In this document: positions 1 through 64,000 of the stretch, piece by piece | How positions within the stretch are numbered: the first letter of the stretch is position 1 | Layout: each line of letters begins with the position of its first letter | Source of the DNA: Cerasicoccus maritimus | GTDB lineage: Bacteria > Verrucomicrobiota > Verrucomicrobiia > Opitutales > Cerasicoccaceae | Assembly (NCBI GenBank): GCA_031296935.1 | Contig: JAVDPD010000024.1 | Location: 31,173 to 95,172, forward strand | Direction of reading: 5' to 3' | DNA: 64,000 nt | Made by a program: the position numbers and the translations under genes | The notes under the pieces: generated by a model | Told to the model about the DNA's origin: nothing | Seen by the model: the letters and a program-made list of their open reading frames with translations, nothing else | Database searches by the model: none

Positions 1-1560
1 GGTTCGTAGGAGGCCTTTTTGTCCGGGCTCACGTGGCGTGGCGATTACGAAGAGCACGATGGAAATGAAGAGCACAACGGCGATCATCTTCAGGTAAAAC
101 GGGCTGATCCCGCGTTCCGTTACGTAGAGGTAAGGCCAGTCGTCGGTGGGGATGTCGAGCTTGGTGTTGGTGGTGAGATCGAGGTATTGTTGGGTCTGCT
201 GTTTGCGCATCTCGGGCGCCACGTGGGCAAAGGCCGGGCCAGCCATAAAGGACTGGTTAAAGAGTCGGAATTCGCCCGCATTGATAACGGGAAACTCTCC
301 AAAGGTCTCTGTGATCATCGCGATGATTTTGCTGCTGATGTGGGCATCAGAGACCATGAAGTGTAAGATCAAGCCGCCGTCATCTGCGAGGAGTCGCTTG
401 GCGGATTCGATGGATTCACGGGTGTAAACAAAGTTGTCCAGGCGCACATTGGAGAGCGCGGACAGGCGGGTCATCGAGTCGAGGGTGCCGAAGATGATAA
501 CGTCATATTTTTCCTGACTGTGGTTGAGGAAAGAGCGGGCGTCTTCGGTGTGTGGCGTCACGCGCGGGTCGCTGTATGGTTGGTCCGGGTGGAGCTCCCT
601 ACCATAAGCGAGAATCTGCGGATCTATTTCCACGGCGTCAATGTGATCGACCCCGAGCATGAGCAGCATGGATACGTCGTTACCAGTGCCAGCACCTAGG
701 ACTAGCGCGCGCTTCGGCTTTTGCTTCAGCAAGCTGTAAGGATACTGGAATCCAGCGAATGCCTTGTCAGCATACGCGGAGCTGACGCCCTCTGTGCGCT
801 GTAGGGGGAGCATTACTTGGTGTAGTGAGCCGTTGGTGAGCACCGGACGCCCGAGCACCTGCCCGTTGTCTGCGTTTTGCTCATAAGTTTGCAGAGCATA
901 GTAGGGGCTGTAGGCATCTGCGGTTTCAGCCTTTATAACCACCAGCACGATCACCGCAACCAGCGCCGCGTAGATGCCTTGCTTCGCATACTGGCGGTGT
1001 AGGAGCAGTGCGACCGGTGTCATGGCCAGTGTGAACCAAAGCCAAGGAAACGTCTGCCAAAGCGAGAGCAGGGTAAACAGGACCACGCCGATCAGTGAGC
1101 CCCCAAGGTCGAACGCATAGCCAATAAGCGTCTGGTTGGCTTTCTGGCACTCATCGAGAATTTTGCCCACGGCCTGACCCAACGGCATAAAGACGATGGC
1201 AACGAGTAGGAAAATGATACCAAGTGGCGCCAGGATGTTGTTGATGACGGGGGCGTCCTCGGGGAGGTTGTAATATAGCAGCCAAAAGTGCTCGCTGCTG
1301 CCCTTGGCGGTGAAGGCTATGTGGCTGCCCAGGCTCACGAGAACGGTCAGCAGCAGCAGGCCGACGGGGAACAACCAAAACAGCGAACGCTTCGACTGGC
1401 GCAGGCAGCCCAAGCCCATGCCGAAAAAGGCGGCAATGAGCACCAGGTTGGGAAAATAGGCGGCTATGCGAATTTGCGCTGCGATCCAACGGATTAGCGT
1501 AAGTTCGAGCATGAGCACCGAAAACGTAAGTAATAGCAGGGTGAGCTGGCGTTGCTTCAT
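1..1560 (-). CDS. Membrane protein with spermidine-synthase-like methyltransferase domain (3' end cut by window edge)
   Basis: An open frame of 520 codons starts at ATG 1560 and has no stop before the left edge, so the C-terminus is missing. The N-terminal half is hydrophobic, with about six to eight membrane segments. It is followed by a Rossmann-type SAM-binding motif (VLGAGTGNDVS, near residue 285) and the acidic end of the next strand (AVEID). Another hydrophobic segment begins near residue 495. This order resembles the membrane-bound spermidine synthase-like family. In true aminopropyltransferases the stretch after YDVII carries a catalytic Asp (DxxDP). Here it reads YDVIIFGTLDS, with Gly at that place, so polyamine synthesis is doubtful. 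The substrate is unknown. The gene stands alone, with about 200 bp to the next gene upstream. Confidence 0.82.
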   Translation of the reverse strand, partial: MKQRQLTLLLLTFSVLMLELTLIRWIAAQIRIAAYFPNLVLIAAFFGMGLGCLRQSKRSLFWLFPVGLLLLTVLVSLGSHIAFTAKGSSEHFWLLYYNLPEDAPVINNILAPLGIIFLLVAIVFMPLGQAVGKILDECQKANQTLIGYAFDLGGSLIGVVLFTLLSLWQTFPWLWFTLAMTPVALLLHRQYAKQGIYAALVAVIVLVVIKAETADAYSPYYALQTYEQNADNGQVLGRPVLTNGSLHQVMLPLQRTEGVSSAYADKAFAGFQYPYSLLKQKPKRALVLGAGTGNDVSMLLMLGVDHIDAVEIDPQILAYGRELHPDQPYSDPRVTPHTEDARSFLNHSQEKYDVIIFGTLDSMTRLSALSNVRLDNFVYTRESIESAKRLLADDGGLILHFMVSDAHISSKIIAMITETFGEFPVINAGEFRLFNQSFMAGPAFAHVAPEMRKQQTQQYLDLTTNTKLDIPTDDWPYLYVTERGISPFYLKMIAVVLFISIVLFVIATPREPGQKGLLRT

Positions 1561-1763
1561 TGTAAAGTGATGACGTTCAATTTAATGAAGGGGTCAACGT
1601 CTATGCTCAATTGACCGATTGGTCTAACTGAATTTTGACAGCCTTTGACATATCTTCGACTGCTCCAATCAAATGCCTGCAAGGAGGAATTTGCCTTCTC
1701 GGGCTACGGCTGTCTGCCAAAAGGTTTGCCGTGCAAAAATCTGCCGGTCCAGCGGAATGCTGG

Positions 1764-2540
1764 CTAGCTTTTGCCGCCGCGGATGAGGCGGGAGACGGCC
1801 TTGGAGCCAGCTTCCTTGCGGGCTTGGTCAAGGGCCTTGCGCAGGTGTTTGGGATCGCGTTTTTCAGCGGGGCCGATGTCATCCAGGCTGGTGGGTAAAT
1901 CTTCGTCTGGCTCGCCGTAGTCGTGCTCGTCGGGCTCCTCGATCACAGGTGCTTTTTGAATGCGGAAAGGGGGCTTGCTCTTGGGCTTGGATGGTGCGGA
2001 TTCAGCAATCGGCTCGGGATCTTCAGGGGACACGCCGGAAGTCGTTGGCTGGGAGGGGCCGCGACCCACGAGGGCAGCACCGGTCGGCCCGAATTTCAAT
2101 GCTTGTGGCTTGGTTTCTTCGATCGGCGTTTCGGCCTTGGGCTGCTTGGTGACTGTGCCTACGCCGAGATCATCTTCGTCTTCGGTAAAACGCGAGTAGC
2201 GACTCTGGGCGATGCGGGCAGATTCAGGCGCGCCACCGCCATTGAGCTCCAGTTCGGCGAGGCGGAATTCCAGCTTGAGGACTTTGTTGCGGACTTCGGC
2301 GTAATCGCCGCTCCCGCCACCTTTGGCGTTGACGACAAACTCCACGACGAAAGGAGCACAGGCTAGCACCGCGCCACTGACAATGGAAATTACGACCCAG
2401 GCCATCGCCAAGGGCGATAGCGGAGCGCCTTGCGAGAAGGCCAGCGCAATGCCGGTTCCGACGAGGAGTACATCGCCTAACCAGAACGGCCACTTCGGAA
2501 TGTGGCGTTTTGGTGTCGGCAGGAAAGAGTCACTGGGCAT
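1764..2540 (-). CDS. Hypothetical membrane protein with two N-terminal TM segments
   Basis: I do not recognise the family. The frame is open further upstream, to a GTG at 2726, but that extra part is rich in Cys and low-quality sequence. I chose ATG 2540 (MPSDSFLPTPKRH), which has GGAGG about 13 bases before it; 258 residues. Two hydrophobic segments (about residues 18-38 and 45-70) are followed by a long soluble part rich in Glu, Pro, Lys and Ser, including a short stretch that may form a coiled coil (EVRNKVLKLEFRLAELE). The C-terminus is basic (RKEAGSKAVSRLIRGGKS). This is probably an inner-membrane protein with a cytoplasmic tail. No function can be assigned from sequence or neighbours. 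Confidence 0.7.
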   Translation of the reverse strand: MPSDSFLPTPKRHIPKWPFWLGDVLLVGTGIALAFSQGAPLSPLAMAWVVISIVSGAVLACAPFVVEFVVNAKGGGSGDYAEVRNKVLKLEFRLAELELNGGGAPESARIAQSRYSRFTEDEDDLGVGTVTKQPKAETPIEETKPQALKFGPTGAALVGRGPSQPTTSGVSPEDPEPIAESAPSKPKSKPPFRIQKAPVIEEPDEHDYGEPDEDLPTSLDDIGPAEKRDPKHLRKALDQARKEAGSKAVSRLIRGGKS

Positions 2541-2591
2541 GCAGGTTGAATAAGTCCTCCACTTCACACATGGCAATGATTTTCCCAACCT

Positions 2592-2632
2592 GCGTCCCGC
2601 TGGACAGACACTTTTAGGCAACGTGCAGTTGC
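2592..2632. repeat. Dispersed intergenic repeat, copy 1
   Basis: The 14-mer GCGTCCCGCTGGAC is followed after 12 bases by a small hairpin (GCAAC GTGCA GTTGC). The same 14-mer, again followed by a hairpin, occurs at 46004-46042. The repeat lies in the upstream region of the gene starting at 2540. Confidence 0.4.
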
Positions 2633-2703
2633 ATCCATTGGTTTGTGATTGGGGTAAATGCTGGAGAGGCATTTCTGCTGAAGACGAATTTCTATATGCA
2701 AAA

Positions 2704-2733
2704 ATCACCAGTGGCAGCATGCCCACTGGTGAT
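2704..2733 (-). terminator. Rho-independent terminator of the PEP-CTERM gene
   Basis: A perfect 11-bp stem (ATCACCAGTGG / CCACTGGTGAT) with an 8-base loop lies 27 bp after the stop of the minus-strand gene and is followed on that strand by TTTTTGC. Confidence 0.8.
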
Positions 2734-2759
2734 CTGGTGCAACGAGATGTGAGAAAAGT

Positions 2760-3596
2760 TTATTTGCGGCGGCGGATGTAAAGCAGGCCGAGCGTCGCGG
2801 TGCCGAGCAGCATGGCATAGTGGCCGGGCTCGGGAACCGTAGCTGGCGTGACATCGGCCCAGCTCGTGCCCACACGAATTTCGTCCACGTTAAAGCCGGG
2901 TGTTGCCGAGTATTGTTTGTCCAGCAGAAGGGTCGCAATGTCTGCGGCGTAGCCACCGGCATCTGAGAGGGTTACCGTTGGCGCGGTTTCTGTGCCGAAG
3001 CTGGAGCTGTCCGGGTTCACCCAGAGGCTGCCAGAGCCGCTTAGTCCACCCTCGGGGGTGTAGGCGACGACTATGAAGTAGGTCGTGTTGGCCAGATACT
3101 CGGTGGTGTCGACCACGGCTCCGCCGCCGATGCCTTTATTGGAGGCATCAAAGCCAATATTAAAGGCGCTGGAATTGTCGGCGTCCAGGGCAACGCTGAA
3201 TGCGCCCACTTGCTTGGTGGTCCCGGTGCTCAGTGTTAATATCGGGCCGTTGGTGCTGGATGTCGCAAGGCTGGACAGGTCGGTAAGTTCGAACAGGAAC
3301 GAATAATAGACGGTGTCGCCAGTTGAGCTGCCGGTGGGGGTGAAGCTGAGCCCGTAGGTTACATTACCACCCGCCGTGAGGCTGAACTTGTTGTCTTGAG
3401 ATGGCTCTAAGCCGCTGGGGGAGGTTAACGAGCCACTGGTCACTGCATCAGTGCTGGAGGAGCCCGCGAGGATTGGCATGTTGCTGGGAACCGTAGTGCC
3501 AGCAATGTCGTCAAAGGGTTCGTAGGCGAGGAGCACACCGTGGCTCTGTGATGCGCCGAAAGCGAGGAGTGAAAGGATACTGATGTAGGTTTTCAT
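2760..3596 (-). CDS. PEP-CTERM sorting domain protein
   Basis: 278 residues. It has an N-terminal signal peptide (MKTYISILSLLAFGASQSHG) and ends in a PEP-CTERM sorting signal: VPEPGHY, a hydrophobic helix and a basic tail (RRRK). PEP-CTERM proteins are exported and processed by an exosortase, which is not in this window. The middle is rich in Ser, Thr, Gly and Ala, with a lectin-like beta-sandwich feel (FDASNKGIGGG, YFIVVAYTPEGG, LWVNPD), as in many secreted LamG/concanavalin-like proteins; this is a loose similarity only. The gene is monocistronic with its own terminator. The role is unknown, probably at the cell surface or in matrix. Confidence 0.85.
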   Translation of the reverse strand: MKTYISILSLLAFGASQSHGVLLAYEPFDDIAGTTVPSNMPILAGSSSTDAVTSGSLTSPSGLEPSQDNKFSLTAGGNVTYGLSFTPTGSSTGDTVYYSFLFELTDLSSLATSSTNGPILTLSTGTTKQVGAFSVALDADNSSAFNIGFDASNKGIGGGAVVDTTEYLANTTYFIVVAYTPEGGLSGSGSLWVNPDSSSFGTETAPTVTLSDAGGYAADIATLLLDKQYSATPGFNVDEIRVGTSWADVTPATVPEPGHYAMLLGTATLGLLYIRRRK

Positions 3597-3887
3597 GATG
3601 CTGGTGTTAGGGGTGAACTAGGGCTGGCAAGCCTTTGATTTCTGTGTCTACGTATTTTTCAGTTTAGCCTATCCGTTCCCTGTTGGTGGACAAATCTATA
3701 GAGATTCACTGCTCATGGCAACGCATACACTTTTCTGTGTGCACGTATGTTTAGGGCACTTTCATCTAACTTGGCCGATTAGGGCGCAGTGATTTTTCAG
3801 AAACTGTTTAGCTTTTCAACTGTCATAAATTCTATAGCCTTACCCCTTTGGCGCATTCGCGCATCCGTATCGAATTTCCCATAAACC

Positions 3888-4760
3888 ATGAATCCTTTAG
3901 CCTTGTTTGCCAAGAAGCGTGCGCAGTCCCGGCAATCCCGCTTGGCGATCCACACCATTTCGCTCGATGTGAAAGGGGTGGAGAATAAGTTGCGTGCAAT
4001 TTCTGAAGCTGGTTTTGCTGGTGTCTCCTTGTGGCGTCAGGATGTGATGGAGAAGGGGCCGACTGAGATTCGTAAATTGCTCAAGGAATACAATCTCGCA
4101 CCGGCGTCCTATTGTCGGGGTGGCTTCTTTGCCGCCGAGGATCCTAATGAGCGTCGCTCGGCGATTTATGACACCGAGCGTTGCATTGACGAGGCGGAGG
4201 CCATCGGCGCCTCCGCTGTGTTGATCATCCCGGGCGCCGATCCACATCAGTCCTTGGAGGTTAGTCGCCAGCAGGTGTGTGAAGCGCTGGAAAAACTCAT
4301 CCCGTATGCCGAGAAGAAGCATGTGCGCTTGGCGCTCGAAGCCCAGCACCCAATGCAGGCGGATGAACGCGGCTGCATCAACACCCTGCGCGAAGCCAAT
4401 GACCTCGTGGAGCAACTGGGGTCGACTTATCTTGGTGTTTGTGTGGACGCCTACCAGCAGTGGTGGGACTCCACGCTTGGCGATGAAATTGCCCGCGCTG
4501 GGGAGAATGATAAACTTTTTTGCTACCACGTGGCTGATTGGAAAACGCCGACGGTGGACTTCCTCAACGACCGTGGCATTCCGGGCGAGGGCTGCATCGA
4601 GCTGCGCCGCATCACGCAGCAGATGGAAGACGCTGGCTACGATGGCCTGATCGAGGTCGAAGTCTTTTCCAATCGTTGGTCGCAGGACAATCCCGGCCAT
4701 TTCCTCAACGAGGTAAAGTTCGCCTGCCGCGACTACCTGGAGTCACCGGCGCAGCAGTAG
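3888..4760 (+). CDS. Sugar phosphate isomerase/epimerase family protein (TIM barrel)
   Basis: 290 residues from ATG 3888. The sequence fits the xylose isomerase-like TIM barrel (AP endonuclease 2 fold). Likely divalent metal ligands sit at the expected strand ends: Glu in LALEAQHP, Asp in VCVDAYQQWW, His in CYHVADW and Glu in IEVEVFS. Family members act on sugars or inositol derivatives, and the substrate cannot be told from sequence. There is no signal peptide, so it is cytosolic. About 290 bp without a gene precede it and a shared hairpin terminator follows. It is not clearly in an operon. Confidence 0.85.
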   Translation: MNPLALFAKKRAQSRQSRLAIHTISLDVKGVENKLRAISEAGFAGVSLWRQDVMEKGPTEIRKLLKEYNLAPASYCRGGFFAAEDPNERRSAIYDTERCIDEAEAIGASAVLIIPGADPHQSLEVSRQQVCEALEKLIPYAEKKHVRLALEAQHPMQADERGCINTLREANDLVEQLGSTYLGVCVDAYQQWWDSTLGDEIARAGENDKLFCYHVADWKTPTVDFLNDRGIPGEGCIELRRITQQMEDAGYDGLIEVEVFSNRWSQDNPGHFLNEVKFACRDYLESPAQQ

Positions 4761-4876
4761 TCTCGTTGCCGAATTTTTAGAGATAACAGAAAGATCGGGA
4801 AGACCGGAACGTTGTATGGGCGAGGCCCATGCTTCCCGTTCTTCCTGTTTCATAACGCCCCCCCAAGCGCGCACAA

Positions 4877-4907
4877 AAAAGCCCGGTCCTTGGTGAACCG
4901 GGCTTTT
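4877..4907. terminator. Bidirectional terminator between sugar isomerase gene and pilC
   Basis: An 11-bp perfect stem (AAAAGCCCGGT / ACCGGGCTTTT) with a 9-base loop lies between two converging genes. A-tracts and T-tracts flank it so it can work in both directions. A weakly related hairpin with the same CCTTGGTG loop follows leuC at 46089-46120. Confidence 0.85.
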
Positions 4908-4930
4908 CGTTGAAATGGTTTTCGGAACCT

Positions 4931-6202
4931 TTAGGTGAGGTTTTGAATGATGGAGATAATCGGCAGGAACAGCGCGATAACGATGGTGCCGACGATGACC
5001 GCGAGGAAGATAATCATGATTGGCTCGATGATGGAGGTGATCGAGTTCACGGCGTTGTCCACGTCTTCGTCGTAGTTGTCCGCAATGCGGTTAAGCATTT
5101 CGGCGAGCTCACCAGTTTCTTCACCGACGTCGATCATACTGGTGACCATGGTTGGGAAGATCTTCTGCTGCTCGAGCGGGGTGGCGAGGCTTTCACCGTC
5201 ACGCACGCGGTCGTGCACCTTGTTGAGCGCCGCGGCGATGCGGCTGTTGCCGATGACGTCGCGGGTAATATTCAAGGATTGCAGGATCGGCACACCGGAA
5301 GAGAGCAGGGTGCCGAAGGTGCGGGTAAAGCGGGAGATCGCGGCCTTGCTGACGAGCTCACCCACCTTTGGAGTGTTGAGCGCGAGCCAGTCTTTGGCTT
5401 TTTGCCCGGGACCGGTGCCGATCAGGAAGCGGAAGACAAAGAAGAGGACGACGAACGCGCCGAACTTGATAAGGCCGTCCACGAAGCCCGTGGGCTTCAC
5501 CAGGTTACCTGCGCCAATAACGAATTCCGTCAACGCTGGCATAGATTTGCCCTTGAGCATCGTTTCGAAAATTTCCTGGAACTTCGGCACGATGAACATG
5601 AGCAGACCCATCACAATGATGAACGCGACCGAGATAATAACGATCGGGTAAATCATGGCGGACTTGATCTTCTTGCGGGTCTTCAGGTCCTTTTCCATGA
5701 ATTTCGCCAAACGGGTCAGCACGACGTCAAGCACGCCACCAGCCTCACCGGCCTTGATCATGTTGACGAAGAGTGGCTTGAAAATCTTGGGGTGCTGGGC
5801 GAGGCCGTCCGAGAAGTTGTTACCAGAGCGGACGTTGTCGGCAATTTGCACGAGCACGTCCTTAAAGCGCGGATTCTTCTCCTGTCGAATCATCACCTCA
5901 AGGCTACGCAGCAGTGGCAGGCCTGCTTGGAGCAGGGTGGCCATCTGGCGGGTGAAGATTGTGAGCTCTTCCTGATTGATCACAGCGCCGAAGCTAAAGC
6001 CGCCCCCCTTCTTTCCACTGCTTTGGGAGGCGCTGGTGGCTCGACGGGACTTTTTTCCTGAGTCGGCTTGCTTGGAAATGTTGCTGACCATCAGCCCCAT
6101 ACCCGAAAGCTTGCTCTGTGCATCATCTTCAGAGGCTGCGTCGATAGAGCCAGTTTTTTGTTTTCCGGATGGATCGATTGCGGTGTAGCTGAATTTGGCC
6201 AT
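4931..6202 (-). CDS. pilC: Type IV pilus inner-membrane platform protein PilC
   Basis: 423 residues, ATG 6202. The protein has the two tandem GspF/PilC domains typical of the family, with characteristic stretches such as [20 protein letters not shown] in the first and [19 protein letters not shown] in the second, and three membrane segments (about 185-215, 235-260, and the C-terminal helix [20 protein letters not shown]). PilC anchors the PilB and PilT motors in the inner membrane. It is the last gene of the minus-strand order pilB-like, pilT, pilB, pilC, 121 bp after pilB, and is followed by a strong terminator. Length is normal for the family. Confidence 0.95.
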
Positions 6203-6323
6203 GGGGTCTTAAGCAGGTGTCAGATATTAGAAAGCGTTTAAATTGCGGTTCAGGTGAAGAAGAGACAATGCAAATTTACGCGTTTGAGGCGCGTAAATTT
6301 GGAAAATGCGGCATTTCGGGCCG

Positions 6324-8018
6324 TTAGGTATACTTTAACACTTCCTCGATGGTGGTTGCGCCGTCAAAAATTGCACGTAGCCCATCATCGCGCAAAGTGC
6401 GCATCCCTTGTTCTAGGGCTTTTTGCTTCAGCACGAGTGTTGGCGCCTTCTCAGTGATGAGGTCGCGGATGCTGTCAGTGATCATCATCATCTCAAAGAG
6501 ACCTTGACGACCGCGGTAACCGGTTTGGCTACACTCGGCGCAACCCTTGCCGTAGTAGAATTGCTTGTCGGCGATTTCAAGCGGGTCGATGCCGAGGACG
6601 TCGATCAGCTCGGCGTCGGGCTCGTAGGCGGTGCGGCAGCTAGGGCAGATGCGGCGCACGAGGCGCTGGCCAAGGACGCCTTCGAGCGAGGCGGAAATGA
6701 GGAACGGCTCGAGGCCCATGTCGATCATACGGGTCACGGCGCCGGGGGCGTCGTTGGTGTGGAGCGTGGAGAGCACCACGTGACCAGTGAGCGATGCCTG
6801 CACCGCGATCTGGGCGGTTTCGAGGTCACGAATCTCACCGACCATGATCTTGTCCGGGTCTTGACGCAGGAAGGAGCGCAGCGTGGCGGCGAAGTTGAGG
6901 CCCACTGCGTGGTTAATGGCCACCTGCATGATGCCGTCGATCTCGTACTCCACGGGGTCTTCGGCGGTGAGGATCTTGGTGTCGACCTTGTTCACTTCGC
7001 GCAGCGCGGAGTAAAGCGTGGTCGTCTTGCCAGAACCGGTCGGGCCAGTGACAATGAAAATGCCGTTCGGGCGGGCCACCAAGCCACGGATCGACTGCAT
7101 GATGTCGTCCGGCATGGAGAGATTTTCCAGGTCGAGGTTGACCACGGACTTGTCCAGAACGCGCAAAACCACCGATTCGCCGAACTGCGTGGGCAGGGTC
7201 GATACGCGAAGGTCAACCGGGCGGCCGGCGATGGTCATTTTAATACGACCGTCCTGCGGGATACGGCGCTCCGCGATATTCAGGCTGGAAAGCACCTTGA
7301 TACGGGAAATGACCGGGATCGCCAGGTTGGAGGGCGGGGGGGCCATTTCATACAGCGCGCCGTCAATACGGTAACGGATGCGGAACTGCGTTTCGAAGGG
7401 CTCAAAGTGGATGTCGGACGCCTTGTCGCGGATGGCCTGCTGGAGCACGAGGTTCACGAAACGAATAATCGGCGTTTCGTTGGCCATGTTGGTTAGCTCG
7501 CTGGCGGAGATTTCGCCGCTGGTGTCGATCTCCGCTTCGGAGGAGCGGATTTCGTCGAGCAGGTCGTCGATGGAGGAGTCTTCGCTGCCGTAGTGCTGGA
7601 CAATGAGGTTATCCAGGCTATCGGGATCGGTGACGACGAGGTTGACGTCCTTGCTGAGTGAGAACGTGAGGTCGTCAATGATGCTATTGTTAAAGGGGTC
7701 TTTGGCGAGGAGGTCGATGGAGTGGTCGTCCACGCGCAGCGGGAGCACGGCATACATGCGGGCCACGGACGGCTTCACGGACTCCACGATGTCCTGTTCG
7801 ATGCGCTCGGGGAGCGTGTCCAGGTATTCGTATTGCAGGTAGTCGGCGACGAGCTGGAGCAACTCTTCGCGCTGGATGAGCTCGGAGTCGATGGCTTCCT
7901 CGGCGAGGGCCTTGCCAGTGTTGATGTGCGCCTGGTTCAGGTCGTCCAGTTGGGGGGCGTCGATCAGGTCGCTCTCCTGCAGGATCTCGTAAATGGTGTC
8001 GTTGTGGTCTTCAAACAT
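6324..8018 (-). CDS. pilB: Type IV pilus assembly / type II secretion ATPase (PilB/GspE family)
   Basis: 564 residues, ATG 8018. An N-terminal MshEN-like domain is followed by the hexameric secretion ATPase core: Walker [16 protein letters not shown] near residue 326, an Asp box ([14 protein letters not shown]), Walker B ([13 protein letters not shown]) and a His box ([15 protein letters not shown]). A four-Cys metal site (CPSC...CAEC) lies near residues 460-495, as usual in PilB. This is the extension motor that powers pilin assembly. It is 24 bp downstream of pilT and sits before pilC, so they are very likely co-transcribed. The same operon holds a second PilB-type ATPase at 9229-10962. Confidence 0.94.
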
Positions 8019-8042
8019 GGGTAAGCAACAAAAGAGGCGATG

Positions 8043-9119
8043 TTAACGTTGCTGCGCGGCCATTGAGGCGACTTTCTGGCGCATTTCGTCGGGCAATTGA
8101 GATTTTTCGATGCAGGTTTCGCCCGTAATGAACCCGCGGTTGAAAAGGCTGAGGAGGTGGGCGTCGAGGGAGATCATTCCCAGGTTGGCCCCCGTTTGGA
8201 TGTCGGAATTGATGCGGTAGGTCTTGTTTTCGCGGATGAGCGCGGAAATCGAGTCCGTGGTGACCATGATTTCGTAGCTGGCGATGCGGCCACCGCCAAT
8301 TTTTCGGCAGAGCACCTGCGAAATGACCGAAACGATGGACGAGGCTAACTGCGTGCGGATCTGGTCCTTGGTTTCGGCCGGGAAGGCGTCGACAATACGG
8401 TCAACCGTGCGCGCGGCCCCGGTGGTGTGCAGGGTGCCGAAGACGAGGTGACCAGTTTCCGCCGCGGAGACCGCCGCTTCAATGGTCTCCAGGTCGCGCA
8501 TTTCCCCGACGAGAATGATGTCCGGGTCTTGGCGAAGTGCGCCGCGGATGGCGTCGGCAAAACTGGGCACGTCCACGCCGACTTCGCGCTGGGTGACGAT
8601 GCAGCGTTTGTGGTCGTGGTAGTATTCGATCGGGTCTTCGATCGTGATAATGTGGCCGTCGATGTTCTCGTTGATCCAGTTGATCATCGAGGCCAGCGTG
8701 GTGGACTTACCGGAGCCGGTCGGGCCGGTCACGAGGATGAGTCCGCGCGGGCGGGTGAGGAGGTCTTTTACTTTGTCGGGCAGGCCAATCTCACGCAGGC
8801 CGAACAGCTTGTTCGGAATTTGGCGGAGCACCATGCCGTAGTTGCCCTTGGCTTTCATGACCGACACGCGGAAGCGCGCCTTGTCCATAAAGGCAAAACC
8901 GAAGTCGGCGCCACCAATGGTTTTGAGCTTTTGCTGGTGGGCGTCCGAAGTGATGGCCTCCATGAGCGCCTCGGTGTCTTGAGGCTCCAGGTCGGGGCCA
9001 TCGACGGGCACCATCGAGCCGCCAGTGCGCAGGGTGGGGGGCTGGCCGACTTGAATGTGGAGGTCCGATGCGCCTTCGTCGCACATCAGATTGAGCAATT
9101 CATTCATTTCGTAGCTCAT
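8043..9119 (-). CDS. pilT: Type IV pilus retraction ATPase PilT
   Basis: 358 residues, ATG 9119. PilT hallmarks are present: Walker [16 protein letters not shown] near residue 132, [21 protein letters not shown], Walker [13 protein letters not shown], and the AIRENKT-like motif, here [13 protein letters not shown], that is needed for retraction in known PilT proteins. It lacks the N-terminal MshEN domain and the Cys motif of PilB, as expected. It disassembles the pilus and drives twitching motility. It sits between the two PilB-type genes, which suggests one operon for extension and retraction. Confidence 0.95.
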
Positions 9120-9130
9120 GGGCGTCCTTT

Positions 9131-9227
9131 GGAATTCAAAATTATAAATGCAAAATGCAAAAAATTAACCGTAGCCATTCTGGCGCCTGTTCTGTTTTTG
9201 AATTTTGAATTCTGCATTTTGCATTTC
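9131..9227. repeat. AT-rich modular inverted repeat between pilB-like gene and pilT
   Basis: Two words, GAATTCAAAATT and AATGCAAAATGCA, occur on the left arm in that order and again, inverted, on the right arm (9195-9227) in swapped order, around a 30-base non-repetitive centre. The right arm abuts the stop codon of the upstream gene. It is probably a small dispersed intergenic element; it could also affect mRNA processing between the two genes. Confidence 0.55.
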
Positions 9228-9228
9228 T

Positions 9229-10962
9229 TTAGCTCATGTCGCCCACGGTCACGTGGAGGACTTCCTCAATGGTGGTCATGCCCGCGGCGACCTTGCGGAA
9301 GCCGTCCTCGCGCATGGAACGCATGCCTGCTTCGCGCGCTTTGGTGCGCAGCTCCACGAGGTTGCGGCCTTCGTAAATCATCTGCTGAACTTCCTCGGTG
9401 ACGACGAAGAACTCGAAGATGCCCATACGGCCCTTGCAGCCAGTGTGGTTACACTTCGGGCAACCTTCGCCGTGGAAGAACTCAATCTCGCTGAGCTGCT
9501 GCTCGGGGATGCCCATGGCGTTGACTTCATGGACTTCCGGCAGATATGGCTTCTTGCAGTTCAGGCAAATGCGGCGCACGAGGCGCTGGGCCAATGCACC
9601 GCGCAGAGCGGCTGAAATCAGGAACGGCTTCACGCCAATATTCTGCAAGCGGGTCACGGCGCTCGGCGCATCGTTGGTGTGCAGGGTGGAGAATACCATG
9701 TGGCCGGTCAGCGACGCGTTAATCGCGATTTCCGCCGTTTCCAAGTCACGAATTTCCCCGACCATGATGATATTCGGCGCTTGGCGGAGCATTGAGCGCA
9801 GCGCTGCGGCGAAGGTCATGCCCACGTCCTTGCGGACTTGCACCTGGTTGATGCCCGTCATCTGATACTCAACCGGGTCTTCCACCGTGATGATCTTGCG
9901 GTCCGGGTGGTTGACGTAATTCAGTGCGGAATAAAGCGTGGTCGACTTACCCGAACCGGTTGGCCCGGTGACCAGGAACACGCCGTCTGGCATCGCGATG
10001 ATCTTCTCGAAATTGGCTTGGTCGTCCGAGAAGAAACCTAGCTGCGGCAAGCCGAGGTTCAGGCCTTCCTTGTCAAGAATACGCATGACGATGGACTCGC
10101 CGTAAACCGTGGGCAGCACGGACACGCGAAGGTCGATTTCCTTGCCCGAGGCGCGCATTTGAATACGACCATCCTGCGGGATGCGTTTTTCGGCGATGGA
10201 CACGTTGGCCATCAGCTTGATGCGGGAAATAATGGCAGGCTGTAGGCGCTTGGGCGGGTTTTCCACCTCCACCAGACGCCCGTCAATGCGGTAGCGGACG
10301 CGGAAACGCTTTTCCAGCGGCTCCATATGGATGTCCGACCCGCGACGCTTGATGGCCTCCGTGATGATCATGTGCACATAGCGGATGATCGGCGCGGCCT
10401 CTTCGTCGGTGTTGTCCTCATCGCCGGTGGGCAGCTCGACGTTTACATCGTCGTCGCCCAGCACGTCTTTGTAGAGGCTGTCCATGCCTTCGAGGCCAGA
10501 TGCTTCGGGCGAATCGTAATAATTCTCGATCGCCTTGGAGATTTGCTCCGGGGTCGTCAGGCGCGTGTTGACGCTCATTTTCAGCACGTGGCTGAGGGAG
10601 TCGATCGAGTCAACGTCGAGCGGGTCGCAGGTGGCGAGCTCCAGCGTGTTACCATCGACTTCAATCGGGAACACATGGTAGCGGGCTGCCATTTCGCGGC
10701 TGACCAGCTCCAGCGCTTCATGGGAAACGCGGATGTCGTTCAAGTCGATGGTCTCCATGTTGAATTCCTCGGCGAGGGCTTCAACAATTTGTTGGTGAGA
10801 GCAGGTGCCGCTGGCCACGATCATCTCAATGGCTTCGCCATCAAGGTTTTCGGGTGGCTCTTCTTGGGCGCCAGCTTCGGCCAACGCCTGGTCGACGGTG
10901 TCCGCGTCCACGAGGCCGCGGTCCTGCATGAGTTGGAGAACAAAATCGTCAGCGGAAGTCAC
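9229..10962 (-). CDS. pilB: Second PilB/GspE-type ATPase
   Basis: 577 residues with a GTG start at 10962; no strong ribosome site is visible before it. The domain order matches the gene at 6324: an N-terminal MshEN-like domain (residues 1-160), then the ATPase core with Walker [17 protein letters not shown] near 336, [13 protein letters not shown], Walker [15 protein letters not shown], the His box [14 protein letters not shown], and a Cys metal site (CLNC...CPKC). The two ATPases are clearly distinct paralogues and not a recent copy. It could serve a second pilus or a type II-like secretion system that uses the same platform. It is the first gene of the pilus operon. Confidence 0.92.
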
Positions 10963-11000
10963 AAGGTATAAGAGATTAAAGTCGTTGAAATGTTGGGCAA

Positions 11001-11054
11001 GCCCCGAAGTTTCTCCTTTACGGGCTTGGTGTAAAGGAGGAAATGCCCCGAAGT
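11001..11054. repeat. Small hairpin flanked by 10-bp direct repeats in the leader of the pilus operon
   Basis: A 9-bp perfect stem (CTCCTTTAC / GTAAAGGAG, 11013-11039) sits between two copies of GCCCCGAAGT (11001-11010 and 11045-11054). It lies about 40-90 bp upstream of the GTG start of the pilB-like gene. It may be a leader hairpin with a regulatory role, or a trace of a very small inserted element. Confidence 0.5.
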
Positions 11055-11135
11055 CCTTATCACTTGGCAGTTTCTAGCGCACGGGCAAAGTTGATATCAA
11101 GCTTCTACCCTAGATTTAAGCAGTGATCGGGATTA

Positions 11136-11256
11136 GGCGGAAGTCGGAGGACGGAGGTCGGATATCGGAAGTCAGCAATCGGTAGTTTGAAATTCAGATC
11201 AGATCGCCGATCTCCGACTTCCGACCTCAGATTACAGACCTCCGCCCTCCGTCTTC
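11136..11256. repeat. Modular inverted repeat built from GGAAGTCGGA-type words
   Basis: The left arm strings together GGAAGTCGGA, GGACGGAGG and GGAGGTCGGA. The right arm carries the complements (TCCGACTTCCGACCTC, CCTCCGCCCTCCGTC). The right arm ends exactly at the stop codon of the NUDIX gene, so it may also end transcription of the operon that runs from 14990 to 11257. Confidence 0.6.
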
Positions 11257-11751
11257 TCACGCTCCCTTCAAAACCGCCGCTAAGCGATCAACCAGCGGCC
11301 ATTGAGATTCCTTAAGCCGGCGCTTGGCCTCGGCGACGGGGACCATTTCCGCACGGTCCACCTCCGGAATCAGCATCCTTTTGCCGGATTTGGGCGGCCA
11401 TTCGATGGCGATTTCGTTGCTGACGGGCACACGGCCCTCGGCCCAATCCCCGCGAAACGCCCAGGCGTGCACCACCTTGCCGCCTTTTTGCGTAATGGTG
11501 TCCAGCGGCCAGAAAATGACGTTACAGTCACTCGCTGCCGGTGGTTCGAGCCCGGTTTCTTCGAAAAACTCCCGTCGAGCGACTTCAAGCAGGTCGGTTT
11601 CGTCCTTTTCGGGCTCCCCCTTGGGGATCGACCAATGGCCGGCGTCTTTCTTTTGAAAATACGGCCCACCAGGGTGCGCCACGAGCACGCGCAGCTCGTC
11701 GCCCGAGTCGTCATACATGAGTAGTCCCGCAGAAATGCGCTTTTTCGCCAT
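11257..11751 (-). CDS. NUDIX hydrolase (predicted NTP pyrophosphohydrolase type)
   Basis: 164 residues. The whole protein follows the COG4119-like NUDIX layout: SAGLLMY, VLVAHPGGPYF, DAGHWSIPKGE, the NUDIX box, GGKVVHAWAF, EWPPKSGK, PEVDRAEMV. NUDIX enzymes cleave nucleoside diphosphates linked to another group and need Mg2+ held by Glu residues of the REFFEETG stretch. The box here is one residue longer than the canonical GX5EX7REUXEEXGU, with the insertion between the first Glu and REFFEETG. The start codon shares one base with the stop of the upstream gene (TAATG), which indicates translational coupling. The substrate is unknown. Confidence 0.88.
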   Translation of the reverse strand: MAKKRISAGLLMYDDSGDELRVLVAHPGGPYFQKKDAGHWSIPKGEPEKDETDLLEVARREFFEETGLEPPAASDCNVIFWPLDTITQKGGKVVHAWAFRGDWAEGRVPVSNEIAIEWPPKSGKRMLIPEVDRAEMVPVAEAKRRLKESQWPLVDRLAAVLKGA

Positions 11752-13112
11752 TACTCCGCACGTTCAAACGTCCGCGGCTCCAGGTCAAAGCGAATGTGAT
11801 AGGTCGGCTCTTCTTGGTATCGCTCGGCGATGAATTTGGATTTGGCTTGGCTGTCTGGATCGTCGAGGCGCGATGGATATGAATTGCCGCCGTTGTCGAT
11901 GAAATCGATGCCCACAGAATACAGAACCGCCCGTTCTGCATCGTAACGGATGGGCTGGCCATCAAACGGGTCCGCCGGGATGCTTGGAATGTATGCGGGG
12001 ACGAGGTCACTCAGTTTTGTTGGCAGGCTTTGATGGTCCATTTGGTAGAGGCGCAGCGCGGCGAGCAGGTAAGTGACGCGGGATACCAGTTCGATTTTGT
12101 AGAGGTTCCTGGTGGCGCCATCCAGTGTGGGGATGCAGAGGAGCAGCGCGATGTGTCCGGTGATGTTGGAATCGAGATATTTCGTCAGCGTGTCTTGTGA
12201 CTTTTTATCGGCGAGTTGCTGTAGGCGCTCCATTGCTGGATACTCATGGTCCTTGAGGGGAAGGCTTAGCTGTTGCTGGTGCTCGAGGAAGATCTGGTAA
12301 GCCCAATTGATGGTGGCGTTGGGTTTATATAGAGCTGATGCGAGGGGCTTTAACGCCGTTTTCTCGCTGGATGCGGTGTCATAGATCGATGCTGGGTCTT
12401 GAGTGAGATCCGTGAAAGCGCCTTTCGCTAGTTGAAACTCGTAAGTTGCGCTATTGGCTGCGGCGGCAAGGAGTCGTCCATGTTCGGGATAATTTTTCAG
12501 GAACTCCGATAGGCTCTCACGCGAGAGCGGGTAGTTGCTGATTAAGTATTGGATCTCCTGCGAGGTAAAGTTGAGCATTCCAGCTGAGATGATCGTATTA
12601 AAAATGCCGCCCCCGGCTTGAGATAGCCTTTCGATTTTCGCCAATTGGTCTTGTAGTGTTTTCAACGCGGCGTCCGGATCGCCATCGATTGCTTGCTGGC
12701 GACTCTTGAGACAGACCGCAAAGTTATACAGCGTCATTGTCTTCGTCTCGGTGAAGACCGTCTGAAGGTTTACCTTCTGATCGTAGAGGAAGAGTTCACG
12801 ACCGAAGGCATCATCTATCAACTGAATGGTCGGCTCGTATTCTTGGAGCCGCGCAGCGAGCTCTACCTGGGGAAGGGCAGGATAGGCGACAAACGGGTTG
12901 ACGTTGAGTCCGCTTATCGCGCTGAAATCGTATTCGTCAGCAATCTCCTGTAGCCGCGTATATCCGTTGATCGACGCGTCCTTCGGGCCGATTTCGATGT
13001 CCATGCTGGAGTAGTCCAGTGGTGCTTCGTCGTGGGTTGCCCAGATGACAACGCCCGAGATGAGCATTAGCGCGCAGATGCCGAGAATGATGAGGGTGGA
13101 GCGAAGCTTCAT
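11751..13112 (-). CDS. Hypothetical membrane-anchored protein, paralogue of the next gene upstream
   Basis: 453 residues. One N-terminal membrane helix (LIILGICALMLISGVVIWA) is followed by a soluble, probably periplasmic part. The C-terminal 100 residues (LRLYQMDHQSLPTKLSDLVP, then DPFDGQPIRYD and YSVGIDFIDNGG) resemble the C-terminal lobe of type II secretion pseudopilins of the GspG type, as in many Planctomycetes and Verrucomicrobia proteins. The first 55 residues and the last 17 are nearly identical to those of the gene at 13109-14515, while the middle has diverged strongly. It overlaps that gene by 4 bases (ATGA) and the NUDIX gene by 1 base. No function can be given. Confidence 0.8.
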   Translation of the reverse strand: MKLRSTLIILGICALMLISGVVIWATHDEAPLDYSSMDIEIGPKDASINGYTRLQEIADEYDFSAISGLNVNPFVAYPALPQVELAARLQEYEPTIQLIDDAFGRELFLYDQKVNLQTVFTETKTMTLYNFAVCLKSRQQAIDGDPDAALKTLQDQLAKIERLSQAGGGIFNTIISAGMLNFTSQEIQYLISNYPLSRESLSEFLKNYPEHGRLLAAAANSATYEFQLAKGAFTDLTQDPASIYDTASSEKTALKPLASALYKPNATINWAYQIFLEHQQQLSLPLKDHEYPAMERLQQLADKKSQDTLTKYLDSNITGHIALLLCIPTLDGATRNLYKIELVSRVTYLLAALRLYQMDHQSLPTKLSDLVPAYIPSIPADPFDGQPIRYDAERAVLYSVGIDFIDNGGNSYPSRLDDPDSQAKSKFIAERYQEEPTYHIRFDLEPRTFERAE

Positions 13113-14515
13113 GGTTGTTGTTCGGTCGGGGCTGGCTCGACGGGCGCACGTTCAAACGTCCGCGGCTCCAGGTCAAAGCGAATGTGGTAGGTGGGCTCTT
13201 CTTCGTCTTCCTCGGCTATTTCTTCATAGTCAATGGACTGCTCGTAATCGGGATGGGCGTAATCCAGGCGAGAGAGGTAGGCGCTACCGCCGTCGTCCAC
13301 GCCATCCTCGCCAACTGAGTAAATGATCGCGCGCTTGGCGTCGTAGCGTAGCGGCTGGTCATCGTAGGGATCGAGCGGCACGGCGTCGATGTAATCCGGG
13401 ACGAGTGCGTCCAGCGTGGGCGGCAGGGCGCCGTGTTCCATCTCGTAAAGCCTTATCGCGAGCATGAGGTAGACGTATTCGGACTCAATATCGCAATGGA
13501 GCAGGCGATATGGCATCTTGTCTATGATGGGCAAGAGCATGCCGGCTGACATTTCGCCCACCACGTTGCCGCCGATTATCATCCGGGGGATGGAGCGTCT
13601 TTCAGGAAAGGCTTCAACGCGCTCATCAACCGGTAGAGTGGTGTTTTTCAGTAACTGGTTGGAGTAAGCAAAAAAGATGTTTTTGGTGGTGTTCGGCTTG
13701 TAGACCAAAGAGATGAGTGCGTTTGGCAAGTATTCCAATTCGTCGATACAGTATTTCAGTCCTTGGGGATCATTCTCCAGCTGATCAAGCGAACTCATGG
13801 CTAATTGAAATTCCCATTTTATCGCGGCAGGTAAGCCATGGGTCAGTTGGCCGCGCAGCGGATAGTTTTGTAGTGCGTTTTTGAGGGCTGCCTTTGAGGG
13901 TTGGCTGTGAGATAGCAGGTAGGTGAGCTCCTCGTTCGTTAATCGTGCGCCGGCTGTGGCGGATAGCAAAATCACCAGACCGCCATGAGAATTGGCGAGG
14001 CGCTTGATTTCCTGGTCTAGTTGGAGAAGAGTTTCCAGGGCGCCATCGGGATCGCCGTTTATAGTCAGGAGTCGGGCTTTCAAGCAGTTGACTCTAACGT
14101 AGCTCAAGTATTCCCCGACGCCCTTGATGTTGAAGTTGATATCGGGCGCTTCGTCGCTTTGAAAATGCTCAAGCGCGAATGCTTCTCGGATCGGTTCGTT
14201 ATTACTTAGGTTGATGTCGACGAGCGTTTGCTGGTCGTCTTGATTCAATAGATAGGGCTCAAAGGCGAACGGCGAAAGCTCGGGAGGGCTGCCATCCTCC
14301 AAGCGTTCTTTTAGTTTGCTCATGTCAAACTCCAGCGAATCGCCAATCTCCTGCAGCCGCGTATACCCGTTAACGGACGCGTCCTTCGGGCCGATCTCGA
14401 TGGCCATGCTGGAGTAGTCCAGCGGCGCTTCGTCGTGGGTTGCCCAGATGACGATGCCCACGATGAGCATCAGCACGCAGATGCCGAGAATGATGAGGGT
14501 GGAGCGGAGCTTCAT
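13109..14515 (-). CDS. Hypothetical membrane-anchored protein, paralogue of the next gene downstream
   Basis: 468 residues. The organisation matches its downstream paralogue: an N-terminal membrane helix, a variable middle region, and a C-terminal pseudopilin-like segment (AIRLYEMEHGALPPTLDALV, DPYDDQPLRYD, YSVGEDGVDDGG), ending with EPTYHIRFDLEPRTFERA plus a short Pro-rich tail. The stop overlaps the next start as ATGA, so the two are translated from one mRNA. The tandem copies with conserved ends suggest duplication followed by diversification or gene conversion at the ends. Function is unknown. Confidence 0.8.
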   Translation of the reverse strand: MKLRSTLIILGICVLMLIVGIVIWATHDEAPLDYSSMAIEIGPKDASVNGYTRLQEIGDSLEFDMSKLKERLEDGSPPELSPFAFEPYLLNQDDQQTLVDINLSNNEPIREAFALEHFQSDEAPDINFNIKGVGEYLSYVRVNCLKARLLTINGDPDGALETLLQLDQEIKRLANSHGGLVILLSATAGARLTNEELTYLLSHSQPSKAALKNALQNYPLRGQLTHGLPAAIKWEFQLAMSSLDQLENDPQGLKYCIDELEYLPNALISLVYKPNTTKNIFFAYSNQLLKNTTLPVDERVEAFPERRSIPRMIIGGNVVGEMSAGMLLPIIDKMPYRLLHCDIESEYVYLMLAIRLYEMEHGALPPTLDALVPDYIDAVPLDPYDDQPLRYDAKRAIIYSVGEDGVDDGGSAYLSRLDYAHPDYEQSIDYEEIAEEDEEEPTYHIRFDLEPRTFERAPVEPAPTEQQP

Positions 14516-14546
14516 GGGAGAGTGGTGTCAGGTGATGCGCAGTTGC

Positions 14547-14990
14547 TTAGCTGGCGGGAACTGGCGTTGCTGCATGGCGGCTTGCCGGGCGCAGAACTAG
14601 ATACGCCTGCGCTAGCGCAATGAGCGCAATCGGCAGGCATTGAGTCGCTGCTGTAGAATCAATTCCGCTGCCAGATTCTCCGAAGGCCTGTCTGGTCATG
14701 ATGAAGGCATAGAAGATGATCAACCAGCAGAAGATGGCCACGGCGATTTTGGAGCGGAGGATCATGCGATAGGGGATCAACAGAAAAACGCCCAAGGCAA
14801 AGATTTGCACGGCCTCTAGTAGGTAGGTTATCTTATAGCTGAAATCGGACTCGATCTCGAGAAAGTTCTGGTGCATGCGCCAGCGCATCCAAGTTCCGAC
14901 GACGACGAGCATTACTCCGAGCAACGCACCCAAAGCACGAACGATGTCGCGCAGGGTTGGGAGGCGCAGGTTTTGATAATATTCAGCCAT
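14547..14990 (-). CDS. Small membrane protein with four predicted TM helices
   Basis: I place the start at ATG 14990 (MAEYYQNLRLPTLRD), giving 147 residues; a TTG at 15032 would add 14 residues. Four hydrophobic segments are visible (ALGALLGVMLVVVGTW; LLEAVQIFALGVFLLIPY; IAVAIFCWLIIFYAFIM; CLPIALIALAQAYLVLRP). I do not recognise a family. It lies 31 bp upstream of the two tandem paralogues on the same strand and is likely the first gene of that operon. Confidence 0.65.
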   Translation of the reverse strand: MAEYYQNLRLPTLRDIVRALGALLGVMLVVVGTWMRWRMHQNFLEIESDFSYKITYLLEAVQIFALGVFLLIPYRMILRSKIAVAIFCWLIIFYAFIMTRQAFGESGSGIDSTAATQCLPIALIALAQAYLVLRPASRHAATPVPAS

Positions 14991-15185
14991 GGAAATGCCG
15001 ATCAACGTGCGCAGTGTCGGTTGGATTGTCAAAGTGTATTATTTTGAGTGGCGTAAGTTGTTGACTCCCAGTGCGAGTTAATAGTGAGAGCTGCTCACTA
15101 ATAAAATGCTCAAGCGTGCACTTTTTGTTTGGCGGACAGAGGTATATAATTTAGTGTTTAATTGATCACTTAAACTGCCTCTTCG

Positions 15186-15255
15186 AAGTAGCATAGGCGT
15201 CTCGCCTGTGCCCTAATCCATCTAGCCGCGCACAGGCGAGACGCCTATGCTACTT
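15186..15255. repeat. Perfect 25-bp inverted repeat
   Basis: Both arms read AAGTAGCATAGGCGTCTCGC plus CTGTG toward a 20-base loop (arms 15186-15210 and 15231-15255). There is no T-tract, so it is not a typical terminator. The core GGCGTCTCGCC is itself nearly palindromic. It looks like a dispersed intergenic hairpin element. I saw no second copy in this window. Confidence 0.75.
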
Positions 15256-15376
15256 GAACGCGCCACTCTTACGCAGCACTCGCTGAAGCTTCGCGCTCCT
15301 ACCACTCCAACTCTCAACTCATCCCTCGTAGCTCCCAAACCTATTCACTTTCCCAACCTATACACCATGAACTTCT

Positions 15377-15639
15377 CTATCCACCATCATCCACCTTAGC
15401 AAGCGCCGCCAAGGTATCCCAGTCGACGCCATGCGGGGGCTTTCGAGTCGCCGTCGTGAGAGTGTTGCGACAGCGGGCCCATTCGCCGCCGGGTAGGTGT
15501 AAAATGCCTGGCGCCCGACGCCCAATGCTGCCGCAAACGAGCTCCACGTCGGACCCTCTATGCCAGTCTGCCCAGCGCAGCGTCGACGTGTGAGTCTTGT
15601 CGGTTTACGCTCTTGCTTGATTTGCCAGCAATGCGTCAT
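15377..15639 (-). pseudogene. Frameshifted small helix-turn-helix-like protein gene
   Basis: ATG 15639 has a good ribosome site (AAAGGAG, 8-9 bases before). The frame reads MTHCWQIKQERKPTRL and then GPTWSSFAAALGVGRQAFYTY, which looks like a DNA-binding helix-turn-helix of the kind seen in phage terminase small subunits. Just after TYP the sensible reading moves to another frame (GGEWARCRNTLTTATRKPPH, then GVDWDTLAALAKVDDGG) and stops at 15377. One extra C in the CCC run (about 15494-15496) would join the parts into an 87-residue protein. This is either a decayed gene or a base-calling error. The family assignment is tentative. Confidence 0.4.
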
Positions 15640-16102
15640 GCCGACAGGCTCCTTTGCGGGCCGCCCCTGAGTCGCCTGCGATTCTCCTGCGCCTCACTCC
15701 GGCGAGCGGGCAGGGATATTATTGTTCTTTGAAATATATAGCTGGACGACTGTCCCCCCCCCTCCCTCCATGCGAGTGTGGCCCCAAAGGGGAGGTTAAT
15801 CGAAGTGCCTTGATTTAATGAATATGAGTAAGTTGGGGAGTCGTTCCGATGGTGCTGAGTTGGGTGGAAGGGTCTGCCGCTACGCGTTGTTGTCAGATTC
15901 ATGGAGCATACTTGAATATAGCGTAACATGGCTAGGGCTAGGGCCTTATAGAGGTAGGTAGGTACGGGCAATCCTGATAGACGTTTACCTCAGATTGGCT
16001 GATTACAGCTTAACGGTAGTTGCTATTTGTCGTATAGAGATTTGTCTGTTTTACGAGGCGTGTTATCCATCGAAAAGACAAGCTACTAACCAGCCATCTT
16101 CC

Positions 16103-17644
16103 GTGACCAATCAAACTGACCAACCATTGGTGCGACCGTCGCCGACAGCCGAAATCTGGGGGAGCATTTTGGACTCAATTGCCAAGTGTGAGGAAGGTGA
16201 GTCTACGGAGGCTCGTTTGGCCCGAACGCAGTGCGCTTTCACGCTGTTGGGCATCGTGTTTGGCTTGGGATACGTGGGCTTATTTGTGGCGATTGATTTT
16301 TGGTTTGCCGTGGTGACGATCCTGGTGGCGCTGCTTGCAATTGGTATGGCGATCCCAATGATTCGGGCTGGCCTGTCTTTATCTTTCACTGGTAACTGGC
16401 TTACGGGCGTATTCGTCCTGGGTTTCACCGTGATGATTTATGGCGAGGGGGGCGTTTCGGCGCACGCGGCGGCTTGGCTCGCGGCGGCTCCTCTTTGCGG
16501 CCTGATGATGATCAGCGCGCGGGCTGCCTGGGGCTGGGCTTTTGTCACGGTAGGCATTTTGACGGTTTACTTTGTGGTCGAAATGATGGGCGTGCACTTT
16601 AGCCCGCTCTACGATCCACAGTGGCGCACGCTTGTTACCGGGCTTGGTTTTCTGGGGCTCGGCCCCTTCTTGTTCACCATTGCGCTGACCTTTGAACTGA
16701 CCCGTGAACGCGCGGTAACAGCCAAGGTGCTGGCGATGAGTAATCTGGCCATCGCCAATCGCAAACTACATTTTGCCAATCAGGACAAAGATCACTTCCT
16801 GGGCATTGTCGCCCATGATTTACGCAATCCACTGGGCCTCGTAGACGCTTATTCTCAGATGCTCGCGCTACGTGATGATATGCCGCCGGAGGCTCTGGAG
16901 CAGATCGGGACGATTATTAAGTCCAGCAAACGCATGGCTGGTATTTTGGACGATTTGCTCAATCTGAACGCCATCGAACAGGGGGACTATCCATTGACAA
17001 ATGGCATCTTCGAGCTGGGTGGCATTGCCAAAGAATGCGTGGAAAGCGCACGCTTCAAAGCCAATGATAAAGGCACCAGGGTTCGTATAGATATCGAGCA
17101 CCCACTCAACCGTGCTCAGGTTGATGAGCGTGCGCTTGGGCAAGTGCTGGACAACTTAATTTCAAATGCCGTTAAGTATTCGCCTGCGGGGTCGCAGGTC
17201 AGTGTGGTGAGTCGGCAGGACAATGATTGCGCGATTCTCGAAGTCATTGACCAAGGACCTGGTTTTACTGAAGATGACCGCGCCAAACTCTTTCAACGTT
17301 TCTCCAGGCTAAGCGCTCGCCCGACAGGTGGTGAGTCCTCAACCGGGCTTGGTTTATCGATCGTAAAACGCATCACCGAGGCCATGCACGGACAGGTGGA
17401 ATGCCTGCCTGGAAAGGTCTGCGGCACGTGTTTCCGGCTGAGTTTTCCAGCGGTGGAGCCTGAGGCAGCCGATGGTCCTAAGGCCGCCCAGAAGCACTTG
17501 GCCCAGTCATTGCCAGTAGCGATCAAGCAGACTAATGAGCCCTCGCACCTGGAGGTTTTGCCCGAGGCCGAGCCGATGGTTGCTGAGCCCCAGATGGTCC
17601 GCTTTCAAGGTAAGAAAAAGCTGGGATTGCGGCGCTCCGGTTAG
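16103..17644 (+). CDS. Membrane sensor histidine kinase (orphan)
   Basis: I chose GTG 16103 (VTNQTDQPLVRPS), giving 513 residues; the frame is open back to TTG 15995. Six membrane helices (about residues 40-200) form the sensor part, with no extracytoplasmic loop of size. A HisKA domain with the phospho-His in IVAHDLRNPLG (near 237) follows, then the HATPase domain: N box DNLISNAVKYS, G1 DQGPGF, G2 GLGLSIVKR. A Pro/Glu-rich tail of about 75 residues follows the kinase core and is unusual. No response regulator is adjacent. The single-receiver protein at 33794 is distant and partnership is not supported. Confidence 0.88.
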   Translation: MTNQTDQPLVRPSPTAEIWGSILDSIAKCEEGESTEARLARTQCAFTLLGIVFGLGYVGLFVAIDFWFAVVTILVALLAIGMAIPMIRAGLSLSFTGNWLTGVFVLGFTVMIYGEGGVSAHAAAWLAAAPLCGLMMISARAAWGWAFVTVGILTVYFVVEMMGVHFSPLYDPQWRTLVTGLGFLGLGPFLFTIALTFELTRERAVTAKVLAMSNLAIANRKLHFANQDKDHFLGIVAHDLRNPLGLVDAYSQMLALRDDMPPEALEQIGTIIKSSKRMAGILDDLLNLNAIEQGDYPLTNGIFELGGIAKECVESARFKANDKGTRVRIDIEHPLNRAQVDERALGQVLDNLISNAVKYSPAGSQVSVVSRQDNDCAILEVIDQGPGFTEDDRAKLFQRFSRLSARPTGGESSTGLGLSIVKRITEAMHGQVECLPGKVCGTCFRLSFPAVEPEAADGPKAAQKHLAQSLPVAIKQTNEPSHLEVLPEAEPMVAEPQMVRFQGKKKLGLRRSG

Positions 17645-17681
17645 GTTCTTTGTTGTGGCATGGTTCGCCACGTAACTGATG

Positions 17682-18377
17682 TTATGCTTTTCGGCGTCGC
17701 CAGTAAATGGACCCCACAAAGGCGATGCCTGCCATGCCCAAGGCGATGGTTGAAGGCTCGGGGATGGCGGAAATTTCCGCAACGCCGAGGTAGATGAAGT
17801 CGTTACTGTTGGCGTTGGTGGCTCCGGGGGTGACGGTTAAGGTGATGATGCCGCCTGCGGTTGGCGCAATGTCGGAAATCAATACCGTGTTGGTCACATT
17901 GTCGGAGGGATTCAACGTGTCCGAGCCGGAATTCGCGCCTTGCAGGGTGTAGAGAGTGGAGCGGTCTTCTGAGGTGATACGCGAAGCATAGAGGGTAAAG
18001 CTGTAAGTCTTGTTCACGTCCAAGCCAGAGAATTCCAGCACGCCCATGGCATCACCCGGGTTTGTCCATTGGTCATTGGCATCGTAGAAAGAGGTGCCCG
18101 TTGCCGTTGACGGATAGGGGGCGGAAGCACTGGTGGTACCGCTCGAATTAACGCCCGCAAACGCGTTGGTCGTTTCCATGCTAATGCCGGTCAGAGATCC
18201 GTTGATATCAACCAAGTTAGCGATGCTGGAGCCCTGCGGGGTGCCGGTGTAGTTGTTCCAGGTTTCCGGCTGGCCAGTTACGGTATTTGAGGAGTTCGTG
18301 TAATTGATCAGAATGGTTTGCGCCATTACGAGCGACGGCATGGCGAGGGATGCTATAATTGAAAGCTTAATTTTCAT
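17682..18377 (-). CDS. PEP-CTERM sorting domain protein
   Basis: 231 residues, ATG 18377. Signal peptide MKIKLSIIASLAMPSLVMAQ, then a Ser/Thr/Asn-rich secreted domain with TYSFTLYASR and IYLGVAEISA stretches, and a C-terminal sorting signal (IPEPSTIALG, hydrophobic helix, WRRRKA). The body resembles small beta-sandwich domains of secreted PEP-CTERM proteins, but I cannot name one. It is convergent with the kinase gene (37 bp between stops). Expected location is the outer surface or exopolysaccharide matrix. Confidence 0.85.
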   Translation of the reverse strand: MKIKLSIIASLAMPSLVMAQTILINYTNSSNTVTGQPETWNNYTGTPQGSSIANLVDINGSLTGISMETTNAFAGVNSSGTTSASAPYPSTATGTSFYDANDQWTNPGDAMGVLEFSGLDVNKTYSFTLYASRITSEDRSTLYTLQGANSGSDTLNPSDNVTNTVLISDIAPTAGGIITLTVTPGATNANSNDFIYLGVAEISAIPEPSTIALGMAGIAFVGSIYWRRRKA

Positions 18378-18463
18378 GGGGTGAGGGTATTATTAAGATT
18401 ACACATCGTCTTTAACAATATAGGCTTAAGTTTTCGATAGAAAAATCTGCCTTTTGCCCCGGG

Positions 18464-18480
18464 GACCAGCCGGTCTGGTC
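18464..18480 (-). terminator. Possible weak terminator hairpin
   Basis: GACCAG / CTGGTC with a 5-base loop lies directly after the stop of the minus-strand gene at 18483. Only a short, distant T-run follows, so this call is weak. Confidence 0.3.
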
Positions 18481-18482
18481 AT

Positions 18483-19235
18483 CTATTGAGTCGTCGCGAC
18501 TTCGCTTTCGGATTCCACTGTCGACTTTTGGGGTGTTGTTTCATCGCGCAGGAGGACGAACTTTACTTCGAAGGGACGTTGTGGGTCTTGTAAGAGCAAC
18601 ACGAGTAGTCGCATTTGCTGGTGGAGCGGGAAAATGGTGGATTTGACCGGACGCCAGGAATTGTCGTCTTCGATTTTGCGAACGAGGCGAAACGGTGCCA
18701 GAAACTTTGGCGGCTTCAACGACTGTGGGCTAACTACGGCTTCCGCGCGCGGTGTAAGTTGAAAGGTTTCCTTGCTCAGTTGCCCGGCAAAAGTGTGGTT
18801 AGTGAAGTTGATGAGGCGCACGGACTGCGGCGGGAATTGTTCGTAGCTGTCGTCGATGACGAGCGTGCGGTAGGGTAAACCGGAATTTTCCGGACCAGGA
18901 ATGATGATGAGCAGCTGTTGTGGACTGCCGGGAATGAGCGATACGTCGGTCATCGGAATTGCTGGGCCGATGGCTTCGCCGTCCAACGATTTGGCTCCGC
19001 TGAAAACGAAGTTTGCCGGCCCCTCATACTGCATGCGTTGCGAGCGCATTTTCATCGGGGCAACGATGGGCTTGTCGCCTTCGTAGCCGGGGTAGGACAG
19101 CTGCATTTCGGCGTCCCAGCAGATGATGCTCAACTGGGTGTTGACCCACGGCACTTTCTCTGGTTCGGCGCGTAGGGCAAGGCACGCGCAACTGGCGGCA
19201 AGGAGGCTCAGGCAAAGTTTGAGGAGCGGTTTCAT
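18483..19235 (-). CDS. Hypothetical secreted protein, partner of the giant pilin-like protein
   Basis: 250 residues with a signal peptide (LLKLCLSLLAASCACLALRA); a Cys near the end of the signal leaves open a lipoprotein, though the box is not canonical. The mature part is beta-rich, with no known motif (LLIIIPGPENSGLPYRTLVI, SVRLINFTNHTFAGQL). The ATG overlaps the stop of the 1160-residue gene upstream (19232-19235, ATGA), so the two are translated together and likely act together, perhaps in the envelope. I do not recognise the family. Confidence 0.78.
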   Translation of the reverse strand: MKPLLKLCLSLLAASCACLALRAEPEKVPWVNTQLSIICWDAEMQLSYPGYEGDKPIVAPMKMRSQRMQYEGPANFVFSGAKSLDGEAIGPAIPMTDVSLIPGSPQQLLIIIPGPENSGLPYRTLVIDDSYEQFPPQSVRLINFTNHTFAGQLSKETFQLTPRAEAVVSPQSLKPPKFLAPFRLVRKIEDDNSWRPVKSTIFPLHQQMRLLVLLLQDPQRPFEVKFVLLRDETTPQKSTVESESEVATTQ

Positions 19236-22200
19236 ATTTCGTTATTGGCGAGCCAGCGGAAAGAGGTGATGACAAAGCGGCGGCCAAATTCTGTGCTGGG
19301 GGAATTGGCGGGCAGATCGGCCAAGGCGGTTTCGGCGGGCTCGCGGCCAACGTAGTCAGGCAGGCGCTGCACGTAGGCTTCGCACCAGGCGCGGGCTTGG
19401 ACTTCGCCAGTGAGCGGGTTGCGCGAGTCGCCATAAGCGCGGATGACAAAAGTGTCTGAGCGTGCGCTCATCGCCGGAGCCAGTGGCGTGATCAAATCAC
19501 TTTGCATGAGAAAGCCCGGGGCCCCGGTGGCGCGGAGTTTGCCGCGGGCGGCATCAGCGTTGTCGGCGTTGACGAAGGTTTCTTCCACCACAAGCGCGTT
19601 GTTTACGGAGTTGGCGGCGATGACGCCGGGCAGGTCGTCGAGCACCTTCTTACCAGGGCTGTCGATGGTCGGGTCGTCCTGGTTGACCACGTAGTCAATC
19701 GCCGCTTGGACGATGCCTTTCTGGTTACGTGGGTCGGTGGCAGCTTGATTCAGATCGCGGTTGAAGAACTCCGCCAAACTGCGCGACGGACGTCCGCGCT
19801 CTTGAATGCCAATGACGATCTGCTCGGCGATTTGGTAAAGCTCGTCATTGCTCAGCGTGCGGTAGCCGGACCATTCATACAGCTGGCCTTGGTCGGCGCG
19901 GGGGTCGGCCGAGTGGACGCGGCGGAGGCGCAGGTAGGGGCGCACGTCGTCATCAGTTTGCGCGGTGCCGCTGGGGTTGTCGTAGCCGTAGTCAGTTTGC
20001 GGCACGCCGGCGAGGAAGGCAGCCCAGGCCTCGACCGAGGTCGAGTTGACGTTGAAGGCGCCGTTGATCATCAGGTTCGCGGCTGCTTTTTCATAGCCGC
20101 CCATGCCGGTGAGGCTGGTCAGACTCGTAGTCGTGTCACCGTCGTAGATCGCGAGCCGCGTGTTAGGCAAGTCAATGTCTTCGCCGTTAACGATGGCCTC
20201 GGGCAGGCTGGAGAAGAAGAAGCGATCCCAGAGCGCCTCGTTGAGCGCATAGGAAAAATCGCGGGCGTTGTGTTCATAAAAAATGGAGGCGTAGCTGTTA
20301 CCGAGCGGGTAGGCGGGATGCTTGCCGCCGGTCCCCCAATTGACATGCGCGAGCTGCCCGAATGAAACGAGCACATCGTTCTTACGCAGCACATCGAAAA
20401 GGATGACTTCGCTGGAGCCGTTGCCATCGTCTTCGATGCTACCTCCCCAGAAGGCGTGTTCAAAGTCTGCTGCGACAGGAATTTGGTAATCTGCTTCGCG
20501 ATAGCTATCAAAGTGGAAAAGCGGGCTGTTGTCCCAACCGCCGAGGCGTTGAGCCATCGGGGCGCGTGGATTGGCATCGATGAGCGAGCGCATGCCTGCT
20601 GTTTTCTCGTTGTAGGTGCCGCCATTTGAGTTGCGGGCAGGGTGGCCATCGGGAATCAGATGATTGCTGTCGCCGGGTTGGTTGCCGTTACTCAGGTAGT
20701 CATTGGACGGCGTGGTCATGGAAAAACGGAAACTGATCAAAGTCAGGGATGCGGTCGGCGGGCTCGGAGGATCCGTCGGATTAGCACCCTCGAAGTAAGC
20801 CATCCTCGCGTAGGGTTTGGAGCTATATTTATCACCAGTGTTCTTGTTGAATTTGATGTCCATGCGGCTCGACTCGGTTTCGGTGTAGTGGAGCACCTGA
20901 GTGGGCGTGGGAAAATAATTCGGACTGGCGTGACCGCCGGCCAGCGTGATTGCGGGGTGTTGCTGTGGAATTTCCTGTAGCTCAATTTTCGCAGTGGAGT
21001 CTACGGCGATGAGGAGTGGGTCAATCGCGATGCCGGTATCGATTAGGATATTGGCGGTGGTATAATTATTTTCCAAATCGATGACACCGCCAGCGCTGCT
21101 ATCCATGAGCGTATCGACGGGCAGTGTATAGATCTTCACTTCGCCCGGCTCGAACGAATCCGTGATGTTGAAGGCTAGTTCCAAGCTTCCGAGTTGGCTA
21201 TCGAACTGGAGGGGGCCGACGGTGGTTTTCGGCGAGCTGTTATCCATGAACGCCTGAAATACGACTCCGGGAGGCGCTGGATTCTTTTTACTGTTGGCCC
21301 GTGGCTTGAACATCACGCAGTAGTCTGCAGAATTGAGCTTCACGTTGTAGGGATTGCATAAAACGATGGCGGGCTGAAGCACCAGTCGGTAATTCGCGCC
21401 GGACAAATCCACACCGAAACGTAAATCTAGGAGGGTGAGAATCGGCATGATTGCATGCGTGGTGGATGGCTCCACTCTGTATCGCTCAAGGTTGTTGAAC
21501 GGCGCGAAGACGGGGTCCATTGCGCCACTGGAACTTGCGCGGTTCTCTACGAAGGAACGAACCAAGTCCCAGGTCGGGGCGGCGGGCTCTTTGCGTGCGG
21601 TGTAAGTGTTTTGCCATGAAATTTGTCCCACTGGGCCGGGGTCCGGTAAAATGCGCTCGCCGGCGTCGTTGTAGTTGCCGAAGTCGATGGCGAGATCGTC
21701 GCCTATTTCCGATTGCGCGGGCTCGGTCGTGATGGGTAGATCGGTGCTCAAGCCGCGGGTGAGGTCGCGTCGCAAGCCGCCGCGAAGGGTGTCTGCGAGG
21801 ACGCCGAGACTGCTGTGCACGCTGACATCGCCTTGCAGGTCGGCGACGCTTTGCGCGGTGACGTCGGCATCGTCCGAACTAAGGAGAAGGAGCTCTTCGT
21901 AGTTAGAGAGACGCGCGATTTTTTCGCGGAATTCCGTTTGTGCTGCGGACTCGTTTTCCGATTGCTTTTGATAAACTGCGGAGAGCGAGGTGAGTAGCTC
22001 GCCGCCAAATTCCGAGGCCAGCGTTAGTTTGCGAACTTGCTCATCGGAGCCTGAGGCGGCGGTTGGCGATTCATCCACCACGGGCAACGAAGCGAGGATG
22101 CCGACATCACCTACCCAATAAGCGTAGCGACCGTTGGAGTCTTCATCGATGATTTCACTCGACTGAAGTTTGACTTGGCGCTCTGCGGAGAGATCGGCGC

Positions 22201-22714
22201 CGAGCACGGATCTGACGAGCCAGACATTTTGATTGTCATTGGCGGGGTCGACCACGGGGGCGTTGACGGGAGAAAGGGTAGCGGCGTCGCCATTCACGAG
22301 CCAGGTCATCGGCTGGTTATCAGCGGGCGCAGCGGCGTGGGTGGGGTTGTTTTGATCGGCTGGGCGCGCATCCCAAACACCGGTCCAGGTTGGGTTACCG
22401 GTGTTGGCGGCATTGATGTCCGCGCGGGCAGTTACGCGTTGGTCAGGGCCGGCGTAGCGTTGCAATTGCCCCAGCGCTTCAAGCAGTCCAAACTTGGCGT
22501 TTTCCTGTGCTTCGATTTGGTGGACCGCATGTGTGGTGGACGCAGTTTCAATCAAGGTGAGCGAAGAGAGAGAGAGGATCAACGACACCAGCAGCGCCAT
22601 TAGCATCAGCGCAATGACGAGCGCAAAACCTTTCTTCTTTTGGTTAAGCATCTTGGGGCGAGTGATCGTTTTTCTCAACTGGGGTATTGGGCCAACAGGC
22701 TGCATGGGTATCAT
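19232..22714 (-). CDS. Very long prepilin-like protein (Verru_Chthon cassette protein A-like)
   Basis: 1160 residues from ATG 22714; ATG 22651 (MLNQKKKGFALVIALMLMA) is an equally good start. The N-terminus has a prepilin-like signature: basic KKK, Gly-Phe, then a long hydrophobic helix (about residues 29-50), and then QENAKFGLLEALGQLQRYAG with PDQRVTA, a stretch I recall from the large Verrucomicrobia PilX-like proteins of the Verru_Chthon cassette. The rest is a huge secreted part of unknown fold. It is probably a minor pilin or pseudopilin with an exported passenger. Cassette proteins B, C and D are not next to it. It is followed by the coupled secreted-protein gene at 18483. Confidence 0.8.
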   Translation of the reverse strand: MIPMQPVGPIPQLRKTITRPKMLNQKKKGFALVIALMLMALLVSLILSLSSLTLIETASTTHAVHQIEAQENAKFGLLEALGQLQRYAGPDQRVTARADINAANTGNPTWTGVWDARPADQNNPTHAAAPADNQPMTWLVNGDAATLSPVNAPVVDPANDNQNVWLVRSVLGADLSAERQVKLQSSEIIDEDSNGRYAYWVGDVGILASLPVVDESPTAASGSDEQVRKLTLASEFGGELLTSLSAVYQKQSENESAAQTEFREKIARLSNYEELLLLSSDDADVTAQSVADLQGDVSVHSSLGVLADTLRGGLRRDLTRGLSTDLPITTEPAQSEIGDDLAIDFGNYNDAGERILPDPGPVGQISWQNTYTARKEPAAPTWDLVRSFVENRASSSGAMDPVFAPFNNLERYRVEPSTTHAIMPILTLLDLRFGVDLSGANYRLVLQPAIVLCNPYNVKLNSADYCVMFKPRANSKKNPAPPGVVFQAFMDNSSPKTTVGPLQFDSQLGSLELAFNITDSFEPGEVKIYTLPVDTLMDSSAGGVIDLENNYTTANILIDTGIAIDPLLIAVDSTAKIELQEIPQQHPAITLAGGHASPNYFPTPTQVLHYTETESSRMDIKFNKNTGDKYSSKPYARMAYFEGANPTDPPSPPTASLTLISFRFSMTTPSNDYLSNGNQPGDSNHLIPDGHPARNSNGGTYNEKTAGMRSLIDANPRAPMAQRLGGWDNSPLFHFDSYREADYQIPVAADFEHAFWGGSIEDDGNGSSEVILFDVLRKNDVLVSFGQLAHVNWGTGGKHPAYPLGNSYASIFYEHNARDFSYALNEALWDRFFFSSLPEAIVNGEDIDLPNTRLAIYDGDTTTSLTSLTGMGGYEKAAANLMINGAFNVNSTSVEAWAAFLAGVPQTDYGYDNPSGTAQTDDDVRPYLRLRRVHSADPRADQGQLYEWSGYRTLSNDELYQIAEQIVIGIQERGRPSRSLAEFFNRDLNQAATDPRNQKGIVQAAIDYVVNQDDPTIDSPGKKVLDDLPGVIAANSVNNALVVEETFVNADNADAARGKLRATGAPGFLMQSDLITPLAPAMSARSDTFVIRAYGDSRNPLTGEVQARAWCEAYVQRLPDYVGREPAETALADLPANSPSTEFGRRFVITSFRWLANNEI

Positions 22715-22746
22715 TATCGACGCTAGTCGCTTAAAATCAAATTGGC

Positions 22747-22770
22747 GAAATGTTTACGCGTAAACATTTC
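22747..22770. promoter_or_regulatory. LacI-type operator A1, perfect 24-bp palindrome
   Basis: The sequence is GAAATGTTTACG followed by its exact reverse complement, with the LacI-typical central CG. It lies 42 bp before the lyase ATG (22812) and 33 bp before the divergent ATG at 22714. Its core TTTACGCGTAAA recurs at 24646 and 25875. Confidence 0.85.
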
Positions 22771-22811
22771 GATGCGTTTACAATTTGCAGTTTCCGGCGA
22801 ATTCATTAGGC

Positions 22812-24617
22812 ATGAAACAAACCCCACTTGTCCGCAACGTGACTCGTAAACTTGCATTGTTAACCAGCCTTTTGATCGGCCTTGCCTCCAGCTCTCCAGC
22901 TGTCGCGCAAAACCTGATCGAGAATCCGTCGTTCGCCAATACAGGCGCCAATGGCTTGCCTACTGGTTGGGAAGCCTATCCCGGCGGCCCCGGCTTAAAG
23001 GTGCTGCCGGATGGTGGCTTGCAGGTAAACGACGATAGCAAATCTAAAGGCCTTGGCGCGATCCAATGGCTGCCCGCACAGGCTGGCGCAACCTACACAC
23101 TCACGGCCGACTTCACGGGCGAGGGCGGTCTGTTTGTTTACCTGACCTTCACCTCAAGCAAGCCCGCGAAGGCTTCAAACGTGGGCAGCGTCACACTCGG
23201 AGAAAAGCGCCAGTGGTTTAAGCAAGTGCCGGCTGGCGGCAGCCCGATTAGCTTCAGCGCTAAGGCACCTGCAGGCACTAAGAAGCTGCGCGTTTGGATT
23301 TACAGCCCCAGCTCGGGAACCACGAACCTCGTCGCGAAAAGCATCACGCTGACTTCCGATGGCGCTGGCGCGGCTGCTGCTTCCACCGAAGCCGCTGTGG
23401 CTACCTCGACGAGCTCTGATTTGAGCGCGAAAATGGATTTCTCCACCACAGGCTGGGCAGCGAACGAGCTGATCAACGGTTGGGAAGTATCCGGGACGGC
23501 ACCCTCGCCAGCGAGCTACGCAAAAGTCGGCGCAGACGAAGTGATGATTCGCGACGTGAGCGAAAAGGGCACCGTTTGCGTGAGCCGCTGGTTCCCGGTC
23601 GAGCCTGGCCAACGTTGCAGCGCCAAGGCCTTGCTCGAAGGCCGCAATGGGCTGTCAGCTTACTTCCGCTTTTATCGCCAGCGCCCCACGTCGGATGCCG
23701 ATGCGCAAGCGCAGGAGCTGACGCATAAAAGCCGCTGGCTGAAGGCTGGGCAACAAGCCGAAATGACCGCGATTGCCCCGGGCGAATCTACTTGGATGAA
23801 GTTCGAAATCTATAGCCCGTCTGCAAGCACTTGCGAGCTGGCCGTGAAGGAGCTGAAAATTCAGCGTGAGGATGATCCGGTAGCGGCAACTGCCATCCGC
23901 GAAGGCCTCTATGACTGGATGAACTTTGAGGGCGGTGACTTCTCGGAGTCCGCTAATTTGGAAGGCGAGCGACGGGAAGTTTTCTCCAAGGATAAGTGGC
24001 CGGTGCGCGAAGGCGACTATGCCTACGAAGCGCAACTGAGCCGCAAGCGCGAGCGCACGGAAGTCGTTGGCCAGCGTTCGCCCGCCTACGGTGTTGCCCG
24101 CTATGGCTGGAGCATATTTGTGCCGGAAGATTTTGATTCGCAGACGATGTTTAGCATCGTCACGCAGTGGCATGACTGGGGCTCTGGCCAGGAATATCCT
24201 CAAGACGGTGGTGCGCCGACGCACCTGTATATTTCGAACGGTCAGTGGCGCATGAAGCTGCGTCACCAGGGCGAAGGCCACACGACCACGAACCAGCAAT
24301 TCGTCCTTGGTTCCATGGAAGAAGACCGCGGCAAATGGGTTGATTGGGTCTTGGAAATCAATCTTCAGGCACCTGGCGACGGCGGCTGGATGAAGCTCTA
24401 CAAAAACGACGAGCTCGTTGCCGATTACGAAGGCACGACTTGGTATGAGGGCAAAAACAAGGGCCCGTTTTTCAAGATGGGCATCTATAAAGGCTCCAAT
24501 AAATGGAAGGGGGACGAAGCCGGGGCACACCTGCGTTTCGACGCCTACCGCATGGCGATTGGTGAAAATTCGACCTATGAGCAAGTCGCGCCGTCGGCTC
24601 ATTCTCCGCGTTCTTAG
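22812..24617 (+). CDS. Secreted polysaccharide lyase (heparin-lyase-I / PL20-like jelly roll) with two N-terminal binding-type modules
   Basis: 601 residues from ATG 22812 (the upstream TTG at 22785 is unlikely because the signal peptide MKQTPLVRNVTRKLALLTSL...SPAVAQ begins here). Two beta-sandwich modules of about 150 residues follow (NLIENPSFANTGANGLPTGW; later MDFSTTGWAANELINGWEVS), resembling carbohydrate-binding modules. The C-terminal 240 residues have the concanavalin-type lyase pattern: FSIVTQWHDW, PTHLYISNGQWRMKLRHQGE, KWVDWVLEINL, FFKMGIYKGSNKW. This matches the polysaccharide lyase jelly-roll family that includes glucuronan lyase, and the substrate is probably a uronic-acid-rich polymer; that part is inference. 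It is first in locus A, under operator A1. Confidence 0.8.
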   Translation: MKQTPLVRNVTRKLALLTSLLIGLASSSPAVAQNLIENPSFANTGANGLPTGWEAYPGGPGLKVLPDGGLQVNDDSKSKGLGAIQWLPAQAGATYTLTADFTGEGGLFVYLTFTSSKPAKASNVGSVTLGEKRQWFKQVPAGGSPISFSAKAPAGTKKLRVWIYSPSSGTTNLVAKSITLTSDGAGAAAASTEAAVATSTSSDLSAKMDFSTTGWAANELINGWEVSGTAPSPASYAKVGADEVMIRDVSEKGTVCVSRWFPVEPGQRCSAKALLEGRNGLSAYFRFYRQRPTSDADAQAQELTHKSRWLKAGQQAEMTAIAPGESTWMKFEIYSPSASTCELAVKELKIQREDDPVAATAIREGLYDWMNFEGGDFSESANLEGERREVFSKDKWPVREGDYAYEAQLSRKRERTEVVGQRSPAYGVARYGWSIFVPEDFDSQTMFSIVTQWHDWGSGQEYPQDGGAPTHLYISNGQWRMKLRHQGEGHTTTNQQFVLGSMEEDRGKWVDWVLEINLQAPGDGGWMKLYKNDELVADYEGTTWYEGKNKGPFFKMGIYKGSNKWKGDEAGAHLRFDAYRMAIGENSTYEQVAPSAHSPRS

Positions 24618-24645
24618 CAGCCTGAGTGAGCAGCCCGACAGCTGA

Positions 24646-24657
24646 TTTACGCGTAAA
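24646..24657. promoter_or_regulatory. LacI-type operator A2
   Basis: An exact TTTACGCGTAAA palindrome, 125 bp before the start of the PEP-CTERM gene at 24782 and just after the lyase gene. Confidence 0.75.
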
Positions 24658-24781
24658 CAATCGACTATCTTGTGCTAACACAGCCATTTTTCCAATGTAA
24701 CATATATATCCCAATGCTGGCTTCAGTCGAAGCGACCTTGGCCTCAACAACTTCAAACATTCACCCCTAATATCACTAAGT

Positions 24782-25789
24782 ATGAAGACTCCTCTCGCAA
24801 TTGCCTCTGGCATCCTCCTCACTAGCTCGACTTTCGCTGCCTCCGCCCTCTGGGATGGCTATGCATACGGCGAAAGCTGGACTTACACTGGTGCCGGCGT
24901 CGGCTGGGTGGATGGCGGATCAAACACCACCGTTCCCAACGGTGTGGACGACGTTGCCCAGTTTGATAACAACTCCTTCTATGGCAGCGGCGGTAATGTT
25001 TACCTTGCTACGGATGCCGGTGGCGCTGGCTCAGTCTTTAACGTGACCTTGGGTCGCATTGAGCTTACCGCGACTACTTCGGGACGCGGTTTTGATCTGC
25101 GCTCGCCGACGGCCGGGACTCCGACGCTAACCTTTGACGTCTCCTCGGGCAACGCTTCGATCGATATCAGTGCGCCTGCGACTGCCAATGAGGGCATTGT
25201 TTTCGACGTGAATGTGCAGCTAAATGATTCGTTGGATGTCAGCATGAGCAATCTGTCATCGGGCACGCGCGATGGCGTTAACTTTAATGAAATCGTTTCG
25301 GGCACAGGCGCCATTAATAAGAGTGGCTTTGGCCTGATGCGCTTTGCGGGGACGGCGGGTTACAATACCTTCAGCGGTGGCGTGAACATCAGCAATGGCA
25401 TTGTCTATGCAGCGAAGGATGGCGCATTGGGCACGGGCACAGTCACGGTTGCTCAATCGGCCGTCGATTCCACAGCGACTCTGGAAATTATTACCGGCGT
25501 GACGGATGCCATCGACGACTCTGCGTCACTTTACCTCGGCAGCTTCAGCGGCAACTTCTCGACGATCACGCTGGGCGATGGCGTTAATGAAACCGTGGCC
25601 GGGCTCTTCTTCGATTCCGTTGGTCAAAGCGCCGGCACTTGGGGCGCCACTGGCAGCGGCGCTACGAACATCAACGACGATTGGTTCACTGGAACGGGCA
25701 TGCTGACGGTGATTCCCGAGCCGTCGACTTATGCCTTCGGCGTTGCGGCGCTGGCGCTCATCGTGGCAATGATTCGGCGCCGGCAGTAA
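24782..25789 (+). CDS. PEP-CTERM protein with autotransporter-like beta repeat
   Basis: 335 residues. Signal peptide MKTPLAIASGILLTSSTFAA, a body rich in Gly, Asn, Thr and Ser with the passenger-type repeat pattern (INKSGFGLMRFAG, YNTFSGGVNISNGIVYAA, GALGTGTVTV), and a sorting signal (IPEPSTYAFG, hydrophobic helix, RRRQ). Such bodies fold as a beta-helix in autotransporter-repeat proteins. The gene is preceded by operator A2 and followed by its own terminator, so it is a separately transcribed member of regulon A. A role in holding the polysaccharide or the lyase at the surface is plausible but not shown. Confidence 0.85.
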   Translation: MKTPLAIASGILLTSSTFAASALWDGYAYGESWTYTGAGVGWVDGGSNTTVPNGVDDVAQFDNNSFYGSGGNVYLATDAGGAGSVFNVTLGRIELTATTSGRGFDLRSPTAGTPTLTFDVSSGNASIDISAPATANEGIVFDVNVQLNDSLDVSMSNLSSGTRDGVNFNEIVSGTGAINKSGFGLMRFAGTAGYNTFSGGVNISNGIVYAAKDGALGTGTVTVAQSAVDSTATLEIITGVTDAIDDSASLYLGSFSGNFSTITLGDGVNETVAGLFFDSVGQSAGTWGATGSGATNINDDWFTGTGMLTVIPEPSTYAFGVAALALIVAMIRRRQ

Positions 25790-25819
25790 GCTTTTTTCTA
25801 CACAGCAAACTCGTTGCGA

Positions 25820-25849
25820 AGTCGCCTCTGGAGTAGGGGCGGCTTTTCT
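25820..25849 (+). terminator. Terminator of the PEP-CTERM gene
   Basis: A 7-bp stem (AGTCGCC / GGCGGCT, one G-U pair) is followed by TTTTCTTTTTT. Confidence 0.75.
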
Positions 25850-25874
25850 TTTTTGCGTATTTGGCCTCCTTGCA

Positions 25875-25886
25875 TTTACGCGTAAA
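25875..25886. promoter_or_regulatory. LacI-type operator A3
   Basis: An exact TTTACGCGTAAA, 119 bp before the ATG of the beta-helix protein at 26005 and after the preceding terminator, so it controls that gene separately. Confidence 0.75.
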
Positions 25887-26004
25887 ACACCACCTCGATT
25901 GCGAGCGATGTGCGCATTGCGCATGCTGCATAACGAACCCCTTCGGGCGTGCGTCTTGGTGATGCGATGCTTGAATCACACAAACCCCAACGAAGAAACT
26001 CGTT

Positions 26005-28341
26005 ATGTTTGATCTACCCTTGGCGGCCCGCCAATGCTGTGCGGCGCTGTTGCTCTTGTCTGGCGCTCAACTGTGCGCGACAACTTACTATGTGAAAAAC
26101 GGAGGCGATGATGCGCTGTCCGGCCTCGATGACGCCAATGCCTGGGCGTCCATCACGCGGGTCAATGCGGCCAGCTTGTCGCCCGGCGATACTGTGCTCT
26201 TCAACTCTGGTGATGTGTTTGCGGACGCGACGCTCTTGCCTGACTCAGGCAACGCTAGCAACCCCGTAACCTACAGTGCTTATGGCTCTGGCGTGAAGCC
26301 GGTGCTCACGACCGCGATTGAATTGCCTATATCTGGTTGGACGGATTTGGGTGGTGATGTTTACCAAATCGCGCTGCCTGATGAGACCTGCATGGTCGTG
26401 GGTGACGGTGTGTATTTCCCGCCTGCCAACTCGGTGGCGACCTTGGCAGACGGCACATACTACTGGGACTCCGCTGGCTATCTCTACGTGCAGGATTCCG
26501 CTGGAAGCCCTAACATCTCGGGCAAGGTTTTCCGAGTCGGTCAGCGCGACAACGTCATCAAATTTCAAGGTGAAGACTTCGTGGTGATCGAAGGCCTGCG
26601 CCTGGAAATCGCCAATAATTCACTGTGCATTTTCAACTCCGGGAGCTCGGATAACACGATTTCGAATTGTGAATTTTACTATGCGAGCTCGGATAATGTG
26701 ACGGCTGGCTCGGGCGTTCACGCTTGCAGCGCACCGCGCCTGAAAGTCTACGATAGTCGCTTCAGTTACCTGGAAGGCGATGGTATTTACATGCAGCGCG
26801 CGGACGGCTATGAGGCGATTGGCAACGAGATCGATTATCTCTTCGATGTTGGCGGAGACCCGGGCGGCGACGGTATTCAAATCTCTGGCAAGGCGGGCTA
26901 TGAGAGCAATGACTTCCGCATTAAAAACAACATCGTGCGGCGCGAAACCAAAGTGACGAACAAAGGCTGCATCATCGTCGAGCAAGGTTCCGGTGGTGTG
27001 GTCTCCGGCAACTACGTTTACCAAGGGCGCTTTGGCATCGCGTGCTATTCGAGCAATGTCGTGATTGAATACAATTACTGCGAAGATATCGGCCAATACG
27101 GTGGCATTCGCTTGTGGGAGAATAAAGGCCAGCACGACATCACTATCCGCTACAACATTATCGACCATGCGGACAATGCCGGCATTACGATTGGCAACAC
27201 GGCAAACCCGTCCACGGATATGGCGAACATCATCATCCGCAACAACGTGGTTTATAACTCCTACTATGGCGTCGGGATTTCGGTGCCTGTATCGGGCGAG
27301 TTTAAGAACAACATCGTGTGGGCTCCGCGCTACAACAAACCGAAGTTCCGGTTGAAGGTTACCGGCATCATCGCCGGAGAAACCTTCGAGGCGGACAACA
27401 ATATCTTAGAAGACTCCAACGTGGATGGCACGGAGATCATCGCGAGCTGGCTGGGCACGGATTATACGGACCTCGCATCGTATCGATCTGGCTCCGGGCA
27501 GGGAGCGAATTCCTCGTCCGATGATCCTTTGTGGGTAGACCCGGATAACAATGACTTTGCATTGCAAAGTAACTCGCCGGCCATCGATGCTGGTGAAGAT
27601 CCCGCTACCGCCACGTTGGACTTTTATGGCAACAGCGCGCCGGTTGGCGACGCGATTGACGTCGGCGCCGCGGAGGCTGGCGGGCTCTTCACCTACGAGG
27701 GGTTTGACTACTCAACTGGCACGATCACCACGGCCACGGGTGGCTTTGGCTGGAGCGGTGGTTGGACCTTTGTCGGCGGCGCAGGAGTCACAATGATTCG
27801 CACCAGCACGGATTGGCCACATGCGTTGACCTACACTGATCTGCCGATGGCGGGCAACCGCTTCAACATCTACGACACCGATGGCGTGCACCAGACAGCG
27901 GAACGTTCGCTCGCGCAGACACTCGGCTCCACGACAGGCACGTATTGGTTTTCGGTTCTGGTGCGCAAGCACTCCTCGGGCCGATCGTTCACCATGGATT
28001 TAGATGGCCTGAGCCTGTATTGTGCAGCGGGCGATTGGCAGGTGAAAACGCCCAATGGTAGCTACCAAACATTGACCGGAGCTAGCTATAGCGCGGAGCA
28101 TTTCTTCGTCATTCGCGTCGATCCGGGCGCGAGTGTGGACACAGTTTACGTGTGGGTGGATCCGGTCTTATCGGCTGGTGAGCCCTCCACTGCGAGCGCT
28201 GATCTCACTCTGACGGATACGCCGTTTACGATCGACAGCATCTTGCTGAAGCAGGGCCCCTGGGGTAACGGGTTTCAAAGCACCTCAATCGACGAGCTGC
28301 ATTTCTCTAACACCTTTGCCGGTGTGATTCAGGTGCCTTAG
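26005..28341 (+). CDS. Secreted right-handed parallel beta-helix protein with C-terminal LamG-like domain
   Basis: 778 residues. Signal peptide at residues 1-25 (ending GAQLCA), then the PL-type entry TYYVKNGGDDALSGLD and repeated coils such as IKNNIVRRE, VVIEYNYCEDIG, ITIRYNIIDHADNAGITIGN and IIIRNNVVYN, the ladder of a parallel beta-helix as in pectate lyase, alginate lyase PL6 and related proteins. From about residue 570 a jelly-roll-like domain follows (YEGFDYSTGTI, SFTMDLDGLSLY, FTIDSILLKQGPWG). No exact lyase family can be called. It is likely a lyase or hydrolase acting on the same polymer as the lyase at 22812. Its stop overlaps the stop of the convergent LacI gene. Confidence 0.85.
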   Translation: MFDLPLAARQCCAALLLLSGAQLCATTYYVKNGGDDALSGLDDANAWASITRVNAASLSPGDTVLFNSGDVFADATLLPDSGNASNPVTYSAYGSGVKPVLTTAIELPISGWTDLGGDVYQIALPDETCMVVGDGVYFPPANSVATLADGTYYWDSAGYLYVQDSAGSPNISGKVFRVGQRDNVIKFQGEDFVVIEGLRLEIANNSLCIFNSGSSDNTISNCEFYYASSDNVTAGSGVHACSAPRLKVYDSRFSYLEGDGIYMQRADGYEAIGNEIDYLFDVGGDPGGDGIQISGKAGYESNDFRIKNNIVRRETKVTNKGCIIVEQGSGGVVSGNYVYQGRFGIACYSSNVVIEYNYCEDIGQYGGIRLWENKGQHDITIRYNIIDHADNAGITIGNTANPSTDMANIIIRNNVVYNSYYGVGISVPVSGEFKNNIVWAPRYNKPKFRLKVTGIIAGETFEADNNILEDSNVDGTEIIASWLGTDYTDLASYRSGSGQGANSSSDDPLWVDPDNNDFALQSNSPAIDAGEDPATATLDFYGNSAPVGDAIDVGAAEAGGLFTYEGFDYSTGTITTATGGFGWSGGWTFVGGAGVTMIRTSTDWPHALTYTDLPMAGNRFNIYDTDGVHQTAERSLAQTLGSTTGTYWFSVLVRKHSSGRSFTMDLDGLSLYCAAGDWQVKTPNGSYQTLTGASYSAEHFFVIRVDPGASVDTVYVWVDPVLSAGEPSTASADLTLTDTPFTIDSILLKQGPWGNGFQSTSIDELHFSNTFAGVIQVP

Positions 28342-29456
28342 CTTTTGGCGGTAGTCGCTTTCTTTCGAGCCTGTCGCTTTGTTTTGGCGGCGGGCTTTTT
28401 CTTGTCCGCTTTGGGGGCGTTGGAGCGAATGGATTGCCCGTCGGTCCAATTACCTTCGGTAAGGACGATTTTAGGTGTGGTGGGGAGGCCTTTTTCGTTG
28501 CGTTGTAATTGGCCAACAATCAAGTCCACCACTGCAGCGCCAACGGCCTCATCCTGTTGGTTGATGCCAGCGATGGCAGTTCCGTTATCTCCCTTGCTGA
28601 GCGAAATGAAGCCGATGTCTTCCGGCACACGTTTGTCGAAAAGCTCCGGCAGCCAGTCGTAAACCTCGCGGTAAGGGCTGATGACAACGTCGGGCTTATG
28701 CTTGGTCAACCAGGCTCCGAGGTCGCGCTCGATGGGTGTGTTTTTCGGCACGTAATGAATCGGCACGACATGCTTTTTCGCAATGAAGTGCTGCCATGCC
28801 AGATAGGCGGCCATCCAGGAGTGATTCACACGGGAGTCCGTCTCGGCATTGATCACAAAGCCAATGCGCTGGTAGTCGGCCTGCTCGCATTTTTGCAACG
28901 CAGTCGCCATGGCGTCGGGCAGATTGGCTGCGGTGCGATGCAGCTTGGGCTGGGTGAAACTGTAGCCAATGGTAGCTGTGGCAAATTCTTCCCAGCGCAA
29001 GTCGAGCTCGGTGTCGGTGTTGGGGGTAGGGGGGATGATGACGCCATTGATACCGCGAGCCTGAAGTACGTCGCTGAGGCGTGCGCCGCCCATACCTTGG
29101 GAAAATGCCCACATTGGCTCGATGCGGTAGCCCAGCTCTTTGCCGCGGAGCAAGGCGCCCTTGAAGTAGGCGACGGAGACTGGGTGCTCTTCCCAGCCGT
29201 GCTCGGTTTCGAAGGTGGTGATCCAGGAAATGACGGAATGCATTTCCACTGGGCGGGTGGCGCGCAGGTTGGCCATGAGCGTTTGCACCTGCGGGTTGGG
29301 GCGGTAGTGCATGGCCTCGGCGATTTCGAGGATCATTTTGCGCTTGGCTTCGGATACACGTGGGCTGCCGCGCAAGGCCAGCGAAACCGCCATCTTGGAA
29401 ACGCCGGCTTTGGCGGCTACCTCAGCCATTGTTGGGGTCTTGGCGGCACTTTCCAT
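28338..29456 (-). CDS. LacI-family transcription regulator of locus A
   Basis: I chose ATG 29456 (372 residues); a TTG at 29495 and a GTG at 29468 are possible. The N-terminal helix-turn-helix reads MAEVAAKAGVSKMAVSLALR, and the hinge region follows (YRPNPQVQTLMANLRATR). The periplasmic-binding-protein-like sensor domain runs to about residue 335 (VISPYREVYDWLP, GFISLSKGD, AGINQQDEAVGAAVVDLIVG). A basic Lys/Ala-rich tail of about 30 residues (KKKPAAKTKRQARKKATTA) is not typical of LacI. It lies 68 bp after the symporter gene on the same strand, most likely in one operon with it. It is the best candidate to bind TTTACGCGTAAA. Confidence 0.9.
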   Translation of the reverse strand: MESAAKTPTMAEVAAKAGVSKMAVSLALRGSPRVSEAKRKMILEIAEAMHYRPNPQVQTLMANLRATRPVEMHSVISWITTFETEHGWEEHPVSVAYFKGALLRGKELGYRIEPMWAFSQGMGGARLSDVLQARGINGVIIPPTPNTDTELDLRWEEFATATIGYSFTQPKLHRTAANLPDAMATALQKCEQADYQRIGFVINAETDSRVNHSWMAAYLAWQHFIAKKHVVPIHYVPKNTPIERDLGAWLTKHKPDVVISPYREVYDWLPELFDKRVPEDIGFISLSKGDNGTAIAGINQQDEAVGAAVVDLIVGQLQRNEKGLPTTPKIVLTEGNWTDGQSIRSNAPKADKKKPAAKTKRQARKKATTAKS

Positions 29457-29524
29457 CAGCGCCTTCACATTGAGTCTCTGGTGGTTGGCTGTCAACTGGT
29501 CTTACGAGGGTGAAGCATGAGCGC

Positions 29525-31318
29525 TCAGCAGTTGTTGGCCGAGGTCGCGTTGGCCTCCTTGAGCTGAGCGCCATCCGTTGCGTTGGCGGGTTTGATCGCT
29601 TTGGATTTGCGCACATAGCCAACCAACAATGCAGCACCGATGATGGCCATAAATGCGGCCAGGGCTAGAATCTGCATCCGTGCGGCGAACTCATTGGGCA
29701 CGAAAAGCAGCAGGCATACAAAGCCGCTCATTGCCAGGGAGGAGACTCCGAGTAGCTTCAGCTGGACGGCGTCGTTTTCTTCACCGATCTCCTTGGCGAA
29801 ATCGACTGGGCGATGCATACGCTTGAAGAATTCATTAATGCGCGTGCGCTCCGATTGCTTGGCGAAGCGCCACATTGGGTAGCCGATGATGAAGCCAATG
29901 ACGCCAAAGGCGTAGAGCCAGATCATGCGGTCTTGAATCGACCAACTGGCACCGTTGACGGATGAATCATAGGTGAAGTAAACCGAGGGTAGCAGGGCAA
30001 CGCCGATGATGACAAAGTAGCTGCCCCAGTAAATGCGCTTGATCCACAGGCCGAGCAAAACCGGTAAGCCCAGCGGGACGCCAATGACGGCGCTGATCAT
30101 CAGGAACGCGTCGAAGAGCTCCAGCTTATCCTGGCTGGCGAAGACACACGCCACCGCTATGATTGCGGCACCGAGCGCCAAGGTGGCAAATTGACACCAG
30201 CGCACGCCTTGCTTTGAGGTCAGTTCGGTCATGCCCATTTTCGAGCGCGCCCACGGCATAATGTTTTTCACGATGACGCCGGTCATGCCGTTGAGGCTGC
30301 TGTCGAGGCTGCTCATGGTTGCCGCAAACATCGCGGCGAGCATCAGGCCCATGAGGCCGTTGGGCAGTAGGCTCTGTGCGATGTAGGAATAGCTGGCGGT
30401 CGCGGGCTCTTTAACGCCGAGCGCGTTTACGTCTGCTTCAAACAGGAAGCGTGCGACCATCGGCGGGACAAACCAGATCACGCTGCCGACAAACATCAGC
30501 ACGGCGGCAAGCAAGGATGCCTTGCGTGCTGAGGGGCCGTCTTTCACGGAGAGGAAACGCCCGGCCGTGCCGAGGTTGATGTAGCCCGAGACCTGCATGA
30601 AGAAGATCACGATGATCCATTTCAGGCTATACTTGCCCTGATGAAACTCACCGGCGTCTTTGACGAATTTAAAGTCGTTGGCGAAACGCGGATCCGAGAA
30701 GTAGCCAATGAATTTTTCCCAGCCGCCGACAGCTTTAAGCGACAGGTAAAACACGAGCAAGGTCATCGCGAACATCAGCACGCCTTGAATGAAGTCCGTC
30801 GCCATCACGCCCCAGCGCCCGCCCATGGTGGAGTAGGTGATGGCGATGCCGCCGAGGATGAAGATGAGCAGCACGACCGGCAGATCGAGCGCCGAGGCCG
30901 CGAAGACTGCCAGCGCGTAAAGCTGAATACCTGCGGCCAACGGTGACATGATGACGCCGATGATCGCAGAAAACTGCTCCACCGGCACCCCATAGCGATC
31001 ATGTAAAACGTCGGCCCACGTCTCGGCGCGCGTTTGGCGAAACCACGGCCCCAGAATCATGCAGAGCAGGAAGCCGACTGTGTTGGCTGCGTAAATGACC
31101 AGAAAGGTTGGGCCGGCGCTGAAGGCCGCTGAGGCGTTACCCGTAAACGTAAAGGCGCTGATGCCGCCGACAAACATACTTGAGCCGACGATCCACCAAG
31201 TCCCTTTGGCACCACCGCGCACGTAGTCATCGACGGTAGAGTTCATCTTGGCGACGATGAAGCCGAGGCTGACGAGAAAGATAAAGTAAACGAGGATGGT
31301 GATGTATTCGATAGACAT
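29525..31318 (-). CDS. Sodium:solute symporter (SSS family)
   Basis: 597 residues, ATG 31318, with about 13-14 membrane helices. Family marks include the TTWxxG-like start (KGTWWIVGSSMFVGGISAFT), GNASAAFSAGPTF, ATMSSLDSSLNGMTGVIVKN and WGVMATDFIQGVLMF. SSS transporters bring in sugars, sialic acid, uronates or similar solutes together with sodium. In this locus it is likely the importer for the oligo- or monosaccharide released by the lyases, which is inference from context. It is first in the operon with the LacI gene, and two candidate operator sites lie 75-125 bp upstream. Confidence 0.9.
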   Translation of the reverse strand: MSIEYITILVYFIFLVSLGFIVAKMNSTVDDYVRGGAKGTWWIVGSSMFVGGISAFTFTGNASAAFSAGPTFLVIYAANTVGFLLCMILGPWFRQTRAETWADVLHDRYGVPVEQFSAIIGVIMSPLAAGIQLYALAVFAASALDLPVVLLIFILGGIAITYSTMGGRWGVMATDFIQGVLMFAMTLLVFYLSLKAVGGWEKFIGYFSDPRFANDFKFVKDAGEFHQGKYSLKWIIVIFFMQVSGYINLGTAGRFLSVKDGPSARKASLLAAVLMFVGSVIWFVPPMVARFLFEADVNALGVKEPATASYSYIAQSLLPNGLMGLMLAAMFAATMSSLDSSLNGMTGVIVKNIMPWARSKMGMTELTSKQGVRWCQFATLALGAAIIAVACVFASQDKLELFDAFLMISAVIGVPLGLPVLLGLWIKRIYWGSYFVIIGVALLPSVYFTYDSSVNGASWSIQDRMIWLYAFGVIGFIIGYPMWRFAKQSERTRINEFFKRMHRPVDFAKEIGEENDAVQLKLLGVSSLAMSGFVCLLLFVPNEFAARMQILALAAFMAIIGAALLVGYVRKSKAIKPANATDGAQLKEANATSANNC

Positions 31319-31392
31319 GTGGTTTTTGGGGGGTGCTGGCCAGTAGACTGCGCGGTGAAGCGGCGCGAAAGCGGTTTACATATGTCCGATGG

Positions 31393-31410
31393 TTGTTTAC
31401 TGTAAAACAA
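31393..31410. promoter_or_regulatory. Degenerate LacI-type operator A4
   Basis: TTGTTTAC T GTAAAACAA keeps the TTTAC/GTAAA half-sites but with a one-base centre, 75 bp before the symporter ATG. It is a weak match to A1-A3. Confidence 0.45.
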
Positions 31411-31429
31411 TCAGCAAGTGGCTCGCGAG

Positions 31430-31441
31430 TTTACCCGTAAA
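31430..31441. promoter_or_regulatory. LacI-type operator A5
   Basis: TTTACCCGTAAA, one base different from A1-A3, 112 bp before the symporter ATG. With A4 it may allow looping or cooperative binding in front of the symporter-LacI operon. Confidence 0.65.
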
Positions 31442-31646
31442 CGAATGCTTCAGGCGTAAGACATGTCCTATAGTCTACGTGTGAGGTAAAACGGATTTTT
31501 TATTGCAATGGAATTGCAGTATTGGATTGTTCAAACCTGCACTACGGCTTGAGATGTCAGGACCATAATAGTGAATGGATATTCTCTTGACGGAAGGATT
31601 TGATCAGTAACCATTGCAGAGGTATTTTACTCGAAAAGAGTCGAGC

Positions 31647-32399
31647 ATGTCTGAATTATTGAGCAAGAGCGCTATCACCCGTCGCCGATTTCTCGCGTTG
31701 GCTTGCAGTGCTGGGGCTTGTATCGCTGCTCCAACGTTATGGGGTGCGCCTGCTTCTCCATTGAAATACGAAATCAAATCTGGAGATACGCTTAGCGAAA
31801 TTGCGCAAAACTATGGGGTCACGGTGAGTCAATTGAAGCGCGCCAACCGTTTGACCAGTGACCGTATCTTTGCCGGACAGACTTTGACTATTCCAGGCGC
31901 GGTTTCCAGCAATGTGCTGGCGCCTGTGATTCAGGCTACGCGTAATCTGAAGATTAACCGCTCCCGCTGGCGCTACATTGTTGCCCATCATAGTGCAATT
32001 GAGCAAGGTAATGCTGCGATCTACGGTGCTGCTCACAAGCGCCGTGGCATGGAGAATGGATTAGCCTACCATTTTGTTATTGGTAATGGAATCGATTCAG
32101 GAGATGGCGAAATCGAAGTCGGACCACGTTGGCGCCAACAGCTTCGTGGAGGGCATGTGAGGGATTCACGGGTGAACGATGTTGGCATTGGCATTTGCTT
32201 GGTTGGCAACTTCGAGAACCACGCACCGACGGCACGGCAGCGCGCTTCCTTAATTCAGTTGGTCAATTACCTGCGGGATAACTGTGTTGATCCCAGATTC
32301 ACATTTACGGTGCACAAGTGGGTGGATGGCGCCAACCACACGGTTTGTCCAGGGAAGCACTTCCCTTATCGGGAAATGTCCGCGCTTTATCGTGCTTGA
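31647..32399 (+). CDS. Exported N-acetylmuramoyl-L-alanine amidase with LysM domain
   Basis: 250 residues from ATG 31647; the TTG at 31614 is an unlikely start. A Tat-like signal (ITRRRFLALACSAGA) is followed by one LysM domain (YEIKSGDTLSEIAQNYGV ... IFAGQTLTIPG, residues 40-85), which binds peptidoglycan. An Amidase_2/PGRP domain then carries the zinc ligands His in VAHHSA, His in TVHKWV and Cys in VCPGKHFP. It cleaves the bond between MurNAc and the stem peptide in the cell wall. The Tat signal suggests export in a folded, perhaps metal-loaded, state. About 330 bp separate it from the divergent symporter, and no operon partner is visible. Confidence 0.9.
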   Translation: MSELLSKSAITRRRFLALACSAGACIAAPTLWGAPASPLKYEIKSGDTLSEIAQNYGVTVSQLKRANRLTSDRIFAGQTLTIPGAVSSNVLAPVIQATRNLKINRSRWRYIVAHHSAIEQGNAAIYGAAHKRRGMENGLAYHFVIGNGIDSGDGEIEVGPRWRQQLRGGHVRDSRVNDVGIGICLVGNFENHAPTARQRASLIQLVNYLRDNCVDPRFTFTVHKWVDGANHTVCPGKHFPYREMSALYRA

Positions 32400-32796
32400 G
32401 CCTGACCTGTAGGTCTGCACTGGGGGAGGTCACTGCGCATCGATCTCTTATTGATCAGCCTGCGCGCCATCATTATCGGGATTACGGTTTTGAAAGCTCA
32501 TTTTTAATGCTTGGCGTCCGTTTGTTGAAACTCAATTTCGCCGGTAATTTGTAACACGCTTCCTGGCGTGGCTCGCGTCAAGGGATTCGATCGGGCGATT
32601 GGTTTTATTTTGGGCGCACTTGCTTGTAATCTGAGGGGCAGCCTGTCCGATGTCTCGACGAATAGGGTAGCGGCGAGCGTTTTTTGAGCGTGTGCAACCA
32701 GTTACCCTACACGTGTAAGCATTTGGGGTTGCACCATGGATCCAAGGATCATTTAATGCACGGCTTTTTAGTGTCACCTTCATTTAACCTCATTCA
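32400..32796. other. Intergenic region of about 400 bp
   Basis: No gene is visible on either strand. The only structure I see is the palindrome at 32708-32717 in front of the isomerase gene. Confidence 0.6.
32708..32717. promoter_or_regulatory. Possible operator, 10-bp palindrome
   Basis: TACACGTGTA lies 80 bp before the isomerase start. It has a central CG like many LacI operators but does not match sites A or B. It is short and could be chance. Confidence 0.3.
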
Positions 32797-33561
32797 ATGA
32801 AACTCAGCCAAGTTGCCGTCCAACTTTACACGCTGCGTGACTTCTGCAAAACTCCAGAAGACATCGCCAAGACCTTGAAAAAAGTCGCTGAAATCGGTTA
32901 TCAAGCCGTTCAAGTCAGTGGCTTTGGCCCGATCGAAAATAGTGAAATCGTTCGCCTCTGCAAGGAGAACAACCTCGTGCTTTGCTCGACTCACGAGCCG
33001 AGCGACATGATCCGCGAAGAGCCGCAAAAGGTCTGCGACCGCCTGAAGGAGCTCGGTTGCAAATACACTGCTTATCCGTTCCCGCGCGACGTGGACTTCG
33101 AGAGCGAAGAGTCCGTCAATGCACTCATCGCTGACTTGAAAAACGCTGTGAAGGTCTTTGAAGAAAACGATCTCGTGCTGACCTACCACAACCACGATGT
33201 GGAGTTCATGCGCATGGGTGACAAAACCGTCCTCGAAAAAATTTACGACGAGTGCCCGATCCAGGCCGAACTCGACACCTATTGGGTGGCTGCCGGTGGT
33301 TGTGATCCCGAGCGTTGGGTCAACAAGGTCGCTGGTCGCACGCCGCTCCTCCACATGAAGGACTATAAGGTCGCTGCCTCCAATCAGCGCATGTTCTGCG
33401 AAATTGGCCAGGGCAACCTCGACTTCAAGGGCATCATTGCGGCTGCCGATAAGGCTGGCTGCCTGTGGTACATGGTCGAGCAGGACGTCTGCCCGGGCGA
33501 CCCCTTCGATTCGCTTAAGATGAGCTTCGATTACATCAAGGCCAACTTGGTCGAAGACTAG
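32797..33561 (+). CDS. Sugar phosphate isomerase/epimerase family protein
   Basis: 254 residues, ATG 32797. A TIM barrel of the AP endonuclease 2 / xylose isomerase-like type: VAVQLYTLRD at strand 1, YQAVQVSGF, LTYHNHDVEF, AELDTYWVAAGG, LHMKDYK and VEQDVC at the end. The likely metal ligands are Asp or Glu at the ends of strands 5-8 with His in LLHMKD. Family members isomerise sugars or inosose. The substrate is unknown. It has no signal peptide. It is a single transcription unit with a terminator behind it. It is distinct from the isomerase at 3888. Confidence 0.87.
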   Translation: MKLSQVAVQLYTLRDFCKTPEDIAKTLKKVAEIGYQAVQVSGFGPIENSEIVRLCKENNLVLCSTHEPSDMIREEPQKVCDRLKELGCKYTAYPFPRDVDFESEESVNALIADLKNAVKVFEENDLVLTYHNHDVEFMRMGDKTVLEKIYDECPIQAELDTYWVAAGGCDPERWVNKVAGRTPLLHMKDYKVAASNQRMFCEIGQGNLDFKGIIAAADKAGCLWYMVEQDVCPGDPFDSLKMSFDYIKANLVED

Positions 33562-33584
33562 GCTTTTAAGCCATTGACTTCCGG

Positions 33585-33616
33585 AATCGTCGTCCCATGC
33601 GGAGCGGCGATTTTTT
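33585..33616 (+). terminator. Terminator of the isomerase gene
   Basis: Stem AATCGTCG / CGGCGATT with one G-U pair, followed by TTTTTT. Confidence 0.65.
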
Positions 33617-33793
33617 ATCGCCTCGCCCAGGGCAATGCCGTGGATCGGATTCTTGCTGCAGCCCCAACGAGTTGAGCAATCCTCATTATGCGTAGCCACT
33701 CCGGCTTGCTGCTTGCCTGCGAGTCAGGCATTTGCTCAATGTTCTGCCAGTATTTCGCAATGCGAGATCTAAAGCGAGTGCGCTGAATACCGT

Positions 33794-34375
33794 CTATGAA
33801 CGGGCAAAGAGACGGGTGAGGCCTTTACGTTTTTTCGGGGGTTCGGCATCGGTTGCACCTGGGGGAGGGGGCATGCCGTCAGGGCGATCACTGGCTGAGG
33901 TCAGCGCAGGTGCAACTGGTTCTGATGCCGGTTCTGTGTCATCGCTTTCAATGCCGAGCAGGCCGACCTTTTTGTTGGTGGGCGCAGGAGTAATCATGGG
34001 TTGCTGAACTTTCTTACGCCGCTTATCGGGGCTCAAGAAGGGGCGCACAACTTGGTCGAGGAGGATGGGTTTTTTCAGCACCTCAATGCCGCACATTTGT
34101 AGCTGATTGTATTCCGAGCGCAAGATTGCCGGGGTTAGCACCACGACGTGCAGTTCGGGGTCAGTCGCTTTTGCTCCCATGATGAAGTTCATGCCATCGC
34201 TCTCGTCTGCCTTGTGGTCGGCAATAAACAAGTCGATGGGTTCTTCCTTGTTTTCAAGGGCTAATTTGCACTCCTCGATAGAGCGAGCAGTGACTGTTTT
34301 ATGACACAGTTTGTTGAGCTTTTTAGTTACATTCTCAAGAACCGCATCTGAATCATCCCAATAAAGAATCCTCAC
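33794..34375 (-). CDS. Single-receiver response regulator-like protein with Pro-rich tail
   Basis: 193 residues, GTG start at 34375 with TAAGG about 11 bases before it. The first 115 residues form a CheY-like receiver: acidic pair in YWDDSD, probable phospho-Asp in LFIADHKADESDG, Thr in VVLTPA and the conserved Lys-Pro in VLKKPI. There is no output domain; the tail (about 80 residues) is rich in Pro, Ala and Glu and ends with a basic stretch. It probably acts by protein contact, as CheY or Spo0F do. No kinase is adjacent. Confidence 0.8.
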   Translation of the reverse strand: MRILYWDDSDAVLENVTKKLNKLCHKTVTARSIEECKLALENKEEPIDLFIADHKADESDGMNFIMGAKATDPELHVVVLTPAILRSEYNQLQMCGIEVLKKPILLDQVVRPFLSPDKRRKKVQQPMITPAPTNKKVGLLGIESDDTEPASEPVAPALTSASDRPDGMPPPPGATDAEPPKKRKGLTRLFARS

Positions 34376-34504
34376 AATAAGTAAACCTTAGCACCTTCTC
34401 GCCCTAAATCAAGAGGCCTTTTGCCTCTTGTATGCTTTTACAACCTCCTTACAAGGTATTTACCTGGTGTGCTCTGGGGCTTATGGCTCAGGGGTTGCTG
34501 GCTT

Positions 34505-35746
34505 TTAGTAGAGCCAGTACTTTCGACTCTGCTGTTGGAATTCAATAGCCTGACGTTTCCAGTCCTGAAGAAACAGATCCACGCGTGCATTTGCGCCGCG
34601 GGTTTGAAGCTCTTCCAGCCAGCGTGGATCGCCCAGGTGCTTCAGGAAAATCGTTTTTTGGTTACCAATGTGGACGAAAGGATTCTGCGGACTCCATTGG
34701 CAGGCCAGACGCATCATGTAGGCGCTGATGGCGCAGGGATCGAGTCGGTCCCAATCGGTAACGAGCAGATAAACGCCCGGAAAGTCTGTGCCTTTGGCGT
34801 TTTTGCTGGAAGTCACCTGATAACCCAAGCCGGGTATGCGGTAAGTTTCCAGCGTGCGCTTAATCGCCTCCGGGGAGTGTCCCGGGTAGTAAATCATGCG
34901 AAAATTATACTCTGTGCCGACTCCGTGGCCCCACTTGCCAATGTAGGCACCAAGGCCGGTCATCGGGTAGCCCATCGCGGCAGAGAGATCGGGGATCGCG
35001 GGCGAGGTGGGCGTCCATTTCAGGCCGGTTTGCGGCCAAAGCATGTCGCGACGCCAGCCCTTCATGGGGACAACGAGCAGGCGGCCGTTTTTGCGCGCTT
35101 GTTCACTGATATCCAGCACGCCGGGTTGCTTTTTGGACATCACAGCGACTTCGCCAATGGTCATCCCGTAAACATAGGGAACCTGAAAGGCACCGACGTA
35201 GGACATGTATTCCTTGACCATTGGTGGCCCATCGACTTTCAGCCCGCCGAGTGGATTTGGGCGATCGAGCACCATGACTTCCACATTGCGCTCAAAACAG
35301 GCCTCCATGACGTACTTCATACAGCTGATGTAAGTGTAGCTGCGGACGCCCAAGTCCTGCAAATCGATCACCAGAATATCGATCTTGGCGAGCATTTCGG
35401 CAGTTGGCTTTCGGTGCCCTCCGTAGAGCGAGTAGGCGGGCAGGCCAGTTGGGGCGTGGGTGGCGTGGTCGACTTTTTCGTCGGCCTTGTATTTGCCGTC
35501 GATTCCGTGCTCAGGCCCAAAGAGCGCAACGAGATTAACTTGTGGTGCCTGGGCAAGCACCTGCCAGCTGGGGTGCCCGTATTTATCAACGCCTGCCGGA
35601 TGGCTAAGCAAGCCAACGCGTTTCCCCTTTAGGTGCTCAAAGCCGTTTTCGCGCAGGGTATCGATGCCGAGATCGATCTTCGGCGCCGCGTGGGCGAGGT
35701 TGAGCATGGTGAGCAGGAGAAGCAGCAACAGCGGACGCAGGCGCAT
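34505..35746 (-). CDS. namZ: Exo-beta-N-acetylmuramidase NamZ-like protein (DUF1343, GH171)
   Basis: 413 residues with a signal peptide (LLLLLLLTMLNLAHA). The whole length follows the DUF1343 pattern: GIDTLRENGFEHLKGKRVGL, LFGPEHGIDG, IDILVIDLQDLGVRSYTYI, VMVLDRPNPLGG, YGMTIGEVA, ending in RVDLFLQDWKRQAIEF. Characterised members release N-acetylmuramic acid from the non-reducing end of peptidoglycan fragments. It is exported, so it works in the periplasm or outside. The DUF2062 gene lies 9 bp upstream on the same strand, so they are co-transcribed. Together with the GH20 and MurQ/GCKR-like genes downstream it points to reuse of wall sugars. Confidence 0.9.
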   Translation of the reverse strand: MRLRPLLLLLLLTMLNLAHAAPKIDLGIDTLRENGFEHLKGKRVGLLSHPAGVDKYGHPSWQVLAQAPQVNLVALFGPEHGIDGKYKADEKVDHATHAPTGLPAYSLYGGHRKPTAEMLAKIDILVIDLQDLGVRSYTYISCMKYVMEACFERNVEVMVLDRPNPLGGLKVDGPPMVKEYMSYVGAFQVPYVYGMTIGEVAVMSKKQPGVLDISEQARKNGRLLVVPMKGWRRDMLWPQTGLKWTPTSPAIPDLSAAMGYPMTGLGAYIGKWGHGVGTEYNFRMIYYPGHSPEAIKRTLETYRIPGLGYQVTSSKNAKGTDFPGVYLLVTDWDRLDPCAISAYMMRLACQWSPQNPFVHIGNQKTIFLKHLGDPRWLEELQTRGANARVDLFLQDWKRQAIEFQQQSRKYWLY

Positions 35747-35755
35747 AAAAAGAAA

Positions 35756-36496
35756 TCAGGGATTATTCGGTTGGATATTTTTCAGTTTTTTCGCCGTCTT
35801 GAGCGCCTCGCTTTCGCGCAAGCGCACCTTGTGGTATTGGGTACGCAGATCGAACATCTTGGCGCTGGCGCGACGAGCCGTGAATTGATAGATCAAGCTC
35901 AGGAAGAAGCCAATGAAATAACCAATGATTGTGCCGCCGATGAAGGTCGCCTTGAAGCCCAGGCCTACTAACTCTGCCAGCGACATGCCTGTTTCGGTCG
36001 ACAGCGCCTCCATTGATCCGCGCATGGTGCTGGGCCCGACGATGCTCAGGAACGCATCCTTGAGGTTGTGGGTAATCAGCATCGCAAAGTCGTAAACTGA
36101 ATCGCCGGGAATGTCCGCCCCCAGCATTTGGAAAAACAGCAAACCCACGTAGCACCCCGCTAGATAGAGGGGGCCTGCGGTGATGGGGTTGGTAATGAAT
36201 TGTGTCGCCACCATTACCATGAGGTTGCAGCGGAAAACGATGGCTAGCAAAAACCCGGTGGCCACCTGAATGCCATAGATCGGGAGCAGCGAAAGGATGC
36301 AGCCAATGTAAATTGCCGGTACCACATCTTCCCGGCGGAAGGACCACAAATACGATCGCTTGCGGGCGGCGCCGGCGAACCAGCCCAATACAGGGTAGCG
36401 ATGAAGGGTGGCGCGACGTGGCAGGGGACGCAGCCAACGCTTGGCGCGTCGGATGCGCTTAAAATACTCGTGCCTATGTTTTTCGTCTGCCGTCAC
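35756..36496 (-). CDS. DUF2062 membrane protein
   Basis: 246 residues, GTG start at 36496 with no obvious ribosome site. A basic N-terminus (RRAKRWLRPLPRRATLHRY) is followed by the DUF2062 pattern: IYIGCILSLLPIYGIQ, ATQFITNPITAGPLYLAGCY, and a further membrane helix (FIGGTIIGYFIGFFLSLIY). About three to four helices. The family has no proven function; it is common next to glycosyltransferase or envelope genes. It forms a two-gene operon with the NamZ gene. Confidence 0.85.
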   Translation of the reverse strand: MTADEKHRHEYFKRIRRAKRWLRPLPRRATLHRYPVLGWFAGAARKRSYLWSFRREDVVPAIYIGCILSLLPIYGIQVATGFLLAIVFRCNLMVMVATQFITNPITAGPLYLAGCYVGLLFFQMLGADIPGDSVYDFAMLITHNLKDAFLSIVGPSTMRGSMEALSTETGMSLAELVGLGFKATFIGGTIIGYFIGFFLSLIYQFTARRASAKMFDLRTQYHKVRLRESEALKTAKKLKNIQPNNP

Positions 36497-36747
36497 TGGG
36501 TTTTTGGTAAGGGAACAGTTTGAAGTGGTTCCCTTAGATTTGACAACTATATCCGAAAGTTATGAGTGATAAAATCGCCAAAAGAAGAGCTGGAACAGCA
36601 CTCCACATATCCGCCCGGTTCTGTCGAGTCGTCTATGAAAATGGGGTGGGTTTATCTGCATATTTGGGCAAAGTGGCTTGCAATTCTAGGTCTAGAAGTT
36701 AATATCAAACATTGTATTAAATTTCTTTTATCCAGTTCTTTCCCCCC

Positions 36748-37956
36748 ATGAAAATAAATATCCTTAGCACACTTGTGCTCACTTTTTCAGTTCCGACCTT
36801 CTCGCTTCACGCCGTACCTTTTACTTGGGAAGGCGATGATGCCACCAATCCAACTTGGTTCGGTGTTAATGCCAACTGGCTTGAAGGAACCGCCCCAAAC
36901 TTTAATAACTACTTTGTGCTGCCTTCGGGGGCTGCCTCCAAAACAATTGACATGGTCAATAGCTCCGGCGTCAGCCTGTTTCGAACGGGAGTTCAGGGCG
37001 TCAACTTCGAGGATGCCGGTTGGGTAATTCAAGACACTGTGGGAGATGGCAGCGGTGGTTGGCGTTATGACTTCAACGGCTCTGCCGCGTCCATTGGCAG
37101 CCAGCCTTTTGGCATCAATTCATCAGGCGTTGGTGTGAATGAGATTAAGGCAAGATTTCAATTCACTTCAACTAACGTGCCAGACACCGGACAGCCGAAT
37201 CGTCCGATTACGGTCAATACCGGCAATACCCTCCTCTTTTCCGGCATTTATCAGGATGGTCAAGCTTGGACCCTCCAAGGCGAAGGTACGATGGTGGTTA
37301 ACAATACCAATGATAATCGCAATAATTCGTTCAATGCCGGTTTGACGATGAACGACAATACCACCCTGCTCAATCGCGGGAACATGCAGATTGCCCAAAG
37401 TAATCTTGCGCTGAATAATGGAGTGATTGGTGGTGACGGCACGTGGTATGGCCGCAACAGCTCTACGGTTACATTTGAAGGGACGACCTTGGCCCCAGGT
37501 GGAGACGGCTCCGCAGTTGGCGGTGCCGAAGTGGGCGACCTCACCTGGATGTCTGGGTCTGCCGGTTCGCTAACGCGCCTGGCGATTGGCGCTACTGGTA
37601 TCTTTGAAGCCTACATCGGTTCTGGTGGCGCTGGAGACAATGCGCGCCTCTTGCTCGATTTGGATGGTGGCACATTCAACATCGAGAGTGGTGCCACTCT
37701 GAACATTGCTGGTTCCACCATCCAAGACGGCACGTATACGATTATTCTAGATACAGACGACACGGCAGACTTTACTGGAACATTCAGCTCGGTTCTCTTC
37801 AACGGAGTTGCCGCCGATCCTGAAAACTTCACCGTTAATTACGGCGTGGACGCAATTACGGTCGATGTTACGGGCCAGGTGCCTGAACCGCAGACCTACG
37901 CAATGCTTGCAGGGTTGGGCTGCCTGCTCTTTGCCATCGCGCGCCGCCGTTGCTAA
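36748..37956 (+). CDS. PEP-CTERM protein with autotransporter-like repeat
   Basis: 402 residues, ATG 36748. Signal peptide ends near SLHAVP. The body opens with FTWEGDDATNPTWFGVNANW, typical of proteins with an autotransporter-associated beta strand repeat, and continues with Gly/Asn/Thr-rich coils (NRNNSFNAGLTMNDNTTLLN, FEGTTLAPGGDG). The end is a sorting signal (VPEPQTYAM, hydrophobic helix, RRRC). It is monocistronic, with its own terminator, and not near any of the two operator types. Function unknown. Confidence 0.85.
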   Translation: MKINILSTLVLTFSVPTFSLHAVPFTWEGDDATNPTWFGVNANWLEGTAPNFNNYFVLPSGAASKTIDMVNSSGVSLFRTGVQGVNFEDAGWVIQDTVGDGSGGWRYDFNGSAASIGSQPFGINSSGVGVNEIKARFQFTSTNVPDTGQPNRPITVNTGNTLLFSGIYQDGQAWTLQGEGTMVVNNTNDNRNNSFNAGLTMNDNTTLLNRGNMQIAQSNLALNNGVIGGDGTWYGRNSSTVTFEGTTLAPGGDGSAVGGAEVGDLTWMSGSAGSLTRLAIGATGIFEAYIGSGGAGDNARLLLDLDGGTFNIESGATLNIAGSTIQDGTYTIILDTDDTADFTGTFSSVLFNGVAADPENFTVNYGVDAITVDVTGQVPEPQTYAMLAGLGCLLFAIARRRC

Positions 37957-37982
37957 TTTCTTTCTGCGACTGCTTAACTCGG

Positions 37983-38008
37983 CCCCGGCAGGATTACTGC
38001 CGGGGTTT
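37983..38008 (+). terminator. Terminator of the PEP-CTERM gene
   Basis: A 9-bp GC-rich stem (CCCCGGCAG / CTGCCGGGG), 5-base loop, followed by TTTGTT. Confidence 0.75.
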
Positions 38009-38029
38009 GTTGGTTACGCAGAGCATTGA

Positions 38030-40582
38030 TCACACCGCCATCGTGCCTTCGAAGCGTGTGCGCTGGGCAGGTGTCAGTGGGGGTAATTCGGCGAGGCGAA
38101 TGATACCGAAGTGGCTCAAAACATATTGGCGGGCGAGCTCCTTGAATTCCATCCAGCGGTCCCAGTAAAAGTCCGGTGCGAAAGCGATGTGGTTCAGGAT
38201 GCTGCGCCATTCCAGGTTGGCGCGTTCGATGTCGCCGGGGCGCAGCTCGTCGCCGAGGAAACGGTGGGCCGCGTCGGGCGTCTCGCGCAACGTCGCAATG
38301 ACCTCTGATGCGCCATTGCCGTAGCCGGGGGGCAGACCGCCATCGAGGTAGCCGGAGGCCGTGAGGCCGCGGTAGGTTAGGCGGCAAAGGTTGCCGAGGC
38401 GGCTGCTGGTGTTGTCAAAATGCTCGAAGCGGTGACCGGCGCGGAGGTTGGCGACGTCGAAAAGCAGGTCTGCCAAGTCGTAAGTTTCATCCTCCAAAGC
38501 CGCGGCAATTGCGAGGCCTTCACCGTGATTGAAAAAACTGAAAACGACGCCGCGTCGGGTGGGGCGCTTGTAGTCGTCGATCAGGCCAAGCTGCAGCCAG
38601 ATTTCGGCTGCGGTGCGCTTGGCGTTGTCCGGGTGGCCGCCACTGGCGATCTGGGCAAAGGTCGGGAAGGCGGGTGGGACAACTTCGCGTTGTGGCGGGT
38701 TGATTAGCGCGCTGCCGTTGGAGTCGACGCGGGCAAAGACCATGGCGCGACCGTAGTCGAGGCGCGCAGTGATGGTGTCTCCCTGGTAAACCATGTCGAC
38801 CATGCGCCCGCCTTGGCTGAGATACGGCAGCAGCGGCGCATAAACTTCCTCCAGTCGCTGCAGCGTGCAAAGGCGGACCGGAGGGCGGTCGTCGGGCAGG
38901 TTCTTTAAAAAGTAATCTTTCAGCGCGCGGTGGAACCACTTGACCAGTGATACGCGGCCCTTGCGCTCCTCGGTGGGGAAGGTGGCCAGCGGCACTTGGC
39001 GGCCATAGCGTTTGCGCTTCTTGCCCTTGAGGCGGCAGAGGTTGCCCACCTGCACGCCAGCCAGCGACTCGGGGGTTTCCAGCGCACACCGCCACTCGCC
39101 GTCGACGTAGAGTAGGGCTTCTTCGAGCGGGATCTTGGTAGGCGCGCGGAGGCGCTCCCACTCGCCGAGCTCGTTGCGCATTTCCTTGATTTTCTTGGTC
39201 TGCGGCTCGCGGAAATTAAACTCGCCGAAGCCGTTCTCGAAGACCTCGCCGGACTTGGTTTTGGCCAACTCGTCGGAGGGAATCGGGCGTCGCTGCGGCA
39301 TGGCTTGGGCCACGGTTTTGGCCTTCTTGCCGGGGGGCGGAAGCCGTCGGAGGCCGAGGCGCAGGCGGTTCTCGGTAAAAAGGCGCTCGGACAGCTCGTC
39401 TGCTGCTTTGACCGGGTCCACACCGGTCTTGTCCGCCTCATGCATGACGGCGAGGAAGCTTGGCCAGTCAACCGTCGACGCGCGCTTGAGGCTGAGTGGG
39501 CGGGCCTCGGCCATACGAGGCTTGCCCGGGGCAACGAGCACGAAGCCCTTGTCGTCGAGGCCACGGCGGCCAGCGCGGCCAAACATCTGGAGTAGCTCAT
39601 CTGGGCGCACTTGGAATGTGCGGCTGCTGTGCTTGTATTCGCGCTCCGTCACGAGCACGCTGCGCATGGAGAAATTAATGCCGGCGGCGAGGCCGGTGGT
39701 CGCCACGATCACGCGGAGTTGGCCGGCCTTGGCCAGCGGTTCAATGAGGCCTGCACGTTGACGGTAGTTCAGGCCGCTGTGGTGAAAAGCAATGCGGTTG
39801 CGCAGCAGCTTGGCCAAATCGTCGCCCGCGATCTCACGTTGCTCGTGGGTGAGCTCCAGCCACTCGGGCAGGGGGAGGGCGGCGCTGAGCTTGGCGGCCA
39901 GGTTTTCCGCTTCGCGGCGCTGCGGCGCAAACACGAGGATCGGGCCAAAGTCTTCCGCGAGAGCGCGGGCGATCATGCGCGGCCAGAAACCACGGACGTG
40001 GTTGGGCGCCGAGTCGGGCAGGCTTTGCAGCTGAATTTCGTCCTGCGGCACGGGGCGCTGCTTGTGCTCGACGAGCACGGCGTCTCGGCCGATGGATTGC
40101 AGCCAGTTGACGAGCTTTTCCGGGTTGGCGACGCTGCCGGAGAGCAGTAGCAGCTGGGTGCCGGGGGGGGCGAGGGCGATGGCGAGCTCGTAGTTGATGC
40201 CGCGTCGGGCGTCGGCGAGCATCTGGTATTCGTCGATGACGAGGAGGCCCGGGCCCTTGCCCTGGAGAAATTTTGCCTTCTGCGTTTCCAGCGTGGCGAC
40301 GACGAGTGGAGCGTCGAGTTTGTCGGCGACGTCGCCCGTACACAGGCCGACATTCCACCCTTTGGCTCGCCATTCGTATAGCTTGTCGTTCGCCAGCGCG
40401 CGGGTGGGCACCGTATAGATTGCCTGACTTCGCAGCCCGCGCTCCACGAGGAGCTCAAAGATGTAGGTTTTACCGGCGCCGGTGGGGGCGTTGACCACGA
40501 CATCTCGCCCGGCGAGGAGGTGGTTTACTGCATCTTGCTGCCAAATATCTGGAATCCGAAGATTATTAGGGAGACCTTCCAC
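38030..40582 (-). CDS. Superfamily 2 DEAD/DEAH-type helicase (Ski2-like)
   Basis: 850 residues if GTG 40582 is the start; the frame is open to a TTG at 40696, which would add 38 non-helicase-like residues. Helicase motifs: I APTGAGKT (near 32), II DEYQ (LLVIDEYQMLAD, near 115) in place of the common DExH/DEAD, III SGSVANP, V GLAAGINFSMR and VI QMFGRAGRRGLD (near 331). The rest is a long C-terminal region (to 850) with a possible winged helix and no motif I can name. Related Ski2-like proteins unwind RNA or DNA. The gene is close behind the broken gene at 40677-41179. Confidence 0.82.
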   Translation of the reverse strand: MEGLPNNLRIPDIWQQDAVNHLLAGRDVVVNAPTGAGKTYIFELLVERGLRSQAIYTVPTRALANDKLYEWRAKGWNVGLCTGDVADKLDAPLVVATLETQKAKFLQGKGPGLLVIDEYQMLADARRGINYELAIALAPPGTQLLLLSGSVANPEKLVNWLQSIGRDAVLVEHKQRPVPQDEIQLQSLPDSAPNHVRGFWPRMIARALAEDFGPILVFAPQRREAENLAAKLSAALPLPEWLELTHEQREIAGDDLAKLLRNRIAFHHSGLNYRQRAGLIEPLAKAGQLRVIVATTGLAAGINFSMRSVLVTEREYKHSSRTFQVRPDELLQMFGRAGRRGLDDKGFVLVAPGKPRMAEARPLSLKRASTVDWPSFLAVMHEADKTGVDPVKAADELSERLFTENRLRLGLRRLPPPGKKAKTVAQAMPQRRPIPSDELAKTKSGEVFENGFGEFNFREPQTKKIKEMRNELGEWERLRAPTKIPLEEALLYVDGEWRCALETPESLAGVQVGNLCRLKGKKRKRYGRQVPLATFPTEERKGRVSLVKWFHRALKDYFLKNLPDDRPPVRLCTLQRLEEVYAPLLPYLSQGGRMVDMVYQGDTITARLDYGRAMVFARVDSNGSALINPPQREVVPPAFPTFAQIASGGHPDNAKRTAAEIWLQLGLIDDYKRPTRRGVVFSFFNHGEGLAIAAALEDETYDLADLLFDVANLRAGHRFEHFDNTSSRLGNLCRLTYRGLTASGYLDGGLPPGYGNGASEVIATLRETPDAAHRFLGDELRPGDIERANLEWRSILNHIAFAPDFYWDRWMEFKELARQYVLSHFGIIRLAELPPLTPAQRTRFEGTMAV

Positions 40583-40676
40583 TCTGCATCCAAGTAAAAC
40601 GGCTTCACCGAGCAAAAGCAAACCCAAGTTGCTGACAAGTGTTGGATGGACCGTAAGTTCTTTAATGACAAGCAGT

Positions 40677-41179
40677 TTAGCTGTTTGATTCTGCAAGATT
40701 CGGAATTCTCGGCTTTAAGCCGATTTCGGTTCGCAGTATATCCATTTCAATTGTGAAATTCAGATCCACTTCGCCCAGTATTTCGGTCGGTGGGATTAGC
40801 TTATCCAAGCGATCGATGCGACTGCGTGCTAAGTCCACGTTAGGGGACTCGGTTTGCAGTCGGTAAATCTGTGTCAGGATTTCATTTCTATTGCGGACAT
40901 CGAACCCTGGTCCGCCACAATAGTGACCGCCATACCAGAGGGAAGAAACGTAGTCAGGTGAGCGAACGAATGTTTTCCCATCCTGAGCCTTTTAGCGATG
41001 TATATCTTCAAAGGCTTGTGGGTAGGCCGGGTGTCTGGACTTCTGAAACCAAAACACTGGAACCGCCCAAAGCCACCAGCGTAATCATACATAACCGTGT
41101 AATTTTCTCTGCGATATCCAACGAGAAGCACCGCGACGAACGCGAATGAGAGCAGTGTTTTTATCCAGGGCTTTCGCAT
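40677..41179 (-). pseudogene. Gene of unknown function, interrupted by a one-base frameshift
   Basis: From ATG 41179 the frame gives MRKPWIKTLLSFAFVAVLLV (a signal anchor), then VMYDYAGGFGRFQCFGFRSP and LKIYIAK. At the T4 run 40990-40993 (A4 on the coding strand) the sensible reading moves to another frame: KAQDGKTFVRSPDYVSSLWY, GGHYCGGPGFDVRNRNEILT, LIPPTEILGEVDLNFTIEMD, ending at a TAA at 40677. One extra A in that run would give an intact 167-residue exported protein. Without the correction the frame stops at 40874. It is either a genuine inactivation or a base-calling error. No family is recognised. Confidence 0.7.
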
Positions 41180-41191
41180 GTGGTAGTCCGT

Positions 41192-42889
41192 TTACAGCAG
41201 CTTTCTCAAGCGCTGACTGCTTTCGTGGAGACCGCCGATACGACTGCGGCGAATCCAGAGCTTTTCAAATTGGCCGATGAGCTGGGTAAGGTCAGCACGG
41301 AGGCCAGAGCTGAGGCTGAACTCGCTGGCCGCGCCAGCATGCGCCTTGACTGCCAGGCAACGCTGGGCCGCAAAGCGCGTCAGGTCGATGGCGAGGTCGA
41401 GCTCGCCACGAAGCCAGGCGGAGTCTTCGGCGTGGATCGTCGTTTTATTGAGGACCGATTCCCATTCCCACGTTTGGTTGACCACGCTTTCCAGCGCGGC
41501 TTCCGGGCAGTTGGCTAGCTTGGCCTGTAGCTCTTCGATCGGTAAACGCAGGCTGGTGAAGAGGAAGCTTTGGTTGGCAATCTTGATCGGCAAAAGCTGG
41601 TCGACATCGCCGAGCTCCAGCAGTACTTCCGCCGCGGTGCGGTCTTCGCCTTTGAAGAAGAGGCGGTTGAGCTGCACCGTGAGGTCGAGGTTGCTCTCGG
41701 CATCTCCATACCAGGAGAACACAGCGCCGGCAACGAGGCCGGGCAGCGCGGTGGGCCAGGTTTGCGGGTGGCCGTTGTCGCCCCAGTGGGTCACGAGGAA
41801 ACCGCTGGCCTGATTGATGAGCCCGTGGCGCGCGGCGGAACGGATGTTTTCCAGCATGTTGCGTACGCGGCCGGTAAAGCTGTTCCAGGTCGAGTCGCCC
41901 GGTGCCACGTAAAACGGGCGGTCGGTGCTGGCGAGGACTTCGCATTGTTGGTCGAAGGGGTGGTTGGCCTCGTAGCCCCACAGGATCGGCGTGACGTTGT
42001 CCGGCAGCTCGTCGATGAAGGCAGGGTTTTCGAGCAGGATATCCGCCCAGCACATGGGCTCCGCATTGCGGCTGTCGGCCAGCTCGCAAATGCGCTTGAG
42101 GAAGCGGGCGTAAACGGCGTGCTTGCCCTCGGCTTCGACCTGCGGCTTGCTCCAGCCTTGGCCGAGTTCCCAAGGCTCGTCGCCGCCGATGTTAAACTTT
42201 GAGCTCGAAAAGTGCGGCAGGAGCTCTTGGTAAAGTTCGTTGAGGAAGCCGAGGCTTTCCTCGTTGGGACGCAGGGTGCCGCCACAGGGGCGCGGGCCTG
42301 TAACGGGGTGGGTGAAGCCGTCGGGGCACTCCGCGAGGTTTTGATAATCTTCATGCTGGAGCCAGCGCTCGAAGTGGCCGAAGGAATTTTGATTGGGCAC
42401 GAGCTCGATCTGGCGGTCGGCGCAGTAGGCGTCGAGGGCTTCGATCTCGTCGGGCGTCATCGGGGAGGCGGCGCCCCACACGGTCTCGTGGCCAGCGTAG
42501 GCGAAGGTGTGTTCGGTGTAGAGCTGGAGCTGGTTATAGCGCAGGGAGGCGAGGGCGTCGACCAGGCGAAAAAGGTGGTCCATCGTCGGCACGCGGTCGC
42601 GGGAAATATCGAGCATGTAGCCGCGCACGGGAAAGTCCGGCCAGTCCTCAATGCGCAAGCAGGGGAGGCCGACGTCTTTGGATTGCTCGGTGATTTGCTG
42701 CAGGGTCTGCTCGGCGTAGTAGGCGCCCGCGGCGTCGGCGGCCTTAATCGAAATCTTGTTAGGGCTGATCGTTAAAACGTAGCCCTGCGGGGCAATGCCT
42801 TTTTCGCCAATACTCAGGCTGGACGGGGTGTCCGTGGAGCAGGAACCTTCATTGATCTTCAGTTTTCGTGGTTCTGGAATGAGCAGCAT
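41192..42889 (-). CDS. Beta-N-acetylhexosaminidase, GH20 family
   Basis: 565 residues, ATG 42889, no signal peptide. The N-terminal lobe (residues 1-100) resembles the GH20 alpha/beta domain (QGYVLTISPNKISIKAAD, GAYYAEQTL, RIEDWPDFPVRGYMLDISRD). The TIM barrel follows, with the catalytic Asp-Glu pair in FNIGGDEPWELG (near 237). GH20 enzymes remove terminal GlcNAc or GalNAc by substrate-assisted catalysis, with the Asp orienting the acetamido group and the Glu acting as acid. The missing signal peptide suggests a cytoplasmic role on imported fragments such as wall sugars or chitobiose. It lies 80 bp after the MurQ/GCKR-like gene on the same strand. Confidence 0.85.
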   Translation of the reverse strand: MLLIPEPRKLKINEGSCSTDTPSSLSIGEKGIAPQGYVLTISPNKISIKAADAAGAYYAEQTLQQITEQSKDVGLPCLRIEDWPDFPVRGYMLDISRDRVPTMDHLFRLVDALASLRYNQLQLYTEHTFAYAGHETVWGAASPMTPDEIEALDAYCADRQIELVPNQNSFGHFERWLQHEDYQNLAECPDGFTHPVTGPRPCGGTLRPNEESLGFLNELYQELLPHFSSSKFNIGGDEPWELGQGWSKPQVEAEGKHAVYARFLKRICELADSRNAEPMCWADILLENPAFIDELPDNVTPILWGYEANHPFDQQCEVLASTDRPFYVAPGDSTWNSFTGRVRNMLENIRSAARHGLINQASGFLVTHWGDNGHPQTWPTALPGLVAGAVFSWYGDAESNLDLTVQLNRLFFKGEDRTAAEVLLELGDVDQLLPIKIANQSFLFTSLRLPIEELQAKLANCPEAALESVVNQTWEWESVLNKTTIHAEDSAWLRGELDLAIDLTRFAAQRCLAVKAHAGAASEFSLSSGLRADLTQLIGQFEKLWIRRSRIGGLHESSQRLRKLL

Positions 42890-42969
42890 GGTGCAAAGAT
42901 TGTCCGGTGTTTTGGTTGGGGCGTCAATTGGGATTTATACCGTAACACTTATTTAATAGAAGCTTATGA

Positions 42970-44523
42970 TTACGGCTGCTTCAGCGCGGCGAGGGTCTTG
43001 AGCACGATGGGCTCGTCAGGCGCGAGGGTTGCGCGCTGGTGGTAAAGCTCGCGGCAGATTGTTGCATATTCGGCGCATTCGCCGTTAGCTTTGCGTTGCA
43101 AAGTTTGAATGTAGCGGATGGCGCGGTCGATCAGTTTGTTGTTGCTGGGCTTCACATAGGTCATCAAATTGCCCTCGTAGCGGCCGATGCAACCCATGAC
43201 GAGCGTCGAGTGCGCGTTGAGCAGCATCTTGAGCAGCGTTTGCGCATCGAGCAGCGGCAGGCCGACGGGAATGGGTTGCGCGGCAAGTTTGCCCAGCGAC
43301 CAGATGATGGCGCCGTCCACGCGGTCGATGTCGAACACATGGTGCCGCGCCTCGCCGCAGGACAGCGCACGGTTGTGCGCGGCGCGGGCACCGATGTCGT
43401 AACCCATGAGTCGCTCGTGCCGGGTGACGGGTAACTCGTCCGGCCACGTGAGGCAACGTGGGTCGCGCCGCAAGAGTTGCCGCCACGCCAATGTGACGCT
43501 TGGCTGGCTGGCGATGGTCAGGTAGGTGAGGCTGAGCGGTTCGTTGGTTTGGCCTGCGGTGTAGTTTTCAAAGACGGGTAGGGAAAACGTCGGTGAGCGC
43601 TCGGTGGTGTCGGTGAGGACGGTTACCCCGAAGTCCTCGGTGACGTAAAGCGTGCGGTCGCCCTGCTGGTAGATTTCAGTTTCGCGCGCAATGAACTCGG
43701 CGAGGAAATTCCAGTCGAGCGCATCCACGGTTTGGGCAAACTGCGCCAAGCGGTCGGCGATACTTTGCGATGCAAAGTCTTCCTTGGCGGCGAGCTCCAG
43801 CGCTAGGCCAACGCCGTATTGCAGAACGGTGCTCGACTGCATGCGCGTGCTGCCGGCAATGCCCATTGGGCCAACGGCGAGGTTCCACTTGCGGATGCCA
43901 TCGTTTTCAATGACGCGGCGCGAGCGCTCGACGAGTTGGCAGAGGAGTTCGTCGGGGTTGCAGTAGCAGAACCAAGGCGCGCGTTCGCTGATGCGGGCAG
44001 CCTCCTCGGCGGCGCCGATGACCCACGGCGTTTCCCCGCCTTCGGTCGAAGCGATGAGTAAGTCTTGCGCACCAAATCCGAGCTCGCGCAACTGGCGCTC
44101 GCCGTAGCTGGGGAAGTCTTCAAAGCCTTCGATGGAGCGAATAAGCGCGGCGTCGCCGCCGGCCATGAAGCCGATTACTTTGTCTTGCAAAGCTTCCGGC
44201 ACGAGGCCTTCGCGGCAGAAAGTTTCCAAGGCGATGGAAAGGCGTCCTGTGGCTCCGCAACCGGCGAGGAAGATGCGGCCACCGTTCGCCCAAGTCGCAT
44301 GGATATCGCGCACGAGGTCAGTGGCGGGAGCAAGCCGCTCGGCCATCGTGGCGAGCGCCTGTTGGTCGACGGCCTTGAGGGCGGCGACGGCGGCCGGTAG
44401 GTCGTCCTTGCATTGGGCGGAAAGATTTTGCGTGAGCGGGTGGGGCTGCTCGGTGTCGAGCTGGCCGAGTTGAAAGTCGGCGGCGCAGGCCAGGAATTCG
44501 TCAGCGGTATCGGCGGTTTTCAC
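42970..44523 (-). CDS. MurQ/GCKR-like SIS-domain protein, about 1.7 times the usual MurQ length
   Basis: 517 residues. The N-terminal 300 residues follow MurQ (N-acetylmuramic acid 6-phosphate etherase): LAGCGATGRLSIALE for the sugar-phosphate loop, FMAGGDAALIRSIEGFED, and the GCKR signature in GPMGIAGSTRMQSSTVLQ. MurQ turns MurNAc-6-P into GlcNAc-6-P and D-lactate. MurQ is normally about 300 residues; here about 200 more follow, perhaps a second SIS domain as in eukaryotic GCKR. So it may be a true etherase, or a regulator that binds a sugar phosphate. It is divergent from the cytochrome-dehydrogenase gene and upstream of the GH20 gene. Confidence 0.82.
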   Translation of the reverse strand: MKTADTADEFLACAADFQLGQLDTEQPHPLTQNLSAQCKDDLPAAVAALKAVDQQALATMAERLAPATDLVRDIHATWANGGRIFLAGCGATGRLSIALETFCREGLVPEALQDKVIGFMAGGDAALIRSIEGFEDFPSYGERQLRELGFGAQDLLIASTEGGETPWVIGAAEEAARISERAPWFCYCNPDELLCQLVERSRRVIENDGIRKWNLAVGPMGIAGSTRMQSSTVLQYGVGLALELAAKEDFASQSIADRLAQFAQTVDALDWNFLAEFIARETEIYQQGDRTLYVTEDFGVTVLTDTTERSPTFSLPVFENYTAGQTNEPLSLTYLTIASQPSVTLAWRQLLRRDPRCLTWPDELPVTRHERLMGYDIGARAAHNRALSCGEARHHVFDIDRVDGAIIWSLGKLAAQPIPVGLPLLDAQTLLKMLLNAHSTLVMGCIGRYEGNLMTYVKPSNNKLIDRAIRYIQTLQRKANGECAEYATICRELYHQRATLAPDEPIVLKTLAALKQP

Positions 44524-44576
44524 TAGGGATCATTGTGGAGAAATCTTTACGTTGAAGCGACGGAAAACTGCCGATC

Positions 44577-45995
44577 ATGTTTGCCCGCATGAGAATTTTT
44601 GTTATGACTGGCTTCATGAAATCTTGGTTGCTGGCTGGTGGGATGTTGATGGTTTGTGGCGTGCTCAGTGCGGCGAAAGTCGAAGAGCTTTATGCGCAAC
44701 ATTGCAAAATTTGCCACGGCGAGAAGCTGGAAGGCGGCCTCGGCAAACCACTGGTCGACGGCGTGTGGCGGGGCGATGGTAGCCCGGAGTCGATTGGCGA
44801 GATTATCCGCAATGGTCAGTTGGAACTCGGTATGCCAGCGTTTAGTGATGTCCTGTCCAAGGAGGAAATCCGTGCTCTCGTAATCTTCATTAAAGGGAAG
44901 GAAAAATACGCGCTGGAAAACCCGCCCAAGCCCGAGCCCGGCACGACGAATGTTTATAAAGTAGCAGGCGAGCGCTTTAAGCTGGAAACTGTCGCCAGCG
45001 GACTCAAGACGCCGTGGTCCGTAGCGTTTCTGCCGGAGGGACGCTTCCTCGTTACGGAAAAACCCGGGCGCTTGCGCATCATCGAAGCCGATGGTAAGCT
45101 CGGTGCGCCGATTCAGGGCATCCCCGAAGTTCGCGACAGCGGGCAGGGCGGTTTGCTCGAAGTGGCGCTGCACCCGGATTACGCGAATAACGGCTGGGTG
45201 TATCTTTCGTTTGCCGATCCGAAAGGCGATGAGCAGATGACGAAACTGGTGCGCGGCAAAATCAAGAATGGCAAGTGGGTTGACCAGGAAACGATTTTTG
45301 AGGCACCGGCAGACACCTACTCCGGCCGTGGCCATCACTTCGGCAACCGCATTGTCTTCGACCAAGACAACTATCTGTTTTTCAGCATTGGCGACCGTGG
45401 GCGGCAAAATCAGGCGCAGGATACCAAACTGCCCAACGGCAAAATCCACCGCGTGCACGACGATGGCTCCATCCCCGAGGATAATCCATTTGTCAAAGGC
45501 GGTTTCCCGACGCTCTGGAGCTACGGCAACCGCAATCCGCAGGGCCTGGCCTTCCACCCCGAGACGGGCGCTTTGTGGGAGTCCGAGCATGGCCCGCGCG
45601 GCGGTGACGAGATCAACGTGATTAAGAAGGGCGTCAACTACGGCTGGCCGGTCATCACCTATGGCATGAATTACAACGGGACGCCCATCACCAGCGAAAC
45701 CTCCGCCCCGGGCATGGCGCAGCCGATTCATTATTGGACGCCGTCCATCGCCGTGTGCGGGATCGCTTTCTACGAAGGCGACGCCTTCCCGAGCTGGAAA
45801 AACAAGCTGCTCGTGACCTCACTGCGCCAGCAGGAACTGCACTTGATCACGCTCGATGGCGAAACGATGGTCCGCGACGAAATCATCCTCGAAGACCGCG
45901 GCCGCCTGCGCGACGTGGGCAGTGGCCCCGATGGCGCGGTGTATCTGGTGTTCAACGGCCCGGACGTGCTCGCGCGTTTGGTGCCGGTGGAGTAG
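44577..45995 (+). CDS. Cytochrome c-fused PQQ-dependent sugar dehydrogenase (soluble GDH/aldose type)
   Basis: 472 residues. After a signal peptide (FMKSWLLAGG...LSAA) a small c-type cytochrome domain carries the heme motif CKICH near residue 43 and the axial Met in ELGMPAFS. The rest is a six-bladed propeller of the soluble glucose/aldose dehydrogenase type: LKTPWSVAFLPEGRFLVTEK, GGLLEVALHPDY, GRGHHFGNRIVFD with the catalytic-type His, SIGDRG, GNRNPQGLAFHPETGALWESEH, HGPRGGDEINVIKKGVNYGW. It oxidises aldoses in the periplasm and passes electrons through the fused heme. The exact start among several nearby ATGs is uncertain. Confidence 0.88.
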   Translation: MFARMRIFVMTGFMKSWLLAGGMLMVCGVLSAAKVEELYAQHCKICHGEKLEGGLGKPLVDGVWRGDGSPESIGEIIRNGQLELGMPAFSDVLSKEEIRALVIFIKGKEKYALENPPKPEPGTTNVYKVAGERFKLETVASGLKTPWSVAFLPEGRFLVTEKPGRLRIIEADGKLGAPIQGIPEVRDSGQGGLLEVALHPDYANNGWVYLSFADPKGDEQMTKLVRGKIKNGKWVDQETIFEAPADTYSGRGHHFGNRIVFDQDNYLFFSIGDRGRQNQAQDTKLPNGKIHRVHDDGSIPEDNPFVKGGFPTLWSYGNRNPQGLAFHPETGALWESEHGPRGGDEINVIKKGVNYGWPVITYGMNYNGTPITSETSAPGMAQPIHYWTPSIAVCGIAFYEGDAFPSWKNKLLVTSLRQQELHLITLDGETMVRDEIILEDRGRLRDVGSGPDGAVYLVFNGPDVLARLVPVE

Positions 45996-46003
45996 CCAGC
46001 CCA

Positions 46004-46042
46004 GCGTCCCGCTGGACCGATAGATTTGCACGTGGTGCAAAT
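46004..46042. repeat. Dispersed intergenic repeat, copy 2
   Basis: The 14-mer GCGTCCCGCTGGAC is followed 6 bases later by a perfect hairpin (ATTTGCAC GTG GTGCAAAT, 46024-46042). It matches the copy at 2592-2632 in the 14-mer and in having a hairpin after it. It lies just after the dehydrogenase stop. Confidence 0.45.
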
Positions 46043-46088
46043 GCGGGCTCCAACGTAGAAGATAGCAGGATGCTGGCTCCCACAAAAA

Positions 46089-46120
46089 AAAGCGCCGGTC
46101 CTTGGTGGAACCGACGCTTT
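46089..46120. terminator. Terminator between dehydrogenase gene and leuC
   Basis: Stem AAAGCGCCGGT / ACCGACGCTTT with one C-A mismatch and the loop CCTTGGTGGA. It lies between converging genes and is similar to the hairpin at 4877-4907. The minus-strand side has a T-tract (AAAAAAAA on the plus strand). Confidence 0.75.
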
Positions 46121-46143
46121 GGGTTGGAAACTTTGGCTGCGAG

Positions 46144-47571
46144 TTAAACGCCGACCGGCTCTTCCACTTGGTGGAACAACTCGCGGGCGTCGGTGACTTC
46201 GCCGGTGATGGCGGCGGCGGCGACCATGACCGGGCTCATGAGGAGCGTGCGGCCGGTCGGGCTGCCCTGGCGGCCCTTGAAGTTGCGGTTCGAGGAGCTG
46301 GCGCAAAGTTGGTTGCCGATGAGCTTGTCCGGGTTCATGGCCAGGCACATGGAGCAACCGGCACCGCGCCACTCAAAGCCGGCTTCGGTAAAGATCTTGT
46401 CGAGGCCCTTTTCGATGGCGATCGCGGCAACGACCTGTGAGCCGGGGACGACGATGGCCTTCACGTGGTCGGCTACCTTCTTGCCCTTCACGTATTGGGC
46501 GACTTCCTCGAAGTCACTCAGGCGGCCGTTGGTGCAGGAGCCGATGAACGCGACGTCGATCTTTTGGCCCTTGATCGGGGCGCCTTCGGTGAGGCTCATG
46601 TATTCGTAGGCTTCCTCGGCAGTGGCGCGGTCGTGCGTGCTGAGGGAGTCGAGCGTCGGCATGTTTTCGTCGACGAAAATTGCCTGGGCCGGATTGATGC
46701 CCCAGGTGACGGTCGGTTTGATGTCGGCGGCGTCGATGTTGAAGACGTCGTCGTATTCGGCGTCGTCGTCGGAGGCGTAGGCCTTCCACTTGGCGACGGC
46801 GGCATCCCACTCCGCGCCCTTGGGCGAGTAGGGGCGGCCTTTGAGATATTCGAAGGTGGTTTCGTCCGGGTTGACGTAGCCGCAGCGTGCGCCGCCTTCG
46901 ATGGACATGTTGCACACGGTCATGCGCTCTTCCATCGTGAAGTTGTCGAAGACTTCGCCGCCGTATTCGTAGGCGTAGCCGAGGCCGCCGTTTACGCCGA
47001 GGCAGCGGATGATGTGCAGGATGACGTCCTTGGCGTAAACGCCGGGGCCGAGCTTGCCGCTTACGTTGATGCGGCGGACCTTCAGTGCGTTGAGCGCGAG
47101 GGTCTGGGTGGCGAGCACGTCGCGGACCTGGCTGGTGCCGATGCCGAAGGCGATTGCGCCGAACGCGCCGTGGGTGGCGGTATGGCTGTCACCACAGGCA
47201 ATGGTGGTGCCGGGCTGGGTGATGCCCTGCTCGGGGCCGACGATGTGGACGACGCCCTGCTTGCCGGTGTTGGTGTCGAAGAAAGTGATGCCGTTGTCCG
47301 CGCAGTTCTTGCGGAGCTCTTCGATCATGGCCTGAGCCAGCGGGTCGCTGTAAGGCTCGATGGCTTCGTTGGTCGGCACGATGTGGTCGACGGTGGCGAA
47401 GGTGCGCTGGGGATACTTGACGCTGAGGCCGAGGTCGCGGAGCATGCCAAAGGCTTGCGGCGAGGTCACCTCGTGGATGAGGTGGGTGCCGATTAACAGC
47501 TGCGTTTGCCCGTTCGGCAGTTTGCGAACGGCGTGGTCTTCCCAGACTTTATGAAAAAGCGTTTTGCCCAT
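46144..47571 (-). CDS. leuC: 3-Isopropylmalate dehydratase large subunit
   Basis: 475 residues, ATG 47571. Typical aconitase-superfamily Leu[21 protein letters not shown] at the start, [20 protein letters not shown] and [40 protein letters not shown], and the iron-sulfur cluster Cys ligands in [15 protein letters not shown] and [12 protein letters not shown]. It isomerises 2- to 3-isopropylmalate in leucine synthesis, as a complex with LeuD. No leuD is adjacent in this window, unlike many genomes. Length is normal. Confidence 0.96.
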
Positions 47572-47679
47572 GATCGATCTAATTAGAAACGTTCCAAATT
47601 AGACCGCCATTTTGCGGGGCGTCAACGGGAAAGGGGGAATGATTTTTGCCCGTAACAGTTCTGCATTTGCTCAGAAAAA

Positions 47680-47710
47680 AGCCAAGGCTTCCGATGGGGA
47701 AGCCTTGGCT
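47680..47710 (-). terminator. Strong terminator of the PEP-CTERM gene
   Basis: A perfect 13-bp stem (AGCCAAGGCTTCC / GGAAGCCTTGGCT) with a 5-base loop, followed on the minus strand by TTTTTTC. Confidence 0.9.
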
Positions 47711-47731
47711 GGTAAGCGATGTGGTGTGGGG

Positions 47732-48352
47732 TTACGCGGATTGCTTGCTTTTGCGTATCCGGCGCACCCAGAGAATTCCGGCCAGGCTGCAAAAGCCGAT
47801 CATCGTAATAATCTGCGCGGGTTCCGGCACTGGGGCGACGGGAGGCGCTGTCCCAATCAAGACATTAACCGAGTCAGCGCCCCAAATCCAGCTGTAGGTC
47901 CCCGGGGTGGCCATGAGGCTGGCAATGCTTTGCCCGGCATAGACTTTGCTAAAATTCAGCACGTAGGGGGCCGCGTTGTAGCCTGCCGGCACGCCCACGT
48001 AGGGCGTAAAACCACCGCCATCATCTCCTTGAACAAAGAAGGTGTCTCCCACGGCTCCGAGGCCTGATACTGAGCCGCCGCCAGCACCGAAGTTTGCCGG
48101 GTAGGAAATGAAGTTGCTGTAGAAATCAAAGTTAGCTCCGGGGGCAATGTTGACCACATTTGGGCCACCGGTGGCGATGAAGTCGCCGCTGTAGCTGTTT
48201 AAAGTGCCCCCAAAGGTCAGGCCTGTTAAGTCGAGCTGACCGGTCGCGGTAACGCCCAAGTTTGGCCCTGTGTCATAAACGTAGATCGTTAAGGCTGCTT
48301 GAGCCGTTGAAACGAGGGATAGTAGTATAATTGGAATAATATGCTTTTTCAT
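47732..48352 (-). CDS. PEP-CTERM sorting domain protein
   Basis: 206 residues, ATG 48352. Signal peptide MKKHIIPIILLSLVSTAQAA. The body (GQLDLTGLTFGGTLNSYSGD, NIAPGANFDFY) is a small secreted beta-rich domain, and the end is VPEPAQIITMIG, a hydrophobic helix, and an unusually long basic tail (RRIRKSKQSA). Monocistronic with a strong terminator. Surface location by family; function unknown. Confidence 0.85.
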   Translation of the reverse strand: MKKHIIPIILLSLVSTAQAALTIYVYDTGPNLGVTATGQLDLTGLTFGGTLNSYSGDFIATGGPNVVNIAPGANFDFYSNFISYPANFGAGGGSVSGLGAVGDTFFVQGDDGGGFTPYVGVPAGYNAAPYVLNFSKVYAGQSIASLMATPGTYSWIWGADSVNVLIGTAPPVAPVPEPAQIITMIGFCSLAGILWVRRIRKSKQSA

Positions 48353-48566
48353 GAGGTGAGTTCTGTTTCTAGTATATTCACCTGATAGTCAAACCTAATG
48401 GTTATGGCCTACATTAGTGGTGGTTGTTGCCCTGGTTTGCGTAATCGTCTCTTGTGTCGTATGCGTCTTATTGACGGTGCTGGCTTTCTGTCTTTTCGAC
48501 TTCTTGAACTTCGATTTTGCACACTCAAGCTTGCCCCGGCGCCCGATGTGCTAAAAAAGTGGCGCG

Positions 48567-49370
48567 ATGGATGAATCTTTTAGCGAGCAGGAAGCGAATC
48601 ACACCCGGGTGGAGTCTTTGTTTTTGCGCGGGCGCAACATCTTGCTGACGCGGGCGGATTTCGCGCCGCTGATGGAGCAATGGCGTACTCATCAGCTTGA
48701 ACACCATCTGGATGCGCCGGTGGAGCTGCAGAATTTGTTTCAGCGCACGCTGGCGTGTTTTGCGCTGCATTGCGTGTCGCGTCCGCGTCGGCAGACGTTG
48801 TCCTGGACCATTAATTTCCAGGAGCCGCTGACGAATCTCTTCGTCGTGGGCGACACCGATGACGACACGGTTGCGGGCCGGATTTTTACCGAAAACGTCG
48901 CTCAGGCCGAATACAACAGCTTTTATCAGGAGGTCGGCAAGCGCGGGCAGGAGCCTTACCGCAGCTACATTGATTTCGAGGGCCGCGACCCGCTCCATGC
49001 CGCGCAGGAATACTACCAGCGTAGCGAGCAGCGACCGGCGCGCTTTTTCCAGCTTTCGGAGACGGAGTTTGCGCTGTTGTCGGCGCACCCGGACTGGCAT
49101 CGCGACTGGTTTTACCGCGTGCAAAAATCGGACATCGGTCAGTTTGACGAAACCGAAGACCTGCACCACATCGAGACGCGTTTCCTGAAGTGGGACTGCG
49201 GCTGCAACGAACAGCGGATCTTTGCTGCGCTGGAAAACGTGTTTCGCGTGCAGGCCGATGAGCTCTTTGCCGGCGACGAGGTGATTACGGTCAATTGCCC
49301 GCGTTGCGCCGCGAAATACGGTGTGACCCGTGAGGCGCTCGAAGGCTGGGTGGCGCAGAAGGAAGCTTAG
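48567..49370 (+). CDS. hslO: Hsp33-like redox-regulated chaperone
   Basis: 267 residues, ATG 48567. The C-terminal zinc switch of Hsp33 is present: Cys-X-Cys in WDCGCNEQRIF and Cys-X-X-Cys in NCPRCAAKYGVTREALEGW, about 45 residues apart. In Hsp33 oxidation of these Cys releases zinc and activates the chaperone, which holds unfolding proteins in the cytoplasm. The N-terminal 200 residues look divergent from well-studied Hsp33, so the name is by the C-terminal signature. No co-transcribed gene is visible. Confidence 0.78.
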   Translation: MDESFSEQEANHTRVESLFLRGRNILLTRADFAPLMEQWRTHQLEHHLDAPVELQNLFQRTLACFALHCVSRPRRQTLSWTINFQEPLTNLFVVGDTDDDTVAGRIFTENVAQAEYNSFYQEVGKRGQEPYRSYIDFEGRDPLHAAQEYYQRSEQRPARFFQLSETEFALLSAHPDWHRDWFYRVQKSDIGQFDETEDLHHIETRFLKWDCGCNEQRIFAALENVFRVQADELFAGDEVITVNCPRCAAKYGVTREALEGWVAQKEA

Positions 49371-49379
49371 CCGATTGGC

Positions 49380-51857
49380 CTATTCGCTGACTTGGCCGTA
49401 GCGAATGATCAGCCGGGCGAAGAACGGATTCACCTTAGTGAAAGTGTAGATGACGCTGTCGTAGGGATCGCCGCTGGTGACGAGTGGGGATCCGGCATAA
49501 GCCGTGAAGGGCGGCTCAAGCGTGGTTGAGGTTTCCGCGGCAAAGCTAAGGAGCGGGCTGTCCGAGCGGAATTGAAAAGACAGCAAATAGTTCGCGCTGC
49601 CGTTTTGCAGCACTGGCGGCGTGGTCGGCGTCAGCGGATTTCCATTGAGGGCGAATTCCTGGAGGTTGGTCAGGGCGTCGCCATCGGGGTTTGCATTGGC
49701 GGCGGTGAAGCTGAGGTCACTGAGCTGCTCAGGGCTCAGGTAGCCCGCGAGCCAGTCGGTGTAAGCACTGGGGCCGGTGGTAAATTCAAGAGTCGTAAAG
49801 AATTCATCGCCGTTGATGAACTCGACGTCTTCGTAGGAATCGGTTTCGACGACGACATCGCGCTGGAAGAATAAATGGACGCTGTAGGCCGTCTCGGGGT
49901 CGAGCACGCCACCGGGGATTTCTCCGCTGAGTCCGTCGGCAGCGATGTTTTGCAGGGGAATGCTTTGTGCCGGAGCGCCGGTGATGTAGGCCTCGACGCG
50001 CATGTCATCGGCTGATGCGTCAAAGCCGGTCCAGCTGATTGGAATTGGCAGGCTGGGGTCGGGGCTGGCGTCCAGGGCGCTGGTGTCGACGGAGATGCTC
50101 GGTGCGCTGACGGCGGGCGTGGTGAAGGGGGCTTGGCGCGTGTAGAGAATACTTTCTTTCCACGTCTGAAACCAGTAGGTGGCGTCGGGGTAGGCATTGG
50201 CCATCGCGGTAGCGTCATCGAGTAAGACCTGCTGCCAAACATCGGCGTCGAGCGAGGTTTGTTCGAGCACAAACAAGCGCGTGGTGATCGGGCGGTTGAC
50301 CTTGGCGTCTTCCAGGCCGTCACCGTTAATTTGGTGGATGATGAAGCGCATCGAGGCGTCGTTGGAGGGCGTCACGCCGGTGCCGTTATCGAAGTAAGTC
50401 CCGCGGTAAATGCCAGCCGTCGCGACTCCCGGCCATAGGCTGTCAGATGTCATGATGTCGAACTCAATCGTGTGCGCGTTTTGGGCGTCGATGTTGGCAT
50501 GGGTGGTTCCGTCGCCCGCAATGGTGAGCGTTGCTTGGTAGGTCGTGGTGTCGGTCAGTGTATTGGCGGGAATGACGAAGGCGTATTGCGAATTGGAGGC
50601 GGTTAAATCGCTTTCAATCGTGGCGACAACTTCGTCCTCGCTGTCGGTGATGACGAGTGTGCCCGTGGCGGAGTTTGGCAGGTCGTCTGGTTGTTGAATG
50701 AGGATCGAAAAATCCAGGCCAACGGGCAAAGCCTGGCAGGCATCCCAGTTGGCAATGAGCGGTGCGGTGGTGGAGATCGCGCAGTCCCAGTTATCGATTT
50801 CGAGCTGGGTATTGCCGCTGGTGTAACGCCAGCCCAGGGAGATGACGCCGTTGATGAAATGGTCAAAATCATCGCCCGTCAGCTTGAGCTCGAAGTCGTG
50901 GGTGCCTTCGTCGGTTGGTGTGTCAAACTCGTAGCTCTTACGCACGTCGAGTTGGGCGAGGGTGAGAGCGCTGAGGTTGGCGGCTGTGGGCTGGTCGACG
51001 TAGCCGAACAAGTAGTCTTTATCTGTGTCTGCGGTGATGGTGGTGGCGTCGGTTTGCATCCAATGAGCGTAACGCGTGAGGCTTGGGGAAAGTGATTGGC
51101 GGACGCCGGTGGTGCTCAGGCGAAACCAGGTTTCATTGGTGTATTGCGTGAGGACTGCGTAGGGGTTGACTGCGCTGACAGTGGTTAATGTGGACGGACT
51201 GATGAATTGAATGCGCGCCAAGTAGTCGCGGTTGGAATTGAGGGTATTGGCAGGGATGCTCAGCGCGATCGAGGTGTTGCTGTATACTTCGTTGAAGCTC
51301 GTGGTGATCGTGACCGGGTCAATCAGTGTCATCTGAATGTAGTTGACGTAGCCAATGCCAGCGGAGCCAAATGCGGATTGCTCCAGTTGAACGTTGAAGG
51401 AAGAGCTTGGATTGACCGCGCTGGTATTGAAGTAGTTGGTTACCAGAGGTTGCGCGAAAGGAAACGACGCTGAGGAAATGAAGTTTGTCTGTGCGGTTTT
51501 GGCAAACTCGCCTTCCAATTGGGTGGTGAAGGCGTAATTGTAAGCGTCGTTGTAGCTGCTGCTGAGCTCGGCTTGAGTGGCGAAAGCAACGAACCCGCGC
51601 CACTGAAGGTCGTCTTGAAACTGAATGGGGAGATCGACTAAATTGACTGCGAAGCTGGCGCCCTGTAAGGCAGGTAAGCCACTGATTTCAAAGTAGTAGT
51701 CCAAGAAGGCGCCGTTGCTGGGGGTGCTCAGGCTATAGTTCTCGACCTGGTAATTAAAAACACGCTTTTCGACAACAATGTTTAGTAAATCTCCTCGTGC
51801 GTTTACGCAGACCATGACGCATAGCAGAAAGAAGCAGTTTTGTAGTCGTTTCATCAT
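49380..51857 (-). CDS. Large secreted protein of unknown function with C-terminal Ca-binding-type repeat
   Basis: I place the start at ATG 51857 (MMKRLQNCFFLLCVMVCVNA, signal peptide), giving 825 residues; the frame is open to 51956. The body is beta-rich with several repeated Ig-like or fibronectin-like parts (LPIPISWTGFDASADDMRVE, VDLPIQFQDDLQW). Near the end NPDGDALTNLQEFALNGNP has the thrombospondin type 3-like calcium pattern seen at the end of many Verrucomicrobia exported proteins. There is no PEP-CTERM signal. It could be an adhesin or matrix protein, which is a guess. It is divergent from the TPR gene. Confidence 0.75.
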   Translation of the reverse strand: MMKRLQNCFFLLCVMVCVNARGDLLNIVVEKRVFNYQVENYSLSTPSNGAFLDYYFEISGLPALQGASFAVNLVDLPIQFQDDLQWRGFVAFATQAELSSSYNDAYNYAFTTQLEGEFAKTAQTNFISSASFPFAQPLVTNYFNTSAVNPSSSFNVQLEQSAFGSAGIGYVNYIQMTLIDPVTITTSFNEVYSNTSIALSIPANTLNSNRDYLARIQFISPSTLTTVSAVNPYAVLTQYTNETWFRLSTTGVRQSLSPSLTRYAHWMQTDATTITADTDKDYLFGYVDQPTAANLSALTLAQLDVRKSYEFDTPTDEGTHDFELKLTGDDFDHFINGVISLGWRYTSGNTQLEIDNWDCAISTTAPLIANWDACQALPVGLDFSILIQQPDDLPNSATGTLVITDSEDEVVATIESDLTASNSQYAFVIPANTLTDTTTYQATLTIAGDGTTHANIDAQNAHTIEFDIMTSDSLWPGVATAGIYRGTYFDNGTGVTPSNDASMRFIIHQINGDGLEDAKVNRPITTRLFVLEQTSLDADVWQQVLLDDATAMANAYPDATYWFQTWKESILYTRQAPFTTPAVSAPSISVDTSALDASPDPSLPIPISWTGFDASADDMRVEAYITGAPAQSIPLQNIAADGLSGEIPGGVLDPETAYSVHLFFQRDVVVETDSYEDVEFINGDEFFTTLEFTTGPSAYTDWLAGYLSPEQLSDLSFTAANANPDGDALTNLQEFALNGNPLTPTTPPVLQNGSANYLLSFQFRSDSPLLSFAAETSTTLEPPFTAYAGSPLVTSGDPYDSVIYTFTKVNPFFARLIIRYGQVSE

Positions 51858-51970
51858 TTTTTTGTGAACGATGGCTTGGTAAGAGTCAACTTCAGGGTAT
51901 TTCATCCGTGAAATGTTGCCAATATTGGCTCTGCTTCGAGGTTGCCAAAATAGCATGTTGGCGATTCTCT

Positions 51971-53299
51971 ATGAGCATGCCCGAATTCGTGACGCAGCGT
52001 GGTTTGATTGTTTGGGCGGAATCTCCAGAGGCGGTGTCCGCGATTGAGCAATTTGAAGTCAATCTGCTGGGCCTCACGCCACGCGCGGCGGACATCTTAA
52101 CGCAGGCCAATGAATTCACGGAAACGCCCCTGGTGCAGGCCTACGCGGCCTTGGCCATGCTTTACTCGCAATCGCAAAACGGGCATGCGGGTGCTGAGGG
52201 CTACCTGCGGGCGGCGCGTCGATGCCTGCCGGGTGCGAGCAAACGGGAGGCGCTGTTTGTCGAGGCGATTGAGCACTTTCAACGCAATGCTTTCCACGAG
52301 GCGCTTGACCGACTGGAGCGGTTAACCGTCGATGAGCCGCGTGACCTTGTGGCGGCTAAAGCCTGCGAGTTTCTATACTACACCTGCGGGCAGCATTTCA
52401 ACGGCGAGCGCTTCCTGTGGCACATGATGCGTCTGCGCGCGGCCAATGGCGCGCATGCGGGCTTTTTGTCGATGCTGTCCTTTGCTTACGAGCTGACGGG
52501 GCGCTATGGGCAGGCGCGCGCCGCCGCCGAGCAATCTCTGGCGCTGGAGCCCGGTCAACCGTGGTCGCACCACACGCTCGCGCATTTGCTAATCCGGACC
52601 GGGCAGGTGGAGGAGGGCGTGCGAGAGATGGAGCGCTTTGCACCATATTGGTCGGCGTGCGACCGCGGCATCCACGCACACAATGCCTGGCATCGCTCGC
52701 TCTTTTATTTGGAAAAAACGGATTGGGCGCAGACCAACCGCGTGCTGCGAGAGGATATCTGGGAGCTGTCGCCAGAATTGGTTGGTGAGCAGATTGACGC
52801 CATTGCGTTGCTCTGGCGGATGGACATGGCGGGGCAGGCGCAGGACGATGTTTGGGTGGACGTTTTAGCCAAGGCGGGCCCGCATGCTGGTGAATGCCTG
52901 ATCCCGTTTCTTGACGGGCAATTTACCTACGCGCTCGCCCGTTGTGGGCAAACGGATGCAGCGGACGAGGCTGTGGCTCGCGCCCGCGAACGAGCCGCAC
53001 GAAAGGACCGCGAGGCGCGAGAAATCTGGCAGCCGGTGGGCGTAAACTTTGTCGCGGCATGTGCGGCGTGGGGGCAGGGGGATGCTGCGCGGGCCGCCGC
53101 GTTGATCGATCCCATTGTCGAGCGCCTGCCGATGGTGGGCGGCAGCGATGCGCAGGACGATCTCTTTCGCCTGGCCTACTTCAACGCGCTGGCCGAGTCC
53201 GGGCGCAAGGCGGACGCGCGCCGCTACTACGACCTCATTGCACCCGCCAAAACTCAGCGTACTCCGCTGGATGAGCTCATGCTCGCCAAGTGCAATTAA
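51971..53299 (+). CDS. TTC38-like tetratricopeptide repeat protein
   Basis: 442 residues from ATG 51971 (MSMPEFVTQRGLIVW). TPR helices cover most of it and follow the TTC38 pattern: AYELTGRYGQARAAAEQSLA, WSHHTLAHLLIRTGQVEEGV, HAHNAWHRSLFYLEKTDWAQ and FTYALARCGQTDAADEAVAR. The conserved His and Trp of this family (HHTLAH, HNAWH) are kept. It has no signal peptide. The family has no proven molecular role. It stands alone downstream of a divergent promoter region. Confidence 0.82.
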   Translation: MSMPEFVTQRGLIVWAESPEAVSAIEQFEVNLLGLTPRAADILTQANEFTETPLVQAYAALAMLYSQSQNGHAGAEGYLRAARRCLPGASKREALFVEAIEHFQRNAFHEALDRLERLTVDEPRDLVAAKACEFLYYTCGQHFNGERFLWHMMRLRAANGAHAGFLSMLSFAYELTGRYGQARAAAEQSLALEPGQPWSHHTLAHLLIRTGQVEEGVREMERFAPYWSACDRGIHAHNAWHRSLFYLEKTDWAQTNRVLREDIWELSPELVGEQIDAIALLWRMDMAGQAQDDVWVDVLAKAGPHAGECLIPFLDGQFTYALARCGQTDAADEAVARARERAARKDREAREIWQPVGVNFVAACAAWGQGDAARAAALIDPIVERLPMVGGSDAQDDLFRLAYFNALAESGRKADARRYYDLIAPAKTQRTPLDELMLAKCN

Positions 53300-53401
53300 G
53301 CCGCGCTGCAATGAGCGTTGGGCTCGGCGGCGAAAAGAAATTTTAATGCCCGCGTTGCTTTTACCTTTAATCTTTGGCCGTTAAGCTTAAACCTCCGCTC
53401 C

Positions 53402-53854
53402 ATGGACTATCGTTTTTACTTGGTTATGCATTTTGCGGGCATCTTGCTCGTTTTCTTGGCGTTTGGCAGCATGATTGCGCGTTCTGCGTTGCAGCCGGAC
53501 AACGTTTCGTGGCGTAAGTTTGGCAGCATCACCAGTGGCGTTGGGCTGCTTTTTCTGCTCGTCGGCGGCTTTGGTTTGCTGGCTAAATTCAATTACGGAT
53601 TCCCCGGTTGGGCGATGGTTAAGTTTGTAATCTGGTTGGCTCTCGGTGCTTTGACTGCGATTATCAACAAGAAGCCACACGCTGCCAAGGGGCTATGGTG
53701 GACGGTTTTTGTCCTCGGCTTTGCTGCGGTTTTGACGGTTACATTTAAGCCGCTCAGCGGCGTTGGCATCAAGCCACACCGCCCTGAGCCAGTGGGGCAA
53801 GTTGAGGAGGCGGTTAATTCGTCTAAAGATGCTATGGAAAATGCCGCGCAATAG
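53402..53854 (+). CDS. Small membrane protein with four TM helices
   Basis: 150 residues from ATG 53402 (MDYRFYLVMHFAGILLVFLA). Four helices (about 5-25, 42-62, 66-88, 97-117) resemble the SirB-like or invasion-gene-upregulator membrane fold, but I cannot assign it. A soluble C-terminal tail with Glu, Val and Asn follows. It is convergent with the PL8 gene, with a hairpin between. Confidence 0.75.
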   Translation: MDYRFYLVMHFAGILLVFLAFGSMIARSALQPDNVSWRKFGSITSGVGLLFLLVGGFGLLAKFNYGFPGWAMVKFVIWLALGALTAIINKKPHAAKGLWWTVFVLGFAAVLTVTFKPLSGVGIKPHRPEPVGQVEEAVNSSKDAMENAAQ

Positions 53855-53943
53855 GGCGTGTATTGCCGAATTCAGTTGGATGATGATACGGCACCTCTCA
53901 TTTGACTGCTCTTGTTTGACAAGTTTGCATGTGCTTTAAACAA

Positions 53944-53974
53944 GTGAGGCAGGGGGAGTATCCCCCTGCCTCAC
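53944..53974. terminator. Hairpin between converging genes
   Basis: A perfect 14-bp stem (GTGAGGCAGGGGGA / TCCCCCTGCCTCAC) with a 3-base loop. The minus-strand side is followed by TTGTTT. It is a probable terminator for both neighbours. Confidence 0.65.
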
Positions 53975-54009
53975 AGCTAGACGTTAATTGGGCGTTCTCT
54001 TTTTATTGA

Positions 54010-57000
54010 TTACTGTGCTTCGAGTGTTGGGCCATTTCCGCTTTCGTGAGAGGAGAACTCGATCATTCGATCGGTATTTGAAGGCTGCACGAGTATGAAG
54101 CTAGCGGTGCCATCTCCAGAGGCTTCAGTCGTGACGTAGCTGGTGACATCAAGAGAGACTTCATTGCCAATGTCGGCACTTTCGACACTGAAGGATTGGA
54201 TGAGTGATCCAGCGCTGGGCTGATTATTCCAGTTGATGCCGCCTTCAGTCCAGCTGTCATCGGACAATGTGCGAAGCTCGACATTGAAGTTATCCGTGCC
54301 TTCCGTTCCCAGAGCAGCCAGGTGTAAAACGAGATCTACGCTGGTGCTGCCCGCCAGGGACGACACGGGGAACTGGATAAAGCTATGTCGGGTATAGCCG
54401 GTTACGTTGACGGATTTGACAACCAGCCCATTTGATTGGCCGTAGTTTGTCGCGGCGTAGGTGCCGTTGCGCGTGTAGGAATCCGCAGTGGACTCAACGA
54501 CAACGAGGCCAGTGTCTTCGTATAGGCGGATGTCTTTGTAAACAACGTTTGTGCTGCCGTTTGCATCATCATCGGCAGTCAGCACCAGCCAGTTCATTGC
54601 GCCCGTATAGAAGGTGCCGACCTCGATAACGTAGGTGGCGTCTCCTGAGCCATTAACGTATGTGGGGCTGATCGGCCAACCGTCCGGCCAGTTTTGGCTG
54701 CCGCCGACTTGGAATACGCGCTTATCGTTGAGCATGACGTTATCTTCATCCAAGCCCATGCCGATGATTTCTCCGGAGTCCGTCGCACTCACGGTGAATT
54801 CCAGAACGGTATCGGGGGTTACCGTGTAGCTGACCGGAAATTTCTTCCAGTTATTGCCAGTCAAGGTAATCCAGTAACCGCTGCTTTCAATGCTGGTCGT
54901 TCCGCTCAGATCCTGATCAGCATAGCTTTCGTAATCGGTTTCTCCGAGCGTGACATAGCCATCACCGTCAATGCTGGTGACTGCGGGGACATCGGTGTCC
55001 TCATAGACGCGTATGTTACTAAACACGACATCGGTTGTGGCGTTGGCGTCATCATCAGCTGCCAGCACCAGCCAAAGCATGGAGCCGGTATAGTAAGAGC
55101 CGACGGCGATGCTGTAGGTTGCCTGTCCCGAACCATTGACATAGCTCGGTGTAATCGCCCAACCGTCCGGCCAGTTTTGGCTACCGCCAACCTGGAAAAC
55201 GCGCTGGGCATTGAGCATGTCGTCATCTTCGTCCAGACCGACGCCAATGATCTCACCAGAGTCCGTCGCCTCGACCGTAAACTCAAGAATCGTATTGGCC
55301 GTTACCGTATAATTAAGCGGGAATTTCTTCCAGTTATTGCCGGTGAGTGAAATGGACGCACCACCGGCCGCAACTGTCGTTGTGCCAGAGATGTCCTGAT
55401 TATCATAGCCAGAGTAATCACTGTCGCCCATTGACACATTGCCATTGCCGTCAATCGAAGTCGTGGTGGAGCCTCCACCTCCTGTGACCGAAATGGTAAT
55501 GGAGTTCTCGGTCGTTGCGCCATCGTCATCAGTGGCCACGGCTTTCAATGTGTAACTACCGCTGCCAAGCCCTAAAAGAGCGCTGTCGGTTTCTGGGCTG
55601 GCCGTACCCCATTCGTAAGGAGCAATGGTTTCCGTGCGCACTAAAACGTTGTCAAGATACAGCGCCACACTGGTAACGGTTCCGTCGGTATCGCTGGCGT
55701 TGACTACTGGACCGAGGTCTGCGGGGGCGGTGATAGATGCGCCGTTACTCGGGCTGGCGAAGCTAACTACTGGTGCCTGATTCGTTGGCCCACCAGTCAC
55801 GGTGATGGAGATTGACTCTTCAGTGGTTGCGCCATCGTCATCAGTGGCTACGGCTTTCAATGTGTAACTGCCGCTGCCAAGCCCTAATAGCGCGCTATCG
55901 GTTTCTGGGCTGGCCGTACCCCATTCGTAAGGAGCAATGGTTTCCGTGCGCACCAAAACGTCGTCAAGATAAAGCGCCACACTGGTAACGGTTCCGTCGG
56001 TATCGCTGGCGTTGACTACTGGACCGAGGTCTGCGGGGGCGGCGATAGATGCGCCGTTAATCGGGCTGGCGAAGCTAACTACTGGTGCCTGATTCGTTGG
56101 CCCACCAGTTACGGTGATGGAGATTGACTCTTCAGTGGTTGCGCCATCGTCATCAGTCGCCACAGCTTTCAATGTGTAACTGCCGCTGGCTAAGCCCAGA
56201 AGCGCTGCATCCGTTTCGAGCGAATTGGCCGTGCCCCATTCATACGGCGAGACGTTTTCCGTGCGCACCAAAACGTCGTCAAGATACAGCGATACATTGG
56301 CAATGGTTCCATCTGAATCAGTTGCAGTCACCACAGGGCCGAGGTCCGCGGGAGCGGCAAAAGAGGCACCGTTGCTGGGGGTGCTGAAGGCAACAGAAGG
56401 TGCCTGGTTGCTGGGACCACCGCCGCCTCCGGCGACACTCAGCATTGCGCTCTGTCCTGCATACTGACCGGTGGGTAGGTTAAAGGTCAGGGTTTCATTG
56501 ATGTCGCCGGAAAGCGTAATTGTCGCAGTGTTATCCGTTTGTTCGGGATTAGAGCACCATACTTTCACCGGGTTCGAAGATTCGTCGATCATTACGATCA
56601 TCTTGGAATCACACTGGACGCTTAGTCCGGTACGAACCTGAATCGTGCCCGCTTGGTAAAACACTACCCCCGAAACCCCGAGGCCGTTGTGGCGCACGGC
56701 CTGCTGGTTTCCATTATTGGCAATGATGGTTATTGGCAGATTATTCGAATAGCTTTGCGTTTCCGATTTCGACATTCCGGGAGTCAAGATATACTCGTAA
56801 CTGCCGGCAGCGGGTCGCACGCCGTGGTCAAACCAAAGGCTAAAGACATCCTTGCTAATCGTTGCACTGGATTCCGTATTCTTAATTTCGTACCAAGAAC
56901 CACTCTGTGTGTTGTTCCGCAGAGTTACATTTGAATTACTGGGAAAGACATACCCGACGTTGTCGTGGTGCACCCACTTCGGATTGGAAAGTGTGGTAGC

Positions 57001-58659
57001 GCCCGTGGAACCCGTATAAGTTCCAGACCCAGTTCCATACTCCACATAGACCGAGCCGTCAGTGAGGCATTGGTTGATTGAAGTGTAGAGTGGAGCGCTT
57101 GAGATGCTAGTTATGTTGTTGCCTAGGCAAACGACTTCGTCATCAAAGCAGAACCAGGCTTTTTTGCCTTCGGTGTAATCCCAGTTCATGTTGTATGCGG
57201 CAACACCGTACTCACCATCAGATACACCACCTACAAAGTCTGTCGTGCCGGGGTTATACATCCAATCGTTAGGCTTGGGGGCGGGATCCAAATGTCTTGA
57301 GGTAGTGCCTGGAATTCGGCCCCAGTCCCAGACCGGATAGATCTCATCATACTCGAGTCCGCTTTGAGTGATCCAGGTCATGCCTTGGGACAAGTATTTC
57401 CCCTGAAGGTTTTCACCATTGCCCGCCTCATGCGAAAAAGTCCGACGCGACACTAGTTTGATGCCAACCATGTAGTCGCTGCGGCGGTGTGAATGGTAAT
57501 CTCCTCTCCAAAAATGCTTATTGCCCACCAGCGAATCATCGTCATTGCCGTTGAGGTGATTCTTAAACGCCTGAAATTCTGCCGCACGGGGATAGCCTCC
57601 AGCGATCATGCGGTCACATACTTTAATCATCCTTGCGGCGCTACTTTTGGGATCTCCGGGGCGTCCAAGAGCACGGCCAGCAGAGGCATTGTCAAACACA
57701 CCATTGCGAATCATCCACTGCGTTCCATCTAGGAACAAGCTGGAAAACAGCGTGGACTTTGCGGGATCTATGCCAAAAGACAAACCTCCGCTAGCGCCAA
57801 GCCAAAAGCTGACGTCCTCCTGGAAGCCAGTGCCGTAACCCCAGTTCTGTAGCATTCGGCCGTGTTGGAAGAACGAGAAGTCCTCGATGATGCCATCCTG
57901 AAGAACGCCACCGGTATCGCCATTTCCTTGTCGCGCCAGGTATTCCGTATTGTCATTAAATTTGATTTCATTGCCAATGGCAGTGAACGCCTGACTAAGC
58001 GCAGTAGGATTCTCATAAGCCTCTAGGCTGCTAATGCAGACATGTATCCCAGCCAACCACATGAGATTCTGTCCAGTAGCTGGACTGCTATGGTAGTAAT
58101 AACCAGAGGCAGAAATGCTGTCATAGCCGGTTTCCCATTCGCCATAACAGTAATCATAGCCCTGGCTCAATTGGCTGCTCGTAATCTCGCCCTCAACCAG
58201 GACAAGGATATGTGCCATGATTTCGGGACCACCAATCACATTGTTCCAGCTGTTCAGATTGTTTACCGGGTGGGCTGAATACCAGTAATCGAGTCCATCA
58301 CGAATCGCATTACGCATAGTCGTGCTATTGGTGTAGCCAGACCCGCTTTTTCGATAGGCAACAGCCATTTGCCTGAGGCGCGCCAGGTGATCACTTGGTT
58401 CCCAAGCCGTCTGAGCCTGATGGTTGTAATCGATATCAGACCAACTGCCATTGATATTCTGTGAATTAAGGTAACTTCCAGCGCCAGCATAATCTGTGTT
58501 ATCTCTTAGCTCATTGAATATACGACCGCGTAGCGTATCGACTTCATCTGCCTGCAACGATTGGGCGATAGAAAGGAGAAGAAAACAAGTTAAGGTGCGG
58601 TAAAGACACTGTCGGAGGTGGATGGGTATCTTAGCTAATGTAATATTTATTGTGTTCAT
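54010..58659 (-). CDS. Large secreted polysaccharide lyase, PL8-like, with Ig-like and binding modules
   Basis: 1549 residues with a signal peptide (residues 1-37, ending LQADE). The PL8 fold fills about residues 40-770: NSWNNVIGGPEIMAHILVLV holds the Asn site, DFSFFQHGRMLQNWGYGTGF holds the catalytic-type His (near 265) and Tyr, and ASAGRALGRPGD the Arg. PL8 enzymes cut hyaluronan, chondroitin or xanthan. Three Ig-like repeats (about 104 residues each, 738-1050) follow, then two copies of a 160-residue module (TSIDGNGNVSMGD type) and a C-terminal DNRLRE-like domain from about 1385. It is in locus B with operator B1 191 bp upstream. There is no PEP-CTERM or other anchor signal. Confidence 0.85.
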   Translation of the reverse strand: MNTINITLAKIPIHLRQCLYRTLTCFLLLSIAQSLQADEVDTLRGRIFNELRDNTDYAGAGSYLNSQNINGSWSDIDYNHQAQTAWEPSDHLARLRQMAVAYRKSGSGYTNSTTMRNAIRDGLDYWYSAHPVNNLNSWNNVIGGPEIMAHILVLVEGEITSSQLSQGYDYCYGEWETGYDSISASGYYYHSSPATGQNLMWLAGIHVCISSLEAYENPTALSQAFTAIGNEIKFNDNTEYLARQGNGDTGGVLQDGIIEDFSFFQHGRMLQNWGYGTGFQEDVSFWLGASGGLSFGIDPAKSTLFSSLFLDGTQWMIRNGVFDNASAGRALGRPGDPKSSAARMIKVCDRMIAGGYPRAAEFQAFKNHLNGNDDDSLVGNKHFWRGDYHSHRRSDYMVGIKLVSRRTFSHEAGNGENLQGKYLSQGMTWITQSGLEYDEIYPVWDWGRIPGTTSRHLDPAPKPNDWMYNPGTTDFVGGVSDGEYGVAAYNMNWDYTEGKKAWFCFDDEVVCLGNNITSISSAPLYTSINQCLTDGSVYVEYGTGSGTYTGSTGATTLSNPKWVHHDNVGYVFPSNSNVTLRNNTQSGSWYEIKNTESSATISKDVFSLWFDHGVRPAAGSYEYILTPGMSKSETQSYSNNLPITIIANNGNQQAVRHNGLGVSGVVFYQAGTIQVRTGLSVQCDSKMIVMIDESSNPVKVWCSNPEQTDNTATITLSGDINETLTFNLPTGQYAGQSAMLSVAGGGGGPSNQAPSVAFSTPSNGASFAAPADLGPVVTATDSDGTIANVSLYLDDVLVRTENVSPYEWGTANSLETDAALLGLASGSYTLKAVATDDDGATTEESISITVTGGPTNQAPVVSFASPINGASIAAPADLGPVVNASDTDGTVTSVALYLDDVLVRTETIAPYEWGTASPETDSALLGLGSGSYTLKAVATDDDGATTEESISITVTGGPTNQAPVVSFASPSNGASITAPADLGPVVNASDTDGTVTSVALYLDNVLVRTETIAPYEWGTASPETDSALLGLGSGSYTLKAVATDDDGATTENSITISVTGGGGSTTTSIDGNGNVSMGDSDYSGYDNQDISGTTTVAAGGASISLTGNNWKKFPLNYTVTANTILEFTVEATDSGEIIGVGLDEDDDMLNAQRVFQVGGSQNWPDGWAITPSYVNGSGQATYSIAVGSYYTGSMLWLVLAADDDANATTDVVFSNIRVYEDTDVPAVTSIDGDGYVTLGETDYESYADQDLSGTTSIESSGYWITLTGNNWKKFPVSYTVTPDTVLEFTVSATDSGEIIGMGLDEDNVMLNDKRVFQVGGSQNWPDGWPISPTYVNGSGDATYVIEVGTFYTGAMNWLVLTADDDANGSTNVVYKDIRLYEDTGLVVVESTADSYTRNGTYAATNYGQSNGLVVKSVNVTGYTRHSFIQFPVSSLAGSTSVDLVLHLAALGTEGTDNFNVELRTLSDDSWTEGGINWNNQPSAGSLIQSFSVESADIGNEVSLDVTSYVTTEASGDGTASFILVQPSNTDRMIEFSSHESGNGPTLEAQ
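55514..56420. repeat. Three tandem 312-bp repeats inside the PL8-like gene
   Basis: The same words recur every 312 bp (55514, 55826, 56138), each coding one Ig-like domain with TLKAVATDDDGATTE. The first two are nearly identical at the DNA level; the third (56138 onward) is more diverged. This points to recent duplication of one domain and makes the region prone to expansion or contraction. Confidence 0.85.
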
Positions 58660-58849
58660 GGGTAGTGCTATTCTGTTTTTGTGAATCGTTTCGGGGAGCT
58701 CGTGCTTCGGCGGCTTCTTTCTGGACTTTCAGTGCCCAGTCGGCACCTAGCGCGACGAACTGAAATTGGGGAAGTAAGGGGATGAGTTAATTTTGGAGGT
58801 AGCCTTCCAGATTAGCGGGACTGCCTGTCGCCAATCAATGTACATGGCT

Positions 58850-58863
58850 TGTTAGTCATAACA
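58850..58863. promoter_or_regulatory. LacI-type operator B1
   Basis: TGTTAGTCATAACA, 191 bp upstream of the PL8-like ATG. On the other strand it reads TGTTATGACTAACA. Confidence 0.7.
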
Positions 58864-58885
58864 TCATGCATCATTCTGATAGAAA

Positions 58886-58916
58886 AACTGGCCGTCTCTT
58901 ATCGAGACGGCCAGTT
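58886..58916 (-). terminator. Terminator of the PEP-CTERM gene in locus B
   Basis: A perfect 13-bp stem (AACTGGCCGTCTC / GAGACGGCCAGTT) with a 5-base loop, followed on the minus strand by TTTC. Confidence 0.9.
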
Positions 58917-58960
58917 GGTGAGGAGCGACGAGATATTGGCGGCAGGCGCCGTATCCAGAT

Positions 58961-59719
58961 TTAAATTCGGCTCCGGCGCAGGAGGAGGACACAAGTTCCA
59001 AGCAGACCAATCAACAGCGCATACGATCTTGGTTCGGGTATTGTTGTGGGATTGGTCAAATTTTGGCCGGTGGTGTCGATGTAAATGTCATCAATGTAAT
59101 CATTACCACCGCCGTGGGCGTTTACCACGAGCAGAGTCACCAATCCGCTGGTAGTGCCATTGCGGAAGGCGCCGCTTCCGATAGCCGAGGTGGCGTCATC
59201 GCTGCCCGTGGTAACATAAAGCGTCGTGGTGTCGTTGGTGTTGTCTAGCTCTAGCCATACGTTATACCAAGTATCGGCGGCACCATTCTCAAGGTCTCCG
59301 GTGAATCCGCCTCCATCTCGCAGTTGGAATCCGTAGTCTGCGTCTGCAATGCGGCCATAGCCTTCATAGTCGCCAAATGAATTGAAATTTCCAGTAACGT
59401 TAGGGGAAGCCACATCCGAAGAGCCCCACACAAAATTGGGTGCCGCCGCGTCGCTACGTATCCGGAAAAACAGCGTGCCTGTGGTGTTGTTATCGATGCT
59501 CGTGATACTATGGAAGGCTGCAGTGACGTTGCCGGAACTGACGGGCGATGTGTCGATTAAGTATACGTTATTGGAGGCGTTGGTCGGATCTGCGACAATA
59601 GAGCCCTGAGAGCCGGCGCCCCAGTTGTTCCCGTTTTCCATGTCATCCACCAGCACGAAGGCGCCTTGGCACAAGCAGGTGGACAGGGATAGAGTTAAGA
59701 TGAGTGGAGGTATCTTCAT
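58961..59719 (-). CDS. PEP-CTERM protein with lectin-like fold
   Basis: 252 residues. Signal peptide ends near QGAF. The body (FVLVDDMENGNNWGAG, LFFRIRSDAAAPNFVWGSSD, WYNVWLELDNTNDTTTLYVT) follows the concanavalin/LamG-like beta-sandwich common among carbohydrate-binding PEP-CTERM proteins. The C-terminus is IPEPRSYALLIG, a hydrophobic helix and RRSRI. Operator B2 lies 71 bp upstream and a strong terminator follows, so it is a separately controlled member of regulon B. A surface carbohydrate-binding role is plausible. Confidence 0.85.
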   Translation of the reverse strand: MKIPPLILTLSLSTCLCQGAFVLVDDMENGNNWGAGSQGSIVADPTNASNNVYLIDTSPVSSGNVTAAFHSITSIDNNTTGTLFFRIRSDAAAPNFVWGSSDVASPNVTGNFNSFGDYEGYGRIADADYGFQLRDGGGFTGDLENGAADTWYNVWLELDNTNDTTTLYVTTGSDDATSAIGSGAFRNGTTSGLVTLLVVNAHGGGNDYIDDIYIDTTGQNLTNPTTIPEPRSYALLIGLLGTCVLLLRRSRI

Positions 59720-59789
59720 GGTTGTTTTGGAGTTATGGGTGAGATGGCAATGTATATTCTTGAGTGATCGGCACTCAATTTCCCTGAAA

Positions 59790-59803
59790 TGTTAGACATA
59801 ACA
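59790..59803. promoter_or_regulatory. LacI-type operator B2
   Basis: TGTTAGACATAACA, 71 bp upstream of the PEP-CTERM ATG. On the other strand it reads TGTTATGTCTAACA. About 310 bp without a visible gene separate it from B3. Confidence 0.75.
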
Positions 59804-60113
59804 CCGTGGCGCTTTATGATCGGCTACCGCTATGATTTCTCTGCGTAAAGCGGATTGTTGCGTAGGCTTTCAATCGTTCATGCGCTCGGTGTGCGGGCTT
59901 GCGAACAAAGATAAAAAACTGGGTGCTGCGATTAATTCTCGTATGGGACGAGATTGCTCAACTATTGAAAGGCATGTGGCATAACCCCTTCAAGGCGAGG
60001 CGCTTTGGAGAGGTAACTTAAAGTGTCTTACGAGAGAGGCACTTTTCACAGGTGAATGTAGTTTCGAGATTTTTGGGTTGCATCGTTAGGAGGGGAGGCA
60101 GAGATTCGCGCTG

Positions 60114-60127
60114 TGTTAGGCATAACA
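60114..60127. promoter_or_regulatory. LacI-type operator B3 in front of the LacI gene
   Basis: TGTTAGGCATAACA ends 11 bp before the ATG 60139 and overlaps the place where a ribosome site would be. This suggests autoregulation. On the other strand it reads TGTTATGCCTAACA. Confidence 0.8.
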
Positions 60128-60138
60128 CGAATGCCCCG

Positions 60139-61143
60139 ATGGTTAGTTATAAAGACATTGCTCGCGAAGCTGGTGTTTCGGAGATGACGGTTTCTCGTGT
60201 TTTCCGCAACGAGGCAAAAGTAAGATCTGAAACTCGTCAGAAGGTTATGGCTGCGGCTGAGAAGCTCGGTTATCGGCGCAACCCCCTGGTGGATACACTC
60301 ATGAGGCAGGTCAGAAATAAGCGTGTCCTCACGGACGTTCACCATCTTGCATGGGTTTATCCTGAGCCCGGAAATACCTCTCGAACAGTCTTCGCGCAAT
60401 ATCTGACGGGAGCCCAGCAACGCGCCAAAGAACTTGGCTTTAGCATTGATGTTTTTACCCTCGGTGAGATGCCGCCGAAAAGGCTGAGAGATATATTACT
60501 TGCGCGGGGGATATCAGGTATCCTTCTGGGGCCAACTTATAATGATGTAATTGATTTGGGTTTTGATTTTACGGGATTTGCAGCAGTGACATTTGGCTAT
60601 TCTATACGCTCACCGAATCTGAACAGAATTACTTCACATCATACGAAAAATCAGTTCATGCTTTTGAACCGATTGCGTGATATGGGGTTCCGTGACATTA
60701 TCTATGCGTCGCCATATTGGCATGAAGAACGCATCAATTTTGGTTGGTTGGCATCGACTCTGGCCTTTGCTAAAAAGCATGAGCGTGACATGCGCGTACG
60801 TTGTATGATTCTAGATGAGCTAAAGGATTTGCTCGCCTGTACGCCTAAGGCTCACCTACCCCAAGTCGTGATCTGTGATCGCTTGAAAATCGATGAGTTG
60901 ACCGTACCGTATGGCTTACGTGTTCCTGATGACTTCAGTTATGTCACGCCGACCGTGGAATTGACGACGAAGCTGGGAGTTGAGGTCGCCGGCATTGATC
61001 AATGTTCAAAAAAAATTGGTGCCCGTGCAGTAGAATTTTTGACCGAATTGCTAGCGATGAATCGTTTTGGAGTGCCAGAGAATCCTTCAGCAATTTTAGT
61101 TGAAGGAACTTGGCGAGAAGGTGAGACGCTTAGGTTGCGCTAA
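60139..61143 (+). CDS. LacI-family transcription regulator of locus B
   Basis: 334 residues from ATG 60139 (MVSYKDIAREAGVSEMTVSR); the GTG at 60052 is an unlikely start because operator B3 lies between. The helix-turn-helix is followed by a hinge (YRRNPLVDTLMRQVRNKR) and a sugar-sensing domain (GISGILLGPTYNDVIDLGFD, VVICDRLKIDELTVPYGLRV, VEVAGIDQCSKKIGARAVEF). It differs from the locus A regulator, with which it shares the hinge style NP-x-V-x-T-L-M. It is the best candidate to bind TGTTATGNYTAACA, found four times around it. Confidence 0.92.
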   Translation: MVSYKDIAREAGVSEMTVSRVFRNEAKVRSETRQKVMAAAEKLGYRRNPLVDTLMRQVRNKRVLTDVHHLAWVYPEPGNTSRTVFAQYLTGAQQRAKELGFSIDVFTLGEMPPKRLRDILLARGISGILLGPTYNDVIDLGFDFTGFAAVTFGYSIRSPNLNRITSHHTKNQFMLLNRLRDMGFRDIIYASPYWHEERINFGWLASTLAFAKKHERDMRVRCMILDELKDLLACTPKAHLPQVVICDRLKIDELTVPYGLRVPDDFSYVTPTVELTTKLGVEVAGIDQCSKKIGARAVEFLTELLAMNRFGVPENPSAILVEGTWREGETLRLR

Positions 61144-61191
61144 ATCTCATCGATAGCGTTCGGGTAAATCCCTTTTGTTACCTAGCAGGGA

Positions 61192-61205
61192 TGTTATGTT
61201 TAACA
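61192..61205. promoter_or_regulatory. LacI-type operator B4
   Basis: TGTTATGTTTAACA, 63 bp upstream of the DUF3147 start. This copy is in the opposite orientation to B1-B3 and fits TGTTATGNYTAACA directly. Confidence 0.7.
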
Positions 61206-61267
61206 TTTTGAATGCTTTGCCCAACGCGCTCATTCATACTAGATCATTGTTGTTTTATGAGCGATCA

Positions 61268-61621
61268 ATGAATGTGATTATTAAATATGCAATAACTGCT
61301 TTCATAGTAGTTTTAGTTTCAGAAATTGCCAAGCGTGCAGATCGTATTGGTGCGTTAATAGCATCCCTACCTATCGTAACTATCCTGACGATGATATGGC
61401 TGCATTTAGAGAATCAGCACACCGACAAAATTGCCAATCACGCCTATTACACCTTTTGGTATGTGCTGCCAACTTTGCCAATGTTTTTACTGATTCCCTG
61501 GCTTTTAAAAAACGGGATACGATTTGAGATATCTATAGGTCTAAGTGCAGTTTTTACTGCTTTTGTGTTTTTAGTAACATCATTGATGTTAAAGCGAATC
61601 GGTGTGGATTTATTACCATAG
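61268..61621 (+). CDS. DUF3147-type small membrane protein
   Basis: 117 residues from ATG 61268 (MNVIIKYAITAFIVVLVSE); an upstream start at 61175 is less likely. Four membrane helices, with EIAKRADRIGALIASLPIVT and IANHAYYTFWYVLPTLPMFL, as in the DUF3147 family, whose function is not known. It lies between the LacI gene and the GH30 gene, with 47 bp to the latter, and follows operator B4, so it is probably co-transcribed with GH30. Confidence 0.8.
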   Translation: MNVIIKYAITAFIVVLVSEIAKRADRIGALIASLPIVTILTMIWLHLENQHTDKIANHAYYTFWYVLPTLPMFLLIPWLLKNGIRFEISIGLSAVFTAFVFLVTSLMLKRIGVDLLP

Positions 61622-61668
61622 TGAATCTCAGTAACAAAACGATTTGGTCGTAACTTTAATTTTGAAGC

Positions 61669-62991
61669 ATGCTATCATTTACTACTTCTCCCACTGGTAC
61701 ATGGGAAGCTAATCGTGTAAAAGAGGTTCCTGCCAAGAAAAGCCTTCAGTTGAATGTATCCAAGCAGTCAGCGCATCCGGTTCTTGGATTTGGTGGCTGT
61801 TTCAATGAGCTTGGTGCACGTGGATTATTCGCCCTCTCTGAAGAGAAAAAAAACGAAGCTCTTCAGGCGATATTCGGTGACGACGGTTGCCGATTTTCTT
61901 TTTGTCGCGTCCCAATTGGTGCAAGCGATTATAGCATAGAATGGTATAGTCACAATGACACTTTTGGCGATTATGAAATGAAGCATTTCTCTATCGCTCA
62001 TGACTACCGTTTTCTGATTCCATATATTAGGGAAGCCTTGAGCATACGACCTGACCTGAAGTTATTTGCTTCCCCATGGAGTCCACCGATTTGGCTAAAG
62101 GAAAAATGTCGATATAATGGAAGCCGCTTACGCCAAGAGTCTCGTGTATTCGAAGCATTAGCTGAGTATTTTCTGCGGTTTGTGACTGCTTACCGGCAAG
62201 AGGGTATCGAAATAAATCAGGTTCATGTTCAAAATGAACCTCGATCTAGCCAGAATTTTCCTTCATGTATTTGGACGGGAATCGAGATGCGAAATTTTAT
62301 TCGCGACTATTTGGGGCCTAGATTTGAAGCCGCGCGTGAAACTTGCGAAATTTGGGCTGGTACGATTGAGAAAGGTATTTTGCTCGGGTGGGCTCCGGAG
62401 GATTTCAAGAACCAGACTTATCATGAATGGGCGCATGTAATACTCAGTGATCCGCATGCTCGGAAATATATACACGGCATCGGCTATCAGTGGTGTGGTA
62501 AAGGTGCGCTTCAGCAAACGAGAGCCAATTGGCCTGAGGTCCCTATCATTCAAACAGAGAATGAATGTGGTGATGGAAAGAACACTTGGGACTATGCATT
62601 TTATACCTTCGACCTAATGTGGCACTACTTTGCAAATTTTGCGTCTGCATATGTCTACTGGAATATGCTACTGCCGCCAGGTGGTGAAAGTACTTGGGGC
62701 TGGCCGCAAAATACGTTAATCACCATTGATGAGAAAAGAGATGTGATTATCTACAATCCTGAGTATTGGATTATGAAGCACGTCAGTCACTTCGTTGAGC
62801 CTGGCGCTACAGTCTACTCGCTAACCGGAGATGGAGCTGCACTGAGTCTGCTGTTTAAGAATTCAAATGGTCAATGGGTTTTTATCCTTTCCAATCCACT
62901 TTACGAGCGCGTCGAAATATCTCTAGCCCTGGATAATGACTTGAAAGGATTGTGTTTTCCACCTCGTTCTATCTCTACGCTAGTCATCTGA
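61669..62991 (+). CDS. Glycoside hydrolase family 30 enzyme
   Basis: 440 residues, ATG 61669. GH30 pattern: HPVLGFGGCFNELGARGLFA, FSFCRVPIGASDYS, LKLFASPWSPPIWLK, the acid/base Glu in HVQNEPRSSQNFPS and the nucleophile Glu in IIQTENECGDGKN, then SAYVYWNMLLPPGGESTWGW. GH30 members hydrolyse beta-glucosides, beta-1,6-glucans, fucosides or xylans. There is no signal peptide, so it probably works in the cytoplasm on imported oligosaccharides. It sits at the end of the operator B4 unit in locus B. The exact substrate is unknown. Confidence 0.88.
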   Translation: MLSFTTSPTGTWEANRVKEVPAKKSLQLNVSKQSAHPVLGFGGCFNELGARGLFALSEEKKNEALQAIFGDDGCRFSFCRVPIGASDYSIEWYSHNDTFGDYEMKHFSIAHDYRFLIPYIREALSIRPDLKLFASPWSPPIWLKEKCRYNGSRLRQESRVFEALAEYFLRFVTAYRQEGIEINQVHVQNEPRSSQNFPSCIWTGIEMRNFIRDYLGPRFEAARETCEIWAGTIEKGILLGWAPEDFKNQTYHEWAHVILSDPHARKYIHGIGYQWCGKGALQQTRANWPEVPIIQTENECGDGKNTWDYAFYTFDLMWHYFANFASAYVYWNMLLPPGGESTWGWPQNTLITIDEKRDVIIYNPEYWIMKHVSHFVEPGATVYSLTGDGAALSLLFKNSNGQWVFILSNPLYERVEISLALDNDLKGLCFPPRSISTLVI

Positions 62992-63062
62992 CTACGCTGT
63001 ATAGACTAGTTCAGCTCCAGTGGTATGAGCGCCTGAATTCATAGAAACAGAAGTAAGTGCCT

Positions 63063-63875
63063 ATGCCTATCAACGAAAATTACCAACCCGCAATTGAGCG
63101 ATTTACGGGTTTTGAAAAAACATATGATAACGCGCGTCCATCTCCACCAGATGAATTGGCGAATATGCTCTGCTCTATTTGCCGAAGCCCTGTACCTGAA
63201 CTCGTAGTGGACTTGGGATGCGGAACTGGTTTATCGACTCGCTATTGGAGTGATCGTGCAAGTTGCGTTATCGGTGTTGAGCCAACAGAATCGATGAGGC
63301 GCCAAGCGGAGGCTGCGTGTCAGGACTCCAAATTGCGTTACCTTGATCGCTTCGCTCATGACACGGGTTTAGTGGGTGAGAGTGCAGACATCGTCGTAGC
63401 TGTGCAGGCCATGCATTGGTTGGAGCCAGTTTCGACTTTGGCTGAAGTGGCCCGCATTCTACGGCCCGGTGGTGTTTTTGCTGTTGTGGACTATAGTTGG
63501 CCACCTACAACGCCATTCTGGGAGGTGGATTTGGCATATTTGAAATGTCACCAAAAGAGCTCTAGATTGGAACAACTCTATGGCGTATCTAGTCGGCTAA
63601 TGCGCTGGAACAAAGATGGGCATCTCCAGCGAATTCGTGAATCTGGGCTATTTCGTTTTTCCAAAGAGTGCCATTTACATCATGTCGAGCTCGGTGGAGC
63701 AGAAAGGATCGTTAACCTGCTGCGAAGTCAGGGGCATATACAATCACTGCTCAAATACGGATTGAGCGAATCGGATCTGGGCATCCTCGAATTAAGTTCT
63801 GTGGCTAATAGTGCTTTTGGAAATGATGTTTTACCGTGGCACTGGAGTGCTCAAGTGTATTGGGGCGTTAAGTGA
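63063..63875 (+). CDS. Class I SAM-dependent methyltransferase
   Basis: 270 residues from ATG 63063 (MPINENYQPAIERFTGFEKT); a GTG at 63057 would add two residues. The Rossmann SAM loop is VVDLGCGTGLSTRYW, followed by VIGVEPTESMRRQAE (acidic end of strand 2), then ADIVVAVQAMHWLEPVSTLA and RILRPGGVFAVVDYSW, typical of UbiE/Methyltransf_11 enzymes. The C-terminal half is less conserved. It may be a small-molecule methylase. It lies 71 bp after the GH30 stop on the same strand, but no functional link is evident. Confidence 0.85.
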   Translation: MPINENYQPAIERFTGFEKTYDNARPSPPDELANMLCSICRSPVPELVVDLGCGTGLSTRYWSDRASCVIGVEPTESMRRQAEAACQDSKLRYLDRFAHDTGLVGESADIVVAVQAMHWLEPVSTLAEVARILRPGGVFAVVDYSWPPTTPFWEVDLAYLKCHQKSSRLEQLYGVSSRLMRWNKDGHLQRIRESGLFRFSKECHLHHVELGGAERIVNLLRSQGHIQSLLKYGLSESDLGILELSSVANSAFGNDVLPWHWSAQVYWGVK

Positions 63876-64000
63876 TCGGTGAAAAATCCCTGACTGTAAA
63901 ACCAGAGGTACTTGAGTTAGTAGGTAAGCGTCCGGGCTGCGTCCACCTTTCCTGATTGGCTTTGATCTGTTATACATCTGGGATGGATGTTGAGATCGTT

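What the first reader, a model, noticed from the sequence alone, without database searches (positions are those of the whole stretch)
58850..61205. Regulon B: four copies of TGTTATGNYTAACA around a second LacI gene
Sites at 58850, 59790, 60114 and 61192 all fit one 14-bp consensus with conserved TGTTATG and TAACA halves, and each precedes a different transcription unit (PL8-like lyase, PEP-CTERM protein, LacI itself, DUF3147-GH30). The site 11 bp before the LacI ATG suggests negative autoregulation. The consensus is unrelated to that of regulon A, so the two loci are controlled independently.
Basis: partly seen in the sequence, partly recalled or inferred. Interest (0 to 1): 0.75.

Follow-up and report, generated by a model that had tools for sequence, protein, structure and literature searches.

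The report
LacI repressor with four matching operators
A LacI-type gene switch sits among four copies of one DNA sign placed before its own gene and before neighbouring polysaccharide-degrading genes, so it probably turns this small gene set on and off; the sign lacks the usual CG middle, which seems to go with a changed hinge in the protein.

Summary
Observation confirmed. TGTTATGNYTAACA occurs exactly at 58850, 59790, 60114 and 61192; these are its only exact copies in the 4.81-Mb genome, and of 371 other order genomes 11 have one copy and none two. The LacI at 60139 has no ortholog in the genomes searched (best 37% identity), so site conservation at orthologous genes could not be tested. 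I tested the recognition helix instead. Among 189 distinct LacI ORFs, those with Met16 and Arg20 (here EM-TVSR) carry GTTA-N3/4-TAAC upstream of their own gene in 15 of 28 cases, others in 2 of 161 (15 of 27 and 2 of 156 after cleaning). This ties sites to regulator and supports autoregulation. Most likely: a local LacI repressor of a PL8 lyase gene, a PEP-CTERM gene, itself and a membrane protein-GH30 unit. New variant: the operators lack the usual central CG and keep a TG beside one arm. Regulators with a similar Val/Ile51-Met55 hinge often share this; three Ala-hinged ones with the same arms have central CG (3 of 4 sites; TG in the fourth). A broader held-out test of the hinge idea was not significant. 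No binding data exist.

The parts
58850..58863 (-). Operator 1, TGTTATGACTAACA, 190 bp upstream of the PL8 lyase ATG
   Evidence: exact; only four in genome
59790..59803 (-). Operator 2, TGTTATGTCTAACA, 70 bp upstream of the PEP-CTERM protein ATG
60114..60127 (-). Operator 3, TGTTATGCCTAACA (on -), 11 bp upstream of the LacI ATG; proposed autoregulatory site
   Evidence: sites upstream of lacI in 15 of 28 Met16/Arg20 LacI
61192..61205 (+). Operator 4, TGTTATGTTTAACA, 62 bp upstream of ATG 61268
60139..61143 (+). LacI-family regulator, 334 aa; recognition helix EM-TVSR; hinge NPLVDTLM (Val51, Leu54, Met55)
54010..58659 (-). PL8 polysaccharide lyase, 1549 aa, with three Big_7 and one CBM96 domain; nearest solved relative chondroitinase AC
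58961..59719 (-). Small protein with a PEP-CTERM-like tail (sub-threshold match to the PEP-CTERM models)
58886..58916 (-). Terminator-like hairpin after the PEP-CTERM gene and before the PL8 operator
61268..61621 (+). Small membrane protein, PRK09272/DUF3147-like
61669..62991 (+). GH30 glycoside hydrolase, 47 bp after the membrane protein gene, probably the same unit

Best explanation
The LacI at 60139 is a local, autoregulated repressor. Its dimer binds the four TGTTA-TGNY-TAACA sites, each GTTA arm read by the recognition helix of one subunit (Met16 and Arg20 the main determinants). Without inducer it represses the PL8 lyase gene, the PEP-CTERM gene, lacI itself and the membrane protein-GH30 unit; an unknown breakdown product of the substrate of PL8/GH30 releases it. 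Shown: the sites, their confinement to the locus, and the statistical link between Met16/Arg20 and GTTA/TAAC arms upstream of lacI genes. Inferred: binding, repression rather than activation, and the inducer. Less certain (about 0.5): because hinge residue 51 is Val instead of the family's Ala while Leu54 is kept, the DNA kink is made at the TG step beside one arm and not at a central CG.
For: Four exact sites, only here in the genome and in no other of 372 order genomes more than once. Highest score of 101 LacI loci in a search for palindromes before lacI that recur in the locus; none of 1,010 shuffled loci reached 6, this locus has 8. GTTA-N3/4-TAAC within 250 bp upstream of lacI: 15 of 28 with Met16/Arg20, 2 of 161 others, Fisher p 7e-13; by 50%-identity clusters 6 of 11 against 2 of 91, p 9e-6; without this LacI 14 of 27; eleven other orderings of the arm letters give at most 2 of 28. 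Cleaned of doubtful ORFs: 15 of 27 against 2 of 156. Published mutual-information work ties residues 15, 16 and 20 to these arm positions, Arg20 to G at -6 (PMC2978694). 72% of 1303 studied LacI regulators are autoregulated (PMC4052901).
Against: No ortholog of the LacI was found (only up to 5 candidates per genome were scored in 11 and 16), so no phylogenetic footprint. A GH30 homolog (49% identity, G054) and five PL8 homologs lack a GTTA-N3/4-TAAC site in their fetched flanks, except one in L350 that seems to lie inside the coding region. 13 of 28 Met16/Arg20 LacI have no such site upstream. No -35/-10 promoter could be placed at the sites beyond chance. Site 1 is 190 bp from its start codon. 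The ligand domain gave no Pfam match.
Confidence: 0.85

Rival explanations
1. Another regulator, encoded elsewhere, binds the four sites, and lacI is only one of its targets.
For: Binding was not tested; the family has 21 to 53 LacI-like matches per genome, so other candidates exist.
Against: The exact sites cluster around this one lacI, and GTTA/TAAC arms go with Met16/Arg20 helices. In the own genome the other such LacI found are L211, L213 (no such site in the fetched DNA) and L216 (a CG-centred site by its own gene).
Confidence: 0.08
2. The LacI binds these sites but mainly activates, or only some of the sites work (site 1 is far from its gene, site 3 lies against the start codon).
For: Distances differ widely, 11 to 190 bp; Ravcheev et al. 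place over 75% of sites 30 to 140 bp upstream (PMC4052901).
Against: All four copies keep both arms without a change; most LacI-family regulators studied are repressors released by ligand (PMC4052901).
Confidence: 0.06
3. The off-centre TG has nothing to do with the hinge: it reflects overlap with a promoter -10 element, since TGTTATG resembles an extended -10 (TGnTAT, recalled) in the direction of PL8, the PEP-CTERM gene and the membrane protein gene. This rivals only the hinge part.
For: Three of four sites run with transcription in that sense. The broader held-out hinge test was not significant.
Against: The lacI site runs the other way. Off-centre YG recurs in other Val/Ile-Met-hinged LacI in both orientations and in regulon A with different arms.
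Confidence: 0.3
4. The four sites are copies of a mobile or dispersed repeat, not operators.
For: The genome has a dispersed inverted-repeat element whose ends read TGTTATCTCTA, two mismatches from the consensus in several places.
Against: The four sites are alike over only about 14 to 18 bp and have no exact copy outside the locus; the dispersed element is longer and different.
Confidence: 0.01

Closest known systems
Local autoregulated LacI-family regulons of sugar use (Ravcheev et al. 2014, PMC4052901; passages read)
   Same: Even palindromic operators near the regulator gene, autoregulation, a handful of carbohydrate genes.
   Different: There 1173 of 1303 regulators have a consensus central CG (49 another pair, 29 degenerate); here the centre is GN with a constant TG beside one arm. 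The word Verrucomicrobia does not occur in that paper's held main text.
CcpA-like TVSR group with the recognition code of Camas et al. 2010 (PMC2978694; outline and two of three parts of Results read)
   Same: TVSR helix with Arg20 and G at -6; arms set mainly by residues 15 and 16. Their Table S1 was not available, so I do not know whether EM or Met16 is listed with TT.
   Different: Hinge Ala51 is Val here, and the central CG which they link to Ala51 and Leu54 is absent.
EbgR-like LacI regulators (Francke et al. 2008, PMC2329647; passages read)
   Same: Changed hinge residues go with loss of the central CG.
   Different: They lack both the Ala and the Leu, have an insertion before helix 3 and a single central C or G; here Leu54 is kept and the spacing is even with an off-centre YG.

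Membership tests
LacI-family transcription factor | N-terminal LacI-type helix-turn-helix | tested here: met
   Pfam LacI E 3.5e-18, 65.6 bits, cutoff 27
LacI-family transcription factor | C-terminal periplasmic-binding-protein-like ligand domain | tested here: inconclusive
   334 aa with full-length alignment to other LacI proteins of the lineage at 31-37% identity; no ligand-domain Pfam family at E up to 5; structure not predicted
LacI-family transcription factor | Palindromic operator next to the regulator gene | tested here: met
   comparative link
LacI-family transcription factor | Ligand-controlled DNA binding | not testable with these tools
   needs binding tests
CcpA-like operator class (central CG, hinge Ala51 and Leu54) | Central CG step in the operator | tested here: not met
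   Central steps of the four sites are GA, GT, GC, GT as read on the consensus strand
CcpA-like operator class (central CG, hinge Ala51 and Leu54) | Hinge Ala51 and Leu54 | tested here: not met
   Leu54 present, position 51 is Val
EbgR-like LacI subgroup | Hinge Ala and Leu both absent; operator with single central C or G | tested here: not met
   Leu54 present; even 14-bp operator
Chondroitinase AC (PL8) | Curated NCBIfam chondroitinase-AC score and catalytic residues | tested here: not met
   406.6 bits against a cutoff of 1000; the His, Tyr and two Arg that I recall as catalytic in chondroitinase AC align to the same residues; the Asn was outside the printed alignment. PL8 membership is met, the substrate is open.

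The most novel reading that the evidence does not exclude
LacI regulators of this lineage with a Pro49, Val/Ile51, Leu54, Met55 hinge form a subfamily with its own operator grammar: arms set by residues 16 and 20 (Met16+Arg20 gives GTTA; Met16+Leu20 gives TTTA) and a YpG step beside one arm in place of the central CpG, so that the dimer kinks DNA off-centre. With such rules operators could be read from the protein sequence for the many LacI paralogs that accompany polysaccharide genes in these bacteria.
Probability: 0.45. Interest if true: 0.6.

Novelty: new variant of a known kind. Interest (0 to 1): 0.45.

Why it matters
Genomes of this family hold 21 to 53 LacI-like matches each (10 genomes), and the library search for 'Verrucomicrobi', 'LacI family' and 'operator' together returned 0 papers (open-licence papers only). 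A link from recognition-helix residues to operator arms that works without orthologs lets one predict which polysaccharide genes each paralog controls. The off-centre YpG, if bound as proposed, is a natural test of how hinge residues choose the DNA kink: the same genome holds a LacI with Met16/Arg20 and an Ala hinge (L216) whose GTTA/TAAC site has a central CG.

Tried and rejected
A first statistic for repeated palindromes was wrong: its expectation left out two-mismatch matches, and its null equalled the data. I discarded it and redid the scan with shuffles of 3-base blocks (these keep 3-mers, not all dinucleotides).

The general idea that all Val/Ile-Met-hinged LacI use an off-centre YG looked good in the discovery set (7 of 12 upstream palindromes with 5-base arms and gap 4, about 0.23 expected per palindrome by my arithmetic) but was not significant in the held-out set outside the family (5 of 13, against 10 of 40 in coding control; 13 palindromes where the control predicts 10). 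What remains is the narrower set with known arms, which includes the discovery cases L031 and L152.

The Met16+Leu20 prediction (TTTA) is weak on upstream regions alone: 4 of 21, against 3 of 138 without Met16 and 0 of 28 with Met16/Arg20.

The Ala-hinge comparison is small: L216/L312 was first noticed through its CG-centred site, L313 and L314 came from a search with it, and L314 has one CG and one TG centre.

Promoter prediction found 4 against 4.9 by chance. Rfam found nothing in the window. The five one-mismatch sites elsewhere in the genome (L005-L009): one inside a LacI gene, one after another LacI gene (L216's), two within other ORFs (one at its very start), one just upstream of an ORF; I do not count them as members. 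A degenerate copy at 61566 (TGTTTTTAGTAACA, about 90 bp before GH30) is probably chance.

Rows left out: LacI loci were a choice from longer lists (334 matches, printed in part; one search also printed in part). Most matches with in-frame stops were not fetched by me, but L235, L237 and L336 came back as loci with a stop reported. Of 297 loci given to the last count, 42 had no LacI accepted by my helix pattern, 11 ORF hits were dropped by length or position, and genes with the same first 60 residues were merged. Five of the 189 ORFs are doubtful LacI and one real one (L213) has an odd helix; without these six the count is 15 of 27 against 2 of 156. One nested false ORF of L216 stays among the 'others'.

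Full report
Observation. The consensus TGTTATGNYTAACA has four exact matches in the window, at the stated coordinates. The assembly (4.81 Mb) has the same four and no fifth. In a sample of 372 genomes of the order, 11 others have one each and none has two. Chance is excluded. The asymmetric consensus reads on the - strand at 58850, 59790 and 60114 and on the + strand at 61192: with transcription for PL8, the PEP-CTERM gene and the membrane protein gene, against it for lacI.

Genes. The regulator starts at ATG 60139, 11 bp after site 3; its helix-turn-helix is LacI-type, with EM-TVSR in the recognition helix. PL8 (54010-58659, -) is closest to chondroitinase AC among solved structures. The His, Tyr and two Arg that I recall as catalytic there are kept in the alignment, but the curated chondroitinase AC score is not reached, so the substrate is open. 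The protein at 58961-59719 has a PEP-CTERM-like tail (sub-threshold) and ends before a terminator-like hairpin, so PL8 probably has its own unit. The membrane protein gene (ATG 61268) and GH30 lie 47 bp apart and probably form one unit. GH30 resembles glucosylceramidase and endo-1,6-beta-glucanase entries below any curated equivalog score and has no obvious signal peptide by my reading.

Is this LacI the binder? No ortholog was found: best matches are up to 35% identical in 10 family genomes, none of 387 phylum genomes has a match at E 1e-60 apart from the own one, and in 372 order genomes two others pass 1e-54, at 35 and 37%. Searches scored up to 5 candidates per genome. I therefore asked whether other LacI with the same specificity residues use the same arms. 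Camas et al. (PMC2978694) tie residues 15 and 16 to positions -5 and -4 and Arg20 to G at -6. In 189 distinct LacI ORFs from fetched loci, GTTA-N3/4-TAAC starts within 250 bp upstream of lacI in 15 of 28 with Met16 and Arg20 and in 2 of 161 others (Fisher p 7e-13); by clusters of 50% identity 6 of 11 against 2 of 91 (p 9e-6); leaving out the window LacI, 14 of 27; eleven other orderings of the arm letters give at most 2 of 28. After removing six ORFs with odd helices the count is 15 of 27 against 2 of 156. Thirteen of 28 have no such site upstream. A first version on 173 ORFs gave 10 of 18, against 2 of 155 for N4 and 0 of 155 for N3. Because the sites counted lie before lacI itself, this supports both the assignment and autoregulation.

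Strength of the locus. In a scan of 101 LacI loci of the family for a palindrome before lacI that recurs in the locus, this locus scored highest (8). Four loci scored 4 or more against 0.1 expected, sixteen scored 3 or more against 2.8, and none of 1,010 shuffled loci reached 6.

Centre of the operator. Ravcheev et al. (PMC4052901) report a consensus central CG for 1173 of 1303 LacI regulators. Here the central steps are GA, GT, GC and GT, and TG beside one arm is constant. The hinge has Val at 51 and Met at 55, with Leu54 kept. Among Met16/Arg20 LacI with a Val/Ile51-Met55 hinge and GTTA-N4-TAAC sites in their loci, 6 of 9 have CG or TG beside an arm in at least one site and 0 of 9 a central CG; one of the nine (L326) has Trp for Leu54. 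L152 keeps it in 2 of 3 sites; L254, L260 and L326 lack it. Nine other LacI, of the same hinge type but two with Met at 51, have the shorter N3 spacing, 7 of 9 with TG beside an arm. The chance rate for such a step is about a quarter by my arithmetic. Three Ala-hinged LacI with the same arms (L216/L312, L313, L314) have central CG in 3 of 4 sites and TG in one. Seven of the 28 have no GTTA site in the fetched DNA. Regulon A of this window, whose LacI has the same hinge type but Leu20, has CG beside an arm in 4 of 4 sites (TTTACGCGTAAA three times, TTTACCCGTAAA once), and two related KM-VSL loci, L089 and L231, in 4 of 4 more. Two further relatives with nearly the same hinge, L226 and L233, showed no such site in the fetched DNA, which spans about 1.5 kb on each side. 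Against the idea, the pre-set held-out test on the whole hinge class was not significant. I take the off-centre YG as likely for this group and unproven for the class. Francke et al. (PMC2329647) give a precedent: EbgR-like regulators that lack hinge Ala and Leu have no central CG.

Mechanism. Best reading: a dimeric repressor on four operators, released by a product of the substrate that PL8 and GH30 attack. Binding, repression, inducer and the kink at TG are inferences. Site conservation at related target genes could not be shown: a GH30 homolog (G054, 49%) and five PL8 homologs were fetched with 1.5-kb flanks or less, and one GTTA-N4-TAAC occurs, in L350, apparently inside the coding region.

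Literature. No paper in the held library has 'Verrucomicrobi', 'LacI family' and 'operator' together. Broader searches were seen as listings; of the papers they returned I read passages of PMC2329647 alone. Only open-licence papers are held, so absence is not proof.

Noticed in passing
window 22752-22765, 24645-24658, 25874-25887, 31429-31442; LacI ORF 28338-29495 (-): Regulon A: four TTTACGCGTAAA-type sites (TTTACGNNTAAA expected 0.07) around a LacI with KMAVSL helix and the same hinge type; like regulon B they lack a central CG and have CG beside an arm; related loci L089 and L231 carry the same sites.
   Followed up: partly
window 43089, 43763, 44178 (weaker at 47928): Repeated palindrome CTTTGC-N3-GCAAAG-type, three close copies within 1.1 kb; the LacI matches found on this contig are elsewhere, so the binder is unknown.
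   Followed up: no
L012, L016, L024, L027, L030 (own genome): A dispersed inverted-repeat element with ends TAGAGATAACATGAAGTT...AACTTCATGTTATCTCTA and a GTTGAGCAAGTGCTGGAC-type middle, in five of the seven loci looked at; possibly a REP or miniature mobile element.
   Followed up: partly
L088 and L097 (two genomes of the family): LacI with RMTVSL helix and palindromes of the CTTTAT(T/C)GTAAAG type before lacI and twice downstream in both loci: an odd 13-bp operator with YG off-centre.
   Followed up: partly
L104, L118, L154, L160, L174, L207: LacI with a DPxLxxLxxY-type hinge often have candidate operators with a central CA/TG step; not all sites fit, and the set was not tested on held-out data with success.
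   Followed up: partly
window 55500-56400: Near-identical tandem Ig-like (Big_7) repeats inside the PL8 protein.
   Followed up: no
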